Assembly (NCBI RefSeq): GCF_002305895.1
Contig: NZ_CP022203.1
Location: forward strand, 124,001-188,000
DNA from: Corallococcus macrosporus DSM 14697
Lineage (GTDB): Bacteria > Myxococcota > Myxococcia > Myxococcales > Myxococcaceae
Length of the DNA stretch: 64,000 bases
Reading direction: 5' to 3'
The notes under the pieces were generated by a model. That model was not told the DNA's origin. It ran no database searches and saw nothing but the letters and a program-made list of their open reading frames with translations. The translations under genes and the position numbers were made by a program. Positions within the stretch are counted from its first letter, which is position 1. Each line of letters begins with the position of its first letter. This document shows, piece by piece, positions 1 to 64,000 of this stretch.

Positions 1-1670
1 TCCTCCTCCTCGACGACCAGGGATTGGAGGGACGGACGGTCCGACTCCTCGTAGCGGGTGCGGGCGCGCAGGAACTCGATGATGTGTCTATCGATGAGCT
101 CCATGCGCTGCATGAGGAATTCGAGCGTGCCGCCCTCGCGCAGCGTGGCGCGCATGGCGGGGGTGATGGCGTGGCTCTGGAGGACCTCGGGCGGCGGGGC
201 GGGCTCACCGCGCAGCACGTCCACCAGGGCCAGGCCCGGCAGGGGCGGGTGCAGCAGGTAGTTGGCGGGCGTGAAGAGGAAGGAGCGGTAGAGCGCGGGG
301 TCCAGCTTCAGCTCGGCGTCGGGCTCCTGCACGTTGAGCGACTTGAGCACGGGGCTGAGGCTGGCGGGCTCGGTGTCGCTGAAGAGCTGGGGCGTCTCCA
401 GCAGGGCGCCGGTGCGCAGGTGCCGGGGCTGGAGCGCGTACAAGGCGTTGAGGGCCATGCCGCGCGAGCGCAGCGCCAGGCCGAACGTGGCGGGCTGCGC
501 GTGCTGGGCCAGCCATTCGTCGGAGAGCGGCCGCACCTGCGCCAGCAGCGACTGGACGGACTGCTCCTCATCGGGGCCAATGGCGGCCAGCAGCTCCTGG
601 GGCGACAGGGCCCGGCTGTCCAGGAAGCTGTCCACCAGGGTGCCGCGCCAGAAGCCGCGCGCGAGCAAGTCCCGGGTGCGCGGAGACGGCTCCGGGTGGA
701 GGTGGAAGAAGCGCGCGAGCAGCACGAAGTAGAGCGGGTTCGTCATCAACCGCCCGTGGGGGATGCCCGCGTCGCGCTTGAGGAAGACGATGACGCTGCG
801 CAGCGCCGCCTCCGTCTGGAGCAGCGTCTCGGTGAGGTCGTCCTCCTCGCGCAACTGCTTCTGGAAGTCCTGGGTGAAGTCCAGGCCGCGCACCGCGAGC
901 ACGGCCCGCAGCAGCAGGGACTCGTCGACGCGGCCGAAGCCCAGCTCCACCAGGCTGTTGGCCAGCGCCTTCAGGTTGGGCAGCCTCGAGCCCGCCGCGC
1001 CGCCGTAGAGCGCGTTGAAGACCTCGTCGTCGGTGAGCGGCTTTCCGGAGGTGTTGAGCCGCTTGAAGATGATGCGCAGCGTCTTCTCCTCCGCGGCTTC
1101 AACGACATACGCGGGCATCTGGTACTCGCGCGCCGCCTTGCCCAGGCGGATGGCCGCGCGGACGTGCTCCGGGTTCTTCTCCCGGCCGGGGTAGCGGTCC
1201 AGCCAGCCCAGGAGCTGCTCGCTGTCCAGCACCCGGTTGAGCGGCAGCCAGTGCGGAGGCGGCAGCTCGCCGGGCGCGAGCGGGACGATTTCCTGCGTGT
1301 CCAAGTCGAAGAAGAGCGTGAAGCCGTCATGCGCGGTGGGCTCCTGCTCCGGGTGGAGGAGCACCGCGGCCAGCGCGGTGATGCGCTGCTGCCCGTCCAC
1401 CACCCACAGCGCCTGGCTGTGGGAGGGCGCGTCGATGCGCACCGGGCCGAAGCTCACGCTGGCGGCGGGGGCCTCGCGCTTCCAGAAGAGCAGCGTGCCA
1501 ATGGGGTACCCGCGGTAGACGCTGTCGAGCAAATCCCTCACATCGCCGGCCTCCCAGCGCAGGGGCCGCTGGAAGTGGGGCAGTCGCACCTCACCTCGCC
1601 GGACGCGGTCCAACAGGTCCTCGATGCTGAATGCCGTCGCCTGGGGACGCCGTGTCAGGGTGGATTGCAT
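1..1670 (-). CDS. DUF262 domain protein, 3' end outside window
   Basis: The reading frame is open from an ATG at 1670 to the window edge, giving 556 visible codons. The N-terminus has the DUF262 (ParB/Srx-like) signature: FQRPLRW at about residues 33-39, YPIGTLLFWK at 55-64 and DGQQRITAL at 92-100. Members of this family bind nucleotides or DNA and often belong to restriction or phage-defence systems, such as GmrSD or the BREX-associated BrxU. The partner half cannot be judged because the C-terminus is missing. An AGAGG lies about 7 bases before the ATG. The opposite strand carries a 601-codon open frame with no recognisable protein features, which is a shadow. Family assignment is strong; the function is unknown. 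Confidence 0.85.
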   Translation of the reverse strand, partial: MQSTLTRRPQATAFSIEDLLDRVRRGEVRLPHFQRPLRWEAGDVRDLLDSVYRGYPIGTLLFWKREAPAASVSFGPVRIDAPSHSQALWVVDGQQRITALAAVLLHPEQEPTAHDGFTLFFDLDTQEIVPLAPGELPPPHWLPLNRVLDSEQLLGWLDRYPGREKNPEHVRAAIRLGKAAREYQMPAYVVEAAEEKTLRIIFKRLNTSGKPLTDDEVFNALYGGAAGSRLPNLKALANSLVELGFGRVDESLLLRAVLAVRGLDFTQDFQKQLREEDDLTETLLQTEAALRSVIVFLKRDAGIPHGRLMTNPLYFVLLARFFHLHPEPSPRTRDLLARGFWRGTLVDSFLDSRALSPQELLAAIGPDEEQSVQSLLAQVRPLSDEWLAQHAQPATFGLALRSRGMALNALYALQPRHLRTGALLETPQLFSDTEPASLSPVLKSLNVQEPDAELKLDPALYRSFLFTPANYLLHPPLPGLALVDVLRGEPAPPPEVLQSHAITPAMRATLREGGTLEFLMQRMELIDRHIIEFLRARTRYEESDRPSLQSLVVEEE

Positions 1671-2009
1671 GCGCTTGCCTCTGCTCGGCCTGTAACACGG
1701 CCCGCACGGGATGCTCGCCTTCCGGTGGCGGGCGCCGGGAATCACCTGGTTCGGACAGTGACAGCGGAATCATCTGTATTCACTGGTGGTGAATGTTGGA
1801 TTATGAGCTTGGGGGGGGAGCGTGCTTGACGGGCGCCCGGCCGCCCTTCAACATGCCGTCCACGTTTCCTCCTCGGAGTGAGACGCGGCGGCGGTGATTG
1901 CCTCCCCCAAAAGCGACACCGCCGTGGAAGTCCCAGTTGAGCCCCGCGCGCCGCGTTCCCCCTCTCGGCGCGCGGTGGCCCCTGGGATTCTTGGTTCGCC
2001 CCTCGCTTC
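1671..2009. other. Intergenic, no gene seen
   Basis: This stretch separates the DUF262 gene from decayed efflux-pump fragments. Open frames exist on both strands, but none has a recognisable protein or a convincing ribosome site. It should contain the DUF262 promoter, but no clear promoter boxes can be picked out. Confidence 0.5.
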
Positions 2010-2235
2010 TCCGAGCATTGCTTGGCGCGCGCCCAGGTTCTGGAAGAGCACGGGCACCACCCGCGTGTTGAGGATGGTGGAGGATAGGCGCCCTCACTGG
2101 ATGACCACGCCCATGGGCGCGTGAATCTCGTTGCCCGCCTCCATCACCGTGGACAGGTCGCGCCCCGCCACGTTGGCCTGCACCACCATCTTGCGCTGGA
2201 CGCCCTCGCGGCTGATGGTGTTGGGGCCCGTCTAG
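2010..2235 (-). pseudogene. Remnant of a CzcA/CusA-type heavy-metal RND efflux pump
   Basis: Read on the minus strand, 2230-2103 encodes GPNTISREGVQRK followed by VVQANVAGRDL, a conserved block of heavy-metal-efflux RND transporters. A stop (TGA) then appears, and a second piece around 2085-2022 reads SSTILNTRVVPVLF, which resembles the extreme C-terminal membrane segment of the same family. The roughly 200 residues that normally separate these blocks are missing, so this is a deleted and decayed gene, not a working pump. Confidence 0.7.
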
Positions 2236-2278
2236 CACGTGAGGCTGGCGAGCATCTTCAGGGGAATCCGCTGACCGG

Positions 2279-2911
2279 TGGGGGTGTCCACGGGCGTGGC
2301 GGCGTCCCTGCTGCTGAACCTGGAGGGGCCCTTCACCATCCTGCTGGCGCTGTTCGCCTTCGGAAGAGCACCTGGGGCGGTCGGGCGTGCTGGCCGCGGG
2401 GTTCGTGATGGCGGGGGCGGCGGTTCTGGGCTTCCAGGAAGGCGGGCTGCGCGGCGACTGGATGGGCATGCTCGCGCTGGCGGGTGCGTGTCTGGCCTGG
2501 GCGGTGGACAACAACCCCACGCACCGGCTGTCGCTCAAGGCCCCGCCTGTGCTCGTGCGCATCAAGGTCCTGGGCGCTCCGGTTCCTGCACGCGGGGGGT
2601 TGTCTGGCTGACGGGCCAGTCCTTTCCCGGCACGGCGGTGGTGCGCGGCGCCCTGGTGCTGGGCTTCGCGAGTCACGGGGTGTCCATCGTCCTGGACGCG
2701 TGTGCGTTGCGGTTGCTGGGGGCTGCACGGTCACGAACACACGTAGGCCGCGTTGGAGCACGAGCACGTGCATCACCACTGCGCCCACCACCAGCACGCC
2801 CACGCGCCGGGCGTGTTCACCGCCGAGCCCCATGGTCATCCGCATCGGCACGCGCCGCTCACGCACGACCATCCGCACGTGTCGGACCTGCATCATCGCC
2901 ACAAGCACTGA
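2279..2911 (+). pseudogene. Decayed EamA/DMT-family permease with His-rich tail
   Basis: Three frames must be joined to recover the protein. It begins mid-gene with ASLLLNLEGPFTILLALFAFG, typical of EamA permeases. An extra A near 2363 shifts the frame (GEHLGRSG follows), a second shift lies near 2590, and the frame then reads GTAVVRGALVLGFASHGVSIVLD. The end (about 2753-2911) encodes a striking tail of His-Xaa and His-His repeats finishing in LHHRHKH. The N-terminal transmembrane part is missing, replaced by the RND remnant. A His-rich tail suggests the ancestor handled divalent metals; that is inference. Confidence 0.75.
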
Positions 2912-2999
2912 GCGAAGGAACAAGCTCCGCGGTTCAGCCGGTGGCTAAAATTGCCCCGTTTCCGCGATGTCCCACTCGCGATGCGAAAAGGACCCCACG

Positions 3000-3246
3000 A
3001 TGCCGAAGACACGTCCCCCGTGCGACTCGGAGTTCCGGCAACGCATTGTTGAACTGCACCGGTCCGACCGGTCGTTGAAGAGTTTGGCGGCCGAGTAAAT
3101 TTGTCCCGAGCAGAGCATCCGCAACTGGAGCAATCAGTCAGGAGGAACTCCCTATAGCGCTCCCAGGCCCGGACTCGGCGTGGATGAGAACGCCGAGATG
3201 GAGAAACCGAGGCGCGAGGTACGCACGTTGCGGGAGAAGCCACCTT
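3000..3246 (+). pseudogene. IS3-family transposase OrfA remnant
   Basis: The ATG at 3000 starts MPKTRPPCDSEFRQRIVEL, the helix-turn-helix start of IS3-group OrfA (HTH_Tnp_1). An in-frame TAA at 3096 interrupts it after AAE. The same frame continues past the stop with EQSIRNWSNQ and, near 3187-3230, with ENAEMEKPRREVRTLRE, the leucine-zipper-like end of OrfA. No OrfB or clear terminal inverted repeats are left. The mobile element is dead, but it marks this junction as a past insertion site. Confidence 0.75.
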
Positions 3247-3516
3247 GCTTCTTCCGCATGTCCGCCAGCGTCTGAACAGGTACCCTCAATAGCCTCGTTG
3301 CCTCGTGAAATAAGGCAGGAACATCTGCGCAAGGCTTTCCACGTGCAGTCGCAGAGTCGCGTGGCATTCCAAAGGATTCTCTGCGCCAAGGTGCCGCATC
3401 AATGGATTTGCAGTCCATGCGTGGAGACTCCCCAGTTGGGTCCTTATTGTGCCAGAGGACAACGCCGGAGTCTGGGGGGCTTGTTGGCGGAGCGCACTCC
3501 GTGTCAAGGTTTGTGC

Positions 3517-4377
3517 ATGGAACGAACCTATAAGATGGCGGTGAGTTCTCCTCCTGCGTGGGAGTGGGATGTGTATTCTGCCTGGGTTGAGAAGGAATAC
3601 TCAGATTTGTTGCGTTCAGGCGCTTCGAAGGATGAGGGCAATGTTCAAAAATTCCTTGAGCAACATCCTTGCTTGGTTCCGGGTCTTCACTACTCGAACA
3701 AGGTTCCATATCCCGGGGCTCTCATATCTCAGCCCAGGCTGAGTGGCGTTGGTCTGAAAGTTCCTGATTTTCTTTGGATTGGATTCGACAGCGCCACGAT
3801 TTATCCTGTGTTCATTGAAATCGAGACGCCGCATAAAAGCTGGTATACGAGTGCTGGACGTATGCACTCTGAGTTCACGGGGGCCTACCATCAACTCAAG
3901 GAATGGTCTGCTTGGTTCGGAAATCCAACGAATCGGCACGCCTTCTTTGAGGCTTTCAGGATTCCATCCGAGCTACTGCGCGATCGGCGTTGCCAGCCTA
4001 AGTTTATTCTTGTTCACGGTGCTCGTGCGGAGATCGAGGCTCATCGAGAGTTGAACCCAGTCCGGGCGGAGTACAATACGCCTGATATTGACGTTGCAAC
4101 GTTTGATCGCCTTGTCCCTGATCACTCCGCTCATGGCTTGTGGTGCGTGAAAAATGATGGTCGGGACTATCATGCGATATCGCTTCCTCCTACCTTTAAA
4201 ATAGGGCCGTTCAATGCTGGTGATGTTTCGGTGTATCGAGGGCGAGAGGATGCGATAAATGGCAATGCGCTTCTTGGTCCCGAACGAAAAGCGTTTCTCA
4301 TCGAACGACTCGAATATTGGGACCGCTGGGTGAAAGACGGCAGGGGAGGGTGGAAGTACAGCGGCGATTGGGAATGA
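3517..4377 (+). CDS. Shedu-like (DUF4263) putative nuclease
   Basis: The protein has 286 residues from the ATG at 3517 (AAGG about 7 bases upstream; an alternative ATG is at 3535). Residues 46-56 read FLEQHPCLVPG, like the 'FLE.NP' start of DUF4263/SduA C-terminal domains. KVPDF (81-85) is followed by FIEIETP (99-105) and a conserved-looking helix HSEFTGAYHQLKEW (117-130). This fits a PD-(D/E)xK layout with D84 and E101, but the usual lysine is a glutamate (E103), so activity is uncertain. The Shedu family gives anti-phage defence. Base composition is visibly more A/T-rich than the neighbours, which suggests recent transfer. The next gene starts 7 bases downstream. Confidence 0.6.
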   Translation: MERTYKMAVSSPPAWEWDVYSAWVEKEYSDLLRSGASKDEGNVQKFLEQHPCLVPGLHYSNKVPYPGALISQPRLSGVGLKVPDFLWIGFDSATIYPVFIEIETPHKSWYTSAGRMHSEFTGAYHQLKEWSAWFGNPTNRHAFFEAFRIPSELLRDRRCQPKFILVHGARAEIEAHRELNPVRAEYNTPDIDVATFDRLVPDHSAHGLWCVKNDGRDYHAISLPPTFKIGPFNAGDVSVYRGREDAINGNALLGPERKAFLIERLEYWDRWVKDGRGGWKYSGDWE

Positions 4378-4384
4378 GACCGCC

Positions 4385-5302
4385 ATGCGCATCCCCACCT
4401 GCCTTGTAGTGCTGATGCTCCTTTGGGCCTGCGCTACGCCGACGCAGCCTCCCATGACACGCGGAGCGCGGAGTCAGAGACTCGCCAACCTTCAACGGGC
4501 GGCGAAGTTGCCGTGGACTGACGGTGGGCGGTGCGTTGTTCGCGAAGCCTCCCAGCCTTGGCCCGTGCTCGTGGAGAGGTGCTATCAGGCCCTCGAACAT
4601 GACCGGATCGAGTTCCACGACACCACGGGACGATGCGCAGTCGCCTCCGCTGGTGCTGCTGCCGTGGGGGTCGGGTTCTGCGTGCTGGTGGCACCTGAGA
4701 TCGCCGTGGGAGCAGTGATCGTCCTTGGCGCAATGGTGGTCGCCGTCGCCATCAAGGAAGAACTGGATGCGTCTGAGCTACGCCACCACTACCCCGACGA
4801 AGCCGCTGCATCACGAGGAACGAAGGGGGCGCCCCGTGAGGCCGTAGCGCAGCGGAGGCCCAAGCCGGAACCGAGGCCAGCGGGGCAGGACTGGCAGCCA
4901 CCAGTACCGCCTGTGCCACCAGACCGGACGCGCCGCGCCAGTTGCGAGCCTGTTCCGGTGCCACATCGAGGAGGAGACGACGCACATGACCGGTGCGCCG
5001 ATAGGGTTCCGCCGAACCGCTATCCCGGTATGGACGTGCTCGTTGACGGCAAGCACTTCGACGCGCTGCAAGTGGGCGTGCGCGTGCTATGGGAAATAAA
5101 GACCGACCAGTTCGATACGTACTCGCTCTTTCTGCAGAATCAGGTGGCCAACGATGAAGCCGAGGAGCTGCGGGAAGAGCGTGATATCGCCACGGCTTGT
5201 GGATATGGCTTCGTCGTTGGCGTGAGCAGTGCCGCGCACAGAGCCGCGTTGCTGCAACGAGAGCCCAGACTCACAATCGTCGTCACGGGATGCGAACGAT
5301 GA
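4385..5302 (+). CDS. DUF6310-like lipoprotein with nuclease-like C-terminus
   Basis: The 305-residue protein has a lipoprotein signal with lipobox LLWAC (Cys16), a hydrophobic helical stretch at about 84-122, a proline-rich linker, and a C-terminal domain from about 212. That domain contains GMDVLV (D217) followed by LWEIKTD (E237, K239), a spacing that resembles the D...ExK core of restriction-like nucleases. Its sequence resembles the myxobacterial DUF6310 family. The stop overlaps the start of the DUF5953-like gene (ATGA at 5299-5302), so the two are translated together. A lipoprotein with a toxin-like C-terminus followed by a coupled gene resembles SitA/SitI kin-discrimination pairs; that role is inferred. 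Confidence 0.65.
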   Translation: MRIPTCLVVLMLLWACATPTQPPMTRGARSQRLANLQRAAKLPWTDGGRCVVREASQPWPVLVERCYQALEHDRIEFHDTTGRCAVASAGAAAVGVGFCVLVAPEIAVGAVIVLGAMVVAVAIKEELDASELRHHYPDEAAASRGTKGAPREAVAQRRPKPEPRPAGQDWQPPVPPVPPDRTRRASCEPVPVPHRGGDDAHDRCADRVPPNRYPGMDVLVDGKHFDALQVGVRVLWEIKTDQFDTYSLFLQNQVANDEAEELREERDIATACGYGFVVGVSSAAHRAALLQREPRLTIVVTGCER

Positions 5303-6054
5303 CCGCGCAAAGGCGCCTCCTCCTTGCTGTCTACACCCCCGCGCTCACGGGCAACGATGGCCGCACCCTTGCTGCCGTCCGAGGAATGGAGCTGGCGCTC
5401 TCCGGCTTGCGCCTGGAGTGGAAGGTCTCCAAGGAAGGGCACCTCGTTGCGCTCCCTGATCGCGATGCGTGGCTGGCGGAAGCAGCGACACGCGGGAAGT
5501 TCCCACTGCTGTGCAACGGTGACGAAAGCTACCCGGTAACAATAGCAGGGTTGAAGATGCCTGCCAGCCATGCCCCGGGCGGCCAGGCGCTCTTCGATAT
5601 CCATGCGGACCTGCCGTTGGACGTGGCCGTCATTGAGGCAGCCGCGAACGTGTTGGTGAATGTGGCGGAGGGCGCACGTGCGCACTGGGGCCGTGCGACG
5701 CCGGACCGTGCCGCGCTCGAGATCGCGGAGCAGATAGCTCCCACGCTGGGTGGTCCGCCGTCGCCGCCCCGGGGATTGCCCGCGCTCAATTGCTTCGAAC
5801 AGAGCCGCTCGCCCGAGCTTCCCTATTGCCTTGGGTGGCTGAACTACTGGTCGGCGGCTGCCGCGCTGGCTATCGGGTTCCCGGACCCTGCTCGTGACGC
5901 CGAGCTGCTTTCGCGGGCGCGGCGCACGGCATCGGGCGGTTGGGTCGTACAGCTCACCGACGCGCCGCTCGACTTGGACAATCCTGCCCACCTGGATGCA
6001 CTCAAGCGCGCCTATCAGCGCTTCCCCGGGATTGGCGGACGGCCGGCACCTTGA
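5299..6054 (+). CDS. DUF5953-like protein, partner of the upstream lipoprotein
   Basis: This encodes about 251 residues. The ATG at 5299 overlaps the upstream stop as ATGA; another in-frame ATG lies at 5290. The protein has no signal peptide or membrane segment. It begins TAQRRLLLAVYTPALTGND and contains PYCLGWLNYWSAA in its second half. It resembles DUF5953, a myxobacterial family seen downstream of DUF6310 genes. The tight coupling suggests the two products work together, for example as toxin and protective partner. No catalytic motif is visible and the function is unknown. Confidence 0.6.
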   Translation: MTAQRRLLLAVYTPALTGNDGRTLAAVRGMELALSGLRLEWKVSKEGHLVALPDRDAWLAEAATRGKFPLLCNGDESYPVTIAGLKMPASHAPGGQALFDIHADLPLDVAVIEAAANVLVNVAEGARAHWGRATPDRAALEIAEQIAPTLGGPPSPPRGLPALNCFEQSRSPELPYCLGWLNYWSAAAALAIGFPDPARDAELLSRARRTASGGWVVQLTDAPLDLDNPAHLDALKRAYQRFPGIGGRPAP

Positions 6055-6370
6055 CTCAAGCAAGGGGCCTGGGATGCGGCTGGGGCCGAGGGAAAGAGCA
6101 CCCATGTGCAAGCATCCGCACGAACCAGCCCCGAGCCTTCCCGGCGCATGTGCCCCCAGTGTGCCCCTCCCGCGTGGAGTGAAGGGGCGCACCAGGGAAC
6201 AACTCCCCGGAACAGAACGGGATGGCGTCCAGAGCGCGCGAAACCAGGCTGACAGGTGGGTAACCGCGCGTCCTGCGGGAGGTTTCCTTTGCCCAGGCGA
6301 AGGTGACGCTCACCGTCGCTTGCGAGCCCTGGAACATCGGCGGAGAGTGGGCGCCTCCCCTGGAGGACCC
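6055..6370. other. Intergenic, no gene seen
   Basis: This is a GC-rich gap between the DUF5953-like gene and the M28 peptidase. Open frames cross it on both strands, including a long minus-strand one that continues under the peptidase, but none looks like a real protein. The peptidase promoter should lie here. Confidence 0.5.
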
Positions 6371-7870
6371 TTGCCCGTCGCCACCTTCATCCTGCCTGCT
6401 TCCCTCGCGCTCCAACTGCTGTCGGGCGCCGCACCCGCCGCGAAACCGGCGCCCAAGGCCGCCCCGGCGAAGCCCACCACCTCCGCGAAGGCCGCCGCGC
6501 CCGTGTATGCGCAGGCGACCGCGGAGAAGCTCATCGGCCCCGCGCTCACGGATGGCCATGCCTATGCGCGGCTCGCCGAGCTGACGGACGGCATTGGCCC
6601 GCGCCTGTCTGGTTCGCCGGGCGCCGAGGCCGCGGTGCAGTGGGCGCTGCGCTCCTTCAAGGCGGATGGGGTGAAGGCGTGGCTGGAGCCGGTGAAGGTT
6701 CCGCACTGGGTCCGCGGCGAGGCCTCCGGCGAGGTGCTGGCCTCCGAGCGCACGCGCGGCCACCGGCTGGCGCTGCTGGCCCTGGGCGGCAGCCCGCCCA
6801 CCGCGCCCGAGGGCATCACCGCCGAGGTGGTGGAGGTGACGTCGCTGGAGCAGCTGGAGTCGCTGGGCGCGGCGGTGAAGGGGAAGTTCGTCTTCTTCAA
6901 CCACACCATGTCGGTGGCCGCGGACTACGGGCGCTTCGCGGGCCTGCGCTCGCGTGGCCCCGCCGCCGCCGCGAAGCACGGCGCGGTGGGCGCGCTGGTG
7001 CGCTCGCTGGCCACGGCGTCGCTGCGCACGCCGCACACGGGGGCGACGAACTTCCCCAGCGGCGGCCCGCGCGTGCCTGCCGCGTCGGTGTCCACGGAGG
7101 ACGCGGACCTGCTCCACCGGCTGCTGGCGGGCGGCCCGGTGCGGGTGAAGCTGATGCTGGACGCCTCCGAATTGCCGGACGCGGACTCCTCCAACGTGGT
7201 GGCGGAGATTCGCGGGCGCGAGAAGCCGCGGGAAATCGTGCTCATCGGCGCGCACCTGGATTCGTGGGACGTGGGCACGGGCGCGCATGACGACGGCGCG
7301 GGCGTGGTGATGGTGATGGAGGCGGCGCGCCTCATCGCGAAGCTGCCGCAGGCGCCCCGGCGCACGGTGCGCGTGGTGCTCTTCATGAACGAGGAGAACG
7401 GCCTGCGCGGTGGGCGAGCCTACGCGGAGAAGCACGCCGCGGAGCTGCCCCGGCACGTGGGCGCGCTGGAGATGGACGCGGGCGGCGGCCGGCCGGTGAG
7501 CCTCAGCGTGCGCGCGGGCGAGGGTGGGCAGGACCTGCTGCGCCCGTGGATGGCGCCGCTGACGGCGCTGGGCGTGACGCAGTTCTCCTCGCGTGAGGCG
7601 GGTGGGGCGGACATCAGCCCGCTGCTGCCCGCGCGCGTGCCCTTCTTCGGCGTGGAGGTGGACAGCAGCCGCTACTTCGACGTGCACCACACGGAGGCGG
7701 ACACACTGGACAAGGTGGACCCGCAGGACCTGGCCCGCAGCACCGCCGCCGTGGCGTGGATGACGTACGCGCTGGCGGAGATGCCCGGCACGCTCGCGCG
7801 CCCCGAGGCGCCGGCCCCGCGTGGACCCGCGCCCGCGCCCGCGCAGCAGTCGAAGACCTCGGGGCACTGA
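6371..7870 (+). CDS. Secreted M28-family zinc aminopeptidase
   Basis: From a TTG at 6371 (GGAGG at 6362-6366) the product has about 499 residues; a GTG at 6347 is an alternative start. A hydrophobic N-terminus (FILPASLALQLL) followed by an Ala/Pro/Lys linker indicates export. The first domain includes a PA-like insert. The peptidase domain has the M28 zinc ligands in order: GAHLDSWD (about 293-300), HDDGAG (about 305-310), NEENGLRGG with the catalytic Glu (about 339-347), EMDAGG (about 367-372) and HHTEAD (about 438-443). It should remove N-terminal amino acids from peptides outside the cytoplasm. The tail is Pro/Ala-rich. It is transcribed alone. Confidence 0.9.
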   Translation: MPVATFILPASLALQLLSGAAPAAKPAPKAAPAKPTTSAKAAAPVYAQATAEKLIGPALTDGHAYARLAELTDGIGPRLSGSPGAEAAVQWALRSFKADGVKAWLEPVKVPHWVRGEASGEVLASERTRGHRLALLALGGSPPTAPEGITAEVVEVTSLEQLESLGAAVKGKFVFFNHTMSVAADYGRFAGLRSRGPAAAAKHGAVGALVRSLATASLRTPHTGATNFPSGGPRVPAASVSTEDADLLHRLLAGGPVRVKLMLDASELPDADSSNVVAEIRGREKPREIVLIGAHLDSWDVGTGAHDDGAGVVMVMEAARLIAKLPQAPRRTVRVVLFMNEENGLRGGRAYAEKHAAELPRHVGALEMDAGGGRPVSLSVRAGEGGQDLLRPWMAPLTALGVTQFSSREAGGADISPLLPARVPFFGVEVDSSRYFDVHHTEADTLDKVDPQDLARSTAAVAWMTYALAEMPGTLARPEAPAPRGPAPAPAQQSKTSGH

Positions 7871-7928
7871 GGGCTGGCGGCGCGGGGAGGGGCATTCCGC
7901 GAGACCTGCCCCTCCTCTCGGTCCTTAC

Positions 7929-8006
7929 TAATTTTGTCGATACTTCGCTGCTTACAGTGAACTCTGCACCCGTCACTAGCGTTCCGGCAGAATATCGACA
8001 AAATTA
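7929..8006 (+). promoter_or_regulatory. 14-bp inverted repeat, likely operator of the AbiE-like operon
   Basis: TAATTTTGTCGATA at 7929-7942 is exactly mirrored by TATCGACAAAATTA at 7993-8006, with 50 bases between the arms. The right arm touches the start codons of the following gene (TTG 8007, ATG 8010). The arms are A/T-rich in otherwise GC-rich DNA. AbiEi-type antitoxins are known to bind paired inverted repeats at their own promoter and repress it, which is the likely role here. No good Shine-Dalgarno is visible, so the transcript may be leaderless. Confidence 0.65.
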
Positions 8007-8009
8007 TTG

Positions 8010-9131
8010 ATGATGACTGCTGACGTCCGTGAAGCGTTCTGGAGCAATGGCCCCCGGTTGCCCCGGGGCGTGGAGCTCCTGCGTCAGGACGTCTTCCTGG
8101 TTCCTCGGAGAGGACCCGGCGGGCAGTCGGTGTACGAACTCGCCGAGGTCGTGCTTCCTCAGGTGCGAGTGCCGGTCCTGCTGGCCTACCGCGCCCCGCT
8201 CTTTCCAGCGGACATTCGGCTGCTCCGTGAGCGCCTGCTCGCGGCCAACGATGCGCTGAAGCAGCGCGATGGGGCCACGGGTCGTCTACCGACAGTCCGG
8301 GTTCCGATGATCGCAACGGACTCTGCTTCTCCGGCAGTCATCGAAGCATGCGAGCGCGAAGACGTGGCCGTGTTGGACCAGCGAGGAACGTTCTTCCTGC
8401 GAGCGGGCGGCACCTTCATTCGTGTCCAGGGGCGGGAGCCCCTACTGCGGCGTCCTCGCGAGCCGGTGTTCCACGGCAAGGGGTGCCGCGTTGTCAGAGT
8501 CCTGTTGCAGTCTCCTGGGGAAGCCCAGACGGTGCGAGCGCTGTCTGAGCGGACGCAGACCAGCTACGCCTATGCCCACGGGGTCATCCGTCGGCTGGTG
8601 CTGGATGGGTACGTCGAATCGGTGAGCAAGAGGAGCGGGTTCCGGCTCAGGGCTCCGGTCGACCTGCTGAGGGCGTGGATGGAGAGTGGGGAGAAGACCG
8701 CTGTGACGTTGGACGGCTTCAATGCGCCCTCCACGACGGGCGAGGTGCTCGGCAAGGGCATGCGTCAGCTGGAGTCCCAAGGTGTCCGCGCCATCTTCAC
8801 GCTGGCGAGCGCCTTGTTGCCGGAGGAGCGCTTCGTGTCGGGACTGCCGCACGGGCTCTACCTCACAGGCTCCATCGACGCGGCCATCAGCGCCTTCGGG
8901 CTGCGCCGCATGACGCCGCACAATTTCTGGGTGCTCCGCGCGGAGCCTTCCGCAGAAACAGACGCAGGGGGCATCTTCTTCGCGCAACGCGGGCTTGTTC
9001 ACGGGCCGGGAGTCGCGCTGCCTCAGTTGGCCGTGGACTTCCAGCGAAGTGGGGGCAGGGGCAAGGAACAAGCGGATGAACTGGTCCAGAGGTTCGCGCG
9101 GGCGCTCCCGATTCCTGAGGAGTCGCCATGA
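8010..9131 (+). CDS. AbiEi-like winged-helix antitoxin/regulator
   Basis: About 373 residues from the ATG at 8010 (8013 and TTG 8007 are also possible). A winged-helix segment is seen at about 178-205 (VRALSERTQTSYAYAHGVIRRLVLDGYVE), within a protein laid out like the AbiEi/COG5340 antitoxins. Its stop overlaps the ATG of the nucleotidyltransferase-like gene (ATGA at 9128-9131), the arrangement expected of a type IV AbiE toxin-antitoxin operon. A perfect inverted repeat at its promoter suggests self-repression. Assignment rests on layout and weak family resemblance. Confidence 0.55.
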   Translation: MMTADVREAFWSNGPRLPRGVELLRQDVFLVPRRGPGGQSVYELAEVVLPQVRVPVLLAYRAPLFPADIRLLRERLLAANDALKQRDGATGRLPTVRVPMIATDSASPAVIEACEREDVAVLDQRGTFFLRAGGTFIRVQGREPLLRRPREPVFHGKGCRVVRVLLQSPGEAQTVRALSERTQTSYAYAHGVIRRLVLDGYVESVSKRSGFRLRAPVDLLRAWMESGEKTAVTLDGFNAPSTTGEVLGKGMRQLESQGVRAIFTLASALLPEERFVSGLPHGLYLTGSIDAAISAFGLRRMTPHNFWVLRAEPSAETDAGGIFFAQRGLVHGPGVALPQLAVDFQRSGGRGKEQADELVQRFARALPIPEESP

Positions 9132-9901
9132 CCGAAGAGGAGCGGTTCGAGGAGATACTGCGGGAGCTTGGTGAACTCTTGCTCGACCTGGGAGACCTCT
9201 CCTGGGACGTCGTTCTCATTGGTGGGCAAGTGCTGGCAGTGGAGTCTCTCCGATGAGGTGAAAAGGGCGTCATCGCCGTCACAACGGACACCGGCGTGGT
9301 CGTTGAGCGCGGTTACTCCTTCGAACCTGACTTGTTGTTCAACATGGATGGCACCGAGTTCAGCGCAGAACGCCTTCCCTCCGTATTGAAGCAACGAGGC
9401 TACGAGCGAAAAGCGCGCAACTTCCGGTGGTCGAAGTCACTGCCGGGCGGATGGATGCACCTCGACCTGTTCTCACCTGCCGAAGTCGAACAGGCGCAAC
9501 TCCCCACTGGCATGACGCCACTCCCCGACGCGGGGTTGGCGCTGCGCGGAAGCCAGCCCGTGTCTCTACCCATTGGAGATATCTCGCTGCGCATCCGGTT
9601 GCCGGATGCTGTTGGCTTCCTCTCCATGAAGGTCCGAGCCAAGTTGGAGCATCGGCCCACGGACCACAAGGACTGCTTCGACATCTTCGCCTACGTCAAG
9701 CTCGTGGGGCTGGCTGAGGTGCGCGCATCACTGGAGCGGGCTGGCGATGAAGGGCATGTCCTTCGTGGCAAGCTGCAGCGCTTGTTCTGGAGCCCTGACG
9801 CAGAGGGTGTGCAGGACGTCATCGCGTATGCGGAAGGCCTCGAACAGGATGAACGGGCGTTGCTCGCTCAAGCGGTCGTCGACGTGTTCGCGGATCTTTG
9901 A
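9128..9901 (+). pseudogene. AbiEii-like nucleotidyltransferase with in-frame TGA
   Basis: Starting at the ATG at 9128, the frame reads through VVLIGGQVLAVESLR (residues 28-42) and meets TGA at codon 43 (9254-9256). The same frame then continues without a shift (GVIAVTTDTGVVVERG...SFEPDLLF...) to a stop at 9899, giving 257 codons in all. GGQ and the TDTG segment are the two halves of a nucleotidyltransferase-type active site, so the TGA splits it. A restart at GTG 9296 would give about 201 residues without the first motif. The likely history is one nonsense change in the toxin of an AbiE-like pair. Confidence 0.65.
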
Positions 9902-10138
9902 TTCCGCGTCCGTGCAGATGATGACCTCGGGAAACTGAGGGTGGCCAAGCGGGGCCGCTGGATTTTCAAGGGCGCTGGGGCGGCCTGTGCGGGCTTGAGG
10001 CACGTCGGCTGGCAGGTCCTTTTGGGATGTCCAAGGGGTTACGTCGCGTGGGCGAAGCTGGCCGCCGTGGGGGCTGCCGCCGCTTCGCGTGGCGTATGTC
10101 TTGCTTGGCGCCTGCTCGATGCAGGTGGGAGGACATTC

Positions 10139-10465
10139 ATGATGAAGCAGGGCAAGCGTGTTCCGGGGCTGAAGTGGGTCATCGCCGCGTTCCTCCTGGC
10201 GGGCTGTCGTGGCGCGGAGGGTGAGGCGCCCCCGGAGGCCGAGTCCAAGCTGTCGCTGAAGGAGGGGCGGGTGCTCGGCCCGCCGTGTACCGGGGAGCAG
10301 AAGCAATGCCCCGAGGGCCTCTCCTGTGCCTCGTTCAACCTGGGGTCGGGCCCTGAGGTCCGCTGCGTCCAGTCCCCGGAAATCTGTGAGTTGTTCAAGT
10401 GCAGCAGCGGTGAGTGCGTGGTGCTGGAGAGCCACCCCATCCAGGTTCGTTGCAGCGGCTCCTGA
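10139..10465 (+). CDS. Small Cys-rich lipoprotein
   Basis: This 108-residue product starts at an ATG (10139) preceded by GGGAGG. The signal peptide ends in the lipobox LLAGC. The mature part has paired cysteines: CTGEQKQCPEGLSC and CELFKCSSGEC, suggesting disulfide-linked loops outside the cytoplasm. No family is recognised. The open frame extends upstream to 9941, but that part has no coding character. It ends 10 bases from the convergent phosphotransferase gene. Confidence 0.7.
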   Translation: MMKQGKRVPGLKWVIAAFLLAGCRGAEGEAPPEAESKLSLKEGRVLGPPCTGEQKQCPEGLSCASFNLGSGPEVRCVQSPEICELFKCSSGECVVLESHPIQVRCSGS

Positions 10466-10470
10466 GCCGC
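10455..10470. terminator. Short hairpin between convergent genes
   Basis: GCGGCT at 10455-10460 and AGCCGC at 10465-10470 form a tight stem that overlaps the lipoprotein stop codon and lies just before the end of the convergent gene. There is no T-run, so its activity as a terminator is uncertain. Confidence 0.35.
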
Positions 10471-10475
10471 GTGCA

Positions 10476-11405
10476 TCAATCACCGAAGGACAGGTGCTCC
10501 TCGAGCCCGGTGAGCGCCCGCTGCCCGGCGACGAGGTACTCCGGCCGCCGCTGTGTCTGACCGAAGGCGATGTCCGCCACCGCGCGGCAGGCGGCGAACC
10601 ACCGTGCCCGTGAGACGACGGCGGGACTCACCGAGCCATACGTCTCCAGCGCGGAGGTCAGCATCGGTGCTCCACCCCAGTGGAGCAGGCCGGCGAAGTC
10701 CCGCGCGGGGTCTCCGACGCACGCATCACTCCAGTCGATGACCCCCGTGGGGGCACCGTGGACATCCACCAGGACATGCTCCGCGGCGAAGTCACCGTGG
10801 AGCAGCCGAGGCGCGTCGCGTCCCCTCGGCGGGCGCTCCGTGAGCCGCCGCTTCCAGTCCGTGGCCCGGTGCGGTTCGACATGGCCGTGTTCGACGGCGA
10901 GGTGCAGGTCCTCCAGCGCGGCGGCGGACCACGCTTCGAGCTCCGGGTCGTCGTCCCCCGGCACACCGAGCGCGTCCGCTGCCGCCGTGTCGAGCGCATG
11001 GAGCGCCCCCAGGAAGGCTCCGAGCCGGCGGCCGAGGTCCGGCAGGTCGAGCCGCCCGGGCTCGACGAGGAGCGCGGGCGTCCCGGGCAGCTTCTCGTAG
11101 CCTCCAAAGCCCACCACGAGGTCCGAGGTGGACGGGGCGAGGAAGTGGTAGACGGGAATGGGCAGGGGGAGCCGCGGCGCCAGCCACGCCGTCAGGCGCG
11201 CCTCCCATTCCAGGTGCCCGGCGGCCGCGTCGCTCCTGGGAAAGCGGAACACGTGGCGCCCAGCCACCTCGAAGGCCTGATGGTCCATGCCCTCACCCAG
11301 GCGGACGACGCGCGCCGTCGCCAGCGCGGGGAACCGCGCGTGGATGCGCTCGGCGGCCTCCGCGTCCGTGAGGGCGGGTGACGGCTGTTCCTCATCGTGG
11401 GACAT
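10476..11405 (-). CDS. Aminoglycoside phosphotransferase (APH)-family kinase
   Basis: The 309-residue protein has an APH/choline-kinase fold. The catalytic loop LLHGDFAAEHVLVD (about 203-216) carries the catalytic Asp, but His stands where the usual Asn would be. GVIDWSDACVGDPARDFA (about 222-239) holds the second metal-binding Asp. An upstream GEGMDHQAFEV segment is the nucleotide loop. It follows a drug exporter by only 9 bases on the same strand, so the two are probably co-transcribed and may act together on a small molecule or antibiotic. The natural substrate cannot be read from sequence. Confidence 0.85.
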   Translation of the reverse strand: MSHDEEQPSPALTDAEAAERIHARFPALATARVVRLGEGMDHQAFEVAGRHVFRFPRSDAAAGHLEWEARLTAWLAPRLPLPIPVYHFLAPSTSDLVVGFGGYEKLPGTPALLVEPGRLDLPDLGRRLGAFLGALHALDTAAADALGVPGDDDPELEAWSAAALEDLHLAVEHGHVEPHRATDWKRRLTERPPRGRDAPRLLHGDFAAEHVLVDVHGAPTGVIDWSDACVGDPARDFAGLLHWGGAPMLTSALETYGSVSPAVVSRARWFAACRAVADIAFGQTQRRPEYLVAGQRALTGLEEHLSFGD

Positions 11406-11414
11406 GCGTCGACT

Positions 11415-13157
11415 CTACGGCTCCGCGACGTTGGCGCGTGACGAGACCTGCCGGTGCCTCCGTCGCAGGTGCTGCTCCGGCAGGAACAGCGTCACCAGCA
11501 GCGCCGCCAGGGCGATGAACAGGGCGACGTGGTACACGGCGGACACGCCGCGAGTGAACGCCGTCTTCAACGCCCGGTCCGCCGCGTCCACCGCCGCCAG
11601 CGCCTGTCGCTCCTCCGCGGCCACCTTCGCTCGCGCCTCGGGGCCGGCCGAGCGGCGCCGCTCGGCGTGGAACTCGTCGCGCAGGCGCGCCTTCACCTCG
11701 TCCGCGCGGAACACCTGCCCGGTGGGTCCGCCTTCTCCGCTGACGCCCGGCGCGGCGCGCGTCAGCTCGGCCTTCACGGACGCCGGGAGCCCGGCGGTGG
11801 CCTGGGCCATGCGCGCCTCCAGCTCCGAGGACAGCGTGGACGCGAACACCGTCCCCAGCAGCGCCACGCCCAGCGTCATCCCCAGTTGGCGGAAGAAGGT
11901 GGCCGCCGCCGTGCCCACGCCAATCTGGTCCGGTGGCACCGCGTTCTGGATGGCCATGGTGTAGAGCGGAATCGAAGGCCCCAGCCCCACGCCCACCAGC
12001 ACCATCTTCGCCGTCACCTCCGCCTGGGTGGAGTCCGTCGTCAGCGTGAAGGCCATGACGGCGAAGCCCGCCGTCAACAACACCAGCGAGCCCAGCAGCA
12101 GCGCCTTGTAGCGGCCCATCCGGGACACGAGCTGGCCGCTCATCACGTTCCCCGCCACCACGCCCAGCGTCAGCGGCATGATGGTCAACCCCGAGCTCGT
12201 CGCTGACAGCCCCACCACGTTCACCATGAACAGGGGCAGGAAGACGACGCCGGACAGGAACGCCGCGCCGATGATGAACACCGCCGCGTTGCCCGCGCTG
12301 AAGGCGCGCAGGCGGAACAGCTCCAGGTCGAGCAGGGGCTCGGCCGCGCGCCGCTCCGCCTGGAGGAAGGCCACCAGGCCCACCACCGACAGCGCGAACA
12401 GGCCCAGGATGCGCCACGACGTCCAGGCCCACGGGCCGCCGTCCCGCTGTCCCAGGCTGAGCGCCAGCAGCAGGGGCACCAACGCCACCGCGAGCGTGAG
12501 CGCCCCCAGCAGGTCCAGCCCGCCGCGGGACTCCCGGTGGGGCTTCAGCTTCGGCATGCGCAGCAGCACCAGGGCCAGCGCCACCGCGCCCACGGGCAGG
12601 TTGATGAAGAACACCCAGTGCCAGCCCAGGTGGTCGGTGATGAAGCCCCCGGCCAGCGGCCCCACCACGCTGGCCAGGCCGAACACGGCGCCGAACAGGC
12701 CCTGGTACTTGCCGCGCTCTCGCGGCTCGAAGAGGTCCGCCACCACCGCCAGCGCGGCGGTGAACAGCGCCGCGCTGCCCAGGCCCTGCACGGCGCGGAA
12801 GAGGATGAGCGCCACCGTGGAGCGCGCCGCGCCGCACAGGAAGCTGCCCGCGAGGAAGACGAGGATGCCCGCGGCCAACACCGCGCGCCGGCCCAGCAGG
12901 TCCGACAGCTTGCCCCACATGGGCACCATCATCGTGGACGCGACGAAGTACGACGTGGTGAGCCACGGGTAGAGCGAGGCGGGGATGCGCAGGTCCTCCT
13001 GGATGGCCGGCCCCGCGGTGGCGACAATCGTCTGGTCCAACGCGGCGAGCAGCAGCCCCAGCACCGCGCCCAGCATCGTGAAGACCTTCTGCGAGCGGGT
13101 GAACGCAGGGAAGGCGGGCGGCGCATCGGCGGGGGTGGGCGCGGCGGACGGGGCCAT
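11415..13157 (-). CDS. DHA2-family MFS multidrug exporter (EmrB/QacA type)
   Basis: About 580 residues from the ATG at 13157. The first transmembrane block contains [14 protein letters not shown], the motif D1 of 14-helix drug:proton antiporters. The loop motif [10 protein letters not shown] follows, and [31 protein letters not shown] is the motif C region. About 14 membrane spans can be counted. An unusually long charged loop (about 470-545) lies before the last span. An in-frame extension to 13298 lacks coding character. The APH-fold gene lies directly downstream, which suggests a resistance or export unit. Confidence 0.88.
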
Positions 13158-13376
13158 GTGTCGCGGTGGCTCCCGGGACGGAGGGCGCCAGGGTGAAGGT
13201 GGGGATGCTGCTATCAGAAGGCCAGCGGCCAGGCTCCTGGGTTGGGCACCCGGTTTCCCGTGCGGCGGTAGGATTGCGGCAGTCCCGGTGCCAGGCATGC
13301 GCGCGCCGCGCCTCCAGCCGAGAGCGTGTCAGTCCTGCAGGGCCGGGGAAGGCTCCGGGGGCCTGTGTCGAGGCGC

Positions 13377-13769
13377 TCACGGGGGTGTCGATCGCCGCCG
13401 CTGTCGCTTGCTCCTGGCGAGCGCGGAGCGAAGCATCTCTCGGCGCTGTTTCTCCGCATCATCGGGCGGGTGTGGCGCCTCGAGCCGAGGAAACGTCAGC
13501 GCGATCTTCCCGCCGAACGGGGCAAAGACCTTGTTGAGCGTCTCGAGCGTCGGGTTCGCGTCGGGCTCGTCCTCGAGCTTCGCGATGACGCTGGTGGAGA
13601 GCTTCACCACGCGCGCGAAGGTCTTCCGGTCCATTCCCAGCATCGTGCCGCGAAGGATTCTCGAGGCATCCCCGAGGTTGAGCTCACCGATGGCGACCAT
13701 TGCGGCGAGCTCTTCCATGAGCGCCTTCCGTTCGAGCGCGGTCAGCCGGGCGATGTCGGCGCGTTTCAT
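13377..13769 (-). CDS. HipB/XRE-like helix-turn-helix antitoxin
   Basis: This is a 130-residue protein. DRKTFARVVKLSTSVIAKLEDEPDANPTLETLNKVFAPFG (about 47-86) is an XRE-type helix-turn-helix, similar to antitoxin HTH proteins. The tail is very basic. Its ATG overlaps the stop of the upstream gene (ATGA at 13766-13769). Three copies of AATCC-N8-GGATT precede the operon; E. coli HipB binds TATCC-N8-GGATA, so this protein is the probable repressor. Unlike hipBA, the regulator is the last gene of the operon here. Confidence 0.7.
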   Translation of the reverse strand: MKRADIARLTALERKALMEELAAMVAIGELNLGDASRILRGTMLGMDRKTFARVVKLSTSVIAKLEDEPDANPTLETLNKVFAPFGGKIALTFPRLEAPHPPDDAEKQRREMLRSALARSKRQRRRSTPP

Positions 13770-14029
13770 AGAAGCCCCCACGTGCGGAGGCGTTTCTCGG
13801 TGCCGCGGAGGTCGAGCCCCGCGAAGTCCAGCGTTTCGCCCGGCAGTCCAAGGTCGGCGAGGAGCTCGGGGAGAAGACGAAGGCGCAACGCGAGGTCGTG
13901 GAGGCCCTCGCGCAAGGCGGCCGCATCTCGACCGAAACTTTGGAGGAGCCCACCCCAATCGACTTCTCCGCCAGCCTCGTACCCTTCCCAGGTCGTGGTG
14001 CGGGTGATGCCGTCGAGGTCCATCCTCAT
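13766..14029 (-). CDS. Small protein of unknown function, coupled to the HipB-like gene
   Basis: 87 residues starting MRMDLDGITRTTTWEGYEAGG, then an amphipathic leucine-rich helix (LHDLALRLRLLPELLADLG) and ending EKRLRTWGLL. It overlaps both neighbours by ATGA, so all three are translated as a unit. No family is recognised. Given the operators and the antitoxin-like partner, it may be the toxin or part of a split toxin; this is inference only. Confidence 0.5.
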   Translation of the reverse strand: MRMDLDGITRTTTWEGYEAGGEVDWGGLLQSFGRDAAALREGLHDLALRLRLLPELLADLGLPGETLDFAGLDLRGTEKRLRTWGLL

Positions 14030-14208
14030 CGGCGCACCGCTGGCCAGGCTTCCTCCGGGATGACGTGTTGTAGTGCGCTCAACGCCGCTTGATGTTTCTG
14101 GAAGGCGGCCGTCTCGTCGCGCGACGTCGAACCGGGGGAGCCAGAGGCTCGGGCCCGAAGGGCCTTCATGAAGCGAGAGTCCCTCTTGCGGAATCGTTTC
14201 GAAGCCAA
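14026..14208 (-). CDS. Putative first small gene of the HipB-operator operon
   Basis: About 60 residues, very basic at the start (SKRFRKRDSRF) and ending QHVIPEEAWPAVRR; the stop overlaps the next ATG (ATGA 14026-14029). The start is uncertain because the frame is open upstream. In another frame, the downstream gene's own frame also stays open through this stretch and looks protein-like (KALAALGFETIP...), so one frameshifted ancestral gene is an alternative explanation. Low certainty. Confidence 0.35.
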   Translation of the reverse strand: MASKRFRKRDSRFMKALRARASGSPGSTSRDETAAFQKHQAALSALQHVIPEEAWPAVRR

Positions 14209-14242
14209 GCGCCGCGAGCGCTTTGTAGATGGAGCTTCATAT

Positions 14243-14343
14243 AATCCATTATAATGGATTCAAGAGGCCCAAGCCGCGGCTTTAATCCGTCATGCCGGAT
14301 TAAGTTCGTCAGAGCGCGCCCTGTTAATCCTTTATAACGGATT
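14243..14343 (-). promoter_or_regulatory. Three HipB-type operators, AATCC-N8-GGATT
   Basis: Three copies of AATCC-N8-GGATT lie at 14243-14260 (a perfect 18-bp palindrome), 14284-14301 and 14326-14343. They are 41 and 42 bases apart, about four helical turns, so bound dimers would face the same side of the DNA. The half-site and the 8-base spacer match the layout of E. coli HipB operators (TATCC-N8-GGATA). They lie directly upstream of the three-gene operon on the minus strand and could also affect the MacB-like permease on the plus strand. Confidence 0.8.
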
Positions 14344-14561
14344 CAATCAAATGCCGGGGGGCGCGTGCCTCGACAGTAGCGCCGCCCGCCGGGCCCGCTT
14401 CGACCTGCTGCGTCGTCGCGTGCCGCTCACCGTTTGAGCCCAGGGTCCACACTCGAATTTCCAGCACGCTGGATTTGCACCGAGGGAATGTCGCGTGCAA
14501 TCACCCGTTCCGGGGCGCGTATCCACCAGCGCGACGTGCACCGAAGCGGAGAAAAACTGAC

Positions 14562-15788
14562 GTGAGCATCCGGGTCGATGTGTGGGAGGGAGCGCGCATC
14601 GCGCTGTACTCGCTCCGTTCCAACCGCCTGCGGACGGTGCTGACGACGGTGGGCATTGGCGTGGGCGTGTGTACGCTGCTGGCCATCGTCGGCATCATCC
14701 AGGGCATCAACCGCTCCTTCGAGGACCAGCTTTCGAGCATTGGCGCCAACACGCTCCAAATCTCGAAGTTCCCCTGGACGCTCAACGGCGACTGGTGGAC
14801 GTACCGCAACCGCAAGGATTTGTCCGCGGACCTGGTGCCGCCCATCCTCAACGCGTCCGAGCACGTGCTGGCCGCCGCGCCGCTCTTCTTCGAGCGCGTG
14901 GAGGGCCGCTTCCTGGACCGCAAGATCGGCTCGGTGATGCTGGTGGGCACCACGCCGGACTACGCCACGGTGAGCTCCTTCACCCTGGAGCGGGGGCGCT
15001 TCCTCACGCACGCGGACGTGGACAACCGGGCGCAGGTGGCCGTCATCGGCGCGGAGCTGGTGCGCTCGCTCTTCCCGGCGGTGAACCCGGTGGGGCAGCG
15101 CATCCTCCTGGAGGGCAAGTCCTTCCGCGTGGTGGGGACGCTGGAGGCCAAGGGCACCATCCTGGGAGAGAACCAGGACCTGGTGGTGATGGTGCCCTTC
15201 CGCACCTTCCTGGCGCAGTACGGCAAGAAGCGCTCGCCCAACATCGCGGTGGCCGTCACGTCGCCGGAGCACGCGCCGGCGGTGGTGGACAAGCTCACCG
15301 CGGTGCTGCGCCGGGAGCGCAACACGCCGCCGGGCCTGCCGGACGACTTCGCCATCAACCGGCCAGACCAGCTCGCCAACATGTACGCGCAGCTCACCGG
15401 CGCGCTCTACGGCGCGGCCACGGGCGTGGGCCTCATCACGCTGCTGGTGGGCGGCATCGGCATCATGAACATCATGCTGGTGTCGGTGCGCGAGCGGACG
15501 CGGGAGATTGGCGTGCGGCGGGCGCTGGGGGCGCGCAAGCGCACCATCATCCTCCAGTTCCTGATGGAGGCCTCGTGCGTGTCCGCGCTGGGCGGCACCA
15601 TGGGGACGGTGGTGGGGCTGGGGCTGGCGCGCATCGTGTCCTTGATTACGCCCCTGGCGGCGGCGGTGGAGCCGCTGACGGTGGTGGCGGGCGTGGGGTT
15701 CGCGGCCATGGTGGGCCTGCTGTTCGGCATCTGGCCGGCGGCCCGCGCGGCGAACCTGGACCCGGTGGAAGCGCTTCGCCACGAGTGA
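14562..15788 (+). CDS. MacB-type ABC transporter permease 1
   Basis: 408 residues from a GTG at 14562 with GGAG upstream. One N-terminal membrane helix (LRTVLTTVGIGVGVCTLLAIVGII) is followed by a periplasmic MacB_PCD domain (about 50-270) and three C-terminal helices (FtsX domain) with VGGIGIMNIMLVSVRERTREIG before the last pair. The end, ARAANLDPVEALRHE, is the typical family ending. MacB permeases work as mechanotransducers in lipoprotein or toxin export. No ATPase domain is fused and no ATPase or membrane-fusion gene is adjacent, so the motor must be encoded elsewhere. Confidence 0.9.
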   Translation: MSIRVDVWEGARIALYSLRSNRLRTVLTTVGIGVGVCTLLAIVGIIQGINRSFEDQLSSIGANTLQISKFPWTLNGDWWTYRNRKDLSADLVPPILNASEHVLAAAPLFFERVEGRFLDRKIGSVMLVGTTPDYATVSSFTLERGRFLTHADVDNRAQVAVIGAELVRSLFPAVNPVGQRILLEGKSFRVVGTLEAKGTILGENQDLVVMVPFRTFLAQYGKKRSPNIAVAVTSPEHAPAVVDKLTAVLRRERNTPPGLPDDFAINRPDQLANMYAQLTGALYGAATGVGLITLLVGGIGIMNIMLVSVRERTREIGVRRALGARKRTIILQFLMEASCVSALGGTMGTVVGLGLARIVSLITPLAAAVEPLTVVAGVGFAAMVGLLFGIWPAARAANLDPVEALRHE

Positions 15789-15807
15789 CGGACGGGAGAC
15801 GGCGGCG

Positions 15808-17028
15808 ATGATGGCAATCTGGGACACCCTGCGGCTGGCGTTCGGAACCTTCCGTTCCAACCTGCTGCGCTCCTTCCTGACGCTGCTGGGCATCGTCATC
15901 GGCGCCACGACGGTGGTGTCGATGATGGGGCTCATCGAGGGCCTGCGCATCCAGGTCAACGAGAGCATGTCCGAGCTGGGCTCCGACTGCTTCCAGGTGC
16001 AGCGGCTGCCCTTCGGCGGGAACCTGTCCCTGGCGGAGCTGGCGCGGCGGCCCCGGCTCAACGAGGCGGACCTGGACGCCATCCGGCTGCAGCCCTCGGT
16101 GCGGCTGGCGGCGGCGGAGGACTCCAAGGGCGGCCAGAAGGTCGTCACGCAGCAGCGCGAGTCGCGCGCCAACGTCACCGTCTGGGCGGGCACGCCGGAG
16201 TACTTCCAGACGAACTCGGTGGTGGTGGAGTTCGGGCGGCCCTTCACGGACGCGGAGTACCTGGATGGCCGCCGCGTGGCGGTGATTGGCCAGGACCTGG
16301 CGGACACGCTGTTCCCGGGCGTGGAGCCGCTGGGGCAGAACATCCGCATCCTGGGGCGCACCTTCCAGGTGATTGGCACCCTGAAGCGCCGCGGCGGCTT
16401 CCTGGGCGGAGGCAGCCAGGACAACCAGGTGATGATGCCGTTGTCCGTCTACAAGTCGCTGTTCGGCGTGCGCAACTACCGGGTGAGCATCCAGGCCCAG
16501 TCCGCGGAGCTGCTTCAGCGCGCGCAGGACGAGGTGACGCTGCTGATGCGGCGGCGCCACAACCTGAAGCCCACGGAGCCGGATGACTTCTTCGTGTTCT
16601 CCAACGAGAGCGCCACGGAGATGTTCAACAACATCTCCCAGGTGATTTCCGCGGCCAGCTTCGGCGTGTGCATGCTGTCCCTGCTGGTGGGCGGCATTGG
16701 CATCCTGAACATCATGCTGGTGGCGGTGACGGAGCGCACCCGGGAGATTGGCATCCGCAAGGCGCTGGGCGCGAAGAAGCGGCGCATCCTGGCGCAGTTC
16801 GCGATTGAAGCGGTGGTGCTGTCGCTGGTGGGCGGCGCGCTGGGCGTGGGCATGGGCATTGGCCTGGCGCAGCTCGCGAAGTGGATGGTGGGGCTGCCCG
16901 CGCAGGTGCCGGCCTGGGCCGTGGCGCTGTCCCTGGGCATGAGCAGCGGCGTGGGCCTGCTGTTCGGCATCTACCCGGCCGCGCGCGCCGCGAAGCTGGA
17001 CCCGGTGGAGGCCATGCGGACGGACTGA
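15808..17028 (+). CDS. MacB-type ABC transporter permease 2
   Basis: 406 residues, 19 bases after the first permease and clearly its paralog: the same one-plus-three helix layout, a MacB_PCD periplasmic domain, VGGIGILNIMLVAVTERTREIG, and the ending ARAAKLDPVEAMRTD. The start may be 15808 or 15811. The two permeases probably form a heterodimer. A strong hairpin just downstream ends the operon. Confidence 0.9.
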   Translation: MMAIWDTLRLAFGTFRSNLLRSFLTLLGIVIGATTVVSMMGLIEGLRIQVNESMSELGSDCFQVQRLPFGGNLSLAELARRPRLNEADLDAIRLQPSVRLAAAEDSKGGQKVVTQQRESRANVTVWAGTPEYFQTNSVVVEFGRPFTDAEYLDGRRVAVIGQDLADTLFPGVEPLGQNIRILGRTFQVIGTLKRRGGFLGGGSQDNQVMMPLSVYKSLFGVRNYRVSIQAQSAELLQRAQDEVTLLMRRRHNLKPTEPDDFFVFSNESATEMFNNISQVISAASFGVCMLSLLVGGIGILNIMLVAVTERTREIGIRKALGAKKRRILAQFAIEAVVLSLVGGALGVGMGIGLAQLAKWMVGLPAQVPAWAVALSLGMSSGVGLLFGIYPAARAAKLDPVEAMRTD

Positions 17029-17055
17029 CGCCGCGCGCCTGGCTGGGAATGAAAC

Positions 17056-17089
17056 GGGGCCTCCTCCGCGTGGCGCGGCAGGAGGCCCC
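17056..17089. terminator. Strong hairpin terminator between convergent genes
   Basis: GGGGCCTCCT at 17056-17065 pairs perfectly with AGGAGGCCCC at 17080-17089. Inside it, CCGCG and CGCGG add 5 more base pairs, making an almost continuous 15-bp stem. It lies 27 bases after the permease stop and just before the end of the convergent small gene, so it probably works in both directions. Confidence 0.7.
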
Positions 17090-17117
17090 TGGTGTCTTCA
17101 GCGTCCGTGTCCGGGGA

Positions 17118-17288
17118 TTACGGGCACGGGGTGCCGCAAATCAGCTTCCCGGTGATGGGGTCCTTCCAGCAGGGCGGCTGGCAGTCATCGGCGACGGCCG
17201 TGGCGGGCGTCATCGTGATTCCCAGGCCCAGCACGGCGGCGGCGGCGGTGAGGACGACGGCGAAGCGGAGGTGCTTGCGAGCGGTCAT
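17118..17288 (-). CDS. Small secreted four-cysteine peptide
   Basis: 56 residues from an ATG at 17288 with GGAGAG upstream. A clear signal peptide (RFAVVLTAAAAVLGLGI, ending ATAVA) leaves a short mature peptide of about 23 residues with four cysteines: CQPPC and CGTPC flank WKDPITGKLI. No family is recognised. It stands alone, between a strong terminator and an intergenic region, so it has its own promoter. Confidence 0.65.
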   Translation of the reverse strand: MTARKHLRFAVVLTAAAAVLGLGITMTPATAVADDCQPPCWKDPITGKLICGTPCP

Positions 17289-17442
17289 TGCGGTCTCTCC
17301 AGGTGCGGTGTCCGTACAGCGCGGCGGAGTGTGGAGCCCCGGTCTGACATGCACAATGCGCCGCGTGTCACACGCACTGCGTCTGAGACTGTGAGGACTG
17401 GAGCGGTGCACCACGCGTCTGTGTAAAACAGACGCAGCGGAA

Positions 17443-18171
17443 CTATTGCGTGTGTCCGTCTGGGCGAGGTCCGCCGCCCGCCCATTGATAGCCCAACGTC
17501 GCGCCCACGCCGATGAATCCCAGGGCGATGAGCTGACGGCCGCTCTTCAAGCGGGCGCTGGGCCTGGACAGCTTCACCAGGGCCTCGTGGACGATGACGC
17601 CCAGCAGCGTGCCCACCGCCGCGCCGCCGAGCGCGCCGAGGTATCCGCGCCCCGGGTGGTGACTCTTCCCGAAGGCGAGCTCGCCCAGGCCCCACGTCCC
17701 CAGCGCGGCCAGCGGCGGTGTCAGCACGAAGCCGCCGCCGAAGGCCACGGTCTCCAGCTCCATCCACCGCTCCGGGCTGGGCGCGGCGGGGCGGAAGAAG
17801 AGGAGCCGCGAGGGCATGGCGCTCAGGAGCATTCCCGCCGCCGTCTGGGAGGCGGTGGCGCCCACGCGGGTGTCGCCGCCCACGCGGCTGGCGCCCCAGA
17901 CGCCGGCCACGGGCAGCAGGGCGAAGGCGCCGTGCGCCACGGCGGCTCCCGTGGGGAGGGGCACGTCCTCCGGTTCGATGTACGTGGGCACGGCCGCTCT
18001 TTCCGGGGCCGTGCCCGTGGGCGTGTCGAAGTACCTGGAGCGCGGCTCGGAAGGTGGCGCGTCGCGCAGCGGGGCGTCCGCGGCGACCGCGTGACTCACG
18101 GTGGGCAGCAGGCAGCCCAGCAGCAGCGTGCACGCGAGAGGGGAGCGGCGGTGGGAAGGCTCGTTGGGCAT
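17443..18171 (-). CDS. Exported membrane-associated protein of unknown function
   Basis: 242 residues from the ATG at 18171. A signal sequence (LACTLLLGCLLPTVSHAVAA) is followed by a Pro-rich segment and several Gly/Ala-rich hydrophobic helices (GAAVAHGAFALLPVAGVWG; GALGGAAVGTLLGVIVHEALV; LIALGFIGVGATLGYQWAGGG). It resembles small myxobacterial envelope proteins but no named domain is recognised. It is a single gene, divergent from the PLD-like lipoprotein. Confidence 0.6.
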   Translation of the reverse strand: MPNEPSHRRSPLACTLLLGCLLPTVSHAVAADAPLRDAPPSEPRSRYFDTPTGTAPERAAVPTYIEPEDVPLPTGAAVAHGAFALLPVAGVWGASRVGGDTRVGATASQTAAGMLLSAMPSRLLFFRPAAPSPERWMELETVAFGGGFVLTPPLAALGTWGLGELAFGKSHHPGRGYLGALGGAAVGTLLGVIVHEALVKLSRPSARLKSGRQLIALGFIGVGATLGYQWAGGGPRPDGHTQ

Positions 18172-18318
18172 GGGCGACACGCGGTGTGGCTCGAAGGTGC
18201 GCACGCGGGGCGGGGGCTTCCACCCTCACGGTGGAGATGTGCCGTCCGCGCGTCCCAGGGTGTCTTCCGTGAGACATCGGGAGGTGCGCCGTGGGCCATG
18301 GGCGCTTAGCTTCCGGCG

Positions 18319-19566
18319 GTGAAGCTCGCCTGGCTCGTGCCCCTGGTGTTGATTGCCGCCGGGTGCCCCGCTCCCAATCATCGGCATGACCTGCGCCTGC
18401 GCTCCCTGCCCGGAAGCAGCCCGGAGGCGCGCTCGCTCGCGTTCTTCCAGTCACTGGGCGTGGCGCTGGTGCCGGGCCACCGCGTGGAGTTGGTGGAGAA
18501 CGGCTACATCTTCGACGCCATCGAGGAGGAGATTCTCGCCGCGCGCACCAGCATCCACATCACCAGCTACATCTGGCGGCCCGGCGAGCCGTCGGACCGG
18601 CTGGTGCGGGCGCTGGCGGCGCGGCGTCCCGGCGTGGCGTGCCGCGTGCTCGTGGACCCGCTGGGCAGCGTCAACTTCGAGGCCGTGCGGCCCGCGCTGG
18701 CGGCCAGCGGCTGTGACGCGCGCTACTTCCGGCCCATCCAAGGCGACTTCGCGGCGCTGGACGCGGTCCGCCTCCGGGCGCGGAGCCACCGGAAGCTGGT
18801 GGTGCGGGATGGCGAGGTGGGCATCACCGGCGGCTGGGGCATCTGGAAGAGCTGGATGGGCAACGCCCAGAGCGCGGAGTTCTGGCGCGACATGAACATC
18901 CGCGTGGAGGGCCCGGCCGTGCGGGAGATGCAGGTCGCCTTCGCGCAGAACTGGCAGGAGGCGGGTGGAGACTTCCTGCCGGCCACGGACTTCCCGGAGC
19001 CGCGCTACGCGGGGGACGCGCGCGCGGGCTTCGTGGCCAGCACGGACAACCGCTTCCTGTCGGACGCGCGGCGGATGACGCTGCTCACCATCGCGGCGGC
19101 GCGGGAGCGGCTCTGGATTGCGAACTCGTACTTCATCCCCTCCGACGCCATCAGCGACATGTTGCTGGAGAAGGTGAAGCAGGGCGTGGACGTGCGGGTG
19201 ATTGTGCCCGGGCGGCACCATGACGTCGCGCCGGTGCACGCGGCGCAGCGGGCGTCCTACGCGCGCCTGCTGGAGGGCGGCGTGCGCATCTGGGAGTACG
19301 AGCTGTCCATGATGCACTCCAAGACGATGCTCGTGGATGACTCCCTGTCCGTCGTGGGCTCCACCAACCTGGACCCGCTGGCGTTGACGACGCTGGAGGA
19401 GTGCTCGGTGGTGGTGGAGGACCCGGCGCTGGCGGCGCAGCTCGCCGCGTCTTTTGAGAAGGATTTGAGCCACTCCCGGGAAATCCACTGGAGCGGGTGG
19501 AAGCGGCGCGGGCTCTTGCAGAAGCTGGGTGAGCGGTTGCCGTGGTTCATCGGCAACTATCTCTGA
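18319..19566 (+). CDS. Phospholipase D-fold lipoprotein (cardiolipin synthase-like)
   Basis: 415 residues from a GTG at 18319. It has a lipoprotein signal (LIAAGC), then two PLD domains. The first HKD motif is SHRKLVVRDGEVGITGG (about 155-171) and the second MHSKTMLVDDSLSVVGSTN (about 332-350). Both catalytic His-Lys pairs are present. Family members transfer or hydrolyse phosphatidyl groups, as in ClsB/C. A lipid-anchored form is unusual for a cardiolipin synthase and places the enzyme in the periplasm or outer membrane. It has no operon partners. Confidence 0.85.
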   Translation: MKLAWLVPLVLIAAGCPAPNHRHDLRLRSLPGSSPEARSLAFFQSLGVALVPGHRVELVENGYIFDAIEEEILAARTSIHITSYIWRPGEPSDRLVRALAARRPGVACRVLVDPLGSVNFEAVRPALAASGCDARYFRPIQGDFAALDAVRLRARSHRKLVVRDGEVGITGGWGIWKSWMGNAQSAEFWRDMNIRVEGPAVREMQVAFAQNWQEAGGDFLPATDFPEPRYAGDARAGFVASTDNRFLSDARRMTLLTIAAARERLWIANSYFIPSDAISDMLLEKVKQGVDVRVIVPGRHHDVAPVHAAQRASYARLLEGGVRIWEYELSMMHSKTMLVDDSLSVVGSTNLDPLALTTLEECSVVVEDPALAAQLAASFEKDLSHSREIHWSGWKRRGLLQKLGERLPWFIGNYL

Positions 19567-19601
19567 CGTCGCTGTGCAGGGCAGGGTGGTAGAAACCGGG
19601 C

Positions 19602-20909
19602 ATGGCTCGTTCCCGCCCGGTATCGCCCCGTTGCCCTCGCTGCCATGCGCCCATCGTCCTCGAGGAAGGCCGGGTGCTCTACACCTGCGGCTACTGCAAT
19701 TCCTCCATCGACACGCAGGGCGCGAAGGCGCCGCGTCCCGAGTACCAGGAGCCGGTCCTGACGGGGACGGGACGGAACACGGCCGCCGTGGTGACGGGAG
19801 GCATCTTCGCGCTCTGTCTCACCAGCGCGGCCGTGGCCTTCCTGACCTTCCAGTCCGACGACGTGCCCACCCGCGGGCCCATCCCCAGGGCGCCGGTGCC
19901 GTCTCCCGTCGTCGCGGCGCCTCCCGTGGTGGAGAAGCAGAAGTTCCAATGGGACGCCCAGGGCGTCCCCCTCGCCGTGGACCTCAACGGCGATGGAACC
20001 GACGACCTCATCGGCCGCATCCGTCGCCTCGGCTCCGTTCCCGGGAAGTCGGAGACGCGCCACCAGGTCGCCGCGTTCGATGGGAAGTCGTTCGACCTGC
20101 TCTGGCAGGTGGACGTGGAGGGGACGGCCGCGGACCTGTCCGGCACGGTGCACGTCGTTCAGCAGGGCGGCCGCCTGGTGATGAGTGAGCCGGGCGCGGT
20201 GCACCTGCTCGAGCCCGGGACAGGCAAGGCGCTGGGGCGGGTGGCGCTCTCGGACAAGCCTGGCAGGCTCTGCGTCCCGAAGGACGACACCGAGTCCGTC
20301 TGGGTCGAGGTGGTGGATGGGCAGCACCTCCTGCTCAACACGAAGACGGCGACGGCCCGGCCCGCCATCGAGCCGCCGTCTTCCTGCGCGCAGGCCAAGT
20401 GGAACCACCACGCCTGCTTCCTGCCGGTGTTCAGGAAGAGCGACGTCCCGTGTGAGCGCCCGCGCAACCTCCCCGCCGTCCCTGGCTTCCGCGCGGAGCA
20501 CGTCTACAAGCTGGAGGACCTGGACGTCGCGCTGGGGGAGCGGAACCCCGGGAGCCGGGTGCCCATGGTGTCGGTGTTCCGGCGGGGCGAGAAGGCCGCG
20601 CTCTGGACGGAGAACGTCGCGGACATGGACCCCCGGAACGTGAAGGAGTCCACGGTGGACGTCCTCGACTTCACCGAGGACGCGCTCTTCATGGTCTACG
20701 CGTTGAAGGAGGGCGGGGAGCAGCTCGTCCGCAGGGACCTGCGGACGGGGCGCGTGGGGTGGGACGTCCCCATCCCCAACTCGAAGAGCGGCTCGGGCGT
20801 CTCCCGAATCCGGCAGTACGGTGGGCGCGTCTACGTTCCGCATTGGGTGTGGATGGATGTCTTCGACGCGAAGACGGGCAACCTGATTGCCACCCTGGGC
20901 GTGTGGTGA
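19602..20909 (+). CDS. Membrane-anchored beta-propeller protein with zinc ribbon
   Basis: 435 residues. The N-terminus has a CXXC...CXXC zinc ribbon (Cys11, 14, 29, 32), then one transmembrane helix (about 61-82). The outside part includes VDLNGDGTDDL, an FG-GAP/calcium-like loop, and repeated blades of PQQ-like type (LLWQVDVEG; GKALGRVAL; LRTGRVGWDVPIP; DAKTGNLIATLGVW). It looks like a sensor or binding scaffold; no enzyme residues are seen. It starts 35 bases after the PLD gene and may be co-transcribed with it. Confidence 0.65.
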   Translation: MARSRPVSPRCPRCHAPIVLEEGRVLYTCGYCNSSIDTQGAKAPRPEYQEPVLTGTGRNTAAVVTGGIFALCLTSAAVAFLTFQSDDVPTRGPIPRAPVPSPVVAAPPVVEKQKFQWDAQGVPLAVDLNGDGTDDLIGRIRRLGSVPGKSETRHQVAAFDGKSFDLLWQVDVEGTAADLSGTVHVVQQGGRLVMSEPGAVHLLEPGTGKALGRVALSDKPGRLCVPKDDTESVWVEVVDGQHLLLNTKTATARPAIEPPSSCAQAKWNHHACFLPVFRKSDVPCERPRNLPAVPGFRAEHVYKLEDLDVALGERNPGSRVPMVSVFRRGEKAALWTENVADMDPRNVKESTVDVLDFTEDALFMVYALKEGGEQLVRRDLRTGRVGWDVPIPNSKSGSGVSRIRQYGGRVYVPHWVWMDVFDAKTGNLIATLGVW

Positions 20910-21000
20910 CGCGGGCGCAGTGTCCGCCTGCACGCAGACATGAGCGGAGCTGGCTGGGGTGAAATCGCGTGGGCGCGCGGCCAGTCGTAGAGTCGCGGCC

Positions 21001-21531
21001 ATGGACACCCGGCATGTCGTGGAGCGGGCCCTCGTGCGCGAGGCGCGGCCCGAGGATGACGCGGTGGTGGGGGAGTTGTTGGTGGAGGCCTTCCTCACCC
21101 AGTACTCGAAGAAGCTCCCGGACGTCGTCTATGGCGACGAGCGCAAGCGCGAGCTGCGGGACGTGGCGTCCCGGCGCAAGGTGGCCACCGTGCTGGTGGC
21201 GGAGCTGGACGGGCAGGTGGTGGGCACCGTGGCCCTCTTCAAGCCCGGCGCGCCCGGCTCCGAGGCGTGGCTGCCCAACGCCGCGGACCTGCGCGGCCTG
21301 GCCACCGCGGTGAGCCACCACGGCCTGGGGCTGGCCCGGCCGCTCATGGACGCCGCCGAGTCCCTGGCCCGCCAGTGGGGCGTGGACGCCGTGTGCCTCC
21401 ACGTCCGCCGGGGCGCGGAGGGCGTGGGGCGCATGTACCTGCGGCGCGGCTACGAGCGCGTGCCCGAGGGCGACCTGGACCTGCCCACGGTGTTCCTCGA
21501 AGGCTACGTGCTGCGCTTCAAGAAGGACTGA
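21001..21531 (+). CDS. GNAT-family N-acetyltransferase
   Basis: 176 residues. The order VLVAELDGQVVGTVALF (strands 2-3), LRGLATAVSHHGLGLARPLMDAAESLARQWG (the acetyl-CoA loop and helix, in a divergent form) and VCLHVRRGAEGVGRMYLRRGYER (strand 5 and helix) is that of GNAT enzymes. The Q/R-x-x-G-x-G/A loop is replaced by HHGLGLA. The substrate is unknown. The gene converges with the sheath-like gene and ends 3 bases from it. Confidence 0.8.
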   Translation: MDTRHVVERALVREARPEDDAVVGELLVEAFLTQYSKKLPDVVYGDERKRELRDVASRRKVATVLVAELDGQVVGTVALFKPGAPGSEAWLPNAADLRGLATAVSHHGLGLARPLMDAAESLARQWGVDAVCLHVRRGAEGVGRMYLRRGYERVPEGDLDLPTVFLEGYVLRFKKD

Positions 21532-21534
21532 CGC

Positions 21535-23202
21535 TCAGCCGCGCAAGGGCAGGGTGAAGGCGAGCTGGAAGCGCGTGCCCGCGTGCTCCGGGCGGACGGT
21601 GGCGGTGACGTGCACGCCGCGGCCGTTGTCCGTGGCCACGAGCTGGCCGCGAAGCTGCCCGTTCTCCGTGGCGCCGCGGAAGAGGAACACCTCCGCGGCC
21701 TGCGAGAAGATGGCGTCCACGTCGTCGCCGCCGGTGCCCGCGGGCAACTGGTCTCTCACCCAGGTGGCGAAGCGCACGATGCGGCCGGTGAGGAGCTGCG
21801 CCGGCAGCGGCACCGCGTAGCCTCCGCCGAACACCATGGGCGCGGCGGACAGCAGCACCGCGTCCGCGTTGCGCCCGCTGCCCAGGCCGAGGATGCCGCG
21901 CTCCTCCAGCCGCGCCTGCGCGCGGATGGGGAGGAAGTGCTCGGTGGGGATGCCCAGCCCGGTGTCGCGGCCGGTGGGGAGCTCCCACATGGCCGGTGCC
22001 TTCAATCCGCCCGGCTGGCCCATGATGCGCGCGAAGGCGCTGGTGTCCCGGAAGCTGGCCGCCAGCATCGCCGCCACCGCGAGCGCGGGGCTGGTGAAGC
22101 TCACGCGCCGGGCCACGCCGCGCCCCTCGCTGGCCACCACCACGCGGTTGATGACCGCGCACAGCCAGCGCGCGGACTCGTCCTGGCGCAGCGCCGTCCA
22201 GGCCTCGGGGACGTGCTCGCGCTCCTCCTCCAGCGCCACGGCCAGCTCCGCCGGCGCCACGCCCAGGAGCGGCGCGGACACGGCGGCCACCACCGGGAGC
22301 TGCGCGCGCTCGCCCAGCGCCGCGAGCCTGCCCAGCAGGGCGACGTCCTCCGTGGCGTCCACGACGAAGACGGCGTCGGGGCGCTCGAAGGGCTCCGCGT
22401 CCAGCGCGCCCTGCACCGCGTCCAGCAGCCCGGCGCGCGCCACGTCCAGCACCTCCACGGAGATGCCGGAGGACGCGGGCACCTGGTCCAGCAGCCACTT
22501 GAGGCCCCGCCACGCGGACTCCAGGTGGGCCACGGGCTCGGCGCGGAGCAGGTCCTTCGCCGTGAGGAGCAGGGCTTCTTCCACCAGCGCGCGGGCCGTC
22601 TGCCGCTGGGCGGCCTCCGGCGTGACGGCGGGGGCGGGCGTGGCGGGCACGCGCGGGTTGATGGCGCGCAGGAACGCGTCCACCGCCCGGGACGCGGTGG
22701 CGGGCGTGCTCGCGTCGGCGCGGCTGAGGAGCGTCTCCACCAGGTCGTCCCCCGACTCGGAGGGCTCGGCCGGGGCGGCGGGGGCGGGCGGCGGCGTGGA
22801 GGCGGCGCGCAGGGCCTCCGCCACCGCGTCCGGCAGCCGGCCCGGGCCGGTGACGGTGGCCACGCGCGTGGCGGCCTCCTCGGGCGTCAGCGTGCCCAGC
22901 GCGTCGGTGGTGGCCAGGGCTTCGTGCAGGTGCTGCAAGGCGCGCAGCTCGGGGACGCGGGTGATGACGTCCGCGAGGCTGAAGGCGCGCAGCCGGTCGA
23001 AGGACAGCTCCACGGTGCGCGAGTCACCGGCCCCCAGCCGGTCCGCCACCGTGACGCGGAGGCCGGTGCCCGCGCGCGTGAGCTCGTCGCCGAACGTGTG
23101 CACCGTCAGGGGGAAGCGGCGGCCCGTGGGAGACGGGGAGAAGGCTCCTACCACCAGCCAGCGCACCCGCGCGCTGTCGGCACTGCTTCCGTTCTGGCTC
23201 AT
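21535..23202 (-). CDS. TssB-TssC-like fused contractile sheath protein
   Basis: 555 residues from the ATG at 23202. The first 120 residues resemble TssB (LVVGAFSP..., VELSFDRLRAFSLADVI, VPELRALQHLHEAL). After a Pro/Ala linker, residues from about 195 resemble TssC: LESAWRGLKWLLDQVP, then VFVVDATED, and further on DESARWLCAVINRVVVASEG and EERGILGLGSGRNADAVLLSAAP. In standard T6SS loci these are two genes (about 165 and 490 residues). A fused, shortened version without a surrounding T6SS cluster is unusual. It could be a sheath for an orphan contractile system or a repurposed structural protein. Confidence 0.6.
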   Translation of the reverse strand: MSQNGSSADSARVRWLVVGAFSPSPTGRRFPLTVHTFGDELTRAGTGLRVTVADRLGAGDSRTVELSFDRLRAFSLADVITRVPELRALQHLHEALATTDALGTLTPEEAATRVATVTGPGRLPDAVAEALRAASTPPPAPAAPAEPSESGDDLVETLLSRADASTPATASRAVDAFLRAINPRVPATPAPAVTPEAAQRQTARALVEEALLLTAKDLLRAEPVAHLESAWRGLKWLLDQVPASSGISVEVLDVARAGLLDAVQGALDAEPFERPDAVFVVDATEDVALLGRLAALGERAQLPVVAAVSAPLLGVAPAELAVALEEEREHVPEAWTALRQDESARWLCAVINRVVVASEGRGVARRVSFTSPALAVAAMLAASFRDTSAFARIMGQPGGLKAPAMWELPTGRDTGLGIPTEHFLPIRAQARLEERGILGLGSGRNADAVLLSAAPMVFGGGYAVPLPAQLLTGRIVRFATWVRDQLPAGTGGDDVDAIFSQAAEVFLFRGATENGQLRGQLVATDNGRGVHVTATVRPEHAGTRFQLAFTLPLRG

Positions 23203-23455
23203 GTCCCGCATCCCCTCCCATTCGAGAAGGCCGCTACGTTAGCGCGCTCGCATGTCGGTACGGTCCTCGGACGGGGGGGCTGGTGACTGAGAGCACCGGC
23301 CCGCTGACGGCAGTCACCAGGGGAGGCGGCTCAGGGGCTCCGGCGGTTCGAGTGAAATCAAGGGCTTGGGAGTCTTTGGGCGTTGGCACACCCGCTGCTA
23401 CTGGTGCGTGGGTCGCCTACAGAAGCCCTCCACCCCTTCCCGAAGGAACTTCCCC

Positions 23456-24571
23456 ATGCGCCTCTCTCCGCTCAGCGGCTCCGCTCCCTCCGCCATCCGC
23501 TCCCCGGCCCAGGAGGTCTCCGTCTCCGGGCCCTCCGCGTCGTTGCCGGGTGTCTCCGCCCAGAAGCCGCCGCTGGGGCGGGTCGGGATGCAGCAGGATG
23601 GCTTCGACGTGGGCGGCGGCAAGTCCCAGTCCCTGGGCAAGCTGCTGGAGGGGGCGCTGGAGTTGATCAACACGCTGGCCCAGCTCCAGCAGGGCCTTCA
23701 GCCCGGCGGCGCGCAGGGGGCGCAGGGCGCGGCCTCCGGTGCGCAGTGCGGCTCCGGCGCGCAGTGCGGCCAGGGCGCGTCCCCGTTCAAGGGCTTCTCC
23801 GACAGCTCCTTCTCTCCCGCGTCGGCCTGCGGCGGCGGCCGTCCTCCCGTGGAGCTGAACCCCGGTGCCCAGCAGCAGGGCCCGTCTCCGTTCATGAATG
23901 ACGCGGTGGAGGGCTTCGCGAAGGCGCCGCAGGCCGCGGGTTCGGCGGGCGCGCCGCCAGCGGGTGGCCCCGCGCCCGCACCGGCGGCGACCGGCGCCGC
24001 GCCTGCCGTGGGCGGCGCTGAGGGCGCGCCTGTGGGTGGTGCCGCCGGAGCGCCTGGTGGTGGCCCCGCGTCCACCCCGGGCGCGAGCGGCGGAAAGGGC
24101 CTGGGCGGGAACCTGCCTCCCGCGCTGGAGAAGCTGCGCCCGCTCATCGAGTCCGCGGCGGCCAAGGCGGGCGTGCCCGCGGAGATGATTGCCGCGCAGG
24201 TGTGGGCGGAGTCGCGCGGTGACGTGTCCGCCACGTCCACCAACGGCGGCAACGGCCTGACGGACACCGGCCTGATGCAGGTGAACCCGAACACCTTCAA
24301 GGAACTCCAGGCCAAGTACCCGGACCTGCAGGGCAAGGACCTGTCCGACCCGGCGACGAACATCCTCGCGGGCGCCTTCTACATGAAGGACATGAAGGAG
24401 CAGTTCGGCAGCATCGACCTGGCCCTGCGCGCGTACAACTCCGGCCCGAACGGCGTGGACAAGAGCAACCCGCACGCGATTCCCGCGGGCACGGGGGACG
24501 CCAACTACGTGAAGAAGGTGTCGCAGTTCATGGACACCCTGGCTTCCGGCCAGGGCACGCTGCCGGCGTAG
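23456..24571 (+). CDS. Lytic transglycosylase (SLT) domain protein without signal peptide
   Basis: 371 residues from the ATG at 23456 (AAGGA upstream). The first 230 residues are low complexity, rich in Gly/Ala/Pro/Gln with CGSGAQCGQG repeats. The C-terminal 140 residues are a goose-lysozyme/SLT domain: AAQVWAESRGD with catalytic Glu252, then GLMQVNP and ILAGAFYMKDM...DLALRAYNSGPN. It cleaves peptidoglycan. No Sec or Tat signal is seen, so it is probably delivered by a dedicated secretion system. It faces the C39-like gene and lies beside the sheath-like gene. Confidence 0.8.
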   Translation: MRLSPLSGSAPSAIRSPAQEVSVSGPSASLPGVSAQKPPLGRVGMQQDGFDVGGGKSQSLGKLLEGALELINTLAQLQQGLQPGGAQGAQGAASGAQCGSGAQCGQGASPFKGFSDSSFSPASACGGGRPPVELNPGAQQQGPSPFMNDAVEGFAKAPQAAGSAGAPPAGGPAPAPAATGAAPAVGGAEGAPVGGAAGAPGGGPASTPGASGGKGLGGNLPPALEKLRPLIESAAAKAGVPAEMIAAQVWAESRGDVSATSTNGGNGLTDTGLMQVNPNTFKELQAKYPDLQGKDLSDPATNILAGAFYMKDMKEQFGSIDLALRAYNSGPNGVDKSNPHAIPAGTGDANYVKKVSQFMDTLASGQGTLPA

Positions 24572-24604
24572 TCCACGCCGGCAGGGAGGACGGCGGCGGG
24601 AGGC

Positions 24605-25378
24605 TTATGAGGACTCGCGGCCGAAGCTGCCGCGGGCCCGTGAGCCACCGCCGTCGGTGTCGCCCAGCACGTCGGTGTGGAGGTTGGCCTTCTCCACCAG
24701 CGTGCCCTCGTCCATGGCGCTCTGCGGAGCACCCACGACGAGCATGCCGCCGCCCTGGTGCAGCTCCCACGCGGAGCCCACGGAGTCGGCGATCTGCTGA
24801 CCGGACACGGAGTACCGCGAGCCCGTGTTCGTGTCCTTCACCTGGTAGTTGCCCTTGTCGTCCATGCCGTCGACGACGACCCAGTGCGAGCCGCCGGCGA
24901 CCTTGGAGTCCACGCCGGTGGCGAGCCGGTTCGTGTCCACCTGGACCACGACCTGCTGACCGCGGGACAGCGCCTCGTTCACCGACGGCATGTCGAAGTT
25001 CGAGGTGCCCTTCTTCACCTCCAGGCCCTCGTGCGCCAGCATCTTCGCCAGCTCCTCCGGGGTGGTGCCGCCGCCGTCGGTGAAGCGCGACTCCAGCGCG
25101 TCCATCTTCTGCGCCGCCGCCGCCCCGTCCTTGCCGGCGGTGGGTGACAGCATGGTGGCCACCGCGGCGCCGCAGTTGGCGTCCTTGGTCTGCTTGACGA
25201 CGTCGGAGGCGCCCGCCGCCGGCTCGAAGCTGTCGGTGAAGTACCGGGCGACGATGTCGGGGACGGCGGGCTGCTGGGGCGCCTGGGCCTGGGCGGGGTC
25301 GGTCGCCGCGGGCTGCGCCGCCTGCTGGGGCCGGGTCTCCGCGAGCCTCGCGATGGACTGGAACAGATTCACTCGCAT
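24605..25378 (-). CDS. C39-like cysteine peptidase without signal peptide
   Basis: 257 residues from the ATG at 25378 (GGGAAGA upstream). DANCGAAVATM gives a catalytic Cys69; GGSHWVVVDG gives His165; VKDTNTG gives Asp182. The spacing fits peptidase C39_2/papain-like enzymes. The N-terminus (MRVNLFQSIARL) has no signal peptide and is followed by an Ala/Gln/Pro linker, like the neighbouring transglycosylase. It may be an exported effector or an intracellular enzyme. Confidence 0.7.
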   Translation of the reverse strand: MRVNLFQSIARLAETRPQQAAQPAATDPAQAQAPQQPAVPDIVARYFTDSFEPAAGASDVVKQTKDANCGAAVATMLSPTAGKDGAAAAQKMDALESRFTDGGGTTPEELAKMLAHEGLEVKKGTSNFDMPSVNEALSRGQQVVVQVDTNRLATGVDSKVAGGSHWVVVDGMDDKGNYQVKDTNTGSRYSVSGQQIADSVGSAWELHQGGGMLVVGAPQSAMDEGTLVEKANLHTDVLGDTDGGGSRARGSFGRESS

Positions 25379-25467
25379 GGGCGGTCTTCCCTGGGGGATG
25401 GGCGGAGCCTGCATGGCTCCAATCCGAGGTTATCTCCAAAGTCTGGAGAAAGTTGCTTCGGTGGCGC

Positions 25468-26808
<1,341 letters not shown>

Positions 26809-26865
26809 GGGAGCGGGACGCTAACACGGCCGAAGCGCCCCGCCACCCGTTGGGTCCGGGGGACT

Positions 26866-29631
26866 TCACCGCCGGGGCTTGCGAGCAGGCGGGCGGGCCG
26901 GGGCGGGCGCCTCTTCGGGCGGCAGCGTCGCGAGCCACGCGTCCACGTCCGCCGCCCGCGCCTCCAGGCCGGCCTCGGTGAAGCGGGCCCGGGCCTGGGC
27001 CGCCTCGCCGCGGGCCTCCGTTGGCGGCTGCTGGGTCTTCCACAGGGCGCGCGCCAGGGCGAAGCCGGACTCGGCCAGCACGTCGGGCGGGGCGGACGCG
27101 AAGGAGACGGCGTGCCGCAGCGGCGCCACGGACTCGCTCGCCTTGCCCAGCTCCAGCAGGGCCTGGCCCACGCCGTCATAGGAGTACTGGAGCCGCTCGT
27201 CGTCGATGGGCAGGGCCGCGCGCTTGATGGCGAGCGCCTCTTCGTAGGCCTTCAGCGCCTCGTCGTAGCGCTTCAGGGTGTGCAGCGTCATGCCCACCTC
27301 GTCCAGGGCCTCCGCGTACAGCACGCTCTGCTCGCCCCGCGTGGCCTTGCGGACGCGCGCCGCCGCCCGCGCGTGCTCCAGGGCCTGGGTGTGCTGCTTC
27401 AGCTCGCGCAGCGTCAGGGACAGCATGCCGTGGCGCTGGGCCATGTCCGGGTGCCAGGGGCCCACGGCGGCCTCGGTCTGGGCCAGGGCTTCCTCCAGCA
27501 GGGCGGCCGCCCTTTCCGGCTGCCCCAAATCCAGCATCACGCCGCCCAGCAGGAAGGTGGTCCGCGCGCGCTTGGGGTGGCCCGGGGGCAGGGCGTGGGA
27601 CTGGAGCGAGCTGGCCTGCTCCAGGAGCGTGCGCGCGTCCTCGAAGCGCGCCTGCGACACGGCGAGGTTGGCCTGGTTCATCCGCACGTCGGCTTCCAGC
27701 ACGGGCTCGCCGCCCAGGCGCTGGAGGGTGGCGTGGGCCAGCTCGCCCCAGGCCGAGGCCTGGGTGAAGTGCCGCTGGCCGTCCTCCACGTAGAGCAGCT
27801 TGTTGAGGATGGCGACCTTGAGCCGGTCCGCGCGTCCCGCCTCGGCGTCGCGCACGGCGTGGAAGAGCGCCTTGGCGGCCTCGGGGGACTGGCCGTTCTG
27901 TTCCTGGAGCCAGCCCAGGTGGAAGCGCAGCTCGGCCATGAGCGGCAGGTGGCCGGTGGCCAGCACGGGCGCCTCCAGCGCGCGCGCCGCCTCCAGGGCC
28001 CTGGGGTAGCGGCCCGCGTCCACCAGCGCCTTCACGCCCGCGAGCTGCTCCTCCAGCTTCTCGATGTCGGCGCGCCTGCCCGCGTCCGAGGGCAGCCGCT
28101 GCTGCTCGGCCAGGGACTCCTCGTCCTCGCATTCCTGCAGCGAGGGCAGGGCGTGCACCGCGTCCACCGACTTCTCCACCAGCGCCGCGTCCGCGCTGGA
28201 CAGGAGGTCCACCGTGGCGCGCAGGTCCTTGTAGCGCCGCGCCAGGCACGCGTTCCGGCGCGTCAGCAGCTCTTCCGTCTGCACGCCGTGGACGTGGGTG
28301 GCCTCGCAGGCGTCGGTGCTCTGCTGCTTCCACGCGCTCGCGTAGCCGTCCAGGACCTGGGTCACCTTGCCGGCCAGCGCCTGCGCGAAGGGCGTGCCGG
28401 TGGCGAGGAAGGCCGCCTGCACGTGCTGCCGCGCCGACGGGCCCCAGACGTCATCCATGCGCGCGCCCACGGCCGCGCAGACCTGGGACTGCTGGTAGAG
28501 GACGCCGCTCACCAGGGCCACGCTCGCGGCCACGCCGCTGGCGCCCGCCACCCAGCGGCGGCGCTTCGTGAAGCGGTGCTCCTGCGACAGGGCGCCGAGC
28601 AGCGCCTCCATGGACGTGAAGCGCGCGGCCGGGTCCAGGGACAGGCCGCGCATCATGGCCTGCTTCACCCAGGCGGGGACCTTCACGTCGCGCGGCGGCT
28701 CCTGGATGAGGACGGGCGGCGGCTGCGGCTTGGGGGCCTCGCGCTCCAGGGGGGCCGTGACGTGCAGCGGCTCGGTGGCCTCGACCGCTTGCGCGGCCTG
28801 GGGCTTGCGCGAGGAGGCGTAGGCCTCCATCTTCGCGGGCTCGAAGGGGCGCTGGCGGTAGAGGGCCCAGTACAGCGCGACGCAGAAGCTGAACTGGTCC
28901 GAGCGCGGGTCCAAATCGTCCCCGCGGAACTGCTCCGGGGACATGTAGCTGGGCGTGCCGATGATGAGGCCCGCCTCGGTGAGGGGCGTGTCCAGCATGC
29001 GCCGCTCGGAGGGCATGCTGGACGGGTCGTCCTCGGAGAGGGGCTCCTCCCTGGGGAGCGTGCCCACGGGCCGGGCGAGGCCGAAGTCGGTGACGAAGAC
29101 GCGGCCGGCCTTGCTGACCAGCACGTTGGCGGGCTTGAAGTCGCGGTGCACCAGCCCGGCTGCGTGCGCGGCCTGGAGGCCCCGGCCCGCGGCGAGGAAG
29201 GACGCCAGGATTTCGCGCCAGGAGCGCTGGCCCTCCTTCACCCAGGAGGCCAGGGTGCCGCCGTCCACCAGCTCCATGGCGAGGAAGACGCGGTCGCCCC
29301 AGACGTCCACGTCGAAGATGGGGATGACGTTGGGGTGCGAGACGCGGGCCATGGCCTGCGCCTCGCGCAGCAGCCGGGCCCGGGCCTCCTCCGAGTCCGT
29401 CCGCGAGTCCGCGTGCAGCAGCTTGAGGGCCACCTTGCGGTCCAGGTCCGGGTCATAGGCCGCGTACACCACGCCCATGCCGCCCTGTCCCAGGCGCTTG
29501 AGGAGGAAGTAGCGTCCCACTTGAGGGACGGGGGGCGCGTCCTCGCGGCGTGAGCCGGGGCCGGTGCCGTAGGCGTCATCCTCGCGCTTGCCCGTGCCGG
29601 CGCGTCCTCTTCCGCTGTCTCGCATGCTCAT
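26866..29631 (-). CDS. Ser/Thr protein kinase with TPR sensor domain
   Basis: 921 residues. The kinase domain is at about 40-330: LGQGGMG (47-53), Lys70, HRDFKPAN (162-169) and DFG (182-184). A transmembrane helix follows near 370 (VAGASGVAASVALVSGVLY). The rest is alpha-helical with tetratricopeptide repeats (for example AVSQARFEDARTLLEQASSL; LKRYDEALKAYEEALAI) that probably bind a protein partner. It lies 57 bases before the FHA activator, so kinase and regulator are likely an operon and a signalling pair. Confidence 0.92.
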   Translation of the reverse strand: MSMRDSGRGRAGTGKREDDAYGTGPGSRREDAPPVPQVGRYFLLKRLGQGGMGVVYAAYDPDLDRKVALKLLHADSRTDSEEARARLLREAQAMARVSHPNVIPIFDVDVWGDRVFLAMELVDGGTLASWVKEGQRSWREILASFLAAGRGLQAAHAAGLVHRDFKPANVLVSKAGRVFVTDFGLARPVGTLPREEPLSEDDPSSMPSERRMLDTPLTEAGLIIGTPSYMSPEQFRGDDLDPRSDQFSFCVALYWALYRQRPFEPAKMEAYASSRKPQAAQAVEATEPLHVTAPLEREAPKPQPPPVLIQEPPRDVKVPAWVKQAMMRGLSLDPAARFTSMEALLGALSQEHRFTKRRRWVAGASGVAASVALVSGVLYQQSQVCAAVGARMDDVWGPSARQHVQAAFLATGTPFAQALAGKVTQVLDGYASAWKQQSTDACEATHVHGVQTEELLTRRNACLARRYKDLRATVDLLSSADAALVEKSVDAVHALPSLQECEDEESLAEQQRLPSDAGRRADIEKLEEQLAGVKALVDAGRYPRALEAARALEAPVLATGHLPLMAELRFHLGWLQEQNGQSPEAAKALFHAVRDAEAGRADRLKVAILNKLLYVEDGQRHFTQASAWGELAHATLQRLGGEPVLEADVRMNQANLAVSQARFEDARTLLEQASSLQSHALPPGHPKRARTTFLLGGVMLDLGQPERAAALLEEALAQTEAAVGPWHPDMAQRHGMLSLTLRELKQHTQALEHARAAARVRKATRGEQSVLYAEALDEVGMTLHTLKRYDEALKAYEEALAIKRAALPIDDERLQYSYDGVGQALLELGKASESVAPLRHAVSFASAPPDVLAESGFALARALWKTQQPPTEARGEAAQARARFTEAGLEARAADVDAWLATLPPEEAPAPARPPARKPRR

Positions 29632-29804
29632 GGCCGATTCCGCGACTCTATCCGCGCTTGCCCCTCAGGCCCACGTTCCGGCCCGCTTGGATGGTTGCCT
29701 GTGCACCAGGCCGGTGTCGGCGGTGGCCGACGGGTGGGGGCTCACCTGGGTGCGCAGGGCGCAAGCTCCCGACTGCAGAAGAGGCCTGGAGTGCCCCCTC
29801 CGGG

Positions 29805-30527
29805 TCAACGGGCGGGCAGCTCGCGGAAGGTGATGCCGTCGAGTTTCTGCCGGCGCCCGGCCTCCATGAATCGCTCGGTACCGATGACCATGGTCGCGAA
29901 GTTGCCGACCCGGAACAGGTCGACTCCGGAGGGGAGGGAGGCGGCGTCGAGGATGGGTTCCTCAGGGCGTGAGAAGCCATGCCGGCCGCAAGTCGCGCAG
30001 GGAGGAGGCACGCTTGGGGGAATGCAGTCGGGATGCAGTCGGCCCCGTGGCTCTATCTGGAGCTCCAGGAACGTGGGTGGGGTCTTCTGGCGAAACGTCA
30101 GCTCGGTGCGGCAGCCCACCAGTCCTTGAACGCCCGCTTGTTCCAGGCGCTCCAGCACCTCGGGTTGCACCAGCAGCAGGAGTTGTTCGACCCAGGCGAT
30201 GGGGCCGAATCGTCCCGTGGCCTTGCCCGTCAAGGGACCGAAGCTTGTTCCAGGTGGCAGGACCGCATGCGGAGGCACCAGGGGGCGTACCCGCTCTCGG
30301 AGGCGCGCGAATTCGGAGAAGGGCTCAGGGCGAGGCCGCTCGAACAGTGCTCGCTCTGGGACGAATGACAGGTCAACGCAGGGATAGTCGTGCCCCACGT
30401 CGCTCCAGGTGGCGCGGCAAGTAGGGCAGTGCACTCCTGGGAGGCCCCAGGGGTGCCACGCATCAATGTGGCCGCCCGCGGTCGATGCCGCCTTCGCGTC
30501 CTCGCTCAGCCAGAAGAACCGTGTCAT
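29805..30527 (-). CDS. Double-CXXCG motif protein (gmx paralog family)
   Basis: 240 residues from the ATG at 30527. The protein starts MTRFFWLSED and has CPTC (Cys34, Cys37) followed by a W-containing loop, and later CATCGRHG. This pattern defines the gmx_para_CXXCG family, a paralog group known from Myxococcus. The motifs probably bind zinc. The gene follows a TIGR02269-like lipoprotein (now broken), the usual partner arrangement in this genus. The function is unknown; a lipoprotein/partner system is inferred. Confidence 0.8.
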   Translation of the reverse strand: MTRFFWLSEDAKAASTAGGHIDAWHPWGLPGVHCPTCRATWSDVGHDYPCVDLSFVPERALFERPRPEPFSEFARLRERVRPLVPPHAVLPPGTSFGPLTGKATGRFGPIAWVEQLLLLVQPEVLERLEQAGVQGLVGCRTELTFRQKTPPTFLELQIEPRGRLHPDCIPPSVPPPCATCGRHGFSRPEEPILDAASLPSGVDLFRVGNFATMVIGTERFMEAGRRQKLDGITFRELPAR

Positions 30528-30543
30528 CGGAGCGTTGAAGTCC

Positions 30544-30857
30544 TCATGTCCCGGTGTGGGAGTAGTACGGCTGGAGCGGGCCGCCCAGAAGCTGGAAGCG
30601 ATAGATGAGTGCGCCCGCGTGTCGGTAGATTTCCTCGGGCGTGGCTCTGGGATTGGCCAGCATGAAGTCGCGCCACGCCTGATTCCATGCGCCTCGGGCG
30701 TGCAGTGGACGGAGACACAGGGGGCGTCTTCGGAAGGGCGGCATTCCTCCGTGACTTCGCTCGGTCCTCTCCAGCGTTCGTCATGCGCGACGGTCGAACA
30801 GCCCAGCAGGGCTACGGCAAGCAGGACCCAGGGCGCATGGGGGCGTCGCACAGTCAC
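30544..30857 (-). pseudogene. Truncated, frameshifted TIGR02269-like lipoprotein
   Basis: The start (MTVRRPHAPWVLLAVALLGC) is a lipoprotein signal with lipobox ALLGC, followed by EECRPSEDAPC...C. The family C-terminus, AWNQAWRDFMLANPRATPEE...QPYYSHTG, is in another frame ending at 30544. The shift lies near 30690, and the central region expected in the family is missing. The upstream frame happens to stay open into the CXXCG gene, making a 350-codon open frame that should not be read as a fusion. Confidence 0.65.
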
Positions 30858-30923
30858 GGAACCCTAGCCGACGGCAGGCCCGGACGTGCACGCCCCCCGC
30901 GCTACGGTTACCTTCGGCCCGCC

Positions 30924-31334
30924 ATGTCCCTTCGCAAGGATTACATCGAGCGGCTCATCGAGGAGTTCGCCGCCGCCCTGGCCCGCATCCTCAAGGCGCG
31001 CCGGGAGAAGAAGCTCGCGGAAGCCCAGAGCCTCATCCAGGAGACGGCTTCCGGCACGCTGGGCATGGAGTACGCCGCGCTCCTGATGGCGGACCCTGCG
31101 TCCACCGCGCGACTGCTGGGCGCCCCCACGCGCGTGAAGGTGCTCGCGCGCCTGGTCGCCGAGGACGGAGAGTTGATCGCCGAGCAGGGCGACGCCGCAA
31201 CAGCCACCTCCCGCTACCAGTACGCGCTCGCGCTGTACGACGAAGCCCAGGCCCTGGGCCTCACGCCAGACGCCGATGACACGGCCGCAATCGCCCGGCT
31301 GCGGGGCCTGCTGGCGGCGCCTGACTCCCGCTGA
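30924..31334 (+). CDS. DUF6483-like small helical protein
   Basis: 136 residues. It starts MSLRKDYIERLIEEFAAALARILKARREKKLAEA, a long amphipathic helix, and is helical throughout. It resembles the DUF6483 family. A damaged second copy of its middle and end lies at 33199-33345, beyond a LysR/pcaD pair. The function is unknown. Confidence 0.65.
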   Translation: MSLRKDYIERLIEEFAAALARILKARREKKLAEAQSLIQETASGTLGMEYAALLMADPASTARLLGAPTRVKVLARLVAEDGELIAEQGDAATATSRYQYALALYDEAQALGLTPDADDTAAIARLRGLLAAPDSR

Positions 31335-31348
31335 ACGCAATCCCCGCG

Positions 31349-31360
31349 GGCAGGCCATTT
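31349..31360. repeat. 12-bp direct repeat, left copy
   Basis: GGCAGGCCATTT lies 15 bases after the DUF6483-like stop codon. The same 12 bases recur at 33478-33489, and the following bases (TTCGACG here, CTTCACG there) are also similar. Together the copies bracket the LysR/pcaD block. Confidence 0.7.
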
Positions 31361-31367
31361 TTCGACG

Positions 31368-32270
31368 TCAAGGCGTTCGAAACTCCGCGGCCTCGTCTTG
31401 AAGGGCCTGCCACAGGCGATTGGCGACCGGGCCTTGTGGGCGGTCGCTGCGGCGGGCAGCCACCAGCTCCTCGATGCTGCCAGGCAGATGGCGGCTGGCG
31501 ATGGAGCGCAGCCGTCCGTCGCGCAATTCTTTATCAATCAGGAAGCGCGGCAGATGTCCCCAGCCCATGCCTTGCAAAATGACTTCCTTCTTCATGGTCT
31601 GGTCCGGCACGGTGCATTGGGGCGCGCCGTCGACCATGAAGTACGAGGTCGCGGGCGTATGCCTGGCCGTGTCGCGCAAGACGCATTGTGTGGCGTCGCG
31701 CAATTGACGGGGGCCGATGGGGCGGCCGCTCGCGGCGGGCAGGAAACCGGGCGCCGCGACGGGAATGAAAGGCACCTTGGCCAGGTCCACCCACTCAAAC
31801 CGAGGGTCGCTCTTATCCACGCGGTGTAGGATGAGGTCCACATCGCCATCAAGCAGGCGCTCCCCGGGCCCGCCCACCGCCTCGAAATGCAGGTGCAGGC
31901 GTGTTCCGGGGCACCGGGCGAAGAACCGGCTGAGCACGGCCAGCACTTGCGGCCGCGGACACAGGTCGCCAATCACCACGTGCAGCTCGCTTTCCTCGCC
32001 CATCGCCAGTTGCACGGCGTGGGTGCGCAGCCCCTCCAGCTCGCGCAGCAACGCCTGTGCGCGGCGGTGAAAGGATTGCCCCGCCGGAGTCAGCCGCACG
32101 CGGTAGCCGCTGCGGTCCAGCAGCGTCAGGTCCAGCTGCCGCTCCAGCCTGGCCACGGCGGCAAACACCGCTGGATGCGAACGATGCAGCGCCGCGGCGG
32201 CGGCCTGGAAGCCGCCCGCCCTCACCACGGCGTCAAAGCACTGCAGGTCGTGCAGGGTGAAATCGCCCAT
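31368..32270 (-). CDS. LysR-family transcriptional regulator
   Basis: 300 residues from the ATG at 32270. The N-terminal winged HTH (LHDLQCFDAVVRAGGFQAAAAALHRSHPAVFAAVARLERQLD) is typical of LysR proteins, followed by the substrate-binding domain. It is divergent from the pcaD-like gene (98-base gap) and probably controls it in response to an aromatic intermediate. Wording and codon choice look more like beta-proteobacterial LysR genes than its neighbours; that is an impression, not a computed result. Confidence 0.88.
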   Translation of the reverse strand: MGDFTLHDLQCFDAVVRAGGFQAAAAALHRSHPAVFAAVARLERQLDLTLLDRSGYRVRLTPAGQSFHRRAQALLRELEGLRTHAVQLAMGEESELHVVIGDLCPRPQVLAVLSRFFARCPGTRLHLHFEAVGGPGERLLDGDVDLILHRVDKSDPRFEWVDLAKVPFIPVAAPGFLPAASGRPIGPRQLRDATQCVLRDTARHTPATSYFMVDGAPQCTVPDQTMKKEVILQGMGWGHLPRFLIDKELRDGRLRSIASRHLPGSIEELVAARRSDRPQGPVANRLWQALQDEAAEFRTP

Positions 32271-32368
32271 TTCGTCTTTCCGACAATGATTGTTTGAACT
32301 TTGTAAATTTCCCCGAATCAGCCCGCAACTACCATTTGCATCACACCTCCTCACAAGGCGGAAGCGTC
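32271..32368. promoter_or_regulatory. Divergent LysR/pcaD promoter region
   Basis: This gap is A/T-richer than its surroundings. It contains the palindrome ACAATGATTGT (32283-32293) followed by TTTGAACTTTGTAAA; either could be part of a LysR T-N11-A binding site. AAGGCGGAAG just before 32369 is the likely ribosome site of the hydrolase. Confidence 0.5.
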
Positions 32369-33166
32369 ATGCAAGGTCTCTCCTTCTTCACCACCGGCGA
32401 CGGTGTCCGCATCGCCTACCGCATGGACGGCGACCCCAGCCTGCCCGTGCTGGTCCTGTCCAACTCCATCGGCACGACGCTGCACATGTGGGACGGCCAG
32501 ATTCCGGCCTTGTCGCGCCACTTTCGCGTGCTGCGCTTCGACACCCGCGGACATGGCGCGTCCGGCGTGCCCCTTGGCGCGTATTCTCTGGACCGCCTGG
32601 GCCGCGACGTCGTCGAACTGCTGGACGGGCTGAAAATCCGACGCGCGCATTTCCTGGGTTTGTCGCTGGGCGGCTTCATCGGACAGTGGCTGGGCGTGCA
32701 TGTCCCCGAGCGCATCGACCGCCTGGTTTTGGCCAACACCTCGGCCTATCTGGGCCCCGCCCGGCAATGGGACGAGCGAATCGCCGCCACATTGCAGGCG
32801 CCGGACATGACGGACACCGCCGAAACGTTCCTGGGCAACTGGTTCCCGGCAGCCATGCTGCAAGTGGGCGGGCCCGTCATCGACGCGTTCCGCGCCATGC
32901 TGTTGGCCACCGACAGGCAGGGGCTGGCGGGCGCGTTCGCGGCGGTGCGCGACACGGACCTGCGGCGCACCATTGCGTTGATTGACGCGCCAACCTTGGT
33001 GATAACGGGCCGCGACGACACAGTGACGGCCGCCATCCACGGGGCGGAGATCGCGGCCACGGTGCCGCACGCCGAGCTGCTGGAGCTGCCGGTGGTGCAT
33101 CTGTCGAATGTCGAGCGGCCCGACGAGTTCCTGGAGGCAGTGCAGAAGTTCCTGCTGCCACGCTGA
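32369..33166 (+). CDS. pcaD: 3-oxoadipate enol-lactonase-like alpha/beta hydrolase
   Basis: 265 residues. Alpha/beta hydrolase fold with an N-terminal strand (LPVLVLSNSIGTTLHMWDGQI), the DTRGHGAS segment, the nucleophile elbow GLSLGG (Ser of the triad), a late Asp in VITGRDD, and a His in PVVHLSNVERPDEF. This order and length match PcaD, which opens the enol-lactone in the beta-ketoadipate path of protocatechuate breakdown. No other pca genes are nearby, so the enzyme may act on another lactone or feed a pathway elsewhere. Confidence 0.75.
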   Translation: MQGLSFFTTGDGVRIAYRMDGDPSLPVLVLSNSIGTTLHMWDGQIPALSRHFRVLRFDTRGHGASGVPLGAYSLDRLGRDVVELLDGLKIRRAHFLGLSLGGFIGQWLGVHVPERIDRLVLANTSAYLGPARQWDERIAATLQAPDMTDTAETFLGNWFPAAMLQVGGPVIDAFRAMLLATDRQGLAGAFAAVRDTDLRRTIALIDAPTLVITGRDDTVTAAIHGAEIAATVPHAELLELPVVHLSNVERPDEFLEAVQKFLLPR

Positions 33167-33198
33167 GCGCGGCACAAGGCTCTGGGGCAGGCGTTGAA

Positions 33199-33345
33199 GC
33201 GGGCATGGAGTACGCCGCGCTGCTGCTGGCGGACCCGGCGTCCACCGCGCGACTGCTCGGCACCCCTCAAGCGGTCCAAGCCATGAGGCTCGCCCCGGAC
33301 GCGGAGGACACCGCCGCCGCCTCACCGCTGACCGCAATGCCTGCC
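33199..33345 (+). pseudogene. Broken second copy of the DUF6483-like gene
   Basis: From 33203 the sequence GMEYAALLLADPASTARLLG is nearly identical in protein and DNA to 31064-31123 of the intact copy. The rest is shortened: about 130 bases of the middle are missing, the end (LAPDAEDTAA) is recognisable, and the CGCTGACCGCAATGCC tail matches CGCTGAACGCAATCCC at 31330-31345. The 5' third is replaced by the LysR/pcaD block. Confidence 0.7.
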
Positions 33346-33477
33346 ACCCAGGTGCGGACCGGCGGAGTCGGTCGGCTACCTGACACCCTGGGCATCTGGA
33401 TGTCTTCCATTGAGCGTGCCCGCCGCCGTCTGCCGCGGGGGCCAGGTTGCGTGACAGTCCATTTCCCTGGTTACAAT

Positions 33478-33489
33478 GGCAGGCCATTT
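33478..33489. repeat. 12-bp direct repeat, right copy
   Basis: GGCAGGCCATTT matches 31349-31360 exactly. It lies just before the semialdehyde dehydrogenase gene and marks the right edge of the block with LysR, pcaD and the broken DUF6483 copy. Confidence 0.7.
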
Positions 33490-33517
33490 CTTCACGCCAG
33501 ACACCTGGGGGGTGTGC

Positions 33518-35002
33518 GTGTCCTTCATCCAGCTTCCTCGGAGCGTCGTCTCGTGCCGTAACCTCGTTGGAGGAAGCTGGCAGGTGCCCCCCGGGGCAGT
33601 GCAGCTCGATGTCCGGAGTCCCTACACGGGGACCGTCATCGGCAAGGTTCCGCTCACGCCCGCCTCGGGAGTCGCCCAGGCGGTGGAGGCCGCGAAGGCA
33701 GCGGCGTCATCCTGGAAGGACACGCCGCTCAGGGAGCGCACGCAGTACCTCTACCGCTTCCGTCAGTCCCTGGAACGCGACCTGGACGCCCTGGCCCAGC
33801 TCGCCGCCAGCGAGGCGGGGAAGACGGTGGCCGAGGCCCGCGCGGGCCTGCTCAAGGGCATGGAGGTCTGCGACTTCGCGCTGTCCCTCCAGAACCTCGA
33901 CACGGGCGCGCACCTGGAGGTCAGCCGCGGCGTCTCCTGCGAGTACCGCCGTGAGCCCCTGGGCGTGGTCGCCGGCATCACCCCGTTCAACTTCCCGGCC
34001 ATGGTGCCGATGTGGATGTTCCCCATCGCCGTCACGCTGGGCAACGCCTTCATCCTCAAGCCGTCGGAGAAGGTGCCACTCACGGCGTGCGCGCTGGGCG
34101 AGCTCATGTGCGAGGCCGGCTACCCCGCGGGCGTCTTCTCCGTCGTGCACGGCGGCAGGGAGGCGGTGGACGCGCTGGTGGCGCACCCGGACGTGCAGGC
34201 GGTGGGCTTCGTGGGCTCGTCCGCGGTGGCGCGCCACCTGTACGCGGAGGGCTGCAAGCGCGGCAAGCGCGTGCTGGCCCTGGGCAGCGCGAAGAATCAC
34301 CTCATCGTCGTGCCGGACGCGGAGCCAGGGCTGACGGCGCAGGCGGTGGTGGACTCGTTCACCGGCTGCGCGGGCCAGCGGTGCATGGCTGCCAGTGTGC
34401 TGCTCGCGGTGGGCAACGTGGACCCCATCCTCGATGACGTCGTCTTCCGCGCCGCGAAGCTGGAGGTGGGCCCCGGCATGGGCGCGCTCATCGACCGGGG
34501 CGCGCTGGACCGCCTGGAGACGGCCATTGCCCGCGCGGAGGCGGAAGGCGCCCGCGTGCTGCTGGACGGCCGTGGCCGCAAGCCGCAGGGCGAGCCCTGG
34601 TCCGGCGGCAACTGGCTGGGCCCCACGGTGCTGGACAACGTGCGTCCGGAGATGGAGGCCGCGCGGCGCGAGCTGTTCGGTCCGGTGCTCTCCATCGTCC
34701 GGGTGCCCACGCTGTCCGCGGCGCTGGCCGTGGAGAACGCGTCGCCCTATGGCAACGCGGCGTCCATCTTCACCACCAGCGGTGGCGTGGCGCAGACGGT
34801 GGTGGAGGGCGTGCGCGCCGGCATGGTGGGCGTCAACGTGGGCGTCCCCGTGCCGCGTGAGCCGTTCTCCTTCGGTGGCACGGGCGACTCGCGCTTCGGG
34901 CACGGGGACATCACCGGGCCGTCCAGCCTCGACTTCTGGACGCAGGTGAAGAAGGTCACGCGCAAGTGGTCGGCGCGGACCGACGGCTCGTGGATGAGCT
35001 GA
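33518..35002 (+). CDS. Methylmalonate-semialdehyde dehydrogenase-like ALDH (CoA-acylating)
   Basis: About 494 residues from a GTG at 33518 (G-rich ribosome site; 33512 GTG is an alternative). ALDH fold: VAGITPFNFPAMVPMWMFPIA, then NAFILKPSEKVP, VGSSAVARHLYAEG, ALGSAKNHLIV, and FTGCAGQRCMA with the catalytic Cys. AKNH and QRCMA are typical of the MmsA/IolA group. It is the first gene of an operon with RibA-, DUF1688- and Upp-like genes. It may handle the C3 aldehyde formed in pyrimidine breakdown, oxidising malonic semialdehyde to acetyl-CoA. The exact substrate is inferred. Confidence 0.85.
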   Translation: MSFIQLPRSVVSCRNLVGGSWQVPPGAVQLDVRSPYTGTVIGKVPLTPASGVAQAVEAAKAAASSWKDTPLRERTQYLYRFRQSLERDLDALAQLAASEAGKTVAEARAGLLKGMEVCDFALSLQNLDTGAHLEVSRGVSCEYRREPLGVVAGITPFNFPAMVPMWMFPIAVTLGNAFILKPSEKVPLTACALGELMCEAGYPAGVFSVVHGGREAVDALVAHPDVQAVGFVGSSAVARHLYAEGCKRGKRVLALGSAKNHLIVVPDAEPGLTAQAVVDSFTGCAGQRCMAASVLLAVGNVDPILDDVVFRAAKLEVGPGMGALIDRGALDRLETAIARAEAEGARVLLDGRGRKPQGEPWSGGNWLGPTVLDNVRPEMEAARRELFGPVLSIVRVPTLSAALAVENASPYGNAASIFTTSGGVAQTVVEGVRAGMVGVNVGVPVPREPFSFGGTGDSRFGHGDITGPSSLDFWTQVKKVTRKWSARTDGSWMS

Positions 35003-35076
35003 AGCGCGCTCCCCCGCCGCGAAGCACCGCCCCCACACCCCGACTCTGCTCCCGCGCCCGCAAGGAGGGCGCTCCC

Positions 35077-36330
35077 ATGCCCGAGAAAAAGAACCCCAAT
35101 CACATCCGCCTCACCTCGCACCCGGATGGTGACGTCCCCAGCGTCCCCATCCGCTGGGGAGACGGCGAGCCGACGCGCCGGGGCCCCGTCGTCGCCACGC
35201 TCACCGAGCCCGGGCACCGCAACGTCATTGGCACGCACGCCGGCGCCTACGCGGTGTACCGCGCGCTGGCCGTGGCCGCGGGCATGCTGCCGCAGGACCA
35301 CCGCGCGGACCTGAAGAACACCGCGCCCGCCGCGCAGGTGGGGCCCCATCCGTCGTGGAGCAACCCGGAGCGCATCGTCTCGCTGGACCCGTGGGGCGCC
35401 ATCGCGCCTCAGGCCTTCCGGGCATACGCGGAGCAGGGCATCGACTTCCGGCCCACCATCGCCGTCACCAAGGCGCACATCAACTTCCCCGAGGTGCGCG
35501 ACGCCATTGACGCCGGGCGCCTGAAGCCGGACGGGGACCTGCTGCGCGACAACGGCGACATCAAGGTGACCAAGGCCGCGGTGGACCCGGTGTGGTACCT
35601 GCCGGGCATCGCGAAGCGCTTCGGCATGACGGAGAGCGCGCTGCGCCGCGGCCTCTTCGAGCAGACGGGCGGCATGTTCCCGGAGCTGATTACGCGCCCG
35701 GACCTGCACGTCTTCCTGCCGCCCATCGGCGGGCTGACGCTGTACGTCTTCGGTGGCATCGAGACGCTGGCGGACCGCGACGTGCCGCTGACGGCGCGCG
35801 TGCATGACGAGTGCAACGGCTCCGACGTGTTCGGCAGCGACATCTGCACCTGCCGGCCCTACCTGGCGCACGGCATCGAGGAGTGCGTGCGCACGGCGCA
35901 GGCGGGCGGCGCGGGGCTCATCGTGTACCTGCGCAAGGAAGGCCGGGCGCTGGGCGAGGTGACGAAGTTCCTCGTGTACAACGCGCGCAAGCGGCAGGAG
36001 GGCGGCGACTCCGCGGCCACCTACTTCCAGCGCACCGAGTGCGTGGCCGGCGTGCAGGACATGCGCTTCCAGGAGCTGATGCCGGACGTGCTGCACTGGC
36101 TGGGCATCACCCGCATCCACCGCTTCGTGTCCATGAGCGACATGAAGCACGACGCGATTACGCGCTCGGGCATCGAAATCCTGGAGCGCGTCCCCATCCC
36201 CGACGAGCTCATCCCCGCCGACGCACAGGTGGAGATGGAGGCGAAGAAGGCGGCGGGCTACTTCACGCAGGGGCCGGTGGCGGACGCGGAGGAGCTGGCG
36301 CGGGTGAAGGGGCGGGGCCTCGATGTCTGA
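35077..36330 (+). CDS. GTP cyclohydrolase II homolog, URC1-like
   Basis: 417 residues, AAGGAGGG before the ATG at 35077. The zinc site is ECNGSDVFGSDICTC (about 244-258), Cys-x10-Cys-x-Cys, as in GTP cyclohydrolase II, followed by IVYLRKEGRALGE. The protein is about twice the length of bacterial RibA and has no DHBP synthase half, as in fungal URC1. It probably acts on a uracil-derived ribonucleotide in URC pyrimidine catabolism and not in riboflavin synthesis. It overlaps the DUF1688 gene by 8 bases. Confidence 0.85.
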   Translation: MPEKKNPNHIRLTSHPDGDVPSVPIRWGDGEPTRRGPVVATLTEPGHRNVIGTHAGAYAVYRALAVAAGMLPQDHRADLKNTAPAAQVGPHPSWSNPERIVSLDPWGAIAPQAFRAYAEQGIDFRPTIAVTKAHINFPEVRDAIDAGRLKPDGDLLRDNGDIKVTKAAVDPVWYLPGIAKRFGMTESALRRGLFEQTGGMFPELITRPDLHVFLPPIGGLTLYVFGGIETLADRDVPLTARVHDECNGSDVFGSDICTCRPYLAHGIEECVRTAQAGGAGLIVYLRKEGRALGEVTKFLVYNARKRQEGGDSAATYFQRTECVAGVQDMRFQELMPDVLHWLGITRIHRFVSMSDMKHDAITRSGIEILERVPIPDELIPADAQVEMEAKKAAGYFTQGPVADAEELARVKGRGLDV

Positions 36331-37534
36331 CTCGGCGCTGGCGAGGTCGGACCTCTCTCCCGCGGTGGCGTGGCTGCGCACGCCGTCCGCCATCCGCGAG
36401 CGGTGCCACCAGCTCCTCGACCTGGGGCTCGCGGGCAAGCTGGAGCACTTCCGCGTCGAGCCGTCGCGGCTGCCCATCGTGGTGGACACGGTGCTGCACG
36501 TGACGCGCGAGCACTACCCCACGCTGGACGTGCCGCTGCACAGCCGCTGGCGCCACTTCGACGTGGGCGGCGTGGCCCGCCTGGCGGAGCTGGAGTCACG
36601 GCTCAAGAGCGCCACCCTCCAGGAGCGGGCGCGCGCGAAGCTGGACCTGGTGGTGGTGAGCGTGCTGCTGGACGCGGGCAGCGGTCCGCAGTGGCGCTAC
36701 CAGGAGGCCGGCGGGAAGACGTGGGCGCGCTCCGAGGGGCTGGCCGTGGCCAGCTTCCGCATGTTCATGGAGGGGCGCTTCTCGTCGGACCCGGACCGGC
36801 CGCTGCGCGTGGACGCGGAGGCGCTGGGCCGGCTCACGCGGGAGGGGCTCGCGCGGGGCATGCAGGTGACGGACGCCAACCCGGTGGACGGGCTGGAGGG
36901 CCGGCTGCACCTGCTGCACGGCCTGGCGAAGGTGCTGCCCCGGCCGGGCGCGCTGCTGGACATCATCACCGCGCAGCACCGCAGCGTGCGCGCCGCGGAG
37001 CTGCTGGGGCTGGTGCTGGAGGTGCTGGGCCCCATCTGGCCCGGCCGGGTGATGGTGGACGCGGTGAACCTGGGCGATGTGTGGCCGCATCCCGCGCTGG
37101 GGCCGGTGGAGAGCCTGGAGGCGCTGGTGCCCTTCCACAAGCTGTCCCAATGGCTGACGTACTCGCTGGTGGAGCCGCTGTCCGAGGCGGGCGTGGTGGT
37201 GACGGAGCTGGACGGCCTCACCGGCCTGCCCGAGTACCGCAACGGCGGCCTGCTGGTGGACCTGGGCGTGCTGTCTCCGCTTGAGCCGCGCCTCTTCACG
37301 CAGTCCTTCCATCCGGGGGACGAGCCCATCGTGGAGTGGCGCGCGCTGACGGTGGCGCTGCTGGACCGGGTGGCGGCGCTGGTGCGCGGCCGGCTGGGCC
37401 TGAGCGCGGAGGAGCTGCCGCTGGGGAAGGTGCTCCAGGGCGGCACGTGGACGGCCGGCAGGCGCGTGGCGGCGGAGCGGCGCCCCGGTGGTGGGCCACC
37501 CATCCGCGTGGACAGTGACGGCACGGTGTTCTGA
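36323..37534 (+). CDS. DUF1688 protein, URC4 homolog
   Basis: 403 residues; the start ATG at 36323 lies inside the end of the upstream gene. It begins AVAWLRTPSAIRERCHQLLDLGL, contains FDVGGVARL and SVLLDAGSGPQWRY, and ends GRRVAAERRPGGGPPIRVDSDGTVF. These are hallmarks of DUF1688, the family of fungal URC4, which is required for uracil catabolism. The chemistry is not established. Its tight coupling with the RibA and Upp homologs is the best support for its role. Confidence 0.85.
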   Translation: MSDSALARSDLSPAVAWLRTPSAIRERCHQLLDLGLAGKLEHFRVEPSRLPIVVDTVLHVTREHYPTLDVPLHSRWRHFDVGGVARLAELESRLKSATLQERARAKLDLVVVSVLLDAGSGPQWRYQEAGGKTWARSEGLAVASFRMFMEGRFSSDPDRPLRVDAEALGRLTREGLARGMQVTDANPVDGLEGRLHLLHGLAKVLPRPGALLDIITAQHRSVRAAELLGLVLEVLGPIWPGRVMVDAVNLGDVWPHPALGPVESLEALVPFHKLSQWLTYSLVEPLSEAGVVVTELDGLTGLPEYRNGGLLVDLGVLSPLEPRLFTQSFHPGDEPIVEWRALTVALLDRVAALVRGRLGLSAEELPLGKVLQGGTWTAGRRVAAERRPGGGPPIRVDSDGTVF

Positions 37535-37546
37535 CGGGAGGACGCA

Positions 37547-38182
37547 ATGGAGTTTCCGAACTGCACGGTGGTGGACCACCCCCTGGTGAAGCACAAGCTC
37601 ACGCAGATGCGCCGGGTGGAGACGAGCACCGCCTCCTTCCGGGCGCTGCTCCAGGAGACCTCGCTGCTGCTCGCCTACGAGGCGCTGCGGGACTTGAAGG
37701 TGCGCGAGGAGGACATCCAGACGCCCATGGCGCGCACCACGGCGCCGGTGCTGGACGGCAAGAAGCTGGTGCTGGTGGCCATCATGCGCGCGGGGCAGGG
37801 CATCCTCGACGGGATGTTGCAGCTCGTGCCCTCCGCGCGCGTGGGGCACATCGGCCTGTACCGGGACCCGGAGACGCTGTCGCCGGTGGAGTACTACTAC
37901 CGCGTGCCCGGCCAGCTCGCGGACCGGGACGTGGTGGTGTGCGACCCGATGCTGGCCACGGGGAACTCGGCGGTGGCCGCGCTCCAGCGGCTCAAGAAGA
38001 GCAAGCCCGGCTCGCTGCGCTTCGTGTGCCTGCTGGCGTGCCCGGAGGGCCTGACGAACCTGCGCGAGCACCACCCGGACGTCCACGTCTACACCGCGGC
38101 GATTGACGAGCGGCTGGACGAGCACGGCTACATCCTTCCGGGCCTGGGCGACGCGGGCGACCGGCTCTTCGGGACGAAGTAG
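37547..38182 (+). CDS. upp: Uracil phosphoribosyltransferase (URC6-like)
   Basis: 211 residues, 12 bases after the DUF1688 gene. [18 protein letters not shown] is the hood/loop I region, [18 protein letters not shown] (about 126-143) the PRPP-binding loop, and [14 protein letters not shown] the uracil-binding C-terminus. It makes UMP from uracil and PRPP. In the URC pathway this first step primes uracil for ring opening. This is the last gene of the operon. Confidence 0.93.
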
Positions 38183-38268
38183 CCCCACCGGTGACTTGGC
38201 CAGCGGCCGCGTCCGGGACAGGATGCGCGCCGCGGACGGGGCCGGCGCAATCGGTTGGGGAGTCGTCG

Positions 38269-38775
38269 ATGCAAGGAAGGCGTGTTCGTGCCTGGCTGGG
38301 CTGCGCCAGCGCACTGGTCCTGGGGCTGTCGGGGAGCGCTCGGGCGGAGTCGGTGCCGTGCGCGTGTACCACCTCGAACCAGAGCGTCGTCTCCGAGGTG
38401 CCGTGCCTCATCTTCCATGCGTCCGTCAGTTGCGGACAGAGCCTCGTTCGCAACGCCTGTGAGCAGACGGTGACGCTGGTCGACTGGCCGTTGTCGAGCT
38501 GTCCGCACAGCGTCTGCACCCAGGCGCTCGCGCCAGGTGAAGAGGTGGGCTTCATCTTCGGCAGGGAGGAGTTCGAGACCAACCGGGTCGCCGAGCAGTC
38601 CCACACGGTGCGCATGGACGGAGTGGACCAGCCGCTCACCATCAGCGCGGAGGTGACGTGCAGGGACGACCCTGCTTCCAGCGGAATGGGCTGCGCCGCG
38701 GCGCCTGGTGCCTTGGGCGCGGTGGGGGTGGCGCTGCTCGCGGGCGCGGTGATGCGCCGGCGCCGTGGGGCTTGA
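38269..38775 (+). CDS. Exported protein with MYXO-CTERM-like anchor
   Basis: 168 residues from the ATG at 38269. A signal peptide ends SARA. The mature part has many cysteines (CACTTS, PCLIF, SCGQS, NACEQ, SSCPHSVC), suggesting a disulfide-rich exported domain. The C-terminus GMGCAAAPGALGAVGVALLAGAVMRRRRGA has the Gly-Cys, hydrophobic span, and Arg cluster of a MYXO-CTERM sorting tail, which anchors proteins at the surface of myxobacteria. Confidence 0.7.
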   Translation: MQGRRVRAWLGCASALVLGLSGSARAESVPCACTTSNQSVVSEVPCLIFHASVSCGQSLVRNACEQTVTLVDWPLSSCPHSVCTQALAPGEEVGFIFGREEFETNRVAEQSHTVRMDGVDQPLTISAEVTCRDDPASSGMGCAAAPGALGAVGVALLAGAVMRRRRGA

Positions 38776-38856
38776 GCGCAGGCCCTGGGCAGCGCTGTCC
38801 ATCCTGAAGGCCGGGCGTCGCGTCGGGCACGGCCGTGTTGGAGGCAGGCCGCTCGC

Positions 38857-39441
38857 TCACGGGCCCCTTGCGCCCTGCCCTTGTCGCGGAGGCGCGCTCC
38901 GCCCGGCGGCCCGTGCATCCCCTCCGGGCCGGAGTTCATTCACCTCCCACGGTGAGCGCTTCGGCCCGCGCAGCGCGGCGATGTCCTCCGGGACATACAG
39001 GCGCGTCCCGGAGGGCGGCGTGTTGCCGAAGTGGGTGAGGACGTGGTTCAGCACCGCGGCCAGCTCCACGTCCTGGAGGTGGGCCATGTCGGGCATGGGC
39101 GCGCCCCAACGAGGGCTCGTCAGGCCGTGCAGGTGCAGCTCCACCAGGTACTCGCGTCCGCCTGGCGCGGCGAAGAGGCGCGCGGTGTCGGTGAGGCCGG
39201 GGTACTGGTCCCAGCCCTTGCCCTCCTGGCCGTGGCAGTTCTGGCAGTTGCGCACGTAGGCGTGTTCACCCAGCTCCCGCCATTCGAATTCGTGCGCGGG
39301 CGCGGGCTCGTAGCGGGCCAGCGCCGCGTGCTCGTCGGTGAGCACGAGCTGCGCGGTGCGCATCCAGGCGAACAGCGCGGAGCCCAGGATGAGCAGCGCG
39401 GCGATGGTGTAGGTGGCGACGTTCGCCACGAGGTGTCGCAT
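38857..39441 (-). CDS. Membrane-anchored monohaem cytochrome c
   Basis: 194 residues. One N-terminal membrane helix (about 10-27), then CQNCH (66-70) and a distal Met in WGAPMPDM (Met116 or 119). It is 18 bases downstream of the flavocytochrome gene and likely delivers or takes electrons for it. The tail is basic and Pro/Gly-rich. Confidence 0.85.
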   Translation of the reverse strand: MRHLVANVATYTIAALLILGSALFAWMRTAQLVLTDEHAALARYEPAPAHEFEWRELGEHAYVRNCQNCHGQEGKGWDQYPGLTDTARLFAAPGGREYLVELHLHGLTSPRWGAPMPDMAHLQDVELAAVLNHVLTHFGNTPPSGTRLYVPEDIAALRGPKRSPWEVNELRPGGDARAAGRSAPPRQGQGARGP

Positions 39442-39459
39442 GGTGGGGAAGGCTCCGGC

Positions 39460-40776
39460 CTAGGCGAGGTTGAACTTCTCGAGGTGGATGCGGGCCTCGG
39501 GGACGTCCCGCTCCTGGAGGGCTTCGTGCACCGCCGCCATCATGGGCGGCGGTCCGCAGATGAAGAAGAACCGCGCCAGCTTCTCCTTCGGCAGGTGCCG
39601 GTCCAGCACCTCGCCCGTGAGCACGCCGCGCTCTCCCTTCCAGTCCTCCGCGGGCTCCTTGAGGACGTAGACGCAGTGGAGGTCCATCTTCACCTCCAGT
39701 TCGGCCAGGGCTTCGCGGAAGGCCAGGCTGTCCCAGTCCGTGTCGGCGTAGAAGAGCGTGACGGGCCGGGGGTCCTCGCGGTCCGCCATGGTGCGCAGGA
39801 AGGAGAGGATGGGGGTGATGCCCACGCCGCCGGCGATGAACACGTAGCCCACGGCCGGATAGCGGTCGATGCTGAAGGCGCCGTGGGGGCCGTCGAGGAA
39901 CGCGCGGGTGCCCGGGGGCACGTCGCCAATGCGCCCGCTGAAGTCGCCCAGCGCCTTGATGCCGAACTCCAGCCGGTCCGAGCGCTCGGCGCTGGAGGAG
40001 AAGCTGAAGGGGTGCTCCTCCAGCGTGAAGGGCGTGCCCTCCAGCTTGAGCCACGCGAACTGGCCCGGGGCGAAGGCCATGCGGTGGTTGCCCACGGGCT
40101 CCAGCACCAGGGCGTGGGTGCCGCCGCGCTCGGGGCGGACCTCCGCGACGCGCCAGTGGTAGTTGCGCTGCCACGCGGGGCGCAGGACGCGCAGGTAGAC
40201 GACGAGCCCCACCATGGCCGCGGACGTCGCCACCCAGATGGCGTGCTTCCACAAGGTGTTGGTGTACAGGCCCGCCATGGAGACGTGGAGCTGGGCGAAG
40301 ACGATGGCCGCCACGCCCAGCAGCAGGTGCAAGAGGCGCCAGCGCTCGTAGCTGAGCTTGAGGCGCTCGCGGAACAGCGAGGACACCACCAGCGTGACCA
40401 GCATCAGCACGCTCAGCAGCGCGCAGCGGCTGGCCCAGTTCCCGCCCAGGGGGTTGAGCAGCTTCAGCCGGGACGGGTTGTCGATGACGATGATGAGCGG
40501 GTGCGCCAGCACGAGGCACACGGCGACCAGGGCAATCTGCCGGTGGTACTGGAGGATGATGTCGATGCCGTAGGGCGCGGTGAGGCGCTTGAAGCGCGCG
40601 ATGAGCACGAACTGCACGGCAATCTGCGTCAGCCCCACGAAGCCCAGCGCCACGGACAGTTCCAGCCAGAAGGACCGCCCGGACGGCGCCGGGGGGATGA
40701 GCATCAGGAAGACGGGAACCAGCACGACCAGGAGGTAGAGGCTGATCCAGAAGAAGCCAGACATCACGCGGTTCAT
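39460..40776 (-). CDS. Ferric reductase-like transmembrane FAD/NAD(P) oxidoreductase
   Basis: 438 residues. The first 220 have about six membrane helices with His pairs for haem (DIILQYHRQIAL, VLAHPL, LLHLLLG, LHVSMAG). Then come an FAD domain (HPFSFSSSAE) and an NAD(P) domain (FIAGGVGITPILSFL, FFFICGPPPMMAAV). This is the ferric reductase/NOX-like layout. With the cytochrome c it forms a two-gene electron transfer operon. Confidence 0.85.
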   Translation of the reverse strand: MNRVMSGFFWISLYLLVVLVPVFLMLIPPAPSGRSFWLELSVALGFVGLTQIAVQFVLIARFKRLTAPYGIDIILQYHRQIALVAVCLVLAHPLIIVIDNPSRLKLLNPLGGNWASRCALLSVLMLVTLVVSSLFRERLKLSYERWRLLHLLLGVAAIVFAQLHVSMAGLYTNTLWKHAIWVATSAAMVGLVVYLRVLRPAWQRNYHWRVAEVRPERGGTHALVLEPVGNHRMAFAPGQFAWLKLEGTPFTLEEHPFSFSSSAERSDRLEFGIKALGDFSGRIGDVPPGTRAFLDGPHGAFSIDRYPAVGYVFIAGGVGITPILSFLRTMADREDPRPVTLFYADTDWDSLAFREALAELEVKMDLHCVYVLKEPAEDWKGERGVLTGEVLDRHLPKEKLARFFFICGPPPMMAAVHEALQERDVPEARIHLEKFNLA

Positions 40777-40979
40777 GCGGAAACTCCCATCAGGCCCCGT
40801 AGCCCGGGCGCGGGCCGCCGGGAACGTGGAAGCGGGCGGGTGTCACATGCATTGTTCACGGGGTGACCGGAGGCCTCCTTCCCTGCGACCAGGCGTGCGG
40901 GCCCCGGGCTCCCCTGGCCCCACCGCGGGGTCGTGCGCACTGTTCGGGCAGGACGCAACCCAGGAGAGGAGATTCGACG

Positions 40980-41201
40980 ATGGCCGAGCAGCGCACGCCG
41001 AAGTCACGAGACGCGTCCGGCTCCCCGCAGCCGGACACGCGCCTGCGTGAGGCGATGAACGACCCGGAGACGGCGCGGCGGGACGCGGAGGACCGGGAGG
41101 TGACGAACGAGGCCCACCGCTGGGGCGAGGAGGGCAGCTCGCGCGAGGAGCGCGGCTACCCCCGCGAGGGGGACACGGGCAGCGACAAGGGCAAGCCGTA
41201 G
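40980..41201 (+). CDS. Small hydrophilic protein of unknown function
   Basis: 73 residues with GGAGAGGAG upstream of the ATG at 40980. The protein is rich in Arg, Glu, Asp and Gly, with no hydrophobic stretch, and looks largely disordered (DREVTNEAHRWGEEGSSREERGYP). No family is recognised; it may be a stress or desiccation-type protein. Confidence 0.6.
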   Translation: MAEQRTPKSRDASGSPQPDTRLREAMNDPETARRDAEDREVTNEAHRWGEEGSSREERGYPREGDTGSDKGKP

Positions 41202-41255
41202 CCGCCGACATGGGGTCCTTCCAGGGGGCCCGGGTGTCTGGATTAGGCTGGAGGC

Positions 41256-42578
41256 GTGTCCGCCTCCGTCCTGCTGCTGCTTCCCCTGCTGTGTGCCTCC
41301 GCCCCCACGCGCGTGGAGCTGGTGTTTGGTGGGGACGTGATTCCCCACGGTGAGGTCAAGGAGGTCGCGAGGCTGCACGCGCGCACCGGGGCGCCGCCGC
41401 CGGGAGGAGGCCGGGCGCCCTCGCTCAACCATGAGGGGTGGGACCACGTCTTCGGTCCCATCGCGGACGTGCTGCGGACCGCGGACGTGGGCGTGGTGAA
41501 TCTGGAGACGCCCGTCACGGACAACAAGAAGGCCGTGGCGAAGGAGCTGTTGTTCAACGCGCCTTCGGCGATGGCGCATGCGTTGGCCTCGGCCGGGGTG
41601 AAGGTGGTGTCCACCGCGAACAACCACGCGAGGGACCAGCACCCCGCGGGCATCGTGGAGACGCTGCGGCACCTGGACGCGGCGGGCATCCGTCACACGG
41701 GCACGGGGGCGACGCGGGAGTCCGCGTGGGAGCCCGCGTTCGTGGACGTGCGAGGCGTGAAGGTGGGGTTCCTGTCCTTCACGCGCCTGCTCAATGGCTT
41801 CAGCAACCCGAAGGACGCCCAGGCGCCGCACGTCGCGCTGGTGCCGTACGCCCAGCCCGAGGCGCACCGGGGCGTCTCCTCCGAGCAGGCGGTGGAGGCC
41901 GTGCGCGCGGCGGCGGCGCGGTGTGACGCGCTCATCGTGCTGGTGCACTGGGGGACGGAGTACAAGGTGGCGCCGCGTCCGGAGGACCGCGCGCTGGGCC
42001 GCGCGCTGCTGGACGCGGGGGCGCGGGCGGTCATCGGGCACCATCCGCACGTGCTCCAGCCGCTGGAGGCGTATCAGACGGTGGATGGGCGCAAGGGGCT
42101 CATCGCGTATTCGCTGGGCAACCTGGTGGCGAACCAGGACCGCTTCTACCGGCACGCGCCGGGGGCGAAGAGCGCTGGGGGCGACCGGCGGGACTCCGTG
42201 TTGCTGCGGGTGTCGCTGGTGCGGCCCATGCCGGGCGTGTCGGTGGCGTTGGAGGAGGTGTCGGTGCTGCCGGTGTGGATTGAGAACAACGCGGTGGGGC
42301 GTGCGCGCAAGGAGCCGCGGAACATCCAGCCGGTGCTCATCGACCGGGAGGTGGAGGCGGTGACGGAGCGGCTGGCGGTGCTGGCGGCGCGCCCTGGGCC
42401 GCTGGACAAGGAGACGCGCGCGCAGAAGGCGCTGCTGGAGCGGCGGCTGGCGGGCTCGAAGCAGCGGCGCGAGCGCATCCTCCGCATGCTGCCGGAAGGG
42501 TTCGCGGTGGCGTCACCCGAGCTGCGTCAGCGTGGGCCGGAGGCCGGGCCTCCGGGGCGGTTGGCCTCACAGCCTTGA
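41256..42578 (+). CDS. CapA-family (poly-gamma-glutamate synthesis-like) metallophosphatase
   Basis: 440 residues from a GTG at 41256. A short signal peptide is followed by LVFGGDVIPHG, then VGVVNLETPVTD, STANNHARDQ, LIVLVHWGTEY and VIGHHPHVLQP, all metal-binding loops of the CapA/PGA_cap fold. No capB/C genes are adjacent, so a capsule role is not supported. It is probably a periplasmic phosphoesterase of unknown substrate. Confidence 0.85.
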   Translation: MSASVLLLLPLLCASAPTRVELVFGGDVIPHGEVKEVARLHARTGAPPPGGGRAPSLNHEGWDHVFGPIADVLRTADVGVVNLETPVTDNKKAVAKELLFNAPSAMAHALASAGVKVVSTANNHARDQHPAGIVETLRHLDAAGIRHTGTGATRESAWEPAFVDVRGVKVGFLSFTRLLNGFSNPKDAQAPHVALVPYAQPEAHRGVSSEQAVEAVRAAAARCDALIVLVHWGTEYKVAPRPEDRALGRALLDAGARAVIGHHPHVLQPLEAYQTVDGRKGLIAYSLGNLVANQDRFYRHAPGAKSAGGDRRDSVLLRVSLVRPMPGVSVALEEVSVLPVWIENNAVGRARKEPRNIQPVLIDREVEAVTERLAVLAARPGPLDKETRAQKALLERRLAGSKQRRERILRMLPEGFAVASPELRQRGPEAGPPGRLASQP

Positions 42579-42696
42579 CGGTAAAGGCACACGCCGGTGT
42601 GCCTGTGGGGCTGTCCATGTCCTTGCACTTGGACGGACTCCAGGGTGAGTCGGCTTCTGAGCAGGTCATGACTGGGGTTGGGTTAGAGTGCACCCC

Positions 42697-44715
42697 ATGC
42701 GTCAATCCGCCATTCTCCTCCTGCCTCTGGTGTTGCTGGCTTGCAAGAAGGACTCGGAAGCGCCGGGCCCGAAGGAGGCCGCGGTCCACGTCAAGATTGG
42801 CCACCACGAGAACTTCAGCCAGGGTTGCATCACGGTGGAGGCCCACGGCGGTACGGGCGAGACGTTGCTCGCTGAGTTCGAGGAGCCCGCTCAATTCGAT
42901 ACCAACGACCCGGTGCTGAACGTCGCCATCTTCCGCAAAGCGGACTGGGGGCGGGACGTCGAAGTCACCGTCAGGGCTTTCGAGAAGGGGTGCGCAGCCG
43001 AGCAGTTGGTGGATGAGCGGACGAGGACCTTCAGCTTCGCCTCTGCCGGTCGGCAGGAATGGGTGCTCGACAACCTGCACACCGATGACGAGGACGGTGA
43101 CGGCTTCGTCTCACGGGGCGGCCCGATGAATCGGGGGACGGACTGCGATGCCCTGCGAGCGACGGCTTTCCCTGGCGCGCCGGAGCTCTGTAACGGCCTG
43201 GATGACGACTGCGACGGCCAGAAGGAAGTGGGTGTGGTCAACAGGTTCTGGTACCTGGACCAAGACCGCGACAGCTTTGGCCGCGATGGGCCCGGCACGG
43301 AGGCTTGTGACCCGCCGAGCGAGCTTCATGTCGAGGTGACGGGGGATTGTGACGACGAGCGCGCCGACATCCATCCCAACATCGTGGAGGCGTGCAACGG
43401 CTTGGATGACAACTGTGGCGGCGGCATCGACGAGTTGTTCACCGATGGGCCACGAGCGCTGGGAGCGTCGTGCACGGAGGCCTGCAATGGGACGTATGCA
43501 TGCAACTCCGCGGGGACGGGGACGGAATGCGTGGGCACGCCACCGGCGCAACTCTTCGCGGACGAGGACAGCGACGGTGAAGGAGAGAAGGACAGCGAGC
43601 CGATGGGCACGCTGTGTCCTGGCGCGCCGCTGCCTCCGATGATGTCGGCGAACACGTTGGATTGTGATGACGCTGACAGCGCCACGAGCAGTCAAGGCAC
43701 GGAGGTCTGCGACGGCCTGGACAACGACTGCGATGGCCTGGTGGATGAGGGGATTCCCTGCGGCGAGTTGCGGCTGGTCACCGATGATGCGCTGGAGGAG
43801 CGTGATTGGCAGTCGGTGGCTGTACACCCGAGTGGTTACCCAGTGTGGGTGGCGGGACTGAGGGGCAAGCTGGCGGTGAAGATGGACGCAGATTCACCAT
43901 TCGTGAGCCACGACACGACTACGGTCACTCGGTGTGGGGTGGAAGGCAACTTGGTGGATTTACACGCAATGTGGGCGAACCCTGATAACGGCTACGGTAT
44001 CCTGGCAGGTCAGGGCGGTTGGCATGGCGAGCATAACGGAGGTTCTTGTGACATTTTTCAGCAGCAGTTCGCCCTGAGCGCGAGTGAACACATCTCAGGT
44101 GTTGTTGGAGTGGGAGTTCCAGCTCAAATATTCTCGGTTTCAACGGTAGGGCATTTGTATGAGTGGACGGCCAATGCCATGCGCCACGATTCGTCCGGTC
44201 GGTACTGGGGACTTCATTCGATTGGTCCGGATACATTGATTGCCGTGGGCTCGACTGGGGAGTCACCGCCGTTGACGCCGATGGTCAATCGCTACAGTCG
44301 GATGGACTGGGGCGCTCCTTCAACACAAGTCCTCCAGGGTATTGAAGGCTACAATGGGAGCTTGCGTGCTGTATGGGCCGCAAACGCGGAGCTCATCTAC
44401 GCGGTGGGAGACGCTGGTCTGGTGGTGAAAGGCACGGGGCAGTCGCCAAGCTGGACGCGGGTGCCTTCTCCGTCGGAGGCCGTGGTCGATTACGTGAGTG
44501 TGGCCGTGCCACCCAACACCGAAAATGCGTACGTCGTTGGCAATGAGGGCACCGTGGGTCACCTGCACCGGCTGACTCCACATGGCTGGGCCAAGGCTCC
44601 GGCCTTCGCCTCGGGCGCACCAGCGGCGCCCCTCCGCGACCTCGCCATGACCTCCGCCGGAGACTTCTGGATCGTCGGAGACGACGGCCACGTCTACCAC
44701 TTCCCCGAACCATAG
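42697..44715 (+). CDS. MopE-like lipoprotein with Cys/Asp metal-binding repeats
   Basis: 672 residues from the ATG at 42697. Lipobox LLAC. The middle has three MopE-type repeats: ELCNGLDDDCDG, EACNGLDDNCGGGIDE and EVCDGLDNDCDGLVDEG, each preceded by a DCD motif. These are proposed to bind metals such as copper or calcium. The second half has beta-propeller-like blades (LIAVGSTG; IYAVGDAGLVVKGT; AYVVGNEGTVGHL; FWIVGDDGHVYHF). It is a surface lipoprotein of a family that is abundant in myxobacteria. Confidence 0.8.
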   Translation: MRQSAILLLPLVLLACKKDSEAPGPKEAAVHVKIGHHENFSQGCITVEAHGGTGETLLAEFEEPAQFDTNDPVLNVAIFRKADWGRDVEVTVRAFEKGCAAEQLVDERTRTFSFASAGRQEWVLDNLHTDDEDGDGFVSRGGPMNRGTDCDALRATAFPGAPELCNGLDDDCDGQKEVGVVNRFWYLDQDRDSFGRDGPGTEACDPPSELHVEVTGDCDDERADIHPNIVEACNGLDDNCGGGIDELFTDGPRALGASCTEACNGTYACNSAGTGTECVGTPPAQLFADEDSDGEGEKDSEPMGTLCPGAPLPPMMSANTLDCDDADSATSSQGTEVCDGLDNDCDGLVDEGIPCGELRLVTDDALEERDWQSVAVHPSGYPVWVAGLRGKLAVKMDADSPFVSHDTTTVTRCGVEGNLVDLHAMWANPDNGYGILAGQGGWHGEHNGGSCDIFQQQFALSASEHISGVVGVGVPAQIFSVSTVGHLYEWTANAMRHDSSGRYWGLHSIGPDTLIAVGSTGESPPLTPMVNRYSRMDWGAPSTQVLQGIEGYNGSLRAVWAANAELIYAVGDAGLVVKGTGQSPSWTRVPSPSEAVVDYVSVAVPPNTENAYVVGNEGTVGHLHRLTPHGWAKAPAFASGAPAAPLRDLAMTSAGDFWIVGDDGHVYHFPEP

Positions 44716-44718
44716 CCC

Positions 44719-46020
44719 TCAGCCCCTGCCCCGTCCCTCCGGCCCGGAGGGCGGGGCGCGGTCCTCGCGGGCCAGCTCCCGCAGGGCCACGATTTTCTCC
44801 AGCAGCGGCCCGCCATGTTTCAACCGGGCAATCCGCTGTGACGGATAGATGCCCCGGTGCCCCGTGAGCAGGTACGCCACCGTGGCCACAATCGCCACGT
44901 GGGGCAGCACATTCGCGCCCAGCAGCTCCACGGCCATGATGGACAGCGCCAGCGGCGTGTTCGCCGCCGCGGCGAACAGGGCCGCCATGCCCACCGCCGC
45001 GCCCAAATCCAGCGGCAATCCCAAGAGCCGCGCCAGCACGTTGCCCAGCGCCGCGCCGATGAAGAACAACGGCGTCACCTCACCACCCAGGAGCCCCGCG
45101 GCCAGCGTCACCGCGGTGAACACCAGCTTCCACGCGAACGCGGACACAGGAAGCGCCGGGTCCACGAAGGCCCGCAGGATGCCGGGCACGCCCAGCCCCA
45201 GGTAGTCATCCGTCCCGGCCAGCTTCCACAGCACCACCACCGCCGCGCCGCCCAGCGCCATCCGCACCGGCAGCCAGCGCACGCGGTGCTCCAGCAGCTT
45301 CTTCAGCCGGTGCATCAGCTCCACGAACACCACCGCCACCACGGCCACCGCCACCGCGAACACCAGCCACTTCGCCAGCACCCCCCAGGTCAGCGGCAGC
45401 GCCCCCGGCGCCGGATAGGGCGTGTGGTGGATGCCCAAGCCCCGCGTCACCAGGTCCCCCACCACGGACGCCACCAGCGCGGGCAGCAGCGCCTCGTAGC
45501 CCATGCGCCCCACCACGACGACCTCCAGCCCGAACACCGCCCCCGCCACCGGCGTGCCGAACACCGAACCGAACCCACCCGCGATGCCCGCCGCCAGCAA
45601 CTCGCGCCGCGTGTCCGGCCCCACCCGGAGGCGCCGCGCCACCAGGTCCGCCAGGCTGCCGCCCATCTGCACCGCCGTGCCCTCGCGGCCCGCGCTGCCG
45701 CCGAACAGGTGCGTCAGCACCGTCCCCACCAGCACCATGGGCGCCATGCGCACCGGCACCTGCGCGTCGCTCGCGTGCACCGTGTCCAACACCAGGTTGT
45801 TGCCCCCGCGAATGGGCCCACCCCACCTCCCGTACACCGCCCCCAGCACCAGCCCCGCCACCGGCAGCGCGTACACCAGCCACGGGTGCCCTTCCCGGAA
45901 GTGCGTCGCTTCTTCCAGCAGGTACAAAAAGACCGCGGAAGCCACGCCGCAGACGACGCCCACCAGCCCACCCAGGAGCAGCCACTGCAGCAGCGCTCTC
46001 GTGCCACGGGAAAGATTCAC
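44719..46020 (-). CDS. ClC-family chloride channel/transporter
   Basis: 433 residues from a GTG at 46020 (GGAG 8 bases upstream); the frame extends to a TTG at 46104. Selectivity motifs: GGSAGREGTAVQ (usual GREGP with P to T), GGFGSVFGTPVAGAVFGLEV, and GLLGGEVTPLFFIGAALG. About ten membrane helices are visible. There is no CBS domain. The 'external glutamate' of exchangers is present in GREG, so it may be a chloride/proton exchanger. Confidence 0.9.
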   Translation of the reverse strand: MNLSRGTRALLQWLLLGGLVGVVCGVASAVFLYLLEEATHFREGHPWLVYALPVAGLVLGAVYGRWGGPIRGGNNLVLDTVHASDAQVPVRMAPMVLVGTVLTHLFGGSAGREGTAVQMGGSLADLVARRLRVGPDTRRELLAAGIAGGFGSVFGTPVAGAVFGLEVVVVGRMGYEALLPALVASVVGDLVTRGLGIHHTPYPAPGALPLTWGVLAKWLVFAVAVAVVAVVFVELMHRLKKLLEHRVRWLPVRMALGGAAVVVLWKLAGTDDYLGLGVPGILRAFVDPALPVSAFAWKLVFTAVTLAAGLLGGEVTPLFFIGAALGNVLARLLGLPLDLGAAVGMAALFAAAANTPLALSIMAVELLGANVLPHVAIVATVAYLLTGHRGIYPSQRIARLKHGGPLLEKIVALRELAREDRAPPSGPEGRGRG

Positions 46021-46241
46021 GTGAAACACTCCGGACCTGGGTGAAACATGATGAAACGCCGCGTCAAAGGCTTGCTCCGCGTCATTCTTACGACACCGTT
46101 TCAAACAGGGGTGAGGTCATAGCAACACCAGCAATTCTGACTTGATGCGTTATTCCTGTTTAGAGGTGATTTGCCAATCGACGCCATGTAGCCTGCGCGC
46201 TCCCCCAACAACCCCCCAGTGGGAATCCAAAGGAGCGGGGC

Positions 46242-47297
46242 ATGTCTTTCCGTCACAACAGGCTGTCCGTCGTTGCCATGTGCGCGGCCTTCACGGTCGG
46301 TGGTAGCGCGGTGGCGAGCACCCTCAATCAGAACACGTCGTGGACCATCGACCAGCCGTCCACCTCGACGAAGTATCGCGTGGTGGCTTACGGCGACTCC
46401 ATCTACGCCGGCTACAACGGGACCGTCTTCTTCTGGAACGTGGCCCGCCGCGCGGCGCCGGTGGTGCAGGGCGAGGACCTGGCGCGGAAGTGGAACGCGG
46501 ACATCGAGGTCATCCGCCGCACCAAGTCCGGCGCGAAGGCGAATGACATCTACAACAACAAGATTGTCTCCGAGCGCTCGTACATGCAGGCGGCCAACAC
46601 CCGCGTCGTCATGTTCGAGATGTGTGGCAACGACTACCTCCAGGCGCGCGACGCCTTCGCGGACCAGACGGGCACCTGTAACTACAGCGGCCTGGAGAGC
46701 GCCCTGGCGACCTGCACCACGTACATGGAGCGGGCGATGCAGACCATCAACCAGTACGCGCCCGCCTCCGCGACGAAGATCATCTCCAACATCTACTACC
46801 CGGGCTTCGACGCGGACAACGTGAACACCCGGTGCACGGACTCCGCCACGGGCCGGGTCGTGAACAAGCGGGACCGCTTCCTGCCGCTGCTGGCGCGCAG
46901 CAACTGGCGCGCGTGCAACCTGGCGGCGCGCTACGGCTTCAAGTGCGCGGACTCGTTCGCCGAGTACATGGCCGCGGACTATGACTCCAACGGCGATGGC
47001 CAGGTGGACTCCGCCGCCATCCGCTACCGCCAGGGCGAGTCCGAGGCGGCGTACGTCCAGCGCGTCTCCGTCACGCTGCGCGGCACGCTGCGCGACGCCA
47101 ACACGCACTTCGTGAACTCGAGCACCAGCTTCGACTACCTCCAGTCCGACAACGTCCACCCGACCTACACCGGTGGCACCATGTCCAGCTCCGGCAGCGG
47201 CCCGGTGCCCTACACCGGCTCCAACCCGAACTGGAACCGGACGGGCCACGACCGCATGGGCACGGAGAGCGCGAAGTTCAACCCCGCTCAGCCGTAG
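46242..47297 (+). CDS. Secreted SGNH/GDSL hydrolase
   Basis: 351 residues with a signal peptide (MCAAFTVGGSAVAS). Block I YGDSIYAGY (Ser53), block III MCGNDY (Asn130), and block V DNVHPT (His306) give an SGNH esterase active site. An Asp/Asn-rich loop (DYDSNGDGQVD) resembles a calcium site. It probably removes acyl or acetyl groups from lipids or polysaccharides outside the cell. A hairpin terminator follows. Confidence 0.85.
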   Translation: MSFRHNRLSVVAMCAAFTVGGSAVASTLNQNTSWTIDQPSTSTKYRVVAYGDSIYAGYNGTVFFWNVARRAAPVVQGEDLARKWNADIEVIRRTKSGAKANDIYNNKIVSERSYMQAANTRVVMFEMCGNDYLQARDAFADQTGTCNYSGLESALATCTTYMERAMQTINQYAPASATKIISNIYYPGFDADNVNTRCTDSATGRVVNKRDRFLPLLARSNWRACNLAARYGFKCADSFAEYMAADYDSNGDGQVDSAAIRYRQGESEAAYVQRVSVTLRGTLRDANTHFVNSSTSFDYLQSDNVHPTYTGGTMSSSGSGPVPYTGSNPNWNRTGHDRMGTESAKFNPAQP

Positions 47298-47337
47298 TGA
47301 CGTCCGCGTCCACGCCACGGGCGTGAGCGCGGTGCCT

Positions 47338-47370
47338 GGGCCTCCGGTCGCCTTCGGGAACCGGGGGCCC
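47338..47370. terminator. Hairpin terminator between convergent genes
   Basis: GGGCCTCCGGT at 47338-47348 pairs with ACCGGGGGCCC at 47360-47370 as an 11-bp stem with one T-G wobble and an 11-base loop. It lies between the SGNH hydrolase stop and the end of the convergent membrane protein gene. Confidence 0.65.
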
Positions 47371-47397
47371 TGTCGTCTCCAGCGCCGGGCGCGCACG

Positions 47398-48318
47398 TCA
47401 CACCATGAAGCGCGCGCCAATCAGCGCGAGGATGCCCACGTAGTAGACGAGCCTGCAGCCCCACTCCGCCGCGCGCCGCACGCCGCGCGCCCAGGCCGGC
47501 AGCAGCCACGCGGCCAGGAGCGCCGCGCCCTCCGCGACGACGCGCCAGAAGCAGGCGAAGAGCAGCATGCACAGTGAGACGGGCGCGTAGTACCGGCCGA
47601 ACGAGCGCAGGTACGCCTCCAGGCCATACATCTTGTACTCAGCCAGCGGGCCGCCGAACGAGATGACCTGGTACGAGTAGAAGAGGATGGCCGTGGGCAC
47701 CAGCGGGAAGAGCACGAACTTCACCAGCAGGTGGTACCAGCGCCGGCGCCACAGCGCATGGCGCGCCTGGGCGTAGCGCACCAGCGTGTGCGCTTGCGTC
47801 GCGCCGGCTGCGCCGTGCTGGCTCAGCGCGTTCAGCAGGGGCACCGCGTCCTCCACCTCCAGCGCGTGGCTGAAGGCGCGGCCGGACCGCATCCGCAGCG
47901 CCAGGCCGGGGCCCGGGAGCGGCAGCCGCCAGGGGCGCAGCTCGGCCACGGCCTCGAAGGGAATCTCCATCCGGGCGCCGCCGCGCAGGGTCAGGGTCCA
48001 CTGGTGGGTGTCCACGTCCACGGTGGCCCGGTGGCCGCGGCGCAGCGCGGAGACGAACGCGAGCGGCAGGATGACCCGCAGCACCAGCCCGATGGCGATG
48101 GGCACGGGCTGCATCCGCTGCGTCCCTTCGAAGGCGTCCGTCCAGAGCTGCGCGGCGAAGTGGAGCAGGGCCCCCAGCACGGCGAGCTGCGTCACCACCG
48201 CGAGCCCTCGCGGCCCGGGTGTCCAGGCGTGCACGACGAAGCGAGCGGGCTCGGGCGTGGTGGCGGGCGGTGGCGTGCCGCCGGAGGCATCGGTGACGAG
48301 GATGGACGAAGAGCTCAT
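47398..48318 (-). CDS. Integral membrane protein of unknown function
   Basis: 306 residues with about five hydrophobic helices. A central soluble part (THQWTLTLRGGARMEIPFEAVAELRPW) is PH-domain-like in feel, as in bacterial bPH2 membrane proteins, but this is not certain. There is no signal peptide and no catalytic motif. It is divergent from the lnt operon. Confidence 0.6.
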   Translation of the reverse strand: MSSSSILVTDASGGTPPPATTPEPARFVVHAWTPGPRGLAVVTQLAVLGALLHFAAQLWTDAFEGTQRMQPVPIAIGLVLRVILPLAFVSALRRGHRATVDVDTHQWTLTLRGGARMEIPFEAVAELRPWRLPLPGPGLALRMRSGRAFSHALEVEDAVPLLNALSQHGAAGATQAHTLVRYAQARHALWRRRWYHLLVKFVLFPLVPTAILFYSYQVISFGGPLAEYKMYGLEAYLRSFGRYYAPVSLCMLLFACFWRVVAEGAALLAAWLLPAWARGVRRAAEWGCRLVYYVGILALIGARFMV

Positions 48319-48398
48319 GAGGGTGAGCGGAAGGTGCTGTGTTTGCCTCGGGGGGAGTGGCTCCGTAGCATACGCAGCCCGGAGGTCTTCGCGCGAAC

Positions 48399-49046
48399 AT
48401 GAGGCCGCAGTCCCCTGTATCGGAGCGTCGCGTTGACCGCGACGGCGTCACGCACGTCACGCCCGCTCGCACGAGCAGAGGCCTGGGGGCGTGGCTCGTG
48501 GGCGGCGCGTGTGTCTTCACGCTCGCGTGCATTGGCTTGAGTGTCTGGTGGGGCTCCAGCGACATCCAGGTGGACGCGCCGCCGCCGCTCGCGGAGGTGC
48601 CCTTGCCCGTCCCGCCTCCCACGCCCGAGGCGCGTCCGCGCGCGCCGAGGCCGCGTCCCGTTGCGACCCCGGCACCGCCGCCTGTCGCGGAGCCCGCGCC
48701 CGAGCTGACCACCGACACCGAAGTCCAGGAGCCCGACATGGAATCCCAGGCGACGGGCCTCCAGCTCTTCCGGCCCGGGACGAAGCCCATCAAGCGAGGG
48801 CTCGTCGTCCCCGACGACTTCGAGCTGCCGCCCGGGTACGTGCGCCATTTCCAGTACACGGACTCGGGTGAGCTCGTGGCGGCCGTGTTGACCTTCCATC
48901 CCGACCACCAGCCCACGGATGCGAACGGGCAGCCCGTGCCCATGCCGCCCGACCGGCTGGTGCCCGAGGAGCTGGCCCCGCCGGGAATGCCCATCCAGCG
49001 GCTGGAGCTGCCCGAGGGCGCGGAGCTCGCGGCGCCCTCGCGGTGA
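48399..49046 (+). CDS. Single-span membrane protein with Pro-rich linker
   Basis: 215 residues. A basic N-terminus, one membrane helix (about 30-50, LVGGACVFTLACIGLSVWW), then a Pro/Ala-rich linker like those that cross the periplasm, and a short folded end. Its stop overlaps the lnt start (TGATG), so the two are translated together. No family is recognised. Confidence 0.6.
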   Translation: MRPQSPVSERRVDRDGVTHVTPARTSRGLGAWLVGGACVFTLACIGLSVWWGSSDIQVDAPPPLAEVPLPVPPPTPEARPRAPRPRPVATPAPPPVAEPAPELTTDTEVQEPDMESQATGLQLFRPGTKPIKRGLVVPDDFELPPGYVRHFQYTDSGELVAAVLTFHPDHQPTDANGQPVPMPPDRLVPEELAPPGMPIQRLELPEGAELAAPSR

Positions 49047-50665
49047 TGGACGTGCAGGTGAGGGTGGGCCGCGGGCGGCGCCTGGGCGTGGCGCTGCTCG
49101 GTGTCCTGGGGACGACCGTGCTGTTCGCGCTGTTCGCGCGGCTGGAGGCGCGCTGGCTGGTGCTTGGCTGGGTGGCCATGGTGCCCTGGCTCGCGGCGTT
49201 GGATCGGGCCCGCTCGGCGCGCGAGGCGCTGGGGCTGGGCGCGCTGCTCAGCGTGACGTTCACCGCCGCCGTCTTTCATTGGTTCCCGGGCGCGCTCCAG
49301 GCGTACTCCCGCGCGCCCACGTGGGTGGGCTGGGCGCTGTTCCTGCTGGTGGCGCCCGTGCTCCAGCTCCAGTTTCCCGCCGCCGCGCTGGCCCGGTACG
49401 TGGCGCGCCGCGTGGCACGGGAGGGGCAGGGGTGGTTGCCGCCCCTGGTGGGGACGCTCGCGTACGTGGGCGTGGAGGGCATCACGCCGAAGCTCTTCGC
49501 GGACACGCTGGGACATGGGCTCCATGCGTCCGAGTGGCTGCGGCAGGGCGCGGACGTGGCGGGCGCGCCGGGCCTCACGCTGGTGTTGCTGCTGGGCAAT
49601 GAGTGCGTGCTCGCCGCGCTGCGGGCCTGGAGGGGGCAGGGGGCGCGGCACGCGCTGCGACCCGTGGTGGGCCTGGCCGTCCTGGTGCTGGGGCTGACGG
49701 GCTATGGGGCCTTACGGCATGCCCAGGCGCGCGCGGCGACGCGGGCTGACGGTGGTGGGCTGGTGGTGGGCGCGGTGCAGGCGAACATCACCCGCTACGA
49801 GAAGCTGAAGGCGGAGCTGGGGGCCTACCAGGTCGTGCGTCGGGTGCTCGACACGCACTACGCGATGTCGGACGCGCTGCTGCGCGACGGGCCGGTGGAC
49901 CTGCTGGTGTGGCCGGAGACGGTGTATCCCACGCCTTTCGGCACGCCGCGCAGCGAGACGGGCGCGGCGCTGGACGCGGAGATTGCCGGCTACGTCTCGG
50001 CGCGCGGCGTGCCGCTCGTCTTCGGCACCTACGACCTGGAGGGCGAGCGCGAGTTCAACGCGGCCATGTTCCTGGAGCCCTCGGCGCGAGGCGACGGTGG
50101 GCTCGAGCGCGCCGCGTATCGCAAGACGATGCTCTTCCCGCTGACGGAGTGGGTGCCGGACCTCATCGACACCCCCACGCTGCGCGAGTGGCTGCCGTGG
50201 ACCGGGCGCTGGACGCGCGGGCCTGGGCCCAGGGCCGTGCGCATCAGGCTTCGGGACGGACGCCAGCTCCGGGTGGCGCCGCTCATCTGCTACGAGTCGA
50301 TCTTCCCCGCGTATGTCGCGGAGGGCGTGCGGCAGGGCGCGGAGCTGCTGCTCACGCTGTCCAATGACTCCTGGTTCACCGGCACGCCCGCGCCCCGGCT
50401 GCACCTGATGCACGCGGCCTTTCGCAGCATCGAGACGCGGCGGCCGCAGGTCCGGGTGACGAACTCGGGCGTGTCCGCGCTCATCGACGTGACGGGCGCG
50501 GTGGTGGCCGAGGTGGACGACGGCCAGCGCGCCGGCCTCACCCTGCGCGTCCCCGCGACGGCCGAGATGACGTCGCTCGCGCTGGCGTGGGGCGACTGGC
50601 TGAGCCCATGGGCGCTCGTGGCGGCGATGGCGGGCCTCGCGGGCGCGGTGCTGGCGCGGCGGTGA
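49046..50665 (+). CDS. lnt: Apolipoprotein N-acyltransferase
   Basis: 539 residues from the ATG at 49046. Six or more N-terminal membrane helices lead to a nitrilase-fold domain with catalytic Glu in WPETVYP (about 289-295), Lys in YRKTMLFP (about 359-366), and Cys in ICYESIFP (about 413-420). It adds the third acyl chain to lipoproteins. Myxobacteria have many lipoproteins, and several are encoded in this window. The upstream gene overlaps it. Confidence 0.9.
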   Translation: MDVQVRVGRGRRLGVALLGVLGTTVLFALFARLEARWLVLGWVAMVPWLAALDRARSAREALGLGALLSVTFTAAVFHWFPGALQAYSRAPTWVGWALFLLVAPVLQLQFPAAALARYVARRVAREGQGWLPPLVGTLAYVGVEGITPKLFADTLGHGLHASEWLRQGADVAGAPGLTLVLLLGNECVLAALRAWRGQGARHALRPVVGLAVLVLGLTGYGALRHAQARAATRADGGGLVVGAVQANITRYEKLKAELGAYQVVRRVLDTHYAMSDALLRDGPVDLLVWPETVYPTPFGTPRSETGAALDAEIAGYVSARGVPLVFGTYDLEGEREFNAAMFLEPSARGDGGLERAAYRKTMLFPLTEWVPDLIDTPTLREWLPWTGRWTRGPGPRAVRIRLRDGRQLRVAPLICYESIFPAYVAEGVRQGAELLLTLSNDSWFTGTPAPRLHLMHAAFRSIETRRPQVRVTNSGVSALIDVTGAVVAEVDDGQRAGLTLRVPATAEMTSLALAWGDWLSPWALVAAMAGLAGAVLARR

Positions 50666-50760
50666 GCGCACCGTCATGGTTTCGAGCACTCCCCAGCCGA
50701 ACAGTGCGAGAGTCGAGTCTGGACACTGGGCGAGATGCCCGGCTCCTTGGAGTTCTCCTC

Positions 50761-51627
50761 ATGACGTGGCTTCGCGCGCTCGCTGTCCTGCCGCTGTGCA
50801 TCTCCGCCTCCGCCTCCGCCACCTGTCCCCCGAAAGGAAGCACCCGGGAGTCACTGGCCGCCCTGAAGGCGAAGCAGTTCGCCGTCCCGGACGCCGCCGA
50901 GCGCGCGGCGCTGGTGAAGGGGCTGCTCGGCTGTCTGGGCGCGCCGGACCCCGCGCTGCGGGATGGAATCGCCTACGAAGCGCTGACGCGGTGGCTGCGC
51001 GACGGGGCGCTCGACACCGCGGCGCTGCGTGGGCTGCGGGACGCGCTGCAAGGGCTGCTCGCGGGCGCGGACGCGGAGGGCTTCCGCAAGCCGTTCGCGG
51101 CGCTCGTCCTCTCGGAGGTGGCGCGTGTGGACCGCGTGAAGCCGTGGATGACGGCGCAGGAGCGCACGGCCATGGTCGAGGCGGCCGCCCGCTATGTGGA
51201 GTCCGTCCGTGACTATCGCGGCTTCGACGCGGCGACAGGCTGGCGCCATGGCGTGGCGCACGGGAGCGACTGGTTGATGCAGTTGAGCCTCAACCCGGCG
51301 CTGGAGCGCGCGCAGGCCGACCGCATCCTCGCCGCGGTCGCCACGCAGGCCGTGCCGGAGCGTGCGCATGCCTATGTCTTCGGCGAGCCCGAGCGGCTGG
51401 CGCGCCCCGTCCTCTTCCTCGCGCGGCGCGGCCTCTACTCGGAGGAGGAGTGGCGGGCCTGGCTCGCCGCGCTGCTCCCCCGGCTCGGGGATGCCAGCAA
51501 GGCCTACAAGGACGCCGCGTGGCTGGCGCGGCGCCATGACCTCCGCGCCTTCCTGCTGAGCCTGCTCGTGGGGGCGGACGAGCAGCTCGCGTCCGCCCTC
51601 CGCGCGACGTTGAAGCAGGTGCCGTGA
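50761..51627 (+). CDS. Exported DUF2785-like protein
   Basis: 288 residues, GGAG upstream of the ATG at 50761. A signal peptide (LAVLPLCISASASA) precedes an all-helical protein with TGWRHGVAHGSDWLMQLSLNP and DASKAYKDAAWLARRHDLRAFLLSLL, which match the DUF2785 family. Most DUF2785 members are cytoplasmic; an exported form is somewhat unusual. The function is unknown. Confidence 0.75.
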   Translation: MTWLRALAVLPLCISASASATCPPKGSTRESLAALKAKQFAVPDAAERAALVKGLLGCLGAPDPALRDGIAYEALTRWLRDGALDTAALRGLRDALQGLLAGADAEGFRKPFAALVLSEVARVDRVKPWMTAQERTAMVEAAARYVESVRDYRGFDAATGWRHGVAHGSDWLMQLSLNPALERAQADRILAAVATQAVPERAHAYVFGEPERLARPVLFLARRGLYSEEEWRAWLAALLPRLGDASKAYKDAAWLARRHDLRAFLLSLLVGADEQLASALRATLKQVP

Positions 51628-51639
51628 GCGGGCGCGGCC

Positions 51640-53163
51640 TTACAGCCGCCCGGCCTTGAGCTCGTCCACGATGTAGGCGCTGGCGCGCACGGCAAGGGCC
51701 ATCATCGTCAGCGTGGGGTTCTGCGGGCCCTGGGACGGGAAGCAGGCGCCGTCGTTGATGAAGAGGTTGGGCACGTCCCAGCTCTGGTTGTGGGCGTTGA
51801 GCACCGACGTCTTCGGGTCCGTGCCCATGCGCGCCGTGCCCACCTCGTGGATGGCCATGCCCGGCGTGGACAGCGTGGCGTTCGCCTTCTCCACGGTGAA
51901 GCCGGCCGCCTCCATCATCTCCTTGCAGGCCGCCACCGCGTCCTCGGCCATCTTCAGCTCGTTGGCGGAATGCCGGCACTCGATGTGCGGCACGGGGATG
52001 CCCCAGCGGTCCTTCACCGTCGGGCTCAGCGTCACGCGGTTCTCCGCGCGCGGCACCATCTCCCCGAAGGGCACGAAGTGGCAGTTGTCGCCGAAGGTGA
52101 ACACCTGCACGCCGTAGCCCCGCGCGAAGTCCTGCTCCCGGGTGGTGACGTTGCGGAACTGGGGGATGTACGCCCAGCTCTGCTCCGGACGCTGCGCCTC
52201 GGGCGGGAGGTTCATCTTCGCCTCGATGCCCAGCAGGTACGTGTGGTCCATCAGGTTGCGGCCGAGCTGCCCCGACGCGTTCGCCAGGCCGTCCGGGAAC
52301 GCGCTGCTGCGCGAGTGCAGCAGCAGGCGCGTGGACTCGATGGCCCCCGCCGCCAGCACCACCACCCGCCCGTGGGCCTCGTAGGACCTGCCCGACTTCG
52401 CGTCGAGGTAATGCACCCCGGTGGCGCGCCCCGTCGCCGCGTCGTACAGCACCTGGTCCACCACCGCGTGGGTGCGCAGCGTGAGCCGGCCCGTCTTCCG
52501 CGCGGCGGGCATCGTCACCGGGGCGCCCGAGGTGCGGCGGGAGATGACGCGGCGCTCGGGCCAGCGGCGCTCCACGCGCTCCTTCAGCCGCTGCTCCGCG
52601 GGCGTCATGGTGATGCCGCCCGCGAAGACGGAGTCGGGCAGCATGTCCAGCCCGTCCGCGTTGCCGTGGAGGCCCATCCACCGCTCCACCGTCTCGTAGT
52701 GCGGTGCCAGGTCCGCCAGCGTCAGCGGCCAATCCGGCCCCTGTCCGTCCTGCGAGCCCGCCTTGAAGTTGAAGTCAGACAGCCGGTAGAACTGCCGCCC
52801 GTGCGCCTTCACCGACGTGCGCCCGCCCACCTGGCGCGCGCGAATCCACGTGAAGGGCTGGTCCTCCGGCGTGGTGTAGGGGTTGTCCACGTCGTCGACG
52901 AAGGCGTGCGGGTGGAAGGGCCACGCGAAGGTGGTGCTCTGCACCGCCTGGCGCACCTTGCGCGCGTCATCCGTCTCCGCCAGGTAGCCGAAGGACTGAC
53001 GCAGCCGGTGGAGCATCCACAGCAGCCTGTCCGCGCCCATGCCGCGGCCCGCTTCGAGCACCAGCACGCGCAGGCCCGCTTCCGTGAGCTGCTTGGCCGT
53101 CCAGCCGCCACAAGCGCCACCGCCCACCACCACCACGTCGAACGTCGTCCTGGATGTGCCCAC
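51640..53163 (-). CDS. GMC-type FAD oxidoreductase
   Basis: 507 residues from a GTG at 53163 (AGGGA upstream; the longer frame to 53280 lacks coding character). FAD-binding VVVGGGACGG at the start, VVVLAAGAIESTRLLLHS, and the C-terminal HEVGTARMG and INDGACFPSQGPQNPTLTMMALAVRAS identify a GMC oxidoreductase that oxidises an alcohol or sugar. No signal peptide and no gluconate 2-dehydrogenase subunit are seen nearby. It is divergent from the hydrolase gene. Confidence 0.85.
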   Translation of the reverse strand: MGTSRTTFDVVVVGGGACGGWTAKQLTEAGLRVLVLEAGRGMGADRLLWMLHRLRQSFGYLAETDDARKVRQAVQSTTFAWPFHPHAFVDDVDNPYTTPEDQPFTWIRARQVGGRTSVKAHGRQFYRLSDFNFKAGSQDGQGPDWPLTLADLAPHYETVERWMGLHGNADGLDMLPDSVFAGGITMTPAEQRLKERVERRWPERRVISRRTSGAPVTMPAARKTGRLTLRTHAVVDQVLYDAATGRATGVHYLDAKSGRSYEAHGRVVVLAAGAIESTRLLLHSRSSAFPDGLANASGQLGRNLMDHTYLLGIEAKMNLPPEAQRPEQSWAYIPQFRNVTTREQDFARGYGVQVFTFGDNCHFVPFGEMVPRAENRVTLSPTVKDRWGIPVPHIECRHSANELKMAEDAVAACKEMMEAAGFTVEKANATLSTPGMAIHEVGTARMGTDPKTSVLNAHNQSWDVPNLFINDGACFPSQGPQNPTLTMMALAVRASAYIVDELKAGRL

Positions 53164-53314
53164 AGCTTCCCTGGCGCGACAGTGCCGTCTTTGATGGCAC
53201 TGTGAGTTGTCTACGCGGAGTGTAAGCTGCCCGGTACGTGGCTTATCAACGTGGGTCCCGTCCGCACGCCTGGGGCTCAATCACCCCAGCTTCCTTCAAC
53301 GAGGTCCAACGGGC

Positions 53315-54181
53315 ATGAAGTGGCGGTGGCTGCTGGGGGGTGCGCTCGCGCTGGGGCTGCTGGCCGCGCTGGCGTTGTTCGGCAGGGCGCTGCGTCATTC
53401 CGAGGCCTACTTCCACTATCCCCGTCCCAGGGCCGAGCGCCCCGCCGACTTCACCGAGGCGAAGGACGTGTCGCTCCAGACGTCCGACGGGCTGACGCTG
53501 CGGGGGTGGTACGTGCCGTCCCGCAACCGCGCGGCCGTGGTGCTGGCCCATGGCCTGTCGCAGACGCGCGCGGACCTGCTGCCGGAGGCGCGAATCCTGC
53601 GCGCCGCGGGTTATGGCGTGCTGCTCTTCGACCTGCGCGCCCACGGCGAGAGCCAGGGCGAGTTCTCCACCTGGGGGGACCTGGAGCGCCGGGACGTGCG
53701 GGCCGCGCTGGACTTCGTGCGCGCCCAGCCGGACGTGGACCCGGCGCGGGTGGGGGCGCTCGGCTTCTCGATTGGCTCCGCGGCCGTGGCGGAGGTGGCG
53801 GCGGAGGACCCCGCGGTGCGCGCGGTGGTGCTGCTGTCCCCCTTCAACACGCTGTGGCTGGCCGCCGCGTATGACTTCCGCCGCTTCGGCTTCGTGTCGC
53901 AGTCCGGCGCGCTGGTGCCCTTCTGGCGGCGCGGCATCGCCCTGGAGGAGGTGCGCACCATCGACGCGGTGGAGCGCATCCGTCCCCGGCCGCTGCTCAT
54001 CATCATGGGCACGGAGGAGTCCGGGCAGCCGCTGGCCGACGAGCTCTTCGCCAGGGTGCGCGAGTACGCCCAGACATGGCGCATCCAGGGCGCCGGGCAT
54101 GGGAACTTCAGCGCCACCGAGCCGGAGGCGTACCCCCGGCGGCTGAAGGACTTCCTGGACGCGGCGCTGCTGGCGCGCTGA
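53315..54181 (+). CDS. Membrane-anchored alpha/beta hydrolase
   Basis: 288 residues from the ATG at 53315. One N-terminal membrane helix (LLGGALALGLLAALALFG). Hydrolase fold: VVLAHGLSQTRADLLPEARIL, LLFDLRAHGESQG, nucleophile elbow GFSIGS, LLIIMGTEESG, and a His in GAGHGNFS. The protein resembles the YqkD/BEM46-like family. The substrate is unknown. Confidence 0.8.
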   Translation: MKWRWLLGGALALGLLAALALFGRALRHSEAYFHYPRPRAERPADFTEAKDVSLQTSDGLTLRGWYVPSRNRAAVVLAHGLSQTRADLLPEARILRAAGYGVLLFDLRAHGESQGEFSTWGDLERRDVRAALDFVRAQPDVDPARVGALGFSIGSAAVAEVAAEDPAVRAVVLLSPFNTLWLAAAYDFRRFGFVSQSGALVPFWRRGIALEEVRTIDAVERIRPRPLLIIMGTEESGQPLADELFARVREYAQTWRIQGAGHGNFSATEPEAYPRRLKDFLDAALLAR

Positions 54182-54184
54182 GCG

Positions 54185-55642
54185 TCACTCCGCCTGGGGC
54201 GCGGCGCTCGCCGTGGACTCCAGCGCGGCGAGCTGCGCCAGGAAGGCGCGGCCCCTGGCCGGGTCCGTCATGTGGATGAAGGCGGCCATGCCCTTGAGCT
54301 GCTCCAGCGACTCGCCCTCGCGGCCCGGCTTGCCCTGCTTCCGGTTGTGGATGGCGGCGCGGAGCTGGCGCACCACGTCGCGCGGGACACGCGCGGCCGG
54401 CGCGTCCTTGCCCGCCGCGTTCACCACCAGCCCCGTCACCCGCTGCCGCGTGCCCTTGCGCGCCACGCGCGTCTTGTCCGGGTGCACGCGGAAGCCCTCT
54501 GACTCCACCACTTCCTGGACGCGCGACAGCAGCACGGCCACCGGGGGGCGCTGCGTCCGCCGCGCCTTGGGCTGCTTCGCCTTCGTCCAGGAGAAGGTCA
54601 GGTCGTCCGCGTAGCGCGTGTACGTGAAGCCCAGCCGCTTCGCGAGCGCGGACAGCCGCTTGTCCAGCTTCAGGCACAGCGCGTTGGTGATGCCCGGCGA
54701 GGTGGGCGCGCCCTGGGGCAGCGCGCGCGGGCCCCTGGCCACGTGCAGCAGCTTGCCCCGGAACTGCACCGCCTCCCGCGGCGCCTCCGTGGACAGCAGC
54801 GACAGCAGCGTGGCCGGGCCCTCCGGCAGGCCGCCCTTGCGCAGCAGGCCCTTCACGCGGCGCCAGGTGACGGAGGGGAAGAAGTCCTTGAGGTCCACCT
54901 TCACCACCACGTCCGCGCCCTGGTGGGCCAGCGCGTTGGTGAGGATGGAGCGCCCCGCCACGAAGCCGTGCGCCGCGCCGTGCACCGGCAGCCGCTCCAC
55001 GACGTTGGACAGTACCCAGCGCTGCGCTTCCTTCAGCTCCGGCTTGGGGGAGGTAATCGTCCGCTTGCCGCCGTCCCGCTTCGGAATCGTCCAGCTCACG
55101 TAGTGCGTGGCGGTGTCCACCTCGCGGTGGAACGCGAACCAGCGCAGCTTGGACACGCTCAGCCCCAGCGCCTTGGCCAGCGCCTCCGCCGAGCTCAGCT
55201 CCGTCAGGCCGTTGGCCCGGGCGCGCTCCTCGCGGTGAGGCAGGTCGAACGCGTCGACAGGGCGGTCCTCCGCCCAGTGCACGCCCGCGCCCAGGTGGCC
55301 CACGTGCGTGGCCTGCCACGCCTCATAGGCTTGACGCTTCAGCGCGCGGCGCTCGGTGGCCTCGGCCTTCTTCTTCTCCTTCCAGGCCTTCTTGTCCTTC
55401 TCCGAGGCGCTGGAGAAGTCCAGGTCCTCCACCGCGAGGCCCTTGGCGACGAGCTGCGCCTGCACCCAGTCGTCGGCGCCGCCCGCCTCGTGGATGGCCT
55501 TCGCGCGGGCGAGCAGGGCTTCGTGCGCGAGCCGGCGGGCTTCACGCTTCGCGGCGGCGTCCGGAGACGGCGCGGTGGGCTGGGGCGTGGGCACGGCCTG
55601 CGGCGAAGCTGCGGGGACGAACGGGTCCAGCCTGGCGGTCAT
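54185..55642 (-). CDS. Retron reverse transcriptase, Mx162/Sa163 type
   Basis: 485 residues from the ATG at 55642, the same length as remembered for the Mx162 enzyme. The longer frame (to 55723) would overlap the retron RNA. The catalytic centre is YADDL (about 341). Retron-specific motifs are NALAH (NAxxH, about 232) and VTG (about 401). An N-terminal extension of about 140 residues is basic and coiled-coil-like (SEKDKKAWKEKKKAEATERR). It makes msDNA from the msr-msd RNA immediately upstream. No toxin or effector gene is attached. Confidence 0.92.
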   Translation of the reverse strand: MTARLDPFVPAASPQAVPTPQPTAPSPDAAAKREARRLAHEALLARAKAIHEAGGADDWVQAQLVAKGLAVEDLDFSSASEKDKKAWKEKKKAEATERRALKRQAYEAWQATHVGHLGAGVHWAEDRPVDAFDLPHREERARANGLTELSSAEALAKALGLSVSKLRWFAFHREVDTATHYVSWTIPKRDGGKRTITSPKPELKEAQRWVLSNVVERLPVHGAAHGFVAGRSILTNALAHQGADVVVKVDLKDFFPSVTWRRVKGLLRKGGLPEGPATLLSLLSTEAPREAVQFRGKLLHVARGPRALPQGAPTSPGITNALCLKLDKRLSALAKRLGFTYTRYADDLTFSWTKAKQPKARRTQRPPVAVLLSRVQEVVESEGFRVHPDKTRVARKGTRQRVTGLVVNAAGKDAPAARVPRDVVRQLRAAIHNRKQGKPGREGESLEQLKGMAAFIHMTDPARGRAFLAQLAALESTASAAPQAE

Positions 55643-55684
55643 GTCTGCACCTTGGACGAGCGCGGCGAGGGATGACGGAACATG

Positions 55685-55966
55685 GCGCGAGCAGTCGAGG
55701 GAGGCCTGGAAAAGCACCACCATCTCACCTGGGGCACGGTAGCCTCACCGGCTCTCCCCTCCTAGGCACTACGGCCGGGGTGGGTAAACGGCGGTCGCGT
55801 CGTTGGCTCCGCTACCCACCCTGGCCGTAGTGCCTAGGAGGGAGAGAGCCAAGAACAGGCTACCTTGCGGAGAGTGTCCTGCATTTCAACCGGAGCGGCG
55901 CAACGCCGCTCCCGCGCTCGAGGCGCTCAGGCTGATGCACTCCGGACCTCTCTCGGCTGCTCGCGC
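55685..55966 (-). ncRNA. Retron msr-msd RNA
   Basis: The transcript reads right to left. The a1 repeat (55942-55966) and a2 repeat (55685-55709) are complementary over 25 bases with 21 exact matches. After a1 the msr begins: GCATCAGCCTGAGCGCC (candidate branching G) and a GC hairpin at 55892-55912. The msd follows, a very stable hairpin at 55752-55846 (about 30 paired bases, 26-base loop) extended by a second pairing of 55734-55745 with 55857-55868. The size fits an msDNA of about 160 bases. Confidence 0.85.
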
Positions 55967-56006
55967 GTGAAGCGCATGTCGTCGTCTCTACGTCGCACCA
56001 ATCCTG

Positions 56007-56027
56007 CCGGCCGCTCGCGGCGGCCGG
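56007..56027 (-). terminator. GC hairpin between SWIM gene and retron
   Basis: CCGGCCGC (56007-56014) and GCGGCCGG (56020-56027) form an 8-bp stem with a 5-base loop, 15 bases after the end of the SWIM-domain gene and before the retron. It probably ends the upstream operon; there is no T-run. Confidence 0.5.
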
Positions 56028-56042
56028 GCCGTGGTTATGGGT

Positions 56043-57896
56043 TTACACCAATGCCGAGGCCGCGTCGATGTAGCCTTCAGCGGCCAACTTCTCCAGGCGC
56101 GCGAAATACGCTCCGCGCGCTTCGGCATCCGAGTCGAACCAGAGCCGCTGGTGACGCGGCGAGCCCGTGCGCGGGCCCCACTCCACCGCCACCACCTGGC
56201 CGTCCAGGGAGACCCGGTACACCATCTCCAGGCCGCTCTCCGCGTCGCGGCGCACGTAGGAGCGCGTCTCCGCGCGGATGAGCTTGCGGCCCTCGGGCGT
56301 CTGCCGCAGCGCCTCTTCCTCCGCGCGGCGGCGCGCGTAGGCCAGCCGCAGCGCCAGCAGGTGCTCGCAGGGCCCTTCACGCAGGCCGGAGCGCCGGTGG
56401 TGCGGGCAGCCGCAGCTCGCGTCCTTCACGCGGCCTTCCAAATCCAGCGTGAAGCTGGGGAAGAAGCTGCGCACGGCCTCGCGGTCCACCACCTCGCCGT
56501 GGATGCGGAGGCCCTCGCCCACCACGTCGTGCACCTTGGTCAGCTTCACCTCGCCCGCGCCCGGGGCGCCGTCGCCGCCCAGCAGCCGGTGCGCCCGCGC
56601 CTCCAGCTCGCTGCCGTAGCGGATGACGGCGGCGTCCACCGGCGTGGGCATCAGCTCGCGCGGGCGGTACTGGCCGCGCGCCACGTCGAAGAGGATGCGC
56701 CCGCGCAGGCACTCCAACTGGAGCGCCGCGCGCACGGACTCCCTGGGCGCGCCGGCGCTGGCGGCCAGCGTGTCGAAGGGCAGGGGACCCTCGGCGCGCA
56801 GCCGCTCGCGGAGCTGCTCCGCCAGACCGTCCGGCACCGCGCGGGGCATCAGCACGTCGAAGGCCGCGGCGGAGGACCAGCCGCTCTCCGTCCAGCCGGT
56901 GAGGCCCAGCGTCAGCGTGGCCGCGCCCATGTCGATGACCCAGAACACCGGCAGGCCGGGGCCCATGAGCTGCACCTTCACGGACTTCGCGTGGGGCAGC
57001 AGCCGCGCGAGCGCCGCCAGCCGCTGACGGCCGAAGGTGCGCACCACCGCGGGCGCGGCGCCGTTGTACGTGCCGCCGTGGCACTCCAGCACCAGCTCCC
57101 ACGGCTCCAGCACCAGCCGGGGCGGGGCGCCGGGCACCAGCTCGAAGCGCAGCGCGCGCGGGGCCTTCTTCGCCTTGCGGGCGCGCAGGGCGAAGAGGAG
57201 GTTGTAGAGGTCGATGGGCGCCAGCTCGCAGGTGCTCGCGGGGAGCGTGGCGGCGGACTGCACCTGGAGGAAGCCGCGCAGCCAGGCGTGCGGCACCTCC
57301 ACGTTGCGCGGGGCGCGGGCCGGCTGCGCGGCCGGCGTGGCCAGCGCGACGTGCGCCTCCAGGGAGACGGGCACGTAGGTGCGCAGCCGGTCCACGCGGG
57401 CGGGCAGCTCCGGCGGCACGTCCAGGAAGGTGGAGCCGTGCGCGGCCTCGCGGCCTTCGAAGAGGCGGTTGTCGAAGGACAGCCGGGCGTAGGCGCTCTC
57501 GTCGCGGGAGAAGACCTCCAGGGACACGCTGTCCGGGTCCACCGTGAGCACGGGGTCCAGCACCGCGTCCTGCTGCTTCTCGCCGTCCAGCGCGTTGTCC
57601 AGGAACGCCTTCTGCGCCTCCCAGATGAGCGCGCTGGCCCGCTTGCCCTGCTTCATCAGGTAGGCCAGGTACGCGGTGCGGTCCTTGCCCCGGTAGCGCA
57701 GGTCGCTGGCGAGGATGCCGAAGGTGGCGGCCAGCGCGTCGCGGAAGAGGGCGGCGTCGGTGACGCGGCCGCTCACGCCCACGGTGCCGCGCGAGCCCTC
57801 CAGGGCCAGGCGGACGCGGGCGCCGTCCGCGACGGACTCGACGTCGCTCGCGGTGGCGTAGCGCAGCTCGACGGGGTGCCGGGTGGCGGTCGTCAC
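56043..57896 (-). CDS. SWIM zinc-finger protein
   Basis: 617 residues from a GTG at 57896. The SWIM motif CGCPHHRRSGLREGPCEHLL (about 492-511) has the CxC...CxH zinc ligands. The other parts (LRYRGKDRTAYLAYLMKQGKRASALIWEAQ and LRVQLM-like repeats) do not match known domains. SWIM domains bind DNA or proteins. It is coupled by GTGA to the giant repeat gene upstream, so the two products probably work together. Confidence 0.8.
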   Translation of the reverse strand: MTTATRHPVELRYATASDVESVADGARVRLALEGSRGTVGVSGRVTDAALFRDALAATFGILASDLRYRGKDRTAYLAYLMKQGKRASALIWEAQKAFLDNALDGEKQQDAVLDPVLTVDPDSVSLEVFSRDESAYARLSFDNRLFEGREAAHGSTFLDVPPELPARVDRLRTYVPVSLEAHVALATPAAQPARAPRNVEVPHAWLRGFLQVQSAATLPASTCELAPIDLYNLLFALRARKAKKAPRALRFELVPGAPPRLVLEPWELVLECHGGTYNGAAPAVVRTFGRQRLAALARLLPHAKSVKVQLMGPGLPVFWVIDMGAATLTLGLTGWTESGWSSAAAFDVLMPRAVPDGLAEQLRERLRAEGPLPFDTLAASAGAPRESVRAALQLECLRGRILFDVARGQYRPRELMPTPVDAAVIRYGSELEARAHRLLGGDGAPGAGEVKLTKVHDVVGEGLRIHGEVVDREAVRSFFPSFTLDLEGRVKDASCGCPHHRRSGLREGPCEHLLALRLAYARRRAEEEALRQTPEGRKLIRAETRSYVRRDAESGLEMVYRVSLDGQVVAVEWGPRTGSPRHQRLWFDSDAEARGAYFARLEKLAAEGYIDAASALV

Positions 57897-60800
57897 GACG
57901 GGTTCCCTTCCTTCCGGTTCCGGGCGCGCTCAGCGGCCCGGCGTGCACGTTTGTGGGCGCGCCACGCGGCCTTGCGCAGCTCCACGGTTTGCGACTTGTC
58001 GAAGGCGGCCTCGTGCAGCAGCTTCGCCGCGTCGTCTCCGCCCAGCCGGCCCAGCGCGGCCCACGCGTCCTGCCGCGTCTCCGGCTTCGCGTCGCTGGCC
58101 AGGGACTTCAGCGGCTCCAGCGCGCGGGCGCCCAGCAGCGTGGGCACCGACAGCCGGCGGCCCTCGGAGGTGGCCAGCAGCTCCCGCGATGTCCGGGCGC
58201 CCATGGGGCCGAAGGCCACCGCGTCGAAGGGCTTCACCGCCAGCGCCCACGCGGCGGCGTGCTCGGGAGCGAGCTTCGCCAGCGCGTCCGCCGCCGCCGC
58301 CCGCACCCGCGCGTCCGGGTCCACCAGCGACTTGCGCAGCGTGTCCGCCGCGGCGGCGCGCTCCTTCTCGTTCGCCAGCACCGCGGCCGGCGCCTGTCCG
58401 GTGAGCGTCAGCGTGCCCTCCGGCGCGGCCAGCCGGCCCAGGGCGCGCGCGGCCTCCTGTCGCACGGTGCCCGGGGCCGCCGCCTCTCCACCCTGGAGCA
58501 GGGTTCGCGCGGAGTCGGCCATGCCCGCGGTGCCCAGCCGGGAGCCCGCCCACAGGAGGCGCTCCCAGGCGGCGCTCAGCGTGGCGCGCTTGGAAGGCGC
58601 GGCGGAGGCCCAGTCGGTGGCGGTGCGGCGCTCGGCCGTCACCAGCGCGCGGGACAGCGCGGCCAGGTCCACCGCGCCGGGCTCGCGGGCCTCGCCCGTC
58701 CAGGTGCCCACCAGCAGCGCGGCCTCCTCGCGGGCCTCCGGCTTGTCGTGGCCCAGCAGCGTCACCACCTCCGGCACGGGCATGGCGCCTCGGCGCGCGA
58801 GCCCCCGCCGCAGGCCCAGCCGCAGCTCCACGTTGTCCAGCGTGGCCAGCCGGGGCACCAGCAGCGCCGGGTCTCCCTCGTTGGCCAGGTAGGCCGCGGC
58901 GGGCGCGGAGATGTCCGGGTAGCGGCTGGCGACGGCGAGGAACTCCACCCGCGTGCGCTCGTTGGGGAACAGCACGTCGAGCGCCTTGCGCGCCTCCCGG
59001 CGCAGCTCCTGCTGCTGTACGTCCAGCGCGGCGGCCAGGGCCATCTCTGCGGCGGTGTCCTGGAGCTTCCCCAGCTCCTGGGCGGCCGTCAGGCGCACCG
59101 GCAGCGCCGTGCCCGTGTCACCGAGCAGCGCCTCAATCTTCACCCGCGCGCGCTCGCCGCCGATGGCGCGCAGTCCCTTCACGCCGGCCTGCTGCAGCTC
59201 CAGCGTGGCGCCCTCCACCGCGGCGGCCTCGACCTTCTCCTCGACGCGGCGGCGCTCCTCGCCGTCCGGCAGCTTCGCGGCGAGCCGGCCCAGGCCCTCG
59301 ATGGCGGCCGACACCATGCTCGGCTCCACGGGCGCCTCCGCCGTGCCGCCCGCGGCCACCGTCTCCAGCTCCGCCAGGGCGCGCGCGTCACCCAGCGTGC
59401 CCAGGGCCAGCAGGGCCCGCTCGCGCTGGCCGTCCTCGCCCGCGCGGGCGTACAGCATCAGGGGCCGCAGCGCGCTGGCGCCGCCCTTGAAGGCCACGCC
59501 CTCCGCGGCCGGCAGCATCAGCTCGCGCGAGCCGCCGCGCAGCACCGCCTCCAGGGGCTCCACCGGGGCGCCGTGCTCGATGACGCGCTTCGCGTAGGCC
59601 TCCACCGCCGCGCCGCTCACGGCGGGGAAGCGGTCCGGGAAGAGGCTGACCAGCAGCTCCGACTGGCCGGCCTCCGCGCCGTGCTCCAGGTGCCGCACGG
59701 CCTCTTGCCGCACGGCGACGTCGAAGCTCTTCACCACCTGCCGCAGGAAGGACACGGCCCGCTTCACGTCGCGCTTCTTCACGTCGGTGCCGGCCACCGT
59801 CATGGCGGCGCTGACACACTCACTGCGAATGCTGCCCTCCGTGTCCGTCTGGCACTGGCGGGCCAGCACCTCCAGCGCCTCGGGACGGCGCGTGTTGCCC
59901 AGGGCCGTCACCAGCCGCTTGCGCTCGTGGGGCTCCGGGGCCGCGGGCAGCCGGGCGGCCAGCGCGGCCACCGCGGCGGGCGTGGCCAGCCGGGCCAGGG
60001 CCTCCGTGGCGCGCTTCGCGAGGTTGGCGTTCTCCGCGCGCAGGAAGATGGAGAGCACCTCCACCGCGCGGTCGTCCCCGCGCCACGCCAGCAACTCCGA
60101 GGCGCGCAGGCGCAAATCCTCGTGCTCGCTGGCCATGGCGCGGCCCAGCGCCTCGGTGACGCGCGGGTCGTTGGCGCCCGCCAGCCGCTCGATGACGCCC
60201 ACGCGCAGGTCGGCGTGCTCGCTGCCCAGCGCGGCCAGCAGCGGCTCCAGGCTGCCGGGCGGGCTGAGCTTCTCCAGCAGCTCGAAGGCGTAGCGGCGCA
60301 CGTCCGTCAGCGGCGAGTTCAGCGCGGCGGTGATGCGCGGCTTCGCGGCGTCACCTCGCGTGGCCAGCTCGTCCAGCGCGGCGCGCGCCACGTCCGGCGC
60401 CAGCGAGGCCAGGGCCAGCGCGAGCGGCTCGTCGCTGCCGGCGGGGAAGAGCTCCTTCAGCCCGGCCAGCGCGGCCTTGCGCACGAGCTGGTGCGGGTCC
60501 TCCAGGGCGCGCAGCAGGGCGGCCACCGCGGCGGGCGTGCCGGCGAAGCCTTCCTGCGTGAGCTTCACCACGCGGTCCACCGCGTCGCGGCGCACGCGGT
60601 GGCTCTCGTCGTCGCCCGACGACACCTGCCGCAGCAGGCCGACATAGGCGCCGAAGGCCAGCCGGCGCAGGTGCTGCCGCTCGGCCTGGGGGGTGGCCTC
60701 GGCCGAGGCGGCGGGGGACTCAGCCTTCACCGCTGAGAAGATGCGCCGCAGCCAGTTCTTCGCGGGCGCGCCCTGCCCGGGGCCGGTGCCCGGCGCCGTC

Positions 60801-63800
60801 TCCGGCTTCCAGGGCGCGTCCAGCGTGCTCGGCCGCGCCACCCGCTTCGCGTGGCGGAAGTACTCCAGCGGCTTGTCGCGCAGCAGCAGCACCTGGGCCG
60901 CCGCGTAGCGCTGCTCGGGCTGGAGGCTGGACAGGGCCTCGGCGAGCCCGATGACATACTTCACGCGGTCCTCTTCGGCCGGCCAGTCCTTCATGTCGGC
61001 CACCTTCTCGGGCCGGGGCGGGAGCAGGGCCTCCGCGAGCTGGGCCCGCGCCGCGTCCGGCTCCGTGCGCAGCTCCAGCGCGCGGGCGGCGGCGTAGCGG
61101 ACCTCCGGCCGGCCGCTGGAGAGGGCGCTGGTGAGCAGGTCGGGCGGCTCGCCCCGGCGGCTGGCGCGCGAATCCCGAGCGAGGACGATGGAGAACACCA
61201 GCTCCTGCACCTCGCGGGTGCGGTCCTCCAGGCCGTGCAGCAGGCCACCGTCGCCGTCCGGCCCCAGGGCCGCGAAGGACAGGATGGCGCCCAGCCGGAT
61301 GGGGAGGTGGTCGTGGCGCAGGTTGCCGGTGAGCACCGGCAGGGCGCGCGCGTCACCCAGGCGGGACAGGCCGTCCGCGGCCCAGGAGCGCACCGCCACG
61401 TTGGCGTGGCTCAGGGCGTCCAGCAGGAAGCCCTCGTCACCGCGGCGGGCGGCGGTGGCGAGCCCGCGGGCGCCCTGCTCCTGCAGGTCACCCAGCTCGT
61501 GCGGCAGCAGCACGGTGGCGAAGAAGGTGAGCAGGCGCCGCGAGCCCAGCGAGGCCAGGGCCCGCGCGGCGCGGATGCGCAGCGGCACCAGGAAGGCCGG
61601 AGGGTATTGCCGCTCCAGGTCCTTGTCGGTGATGAACGCGCGCAGCGGCTCGATGAGGTCCTCGGCGCCGCGCGGGGCCAGCAGCTCCGCGGCGCGGATG
61701 CGCACCGGCAGCGGCGCCGCGGCGAGCCCGGCCAGCAGGGGCCCGTTCTCGTGGGGCACCAGCTTGTCCAGCGCCTCCAGCGCGGCCACGGCGACGGGGA
61801 CCTCCTCGTCCTGCACGCGCTTGAGCAGCGGCGAGCGCAGCGGTTCGATGGGGGCGTGGACGGCGCCCTTCGCGGCGTGCTCCCGCAGCGGCGCGTGCGT
61901 GGTGGCCAGCGCCGCCAGGTGGGCCTCCGCGTGCTCCTTGCCCACGTGCTTCACCCACGCGTCGTACGCGGCGGTGGCCACGCCGTTGTCGCGGTCCTCC
62001 ACGGCCTTCTTCAGCCGCTCCAGCGCCCAGCCCTCGGCGGCGCGCTGCGCCAGCACCTCCACCGCGCGGTGGCGCAGGTCGGGGAAGCGGCCCGCCAGCG
62101 CCCGGTCCAGCGCCTTCTCCGGCGCCTTCTCGTTCCAGGCCCACAGCGTGCGGAAGGCCTCGCCGCGCACCTTGCCGGACTCGTCCTCCAGCGCGTCGCC
62201 CAGCAGCGGCTCGGCGCCCGGCGTGGACGGGCCCAGCTTCACCAGCCGGTCCAGGCCGCGCACGCGCACGTCCTCGTGGCCGGAGCGCAGGGCGGCCTCC
62301 GCCGAGGAGAGCGGCGCGTCCCCGTCCAGCGCCACCACCGCGTCCAGCGCGGAGGCGCGCACGTCCGCGTTCTCGTCGTCCAGCATCCACACCAGGCGCT
62401 CGCGGGCGCGCGGGTCCTGGAGGGCCTGGAGGGAGGAGGCGGCCACCCGGCGGATGGCGGGGTCCGGCTCGCGGGAGAGCTGGAGGAGCGCGCCCAGCGC
62501 CCGCCCGTCACCGAGCTGCGCGAGCCCGCGCGCGCCGCGCACGGCCGTGTCTGGCGTGCGGCAGGCCATGGCGGCCAGCAGCGGCTCCAGGTCGCTCTCC
62601 GTGATGGCCGCGCCCGTGGTGCCCTGCGCGGGCATCGCGGCGCGCGCGGCCTGGAGCTCCGCGTCGGTGATGGGCGGGGTGCCCGCGACGCCCTGCGCCC
62701 GGCGCGCGTGCTGGACCAGCCAGCGGGACACCTCCTTGGTGCCGCGGGCGAAGTCCTCGTCACGCGACTCCAGCGCGTGGGCCAGCGCCCGGCGCTCCAT
62801 CACCCGCACGGTGAAGGCGACCTGGCGCACGCTGGCGTCCGCGTCATCCAGCGCGCGGGCGGCCAGGGGCTGGAGCTGCGCGTGCCCGAGCAGCCCCTGC
62901 GCCGTGGCGCGGACGAGCACATCGATTTTGAGCAGGGCCGGGCCGCGCTCGAAGGCGGTGCGCAGCGGCTCGGCGCCGTCACCCGGCATCACCTGGATGA
63001 GGGCGCCCAGCGCGGTCAGTCCGACCGCGCCATGGCTGTCCGCGAGCTGTCCGGCGATGAGGCCCGGCACCAGCGGAGACGTGCCGCCCAGCTTCGCCAG
63101 CAGCTCCAGGCCCAGCACGCGCACTTCCGGGTGCTGCGAGCCCAGCGCCGCGCGCGGCGCGGCCAGCGGGGACTCCGTCTCCAGCGTGACGAGCGCCTCC
63201 AGCGCGGCCTTGCGCACCATCGGGTGCGAGTCGTCCAGCCGCTCGCGCAGCCTGGGGCGCGCGGCGGTGCGGCCCTTGTCCGCCAGCTCGCGCACGGCCA
63301 GCCGCCGCACCTCCGCGTCCTTGTCGGAGGTGAGCACCTGGAAGAGGAAGTCCAGCGCCTCCGTCTCCTCCAGCGCGGCGGCCTCGCGCACCGCGGCCTC
63401 GCGGCGGGGGCGGCCCGCCTTGTGGGCCTCCGTCAGCAGGTCGATGCCGTGCTGGGACGTGTCGTGGTCGCCCGCGGGCGCGCCATCCGGAGAGAGGCCG
63501 AAGCGGTGCGTGCGGCGGTCATCCCCGCCCGTGAAGACGGAGCCCAGGGACGTCCGGGCCACCCGCGGGTTGGCGGGCGGCGCGAAGGCGAGCGCCTGCA
63601 CCGGCTTGCCGCCCGCGTCCAGCGTGCGCGGCTTGCGGCGCTGGTCCAGGCGCCAGACCTTGACCTGGCCGTCGCTGCCCGCGGACCACACGCGGTCACC
63701 GGGCTCTTCCTCGCCCGGCTTGGCGGGGGGCGTGGGCGGGAACAGCAGGGCGAGCACCGGGCCCGCGTGGCCGGTGTCCTTCTCTCCGCGGACCTCGAAC

Positions 63801-64000
63801 TCCACCGCGCCCACCAGGTACCAGATGCGCAGCTTGCCGTCGTCGCCCGCGGACACCAGCCGGCCGTCGCGCGGCGTGAAGGCCAGCGCGCGCACCGCGC
63901 CCTCGTGGCCCGGCATGTCGCGCCGCGCGCCCGTGGCCACGGTGAAGACGTGCACCACGCCGTCGTCACCCGCGCCCGCCGCGTAGGTGCCGGAGGGGTC
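57893..64000 (-). CDS. Giant WD40 plus HEAT-repeat protein, 5' end outside window
   Basis: 2035 visible residues; the frame is open at the window end, so the start is missing. The first part has WD40-type blades (GHEGAVRALAFTPRDGRLVSAGDDGKLRIW; VWSAGSDGQVKVWRL). The rest is a long array of HEAT/PBS-lyase-like repeats, with recurring 'VR..A..AL..L' units of about 30 residues. There is no enzyme domain, which suggests a scaffold. The stop overlaps the SWIM-domain gene start. Similar WD40/HEAT plus SWIM pairs are in myxobacterial genomes, but no function is known to me. Confidence 0.8.
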   Translation of the reverse strand, partial: DPSGTYAAGAGDDGVVHVFTVATGARRDMPGHEGAVRALAFTPRDGRLVSAGDDGKLRIWYLVGAVEFEVRGEKDTGHAGPVLALLFPPTPPAKPGEEEPGDRVWSAGSDGQVKVWRLDQRRKPRTLDAGGKPVQALAFAPPANPRVARTSLGSVFTGGDDRRTHRFGLSPDGAPAGDHDTSQHGIDLLTEAHKAGRPRREAAVREAAALEETEALDFLFQVLTSDKDAEVRRLAVRELADKGRTAARPRLRERLDDSHPMVRKAALEALVTLETESPLAAPRAALGSQHPEVRVLGLELLAKLGGTSPLVPGLIAGQLADSHGAVGLTALGALIQVMPGDGAEPLRTAFERGPALLKIDVLVRATAQGLLGHAQLQPLAARALDDADASVRQVAFTVRVMERRALAHALESRDEDFARGTKEVSRWLVQHARRAQGVAGTPPITDAELQAARAAMPAQGTTGAAITESDLEPLLAAMACRTPDTAVRGARGLAQLGDGRALGALLQLSREPDPAIRRVAASSLQALQDPRARERLVWMLDDENADVRASALDAVVALDGDAPLSSAEAALRSGHEDVRVRGLDRLVKLGPSTPGAEPLLGDALEDESGKVRGEAFRTLWAWNEKAPEKALDRALAGRFPDLRHRAVEVLAQRAAEGWALERLKKAVEDRDNGVATAAYDAWVKHVGKEHAEAHLAALATTHAPLREHAAKGAVHAPIEPLRSPLLKRVQDEEVPVAVAALEALDKLVPHENGPLLAGLAAAPLPVRIRAAELLAPRGAEDLIEPLRAFITDKDLERQYPPAFLVPLRIRAARALASLGSRRLLTFFATVLLPHELGDLQEQGARGLATAARRGDEGFLLDALSHANVAVRSWAADGLSRLGDARALPVLTGNLRHDHLPIRLGAILSFAALGPDGDGGLLHGLEDRTREVQELVFSIVLARDSRASRRGEPPDLLTSALSSGRPEVRYAAARALELRTEPDAARAQLAEALLPPRPEKVADMKDWPAEEDRVKYVIGLAEALSSLQPEQRYAAAQVLLLRDKPLEYFRHAKRVARPSTLDAPWKPETAPGTGPGQGAPAKNWLRRIFSAVKAESPAASAEATPQAERQHLRRLAFGAYVGLLRQVSSGDDESHRVRRDAVDRVVKLTQEGFAGTPAAVAALLRALEDPHQLVRKAALAGLKELFPAGSDEPLALALASLAPDVARAALDELATRGDAAKPRITAALNSPLTDVRRYAFELLEKLSPPGSLEPLLAALGSEHADLRVGVIERLAGANDPRVTEALGRAMASEHEDLRLRASELLAWRGDDRAVEVLSIFLRAENANLAKRATEALARLATPAAVAALAARLPAAPEPHERKRLVTALGNTRRPEALEVLARQCQTDTEGSIRSECVSAAMTVAGTDVKKRDVKRAVSFLRQVVKSFDVAVRQEAVRHLEHGAEAGQSELLVSLFPDRFPAVSGAAVEAYAKRVIEHGAPVEPLEAVLRGGSRELMLPAAEGVAFKGGASALRPLMLYARAGEDGQRERALLALGTLGDARALAELETVAAGGTAEAPVEPSMVSAAIEGLGRLAAKLPDGEERRRVEEKVEAAAVEGATLELQQAGVKGLRAIGGERARVKIEALLGDTGTALPVRLTAAQELGKLQDTAAEMALAAALDVQQQELRREARKALDVLFPNERTRVEFLAVASRYPDISAPAAAYLANEGDPALLVPRLATLDNVELRLGLRRGLARRGAMPVPEVVTLLGHDKPEAREEAALLVGTWTGEAREPGAVDLAALSRALVTAERRTATDWASAAPSKRATLSAAWERLLWAGSRLGTAGMADSARTLLQGGEAAAPGTVRQEAARALGRLAAPEGTLTLTGQAPAAVLANEKERAAAADTLRKSLVDPDARVRAAAADALAKLAPEHAAAWALAVKPFDAVAFGPMGARTSRELLATSEGRRLSVPTLLGARALEPLKSLASDAKPETRQDAWAALGRLGGDDAAKLLHEAAFDKSQTVELRKAAWRAHKRARRAAERARNRKEGNPS

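Follow-up and report, generated by a model that had tools for sequence, protein, structure and literature searches.

The region between positions 13377 and 14343 of the window (the whole 64,000-nt stretch of the Corallococcus macrosporus DSM 14697 genome that was analysed) raises the question of whether it encodes a new kind of toxin-antitoxin operon or the remains of a known one. An operon lies there on the minus strand, heading towards 13377, in which frames of 60 and 87 codons precede a gene for a helix-turn-helix (HTH) protein, the frames being joined by ATGA overlaps and preceded by three palindromes of the form AATCC-N8-GGATT. The initial annotation took this for three coupled genes under HipB-style operators, either a new toxin-antitoxin layout or a decayed relative of HipBST. 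The explanation favoured here, with a probability of about 0.95, is a hipAB toxin-antitoxin module of reversed gene order in which hipA is best read as a pseudogene and HipB and the operators are intact.

The palindromes were confirmed at 14243-14260, 14284-14301 and 14326-14343, spaced by 41 and 42 bp, and are the only copies in the window, where shuffled sequences give a mean of 0.00. Read on the minus strand, the distal copy is AATCCGTTATAAAGGATT, the middle copy AATCCGGCATGACGGATT and the proximal copy AATCCATTATAATGGATT, a perfect palindrome with TATAAT at its centre. The proximal copy stops 2 bp short of the native ATG of hipA, a position relative to hipA that matches the intact relatives, in which two or three ATCC-N8-GGAT palindromes, ~42 bp apart, end at the hipA start. 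This array of three predicted sites ahead of the operon, as in hipAB modules, fits, in layout, the consensus of the Escherichia coli HipB operator, TATCC-N8-GGATA (PMC3376134, PMC3920265), and the proposal of HipB-type operators with a HipB-like regulator held up. It may be speculated that the TATAAT inside the proximal palindrome is a −10 element, in which case the mRNA would be nearly leaderless; a scan of the locus for sigma-70 consensus promoters found none. The search of the whole 8.97-Mb genome returned two further AATCC-N8-GGATT copies only, each single (C1:262002-262019 and C1:5096855-5096872), and these lone sites might also be bound by an orphan HipB.

The HTH gene (hipB, 13377-13769, minus strand) has an open, full-length frame of 130 codons, and its product, an HTH antitoxin and predicted repressor, is 78–85% identical to HipB of close relatives, with 80–85% for the closest among them. 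The HTH_3 and couple_hipB profiles match it weakly, with scores below their curated cut-offs, as would be expected of a divergent HipB. Its start overlaps the hipA stop through ATGA, and in the relatives the HTH gene directly follows hipA with the same overlap, which, judging from this comparison, is ancestral.

The two small frames have no match in Pfam, NCBIfam or PADLOC, and their nature was resolved only by whole-genome comparison with relatives. When the 87-aa product was searched against 61 genomes, it was found in three other Myxococcus genomes (M. xanthus AM003, M. vastator AM301 and M. eversor AB053B), and in all three the match is the C-terminal end of an uninterrupted HipA frame, 435–447 aa long, with 79–85% identity. 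Homologues of this protein do stand beside an HTH gene, but as the C-terminus of HipA. As separate genes the small frames are not conserved in relatives, which carry instead one intact frame of ~430 codons; in that sense the comparison goes against them. An intact HipA of 429–442 residues occupies this locus both in these three genomes and elsewhere in the Myxococcaceae; the operator array, with its 42-bp spacing, precedes it, and hipB comes next through the same ATGA overlap. HipA of AM003 (442 aa) matches the Pfam profiles of both the HipA_C domain (PF07804, E 2.8e-22) and the N-terminal domain of HipA (PF13657, E 1.6e-4), and it carries GGDSPK at 175, HYLVKF at 206, GNSDNH at 327-332 and DFAP at 352. 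The Gly-rich loop and the catalytic and metal-binding motifs of a HipA kinase are all present in the intact relatives. When HipA was compared with the PDB by phmmer, the only matches were marginal ones to HipT-like kinases (E 0.04), and AlphaFold, given five close HipA homologues, produced no usable model (mean pLDDT 36). An adjoining ABC-permease gene is common to the window, M. xanthus AM003 and M. vastator, and one further genome (G019) has an empty site there.

Compared with HipA of AM003, the window retains four collinear pieces (Met15 onwards, ~229-270, ~286-313 and ~353-442) in frames 2, 3, 1 and 3. Alignment at the DNA level with three relatives (G023, G016 and G013) reveals three deletions, which together removed about 63% of hipA; they measure 632, 56 and 124 bp and have junction overlaps of 4, 1 and 5 bp, respectively. 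The native start survives at 14224-14240 of the minus strand (ATG AAG CTC CAT CT), truncated by the 632-bp deletion, and its ATG (14240-14238) now opens a frame of only 24 codons, ending at 14166. Remnant I (14105-14227, minus) corresponds to HipA residues ~229-270 in the AM003 numbering and is 88–93% identical. Remnant II (14031-14105, minus), residues ~286-313, lies in a different frame and has the 56-bp deletion at its 5' end. Remnant III (13766-14035, minus), residues ~353-442, holds the HipA C-terminus with its stop; the 124-bp deletion at its 5' end is flanked by a 5-bp GCGCC microhomology and took away the catalytic loop and the DFAP motif.

The small frames follow from these rearrangements. 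The 87-aa frame (13766-14029, minus), which shares the ATGA overlap with the HTH gene, is contained in remnant III. The 60-aa frame (14026-14208, minus) has its TTG start within remnant I, whose proper frame it does not share, and spans remnant I out of register and then remnant II; its overlap with the 87-aa frame arose because a deletion junction placed a stop beside an internal hipA Met codon. Hence the three frames and their ATGA overlaps exist as annotated, but two of them are frame-shifted pieces of one hipA. The absence of a HipA kinase, which had also been pointed out, is true of the present state of the locus, although both small frames are remnants of that very gene. The deletions have eliminated the beginning of the kinase core, the P-loop/ATP-binding region, the GGDSPK and VKF motifs, the catalytic Asp330 and the DFAP metal motif, and since the frame is broken as well, no kinase can be made.

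A new three-gene system with two small effectors and the regulator in last place would account for three short, ATGA-joined frames behind strong operators. It is, nevertheless, extremely improbable, because the two small frames derive, out of register, from a single HipA gene that close relatives still have intact, and the 60-aa frame starts in the wrong frame within remnant I. Nor is a regulator in last place new, as this is the published reversed hipAB order (HipA clades VI/VII; HipE/hipEB, clade IX; Gerdes et al. 2021, PMC8262856), which arose several times. In those modules, too, a HipB-type HTH gene comes after a kinase that is homologous to HipA and has an N-terminal subdomain; the window copy differs in having lost the kinase. 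The E. coli hipBA operon shares with the window a HipB-type HTH regulator and several ATCC-N8-GGAT palindromes before the operon, and with the window's relatives the HipA kinase domain; however, its gene order is the opposite, it has four TATCC/GGATA sites against three AATCC/GGATT sites in the window, and the window hipA is a pseudogene. A split kinase of the HipBST type (HipS, HipT and HipB), whether intact or decayed, is suggested by the presence of more than two frames beside a regulator that resembles HipB, yet it is very improbable: the extra frames of the window derive from deletions, the kinase motifs are in none of its pieces, HipA of the relatives is undivided and includes the N-terminal domain, so that separate genes for an N-subdomain (HipS) and a kinase core (HipT) are not found, and the gene order is unlike that of hipBST (PMC8262856). 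Of the initial suggestion of a decayed HipBST relative, the decay and the Hip kinship therefore stand, but the ancestor, as read from the relatives, is a two-gene hipA-hipB module with full-length HipA. The deletions could also be assembly errors that conceal a hipA intact in the organism. This too is very unlikely, given that the genome is a single contig rated 100% complete, and that three separate deletions of up to 632 bp, in a remainder at least 7–12% diverged from relatives, are atypical of sequencing errors.

Intact antitoxins beside broken toxins have been documented elsewhere, for example Caulobacter ParD with a parE pseudogene and the Shigella yacB frameshift (PMC7354431); the window resembles these cases in its arrangement and differs in the toxin family. 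As both the reversed hipAB order and orphan antitoxins were already published, the locus is a decayed case of a known type. The proposed model is that in the ancestral module translation began with HipA, a Ser/Thr kinase of the HipA fold that would have been toxic, and continued to HipB through the ATGA overlap. Together with HipA, its co-repressor, HipB would have occupied the two or three ATCC-N8-GGAT operators, ~42 bp apart, which would cover the promoter. Three deletions in the window lineage then destroyed hipA while sparing HipB and the operators. As homology to HipBA suggests, a HipB dimer on each palindrome would repress its own operon, and would do so alone once HipA was gone. Most likely the orphan HipB at present does no more than repress its own operon, as a transient step in the decay of the module.

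Across 96 Myxococcaceae genomes, an intact hipA-hipB pair is present in 10 (G023, G016, G013, G064, G083, G085, G113, G116, G118 and G066), and three, not counting the window, combine damage in hipA with a hipB of full length. One of these, G092 (L100 1719-3265; G092:C1:1899018-1900564), has lost HipA residues 281-331 in frame, including the catalytic loop and Asp330, leaving a kinase-dead HipA of 388 aa and an intact hipB; this HipA could possibly act as a co-repressor without toxicity. In G088, hipA has two gaps plus frame changes, and in G119 (L107 2494-3236; G119:C147) HipA is reduced to its final ~49 residues, still in frame and overlapping an intact hipB, a configuration suggesting that translational coupling may preserve this scrap. 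Fragments of both genes are found in G031. The breakpoints differ among the damaged loci, so the losses appear to be independent. Distant HipB relatives, 45–48% identical, occur at L110 2929-3306 (G069) and L108 919-1287 (G119:C262), with no hipA detectable alongside. C. macrosporus itself encodes a further three hipA-family genes that are intact (L113 1067-4208 and L114 1967-3409; ~C1:19.5-22.7 kb and C1:122.8-124.2 kb): one belongs to a hipBA pair in the standard order, one resembles yjjJ/HipH, and the third lies just outside the start of the window. None of them is near an ATCC-N8-GGAT site.

It could be argued that selection maintains the orphan HipB, which would then serve as a regulator or give anti-addiction protection from HipA arriving from outside. 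In favour of this, the window has kept HipB and its operators intact, at least three other loci (G092, G088 and G119a) likewise pair a damaged hipA with a complete hipB, none of the 96 genomes showed an intact hipA that lacks hipB, and anti-addiction by orphan antitoxins has already been proposed (PMC7354431). However, hipA makes up ~77% of the operon, so that all four single-gene breaks would fall there by chance with a probability of ~0.35 (0.77^4), which is not significant, and an ordered, toxin-first decay was dropped as an explanation because target size alone accounts for the pattern. Moreover, the private changes on the window branch, synonymous/nonsynonymous, are alike in hipB (11/7) and in the C-terminal hipA remnant (10/4), which means that the decay is too recent to show HipB retention. 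The simplest reading of these counts is that hipA decayed recently compared with the divergence from relatives. The 87-codon remnant might keep a role, for example in translational coupling, but recent decay explains its low private amino-acid change equally well. Selection for the orphan HipB is therefore rather unlikely. Still more doubtful is the broader idea that Myxococcaceae repeatedly disarm hipAB, deleting the kinase core and keeping HipB and its operators, because an orphan HipB, perhaps with a coupling C-terminal scrap of hipA, would serve as an anti-addiction factor or regulator.

The apparent new toxin-antitoxin layout is, then, a false lead, explained by three deletions in a gene of a known type. 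The Myxococcaceae also offer a small natural series, with intact pairs, a kinase-dead copy that is still in frame and copies with heavy deletions, for following what becomes of an antitoxin once its toxin is lost.
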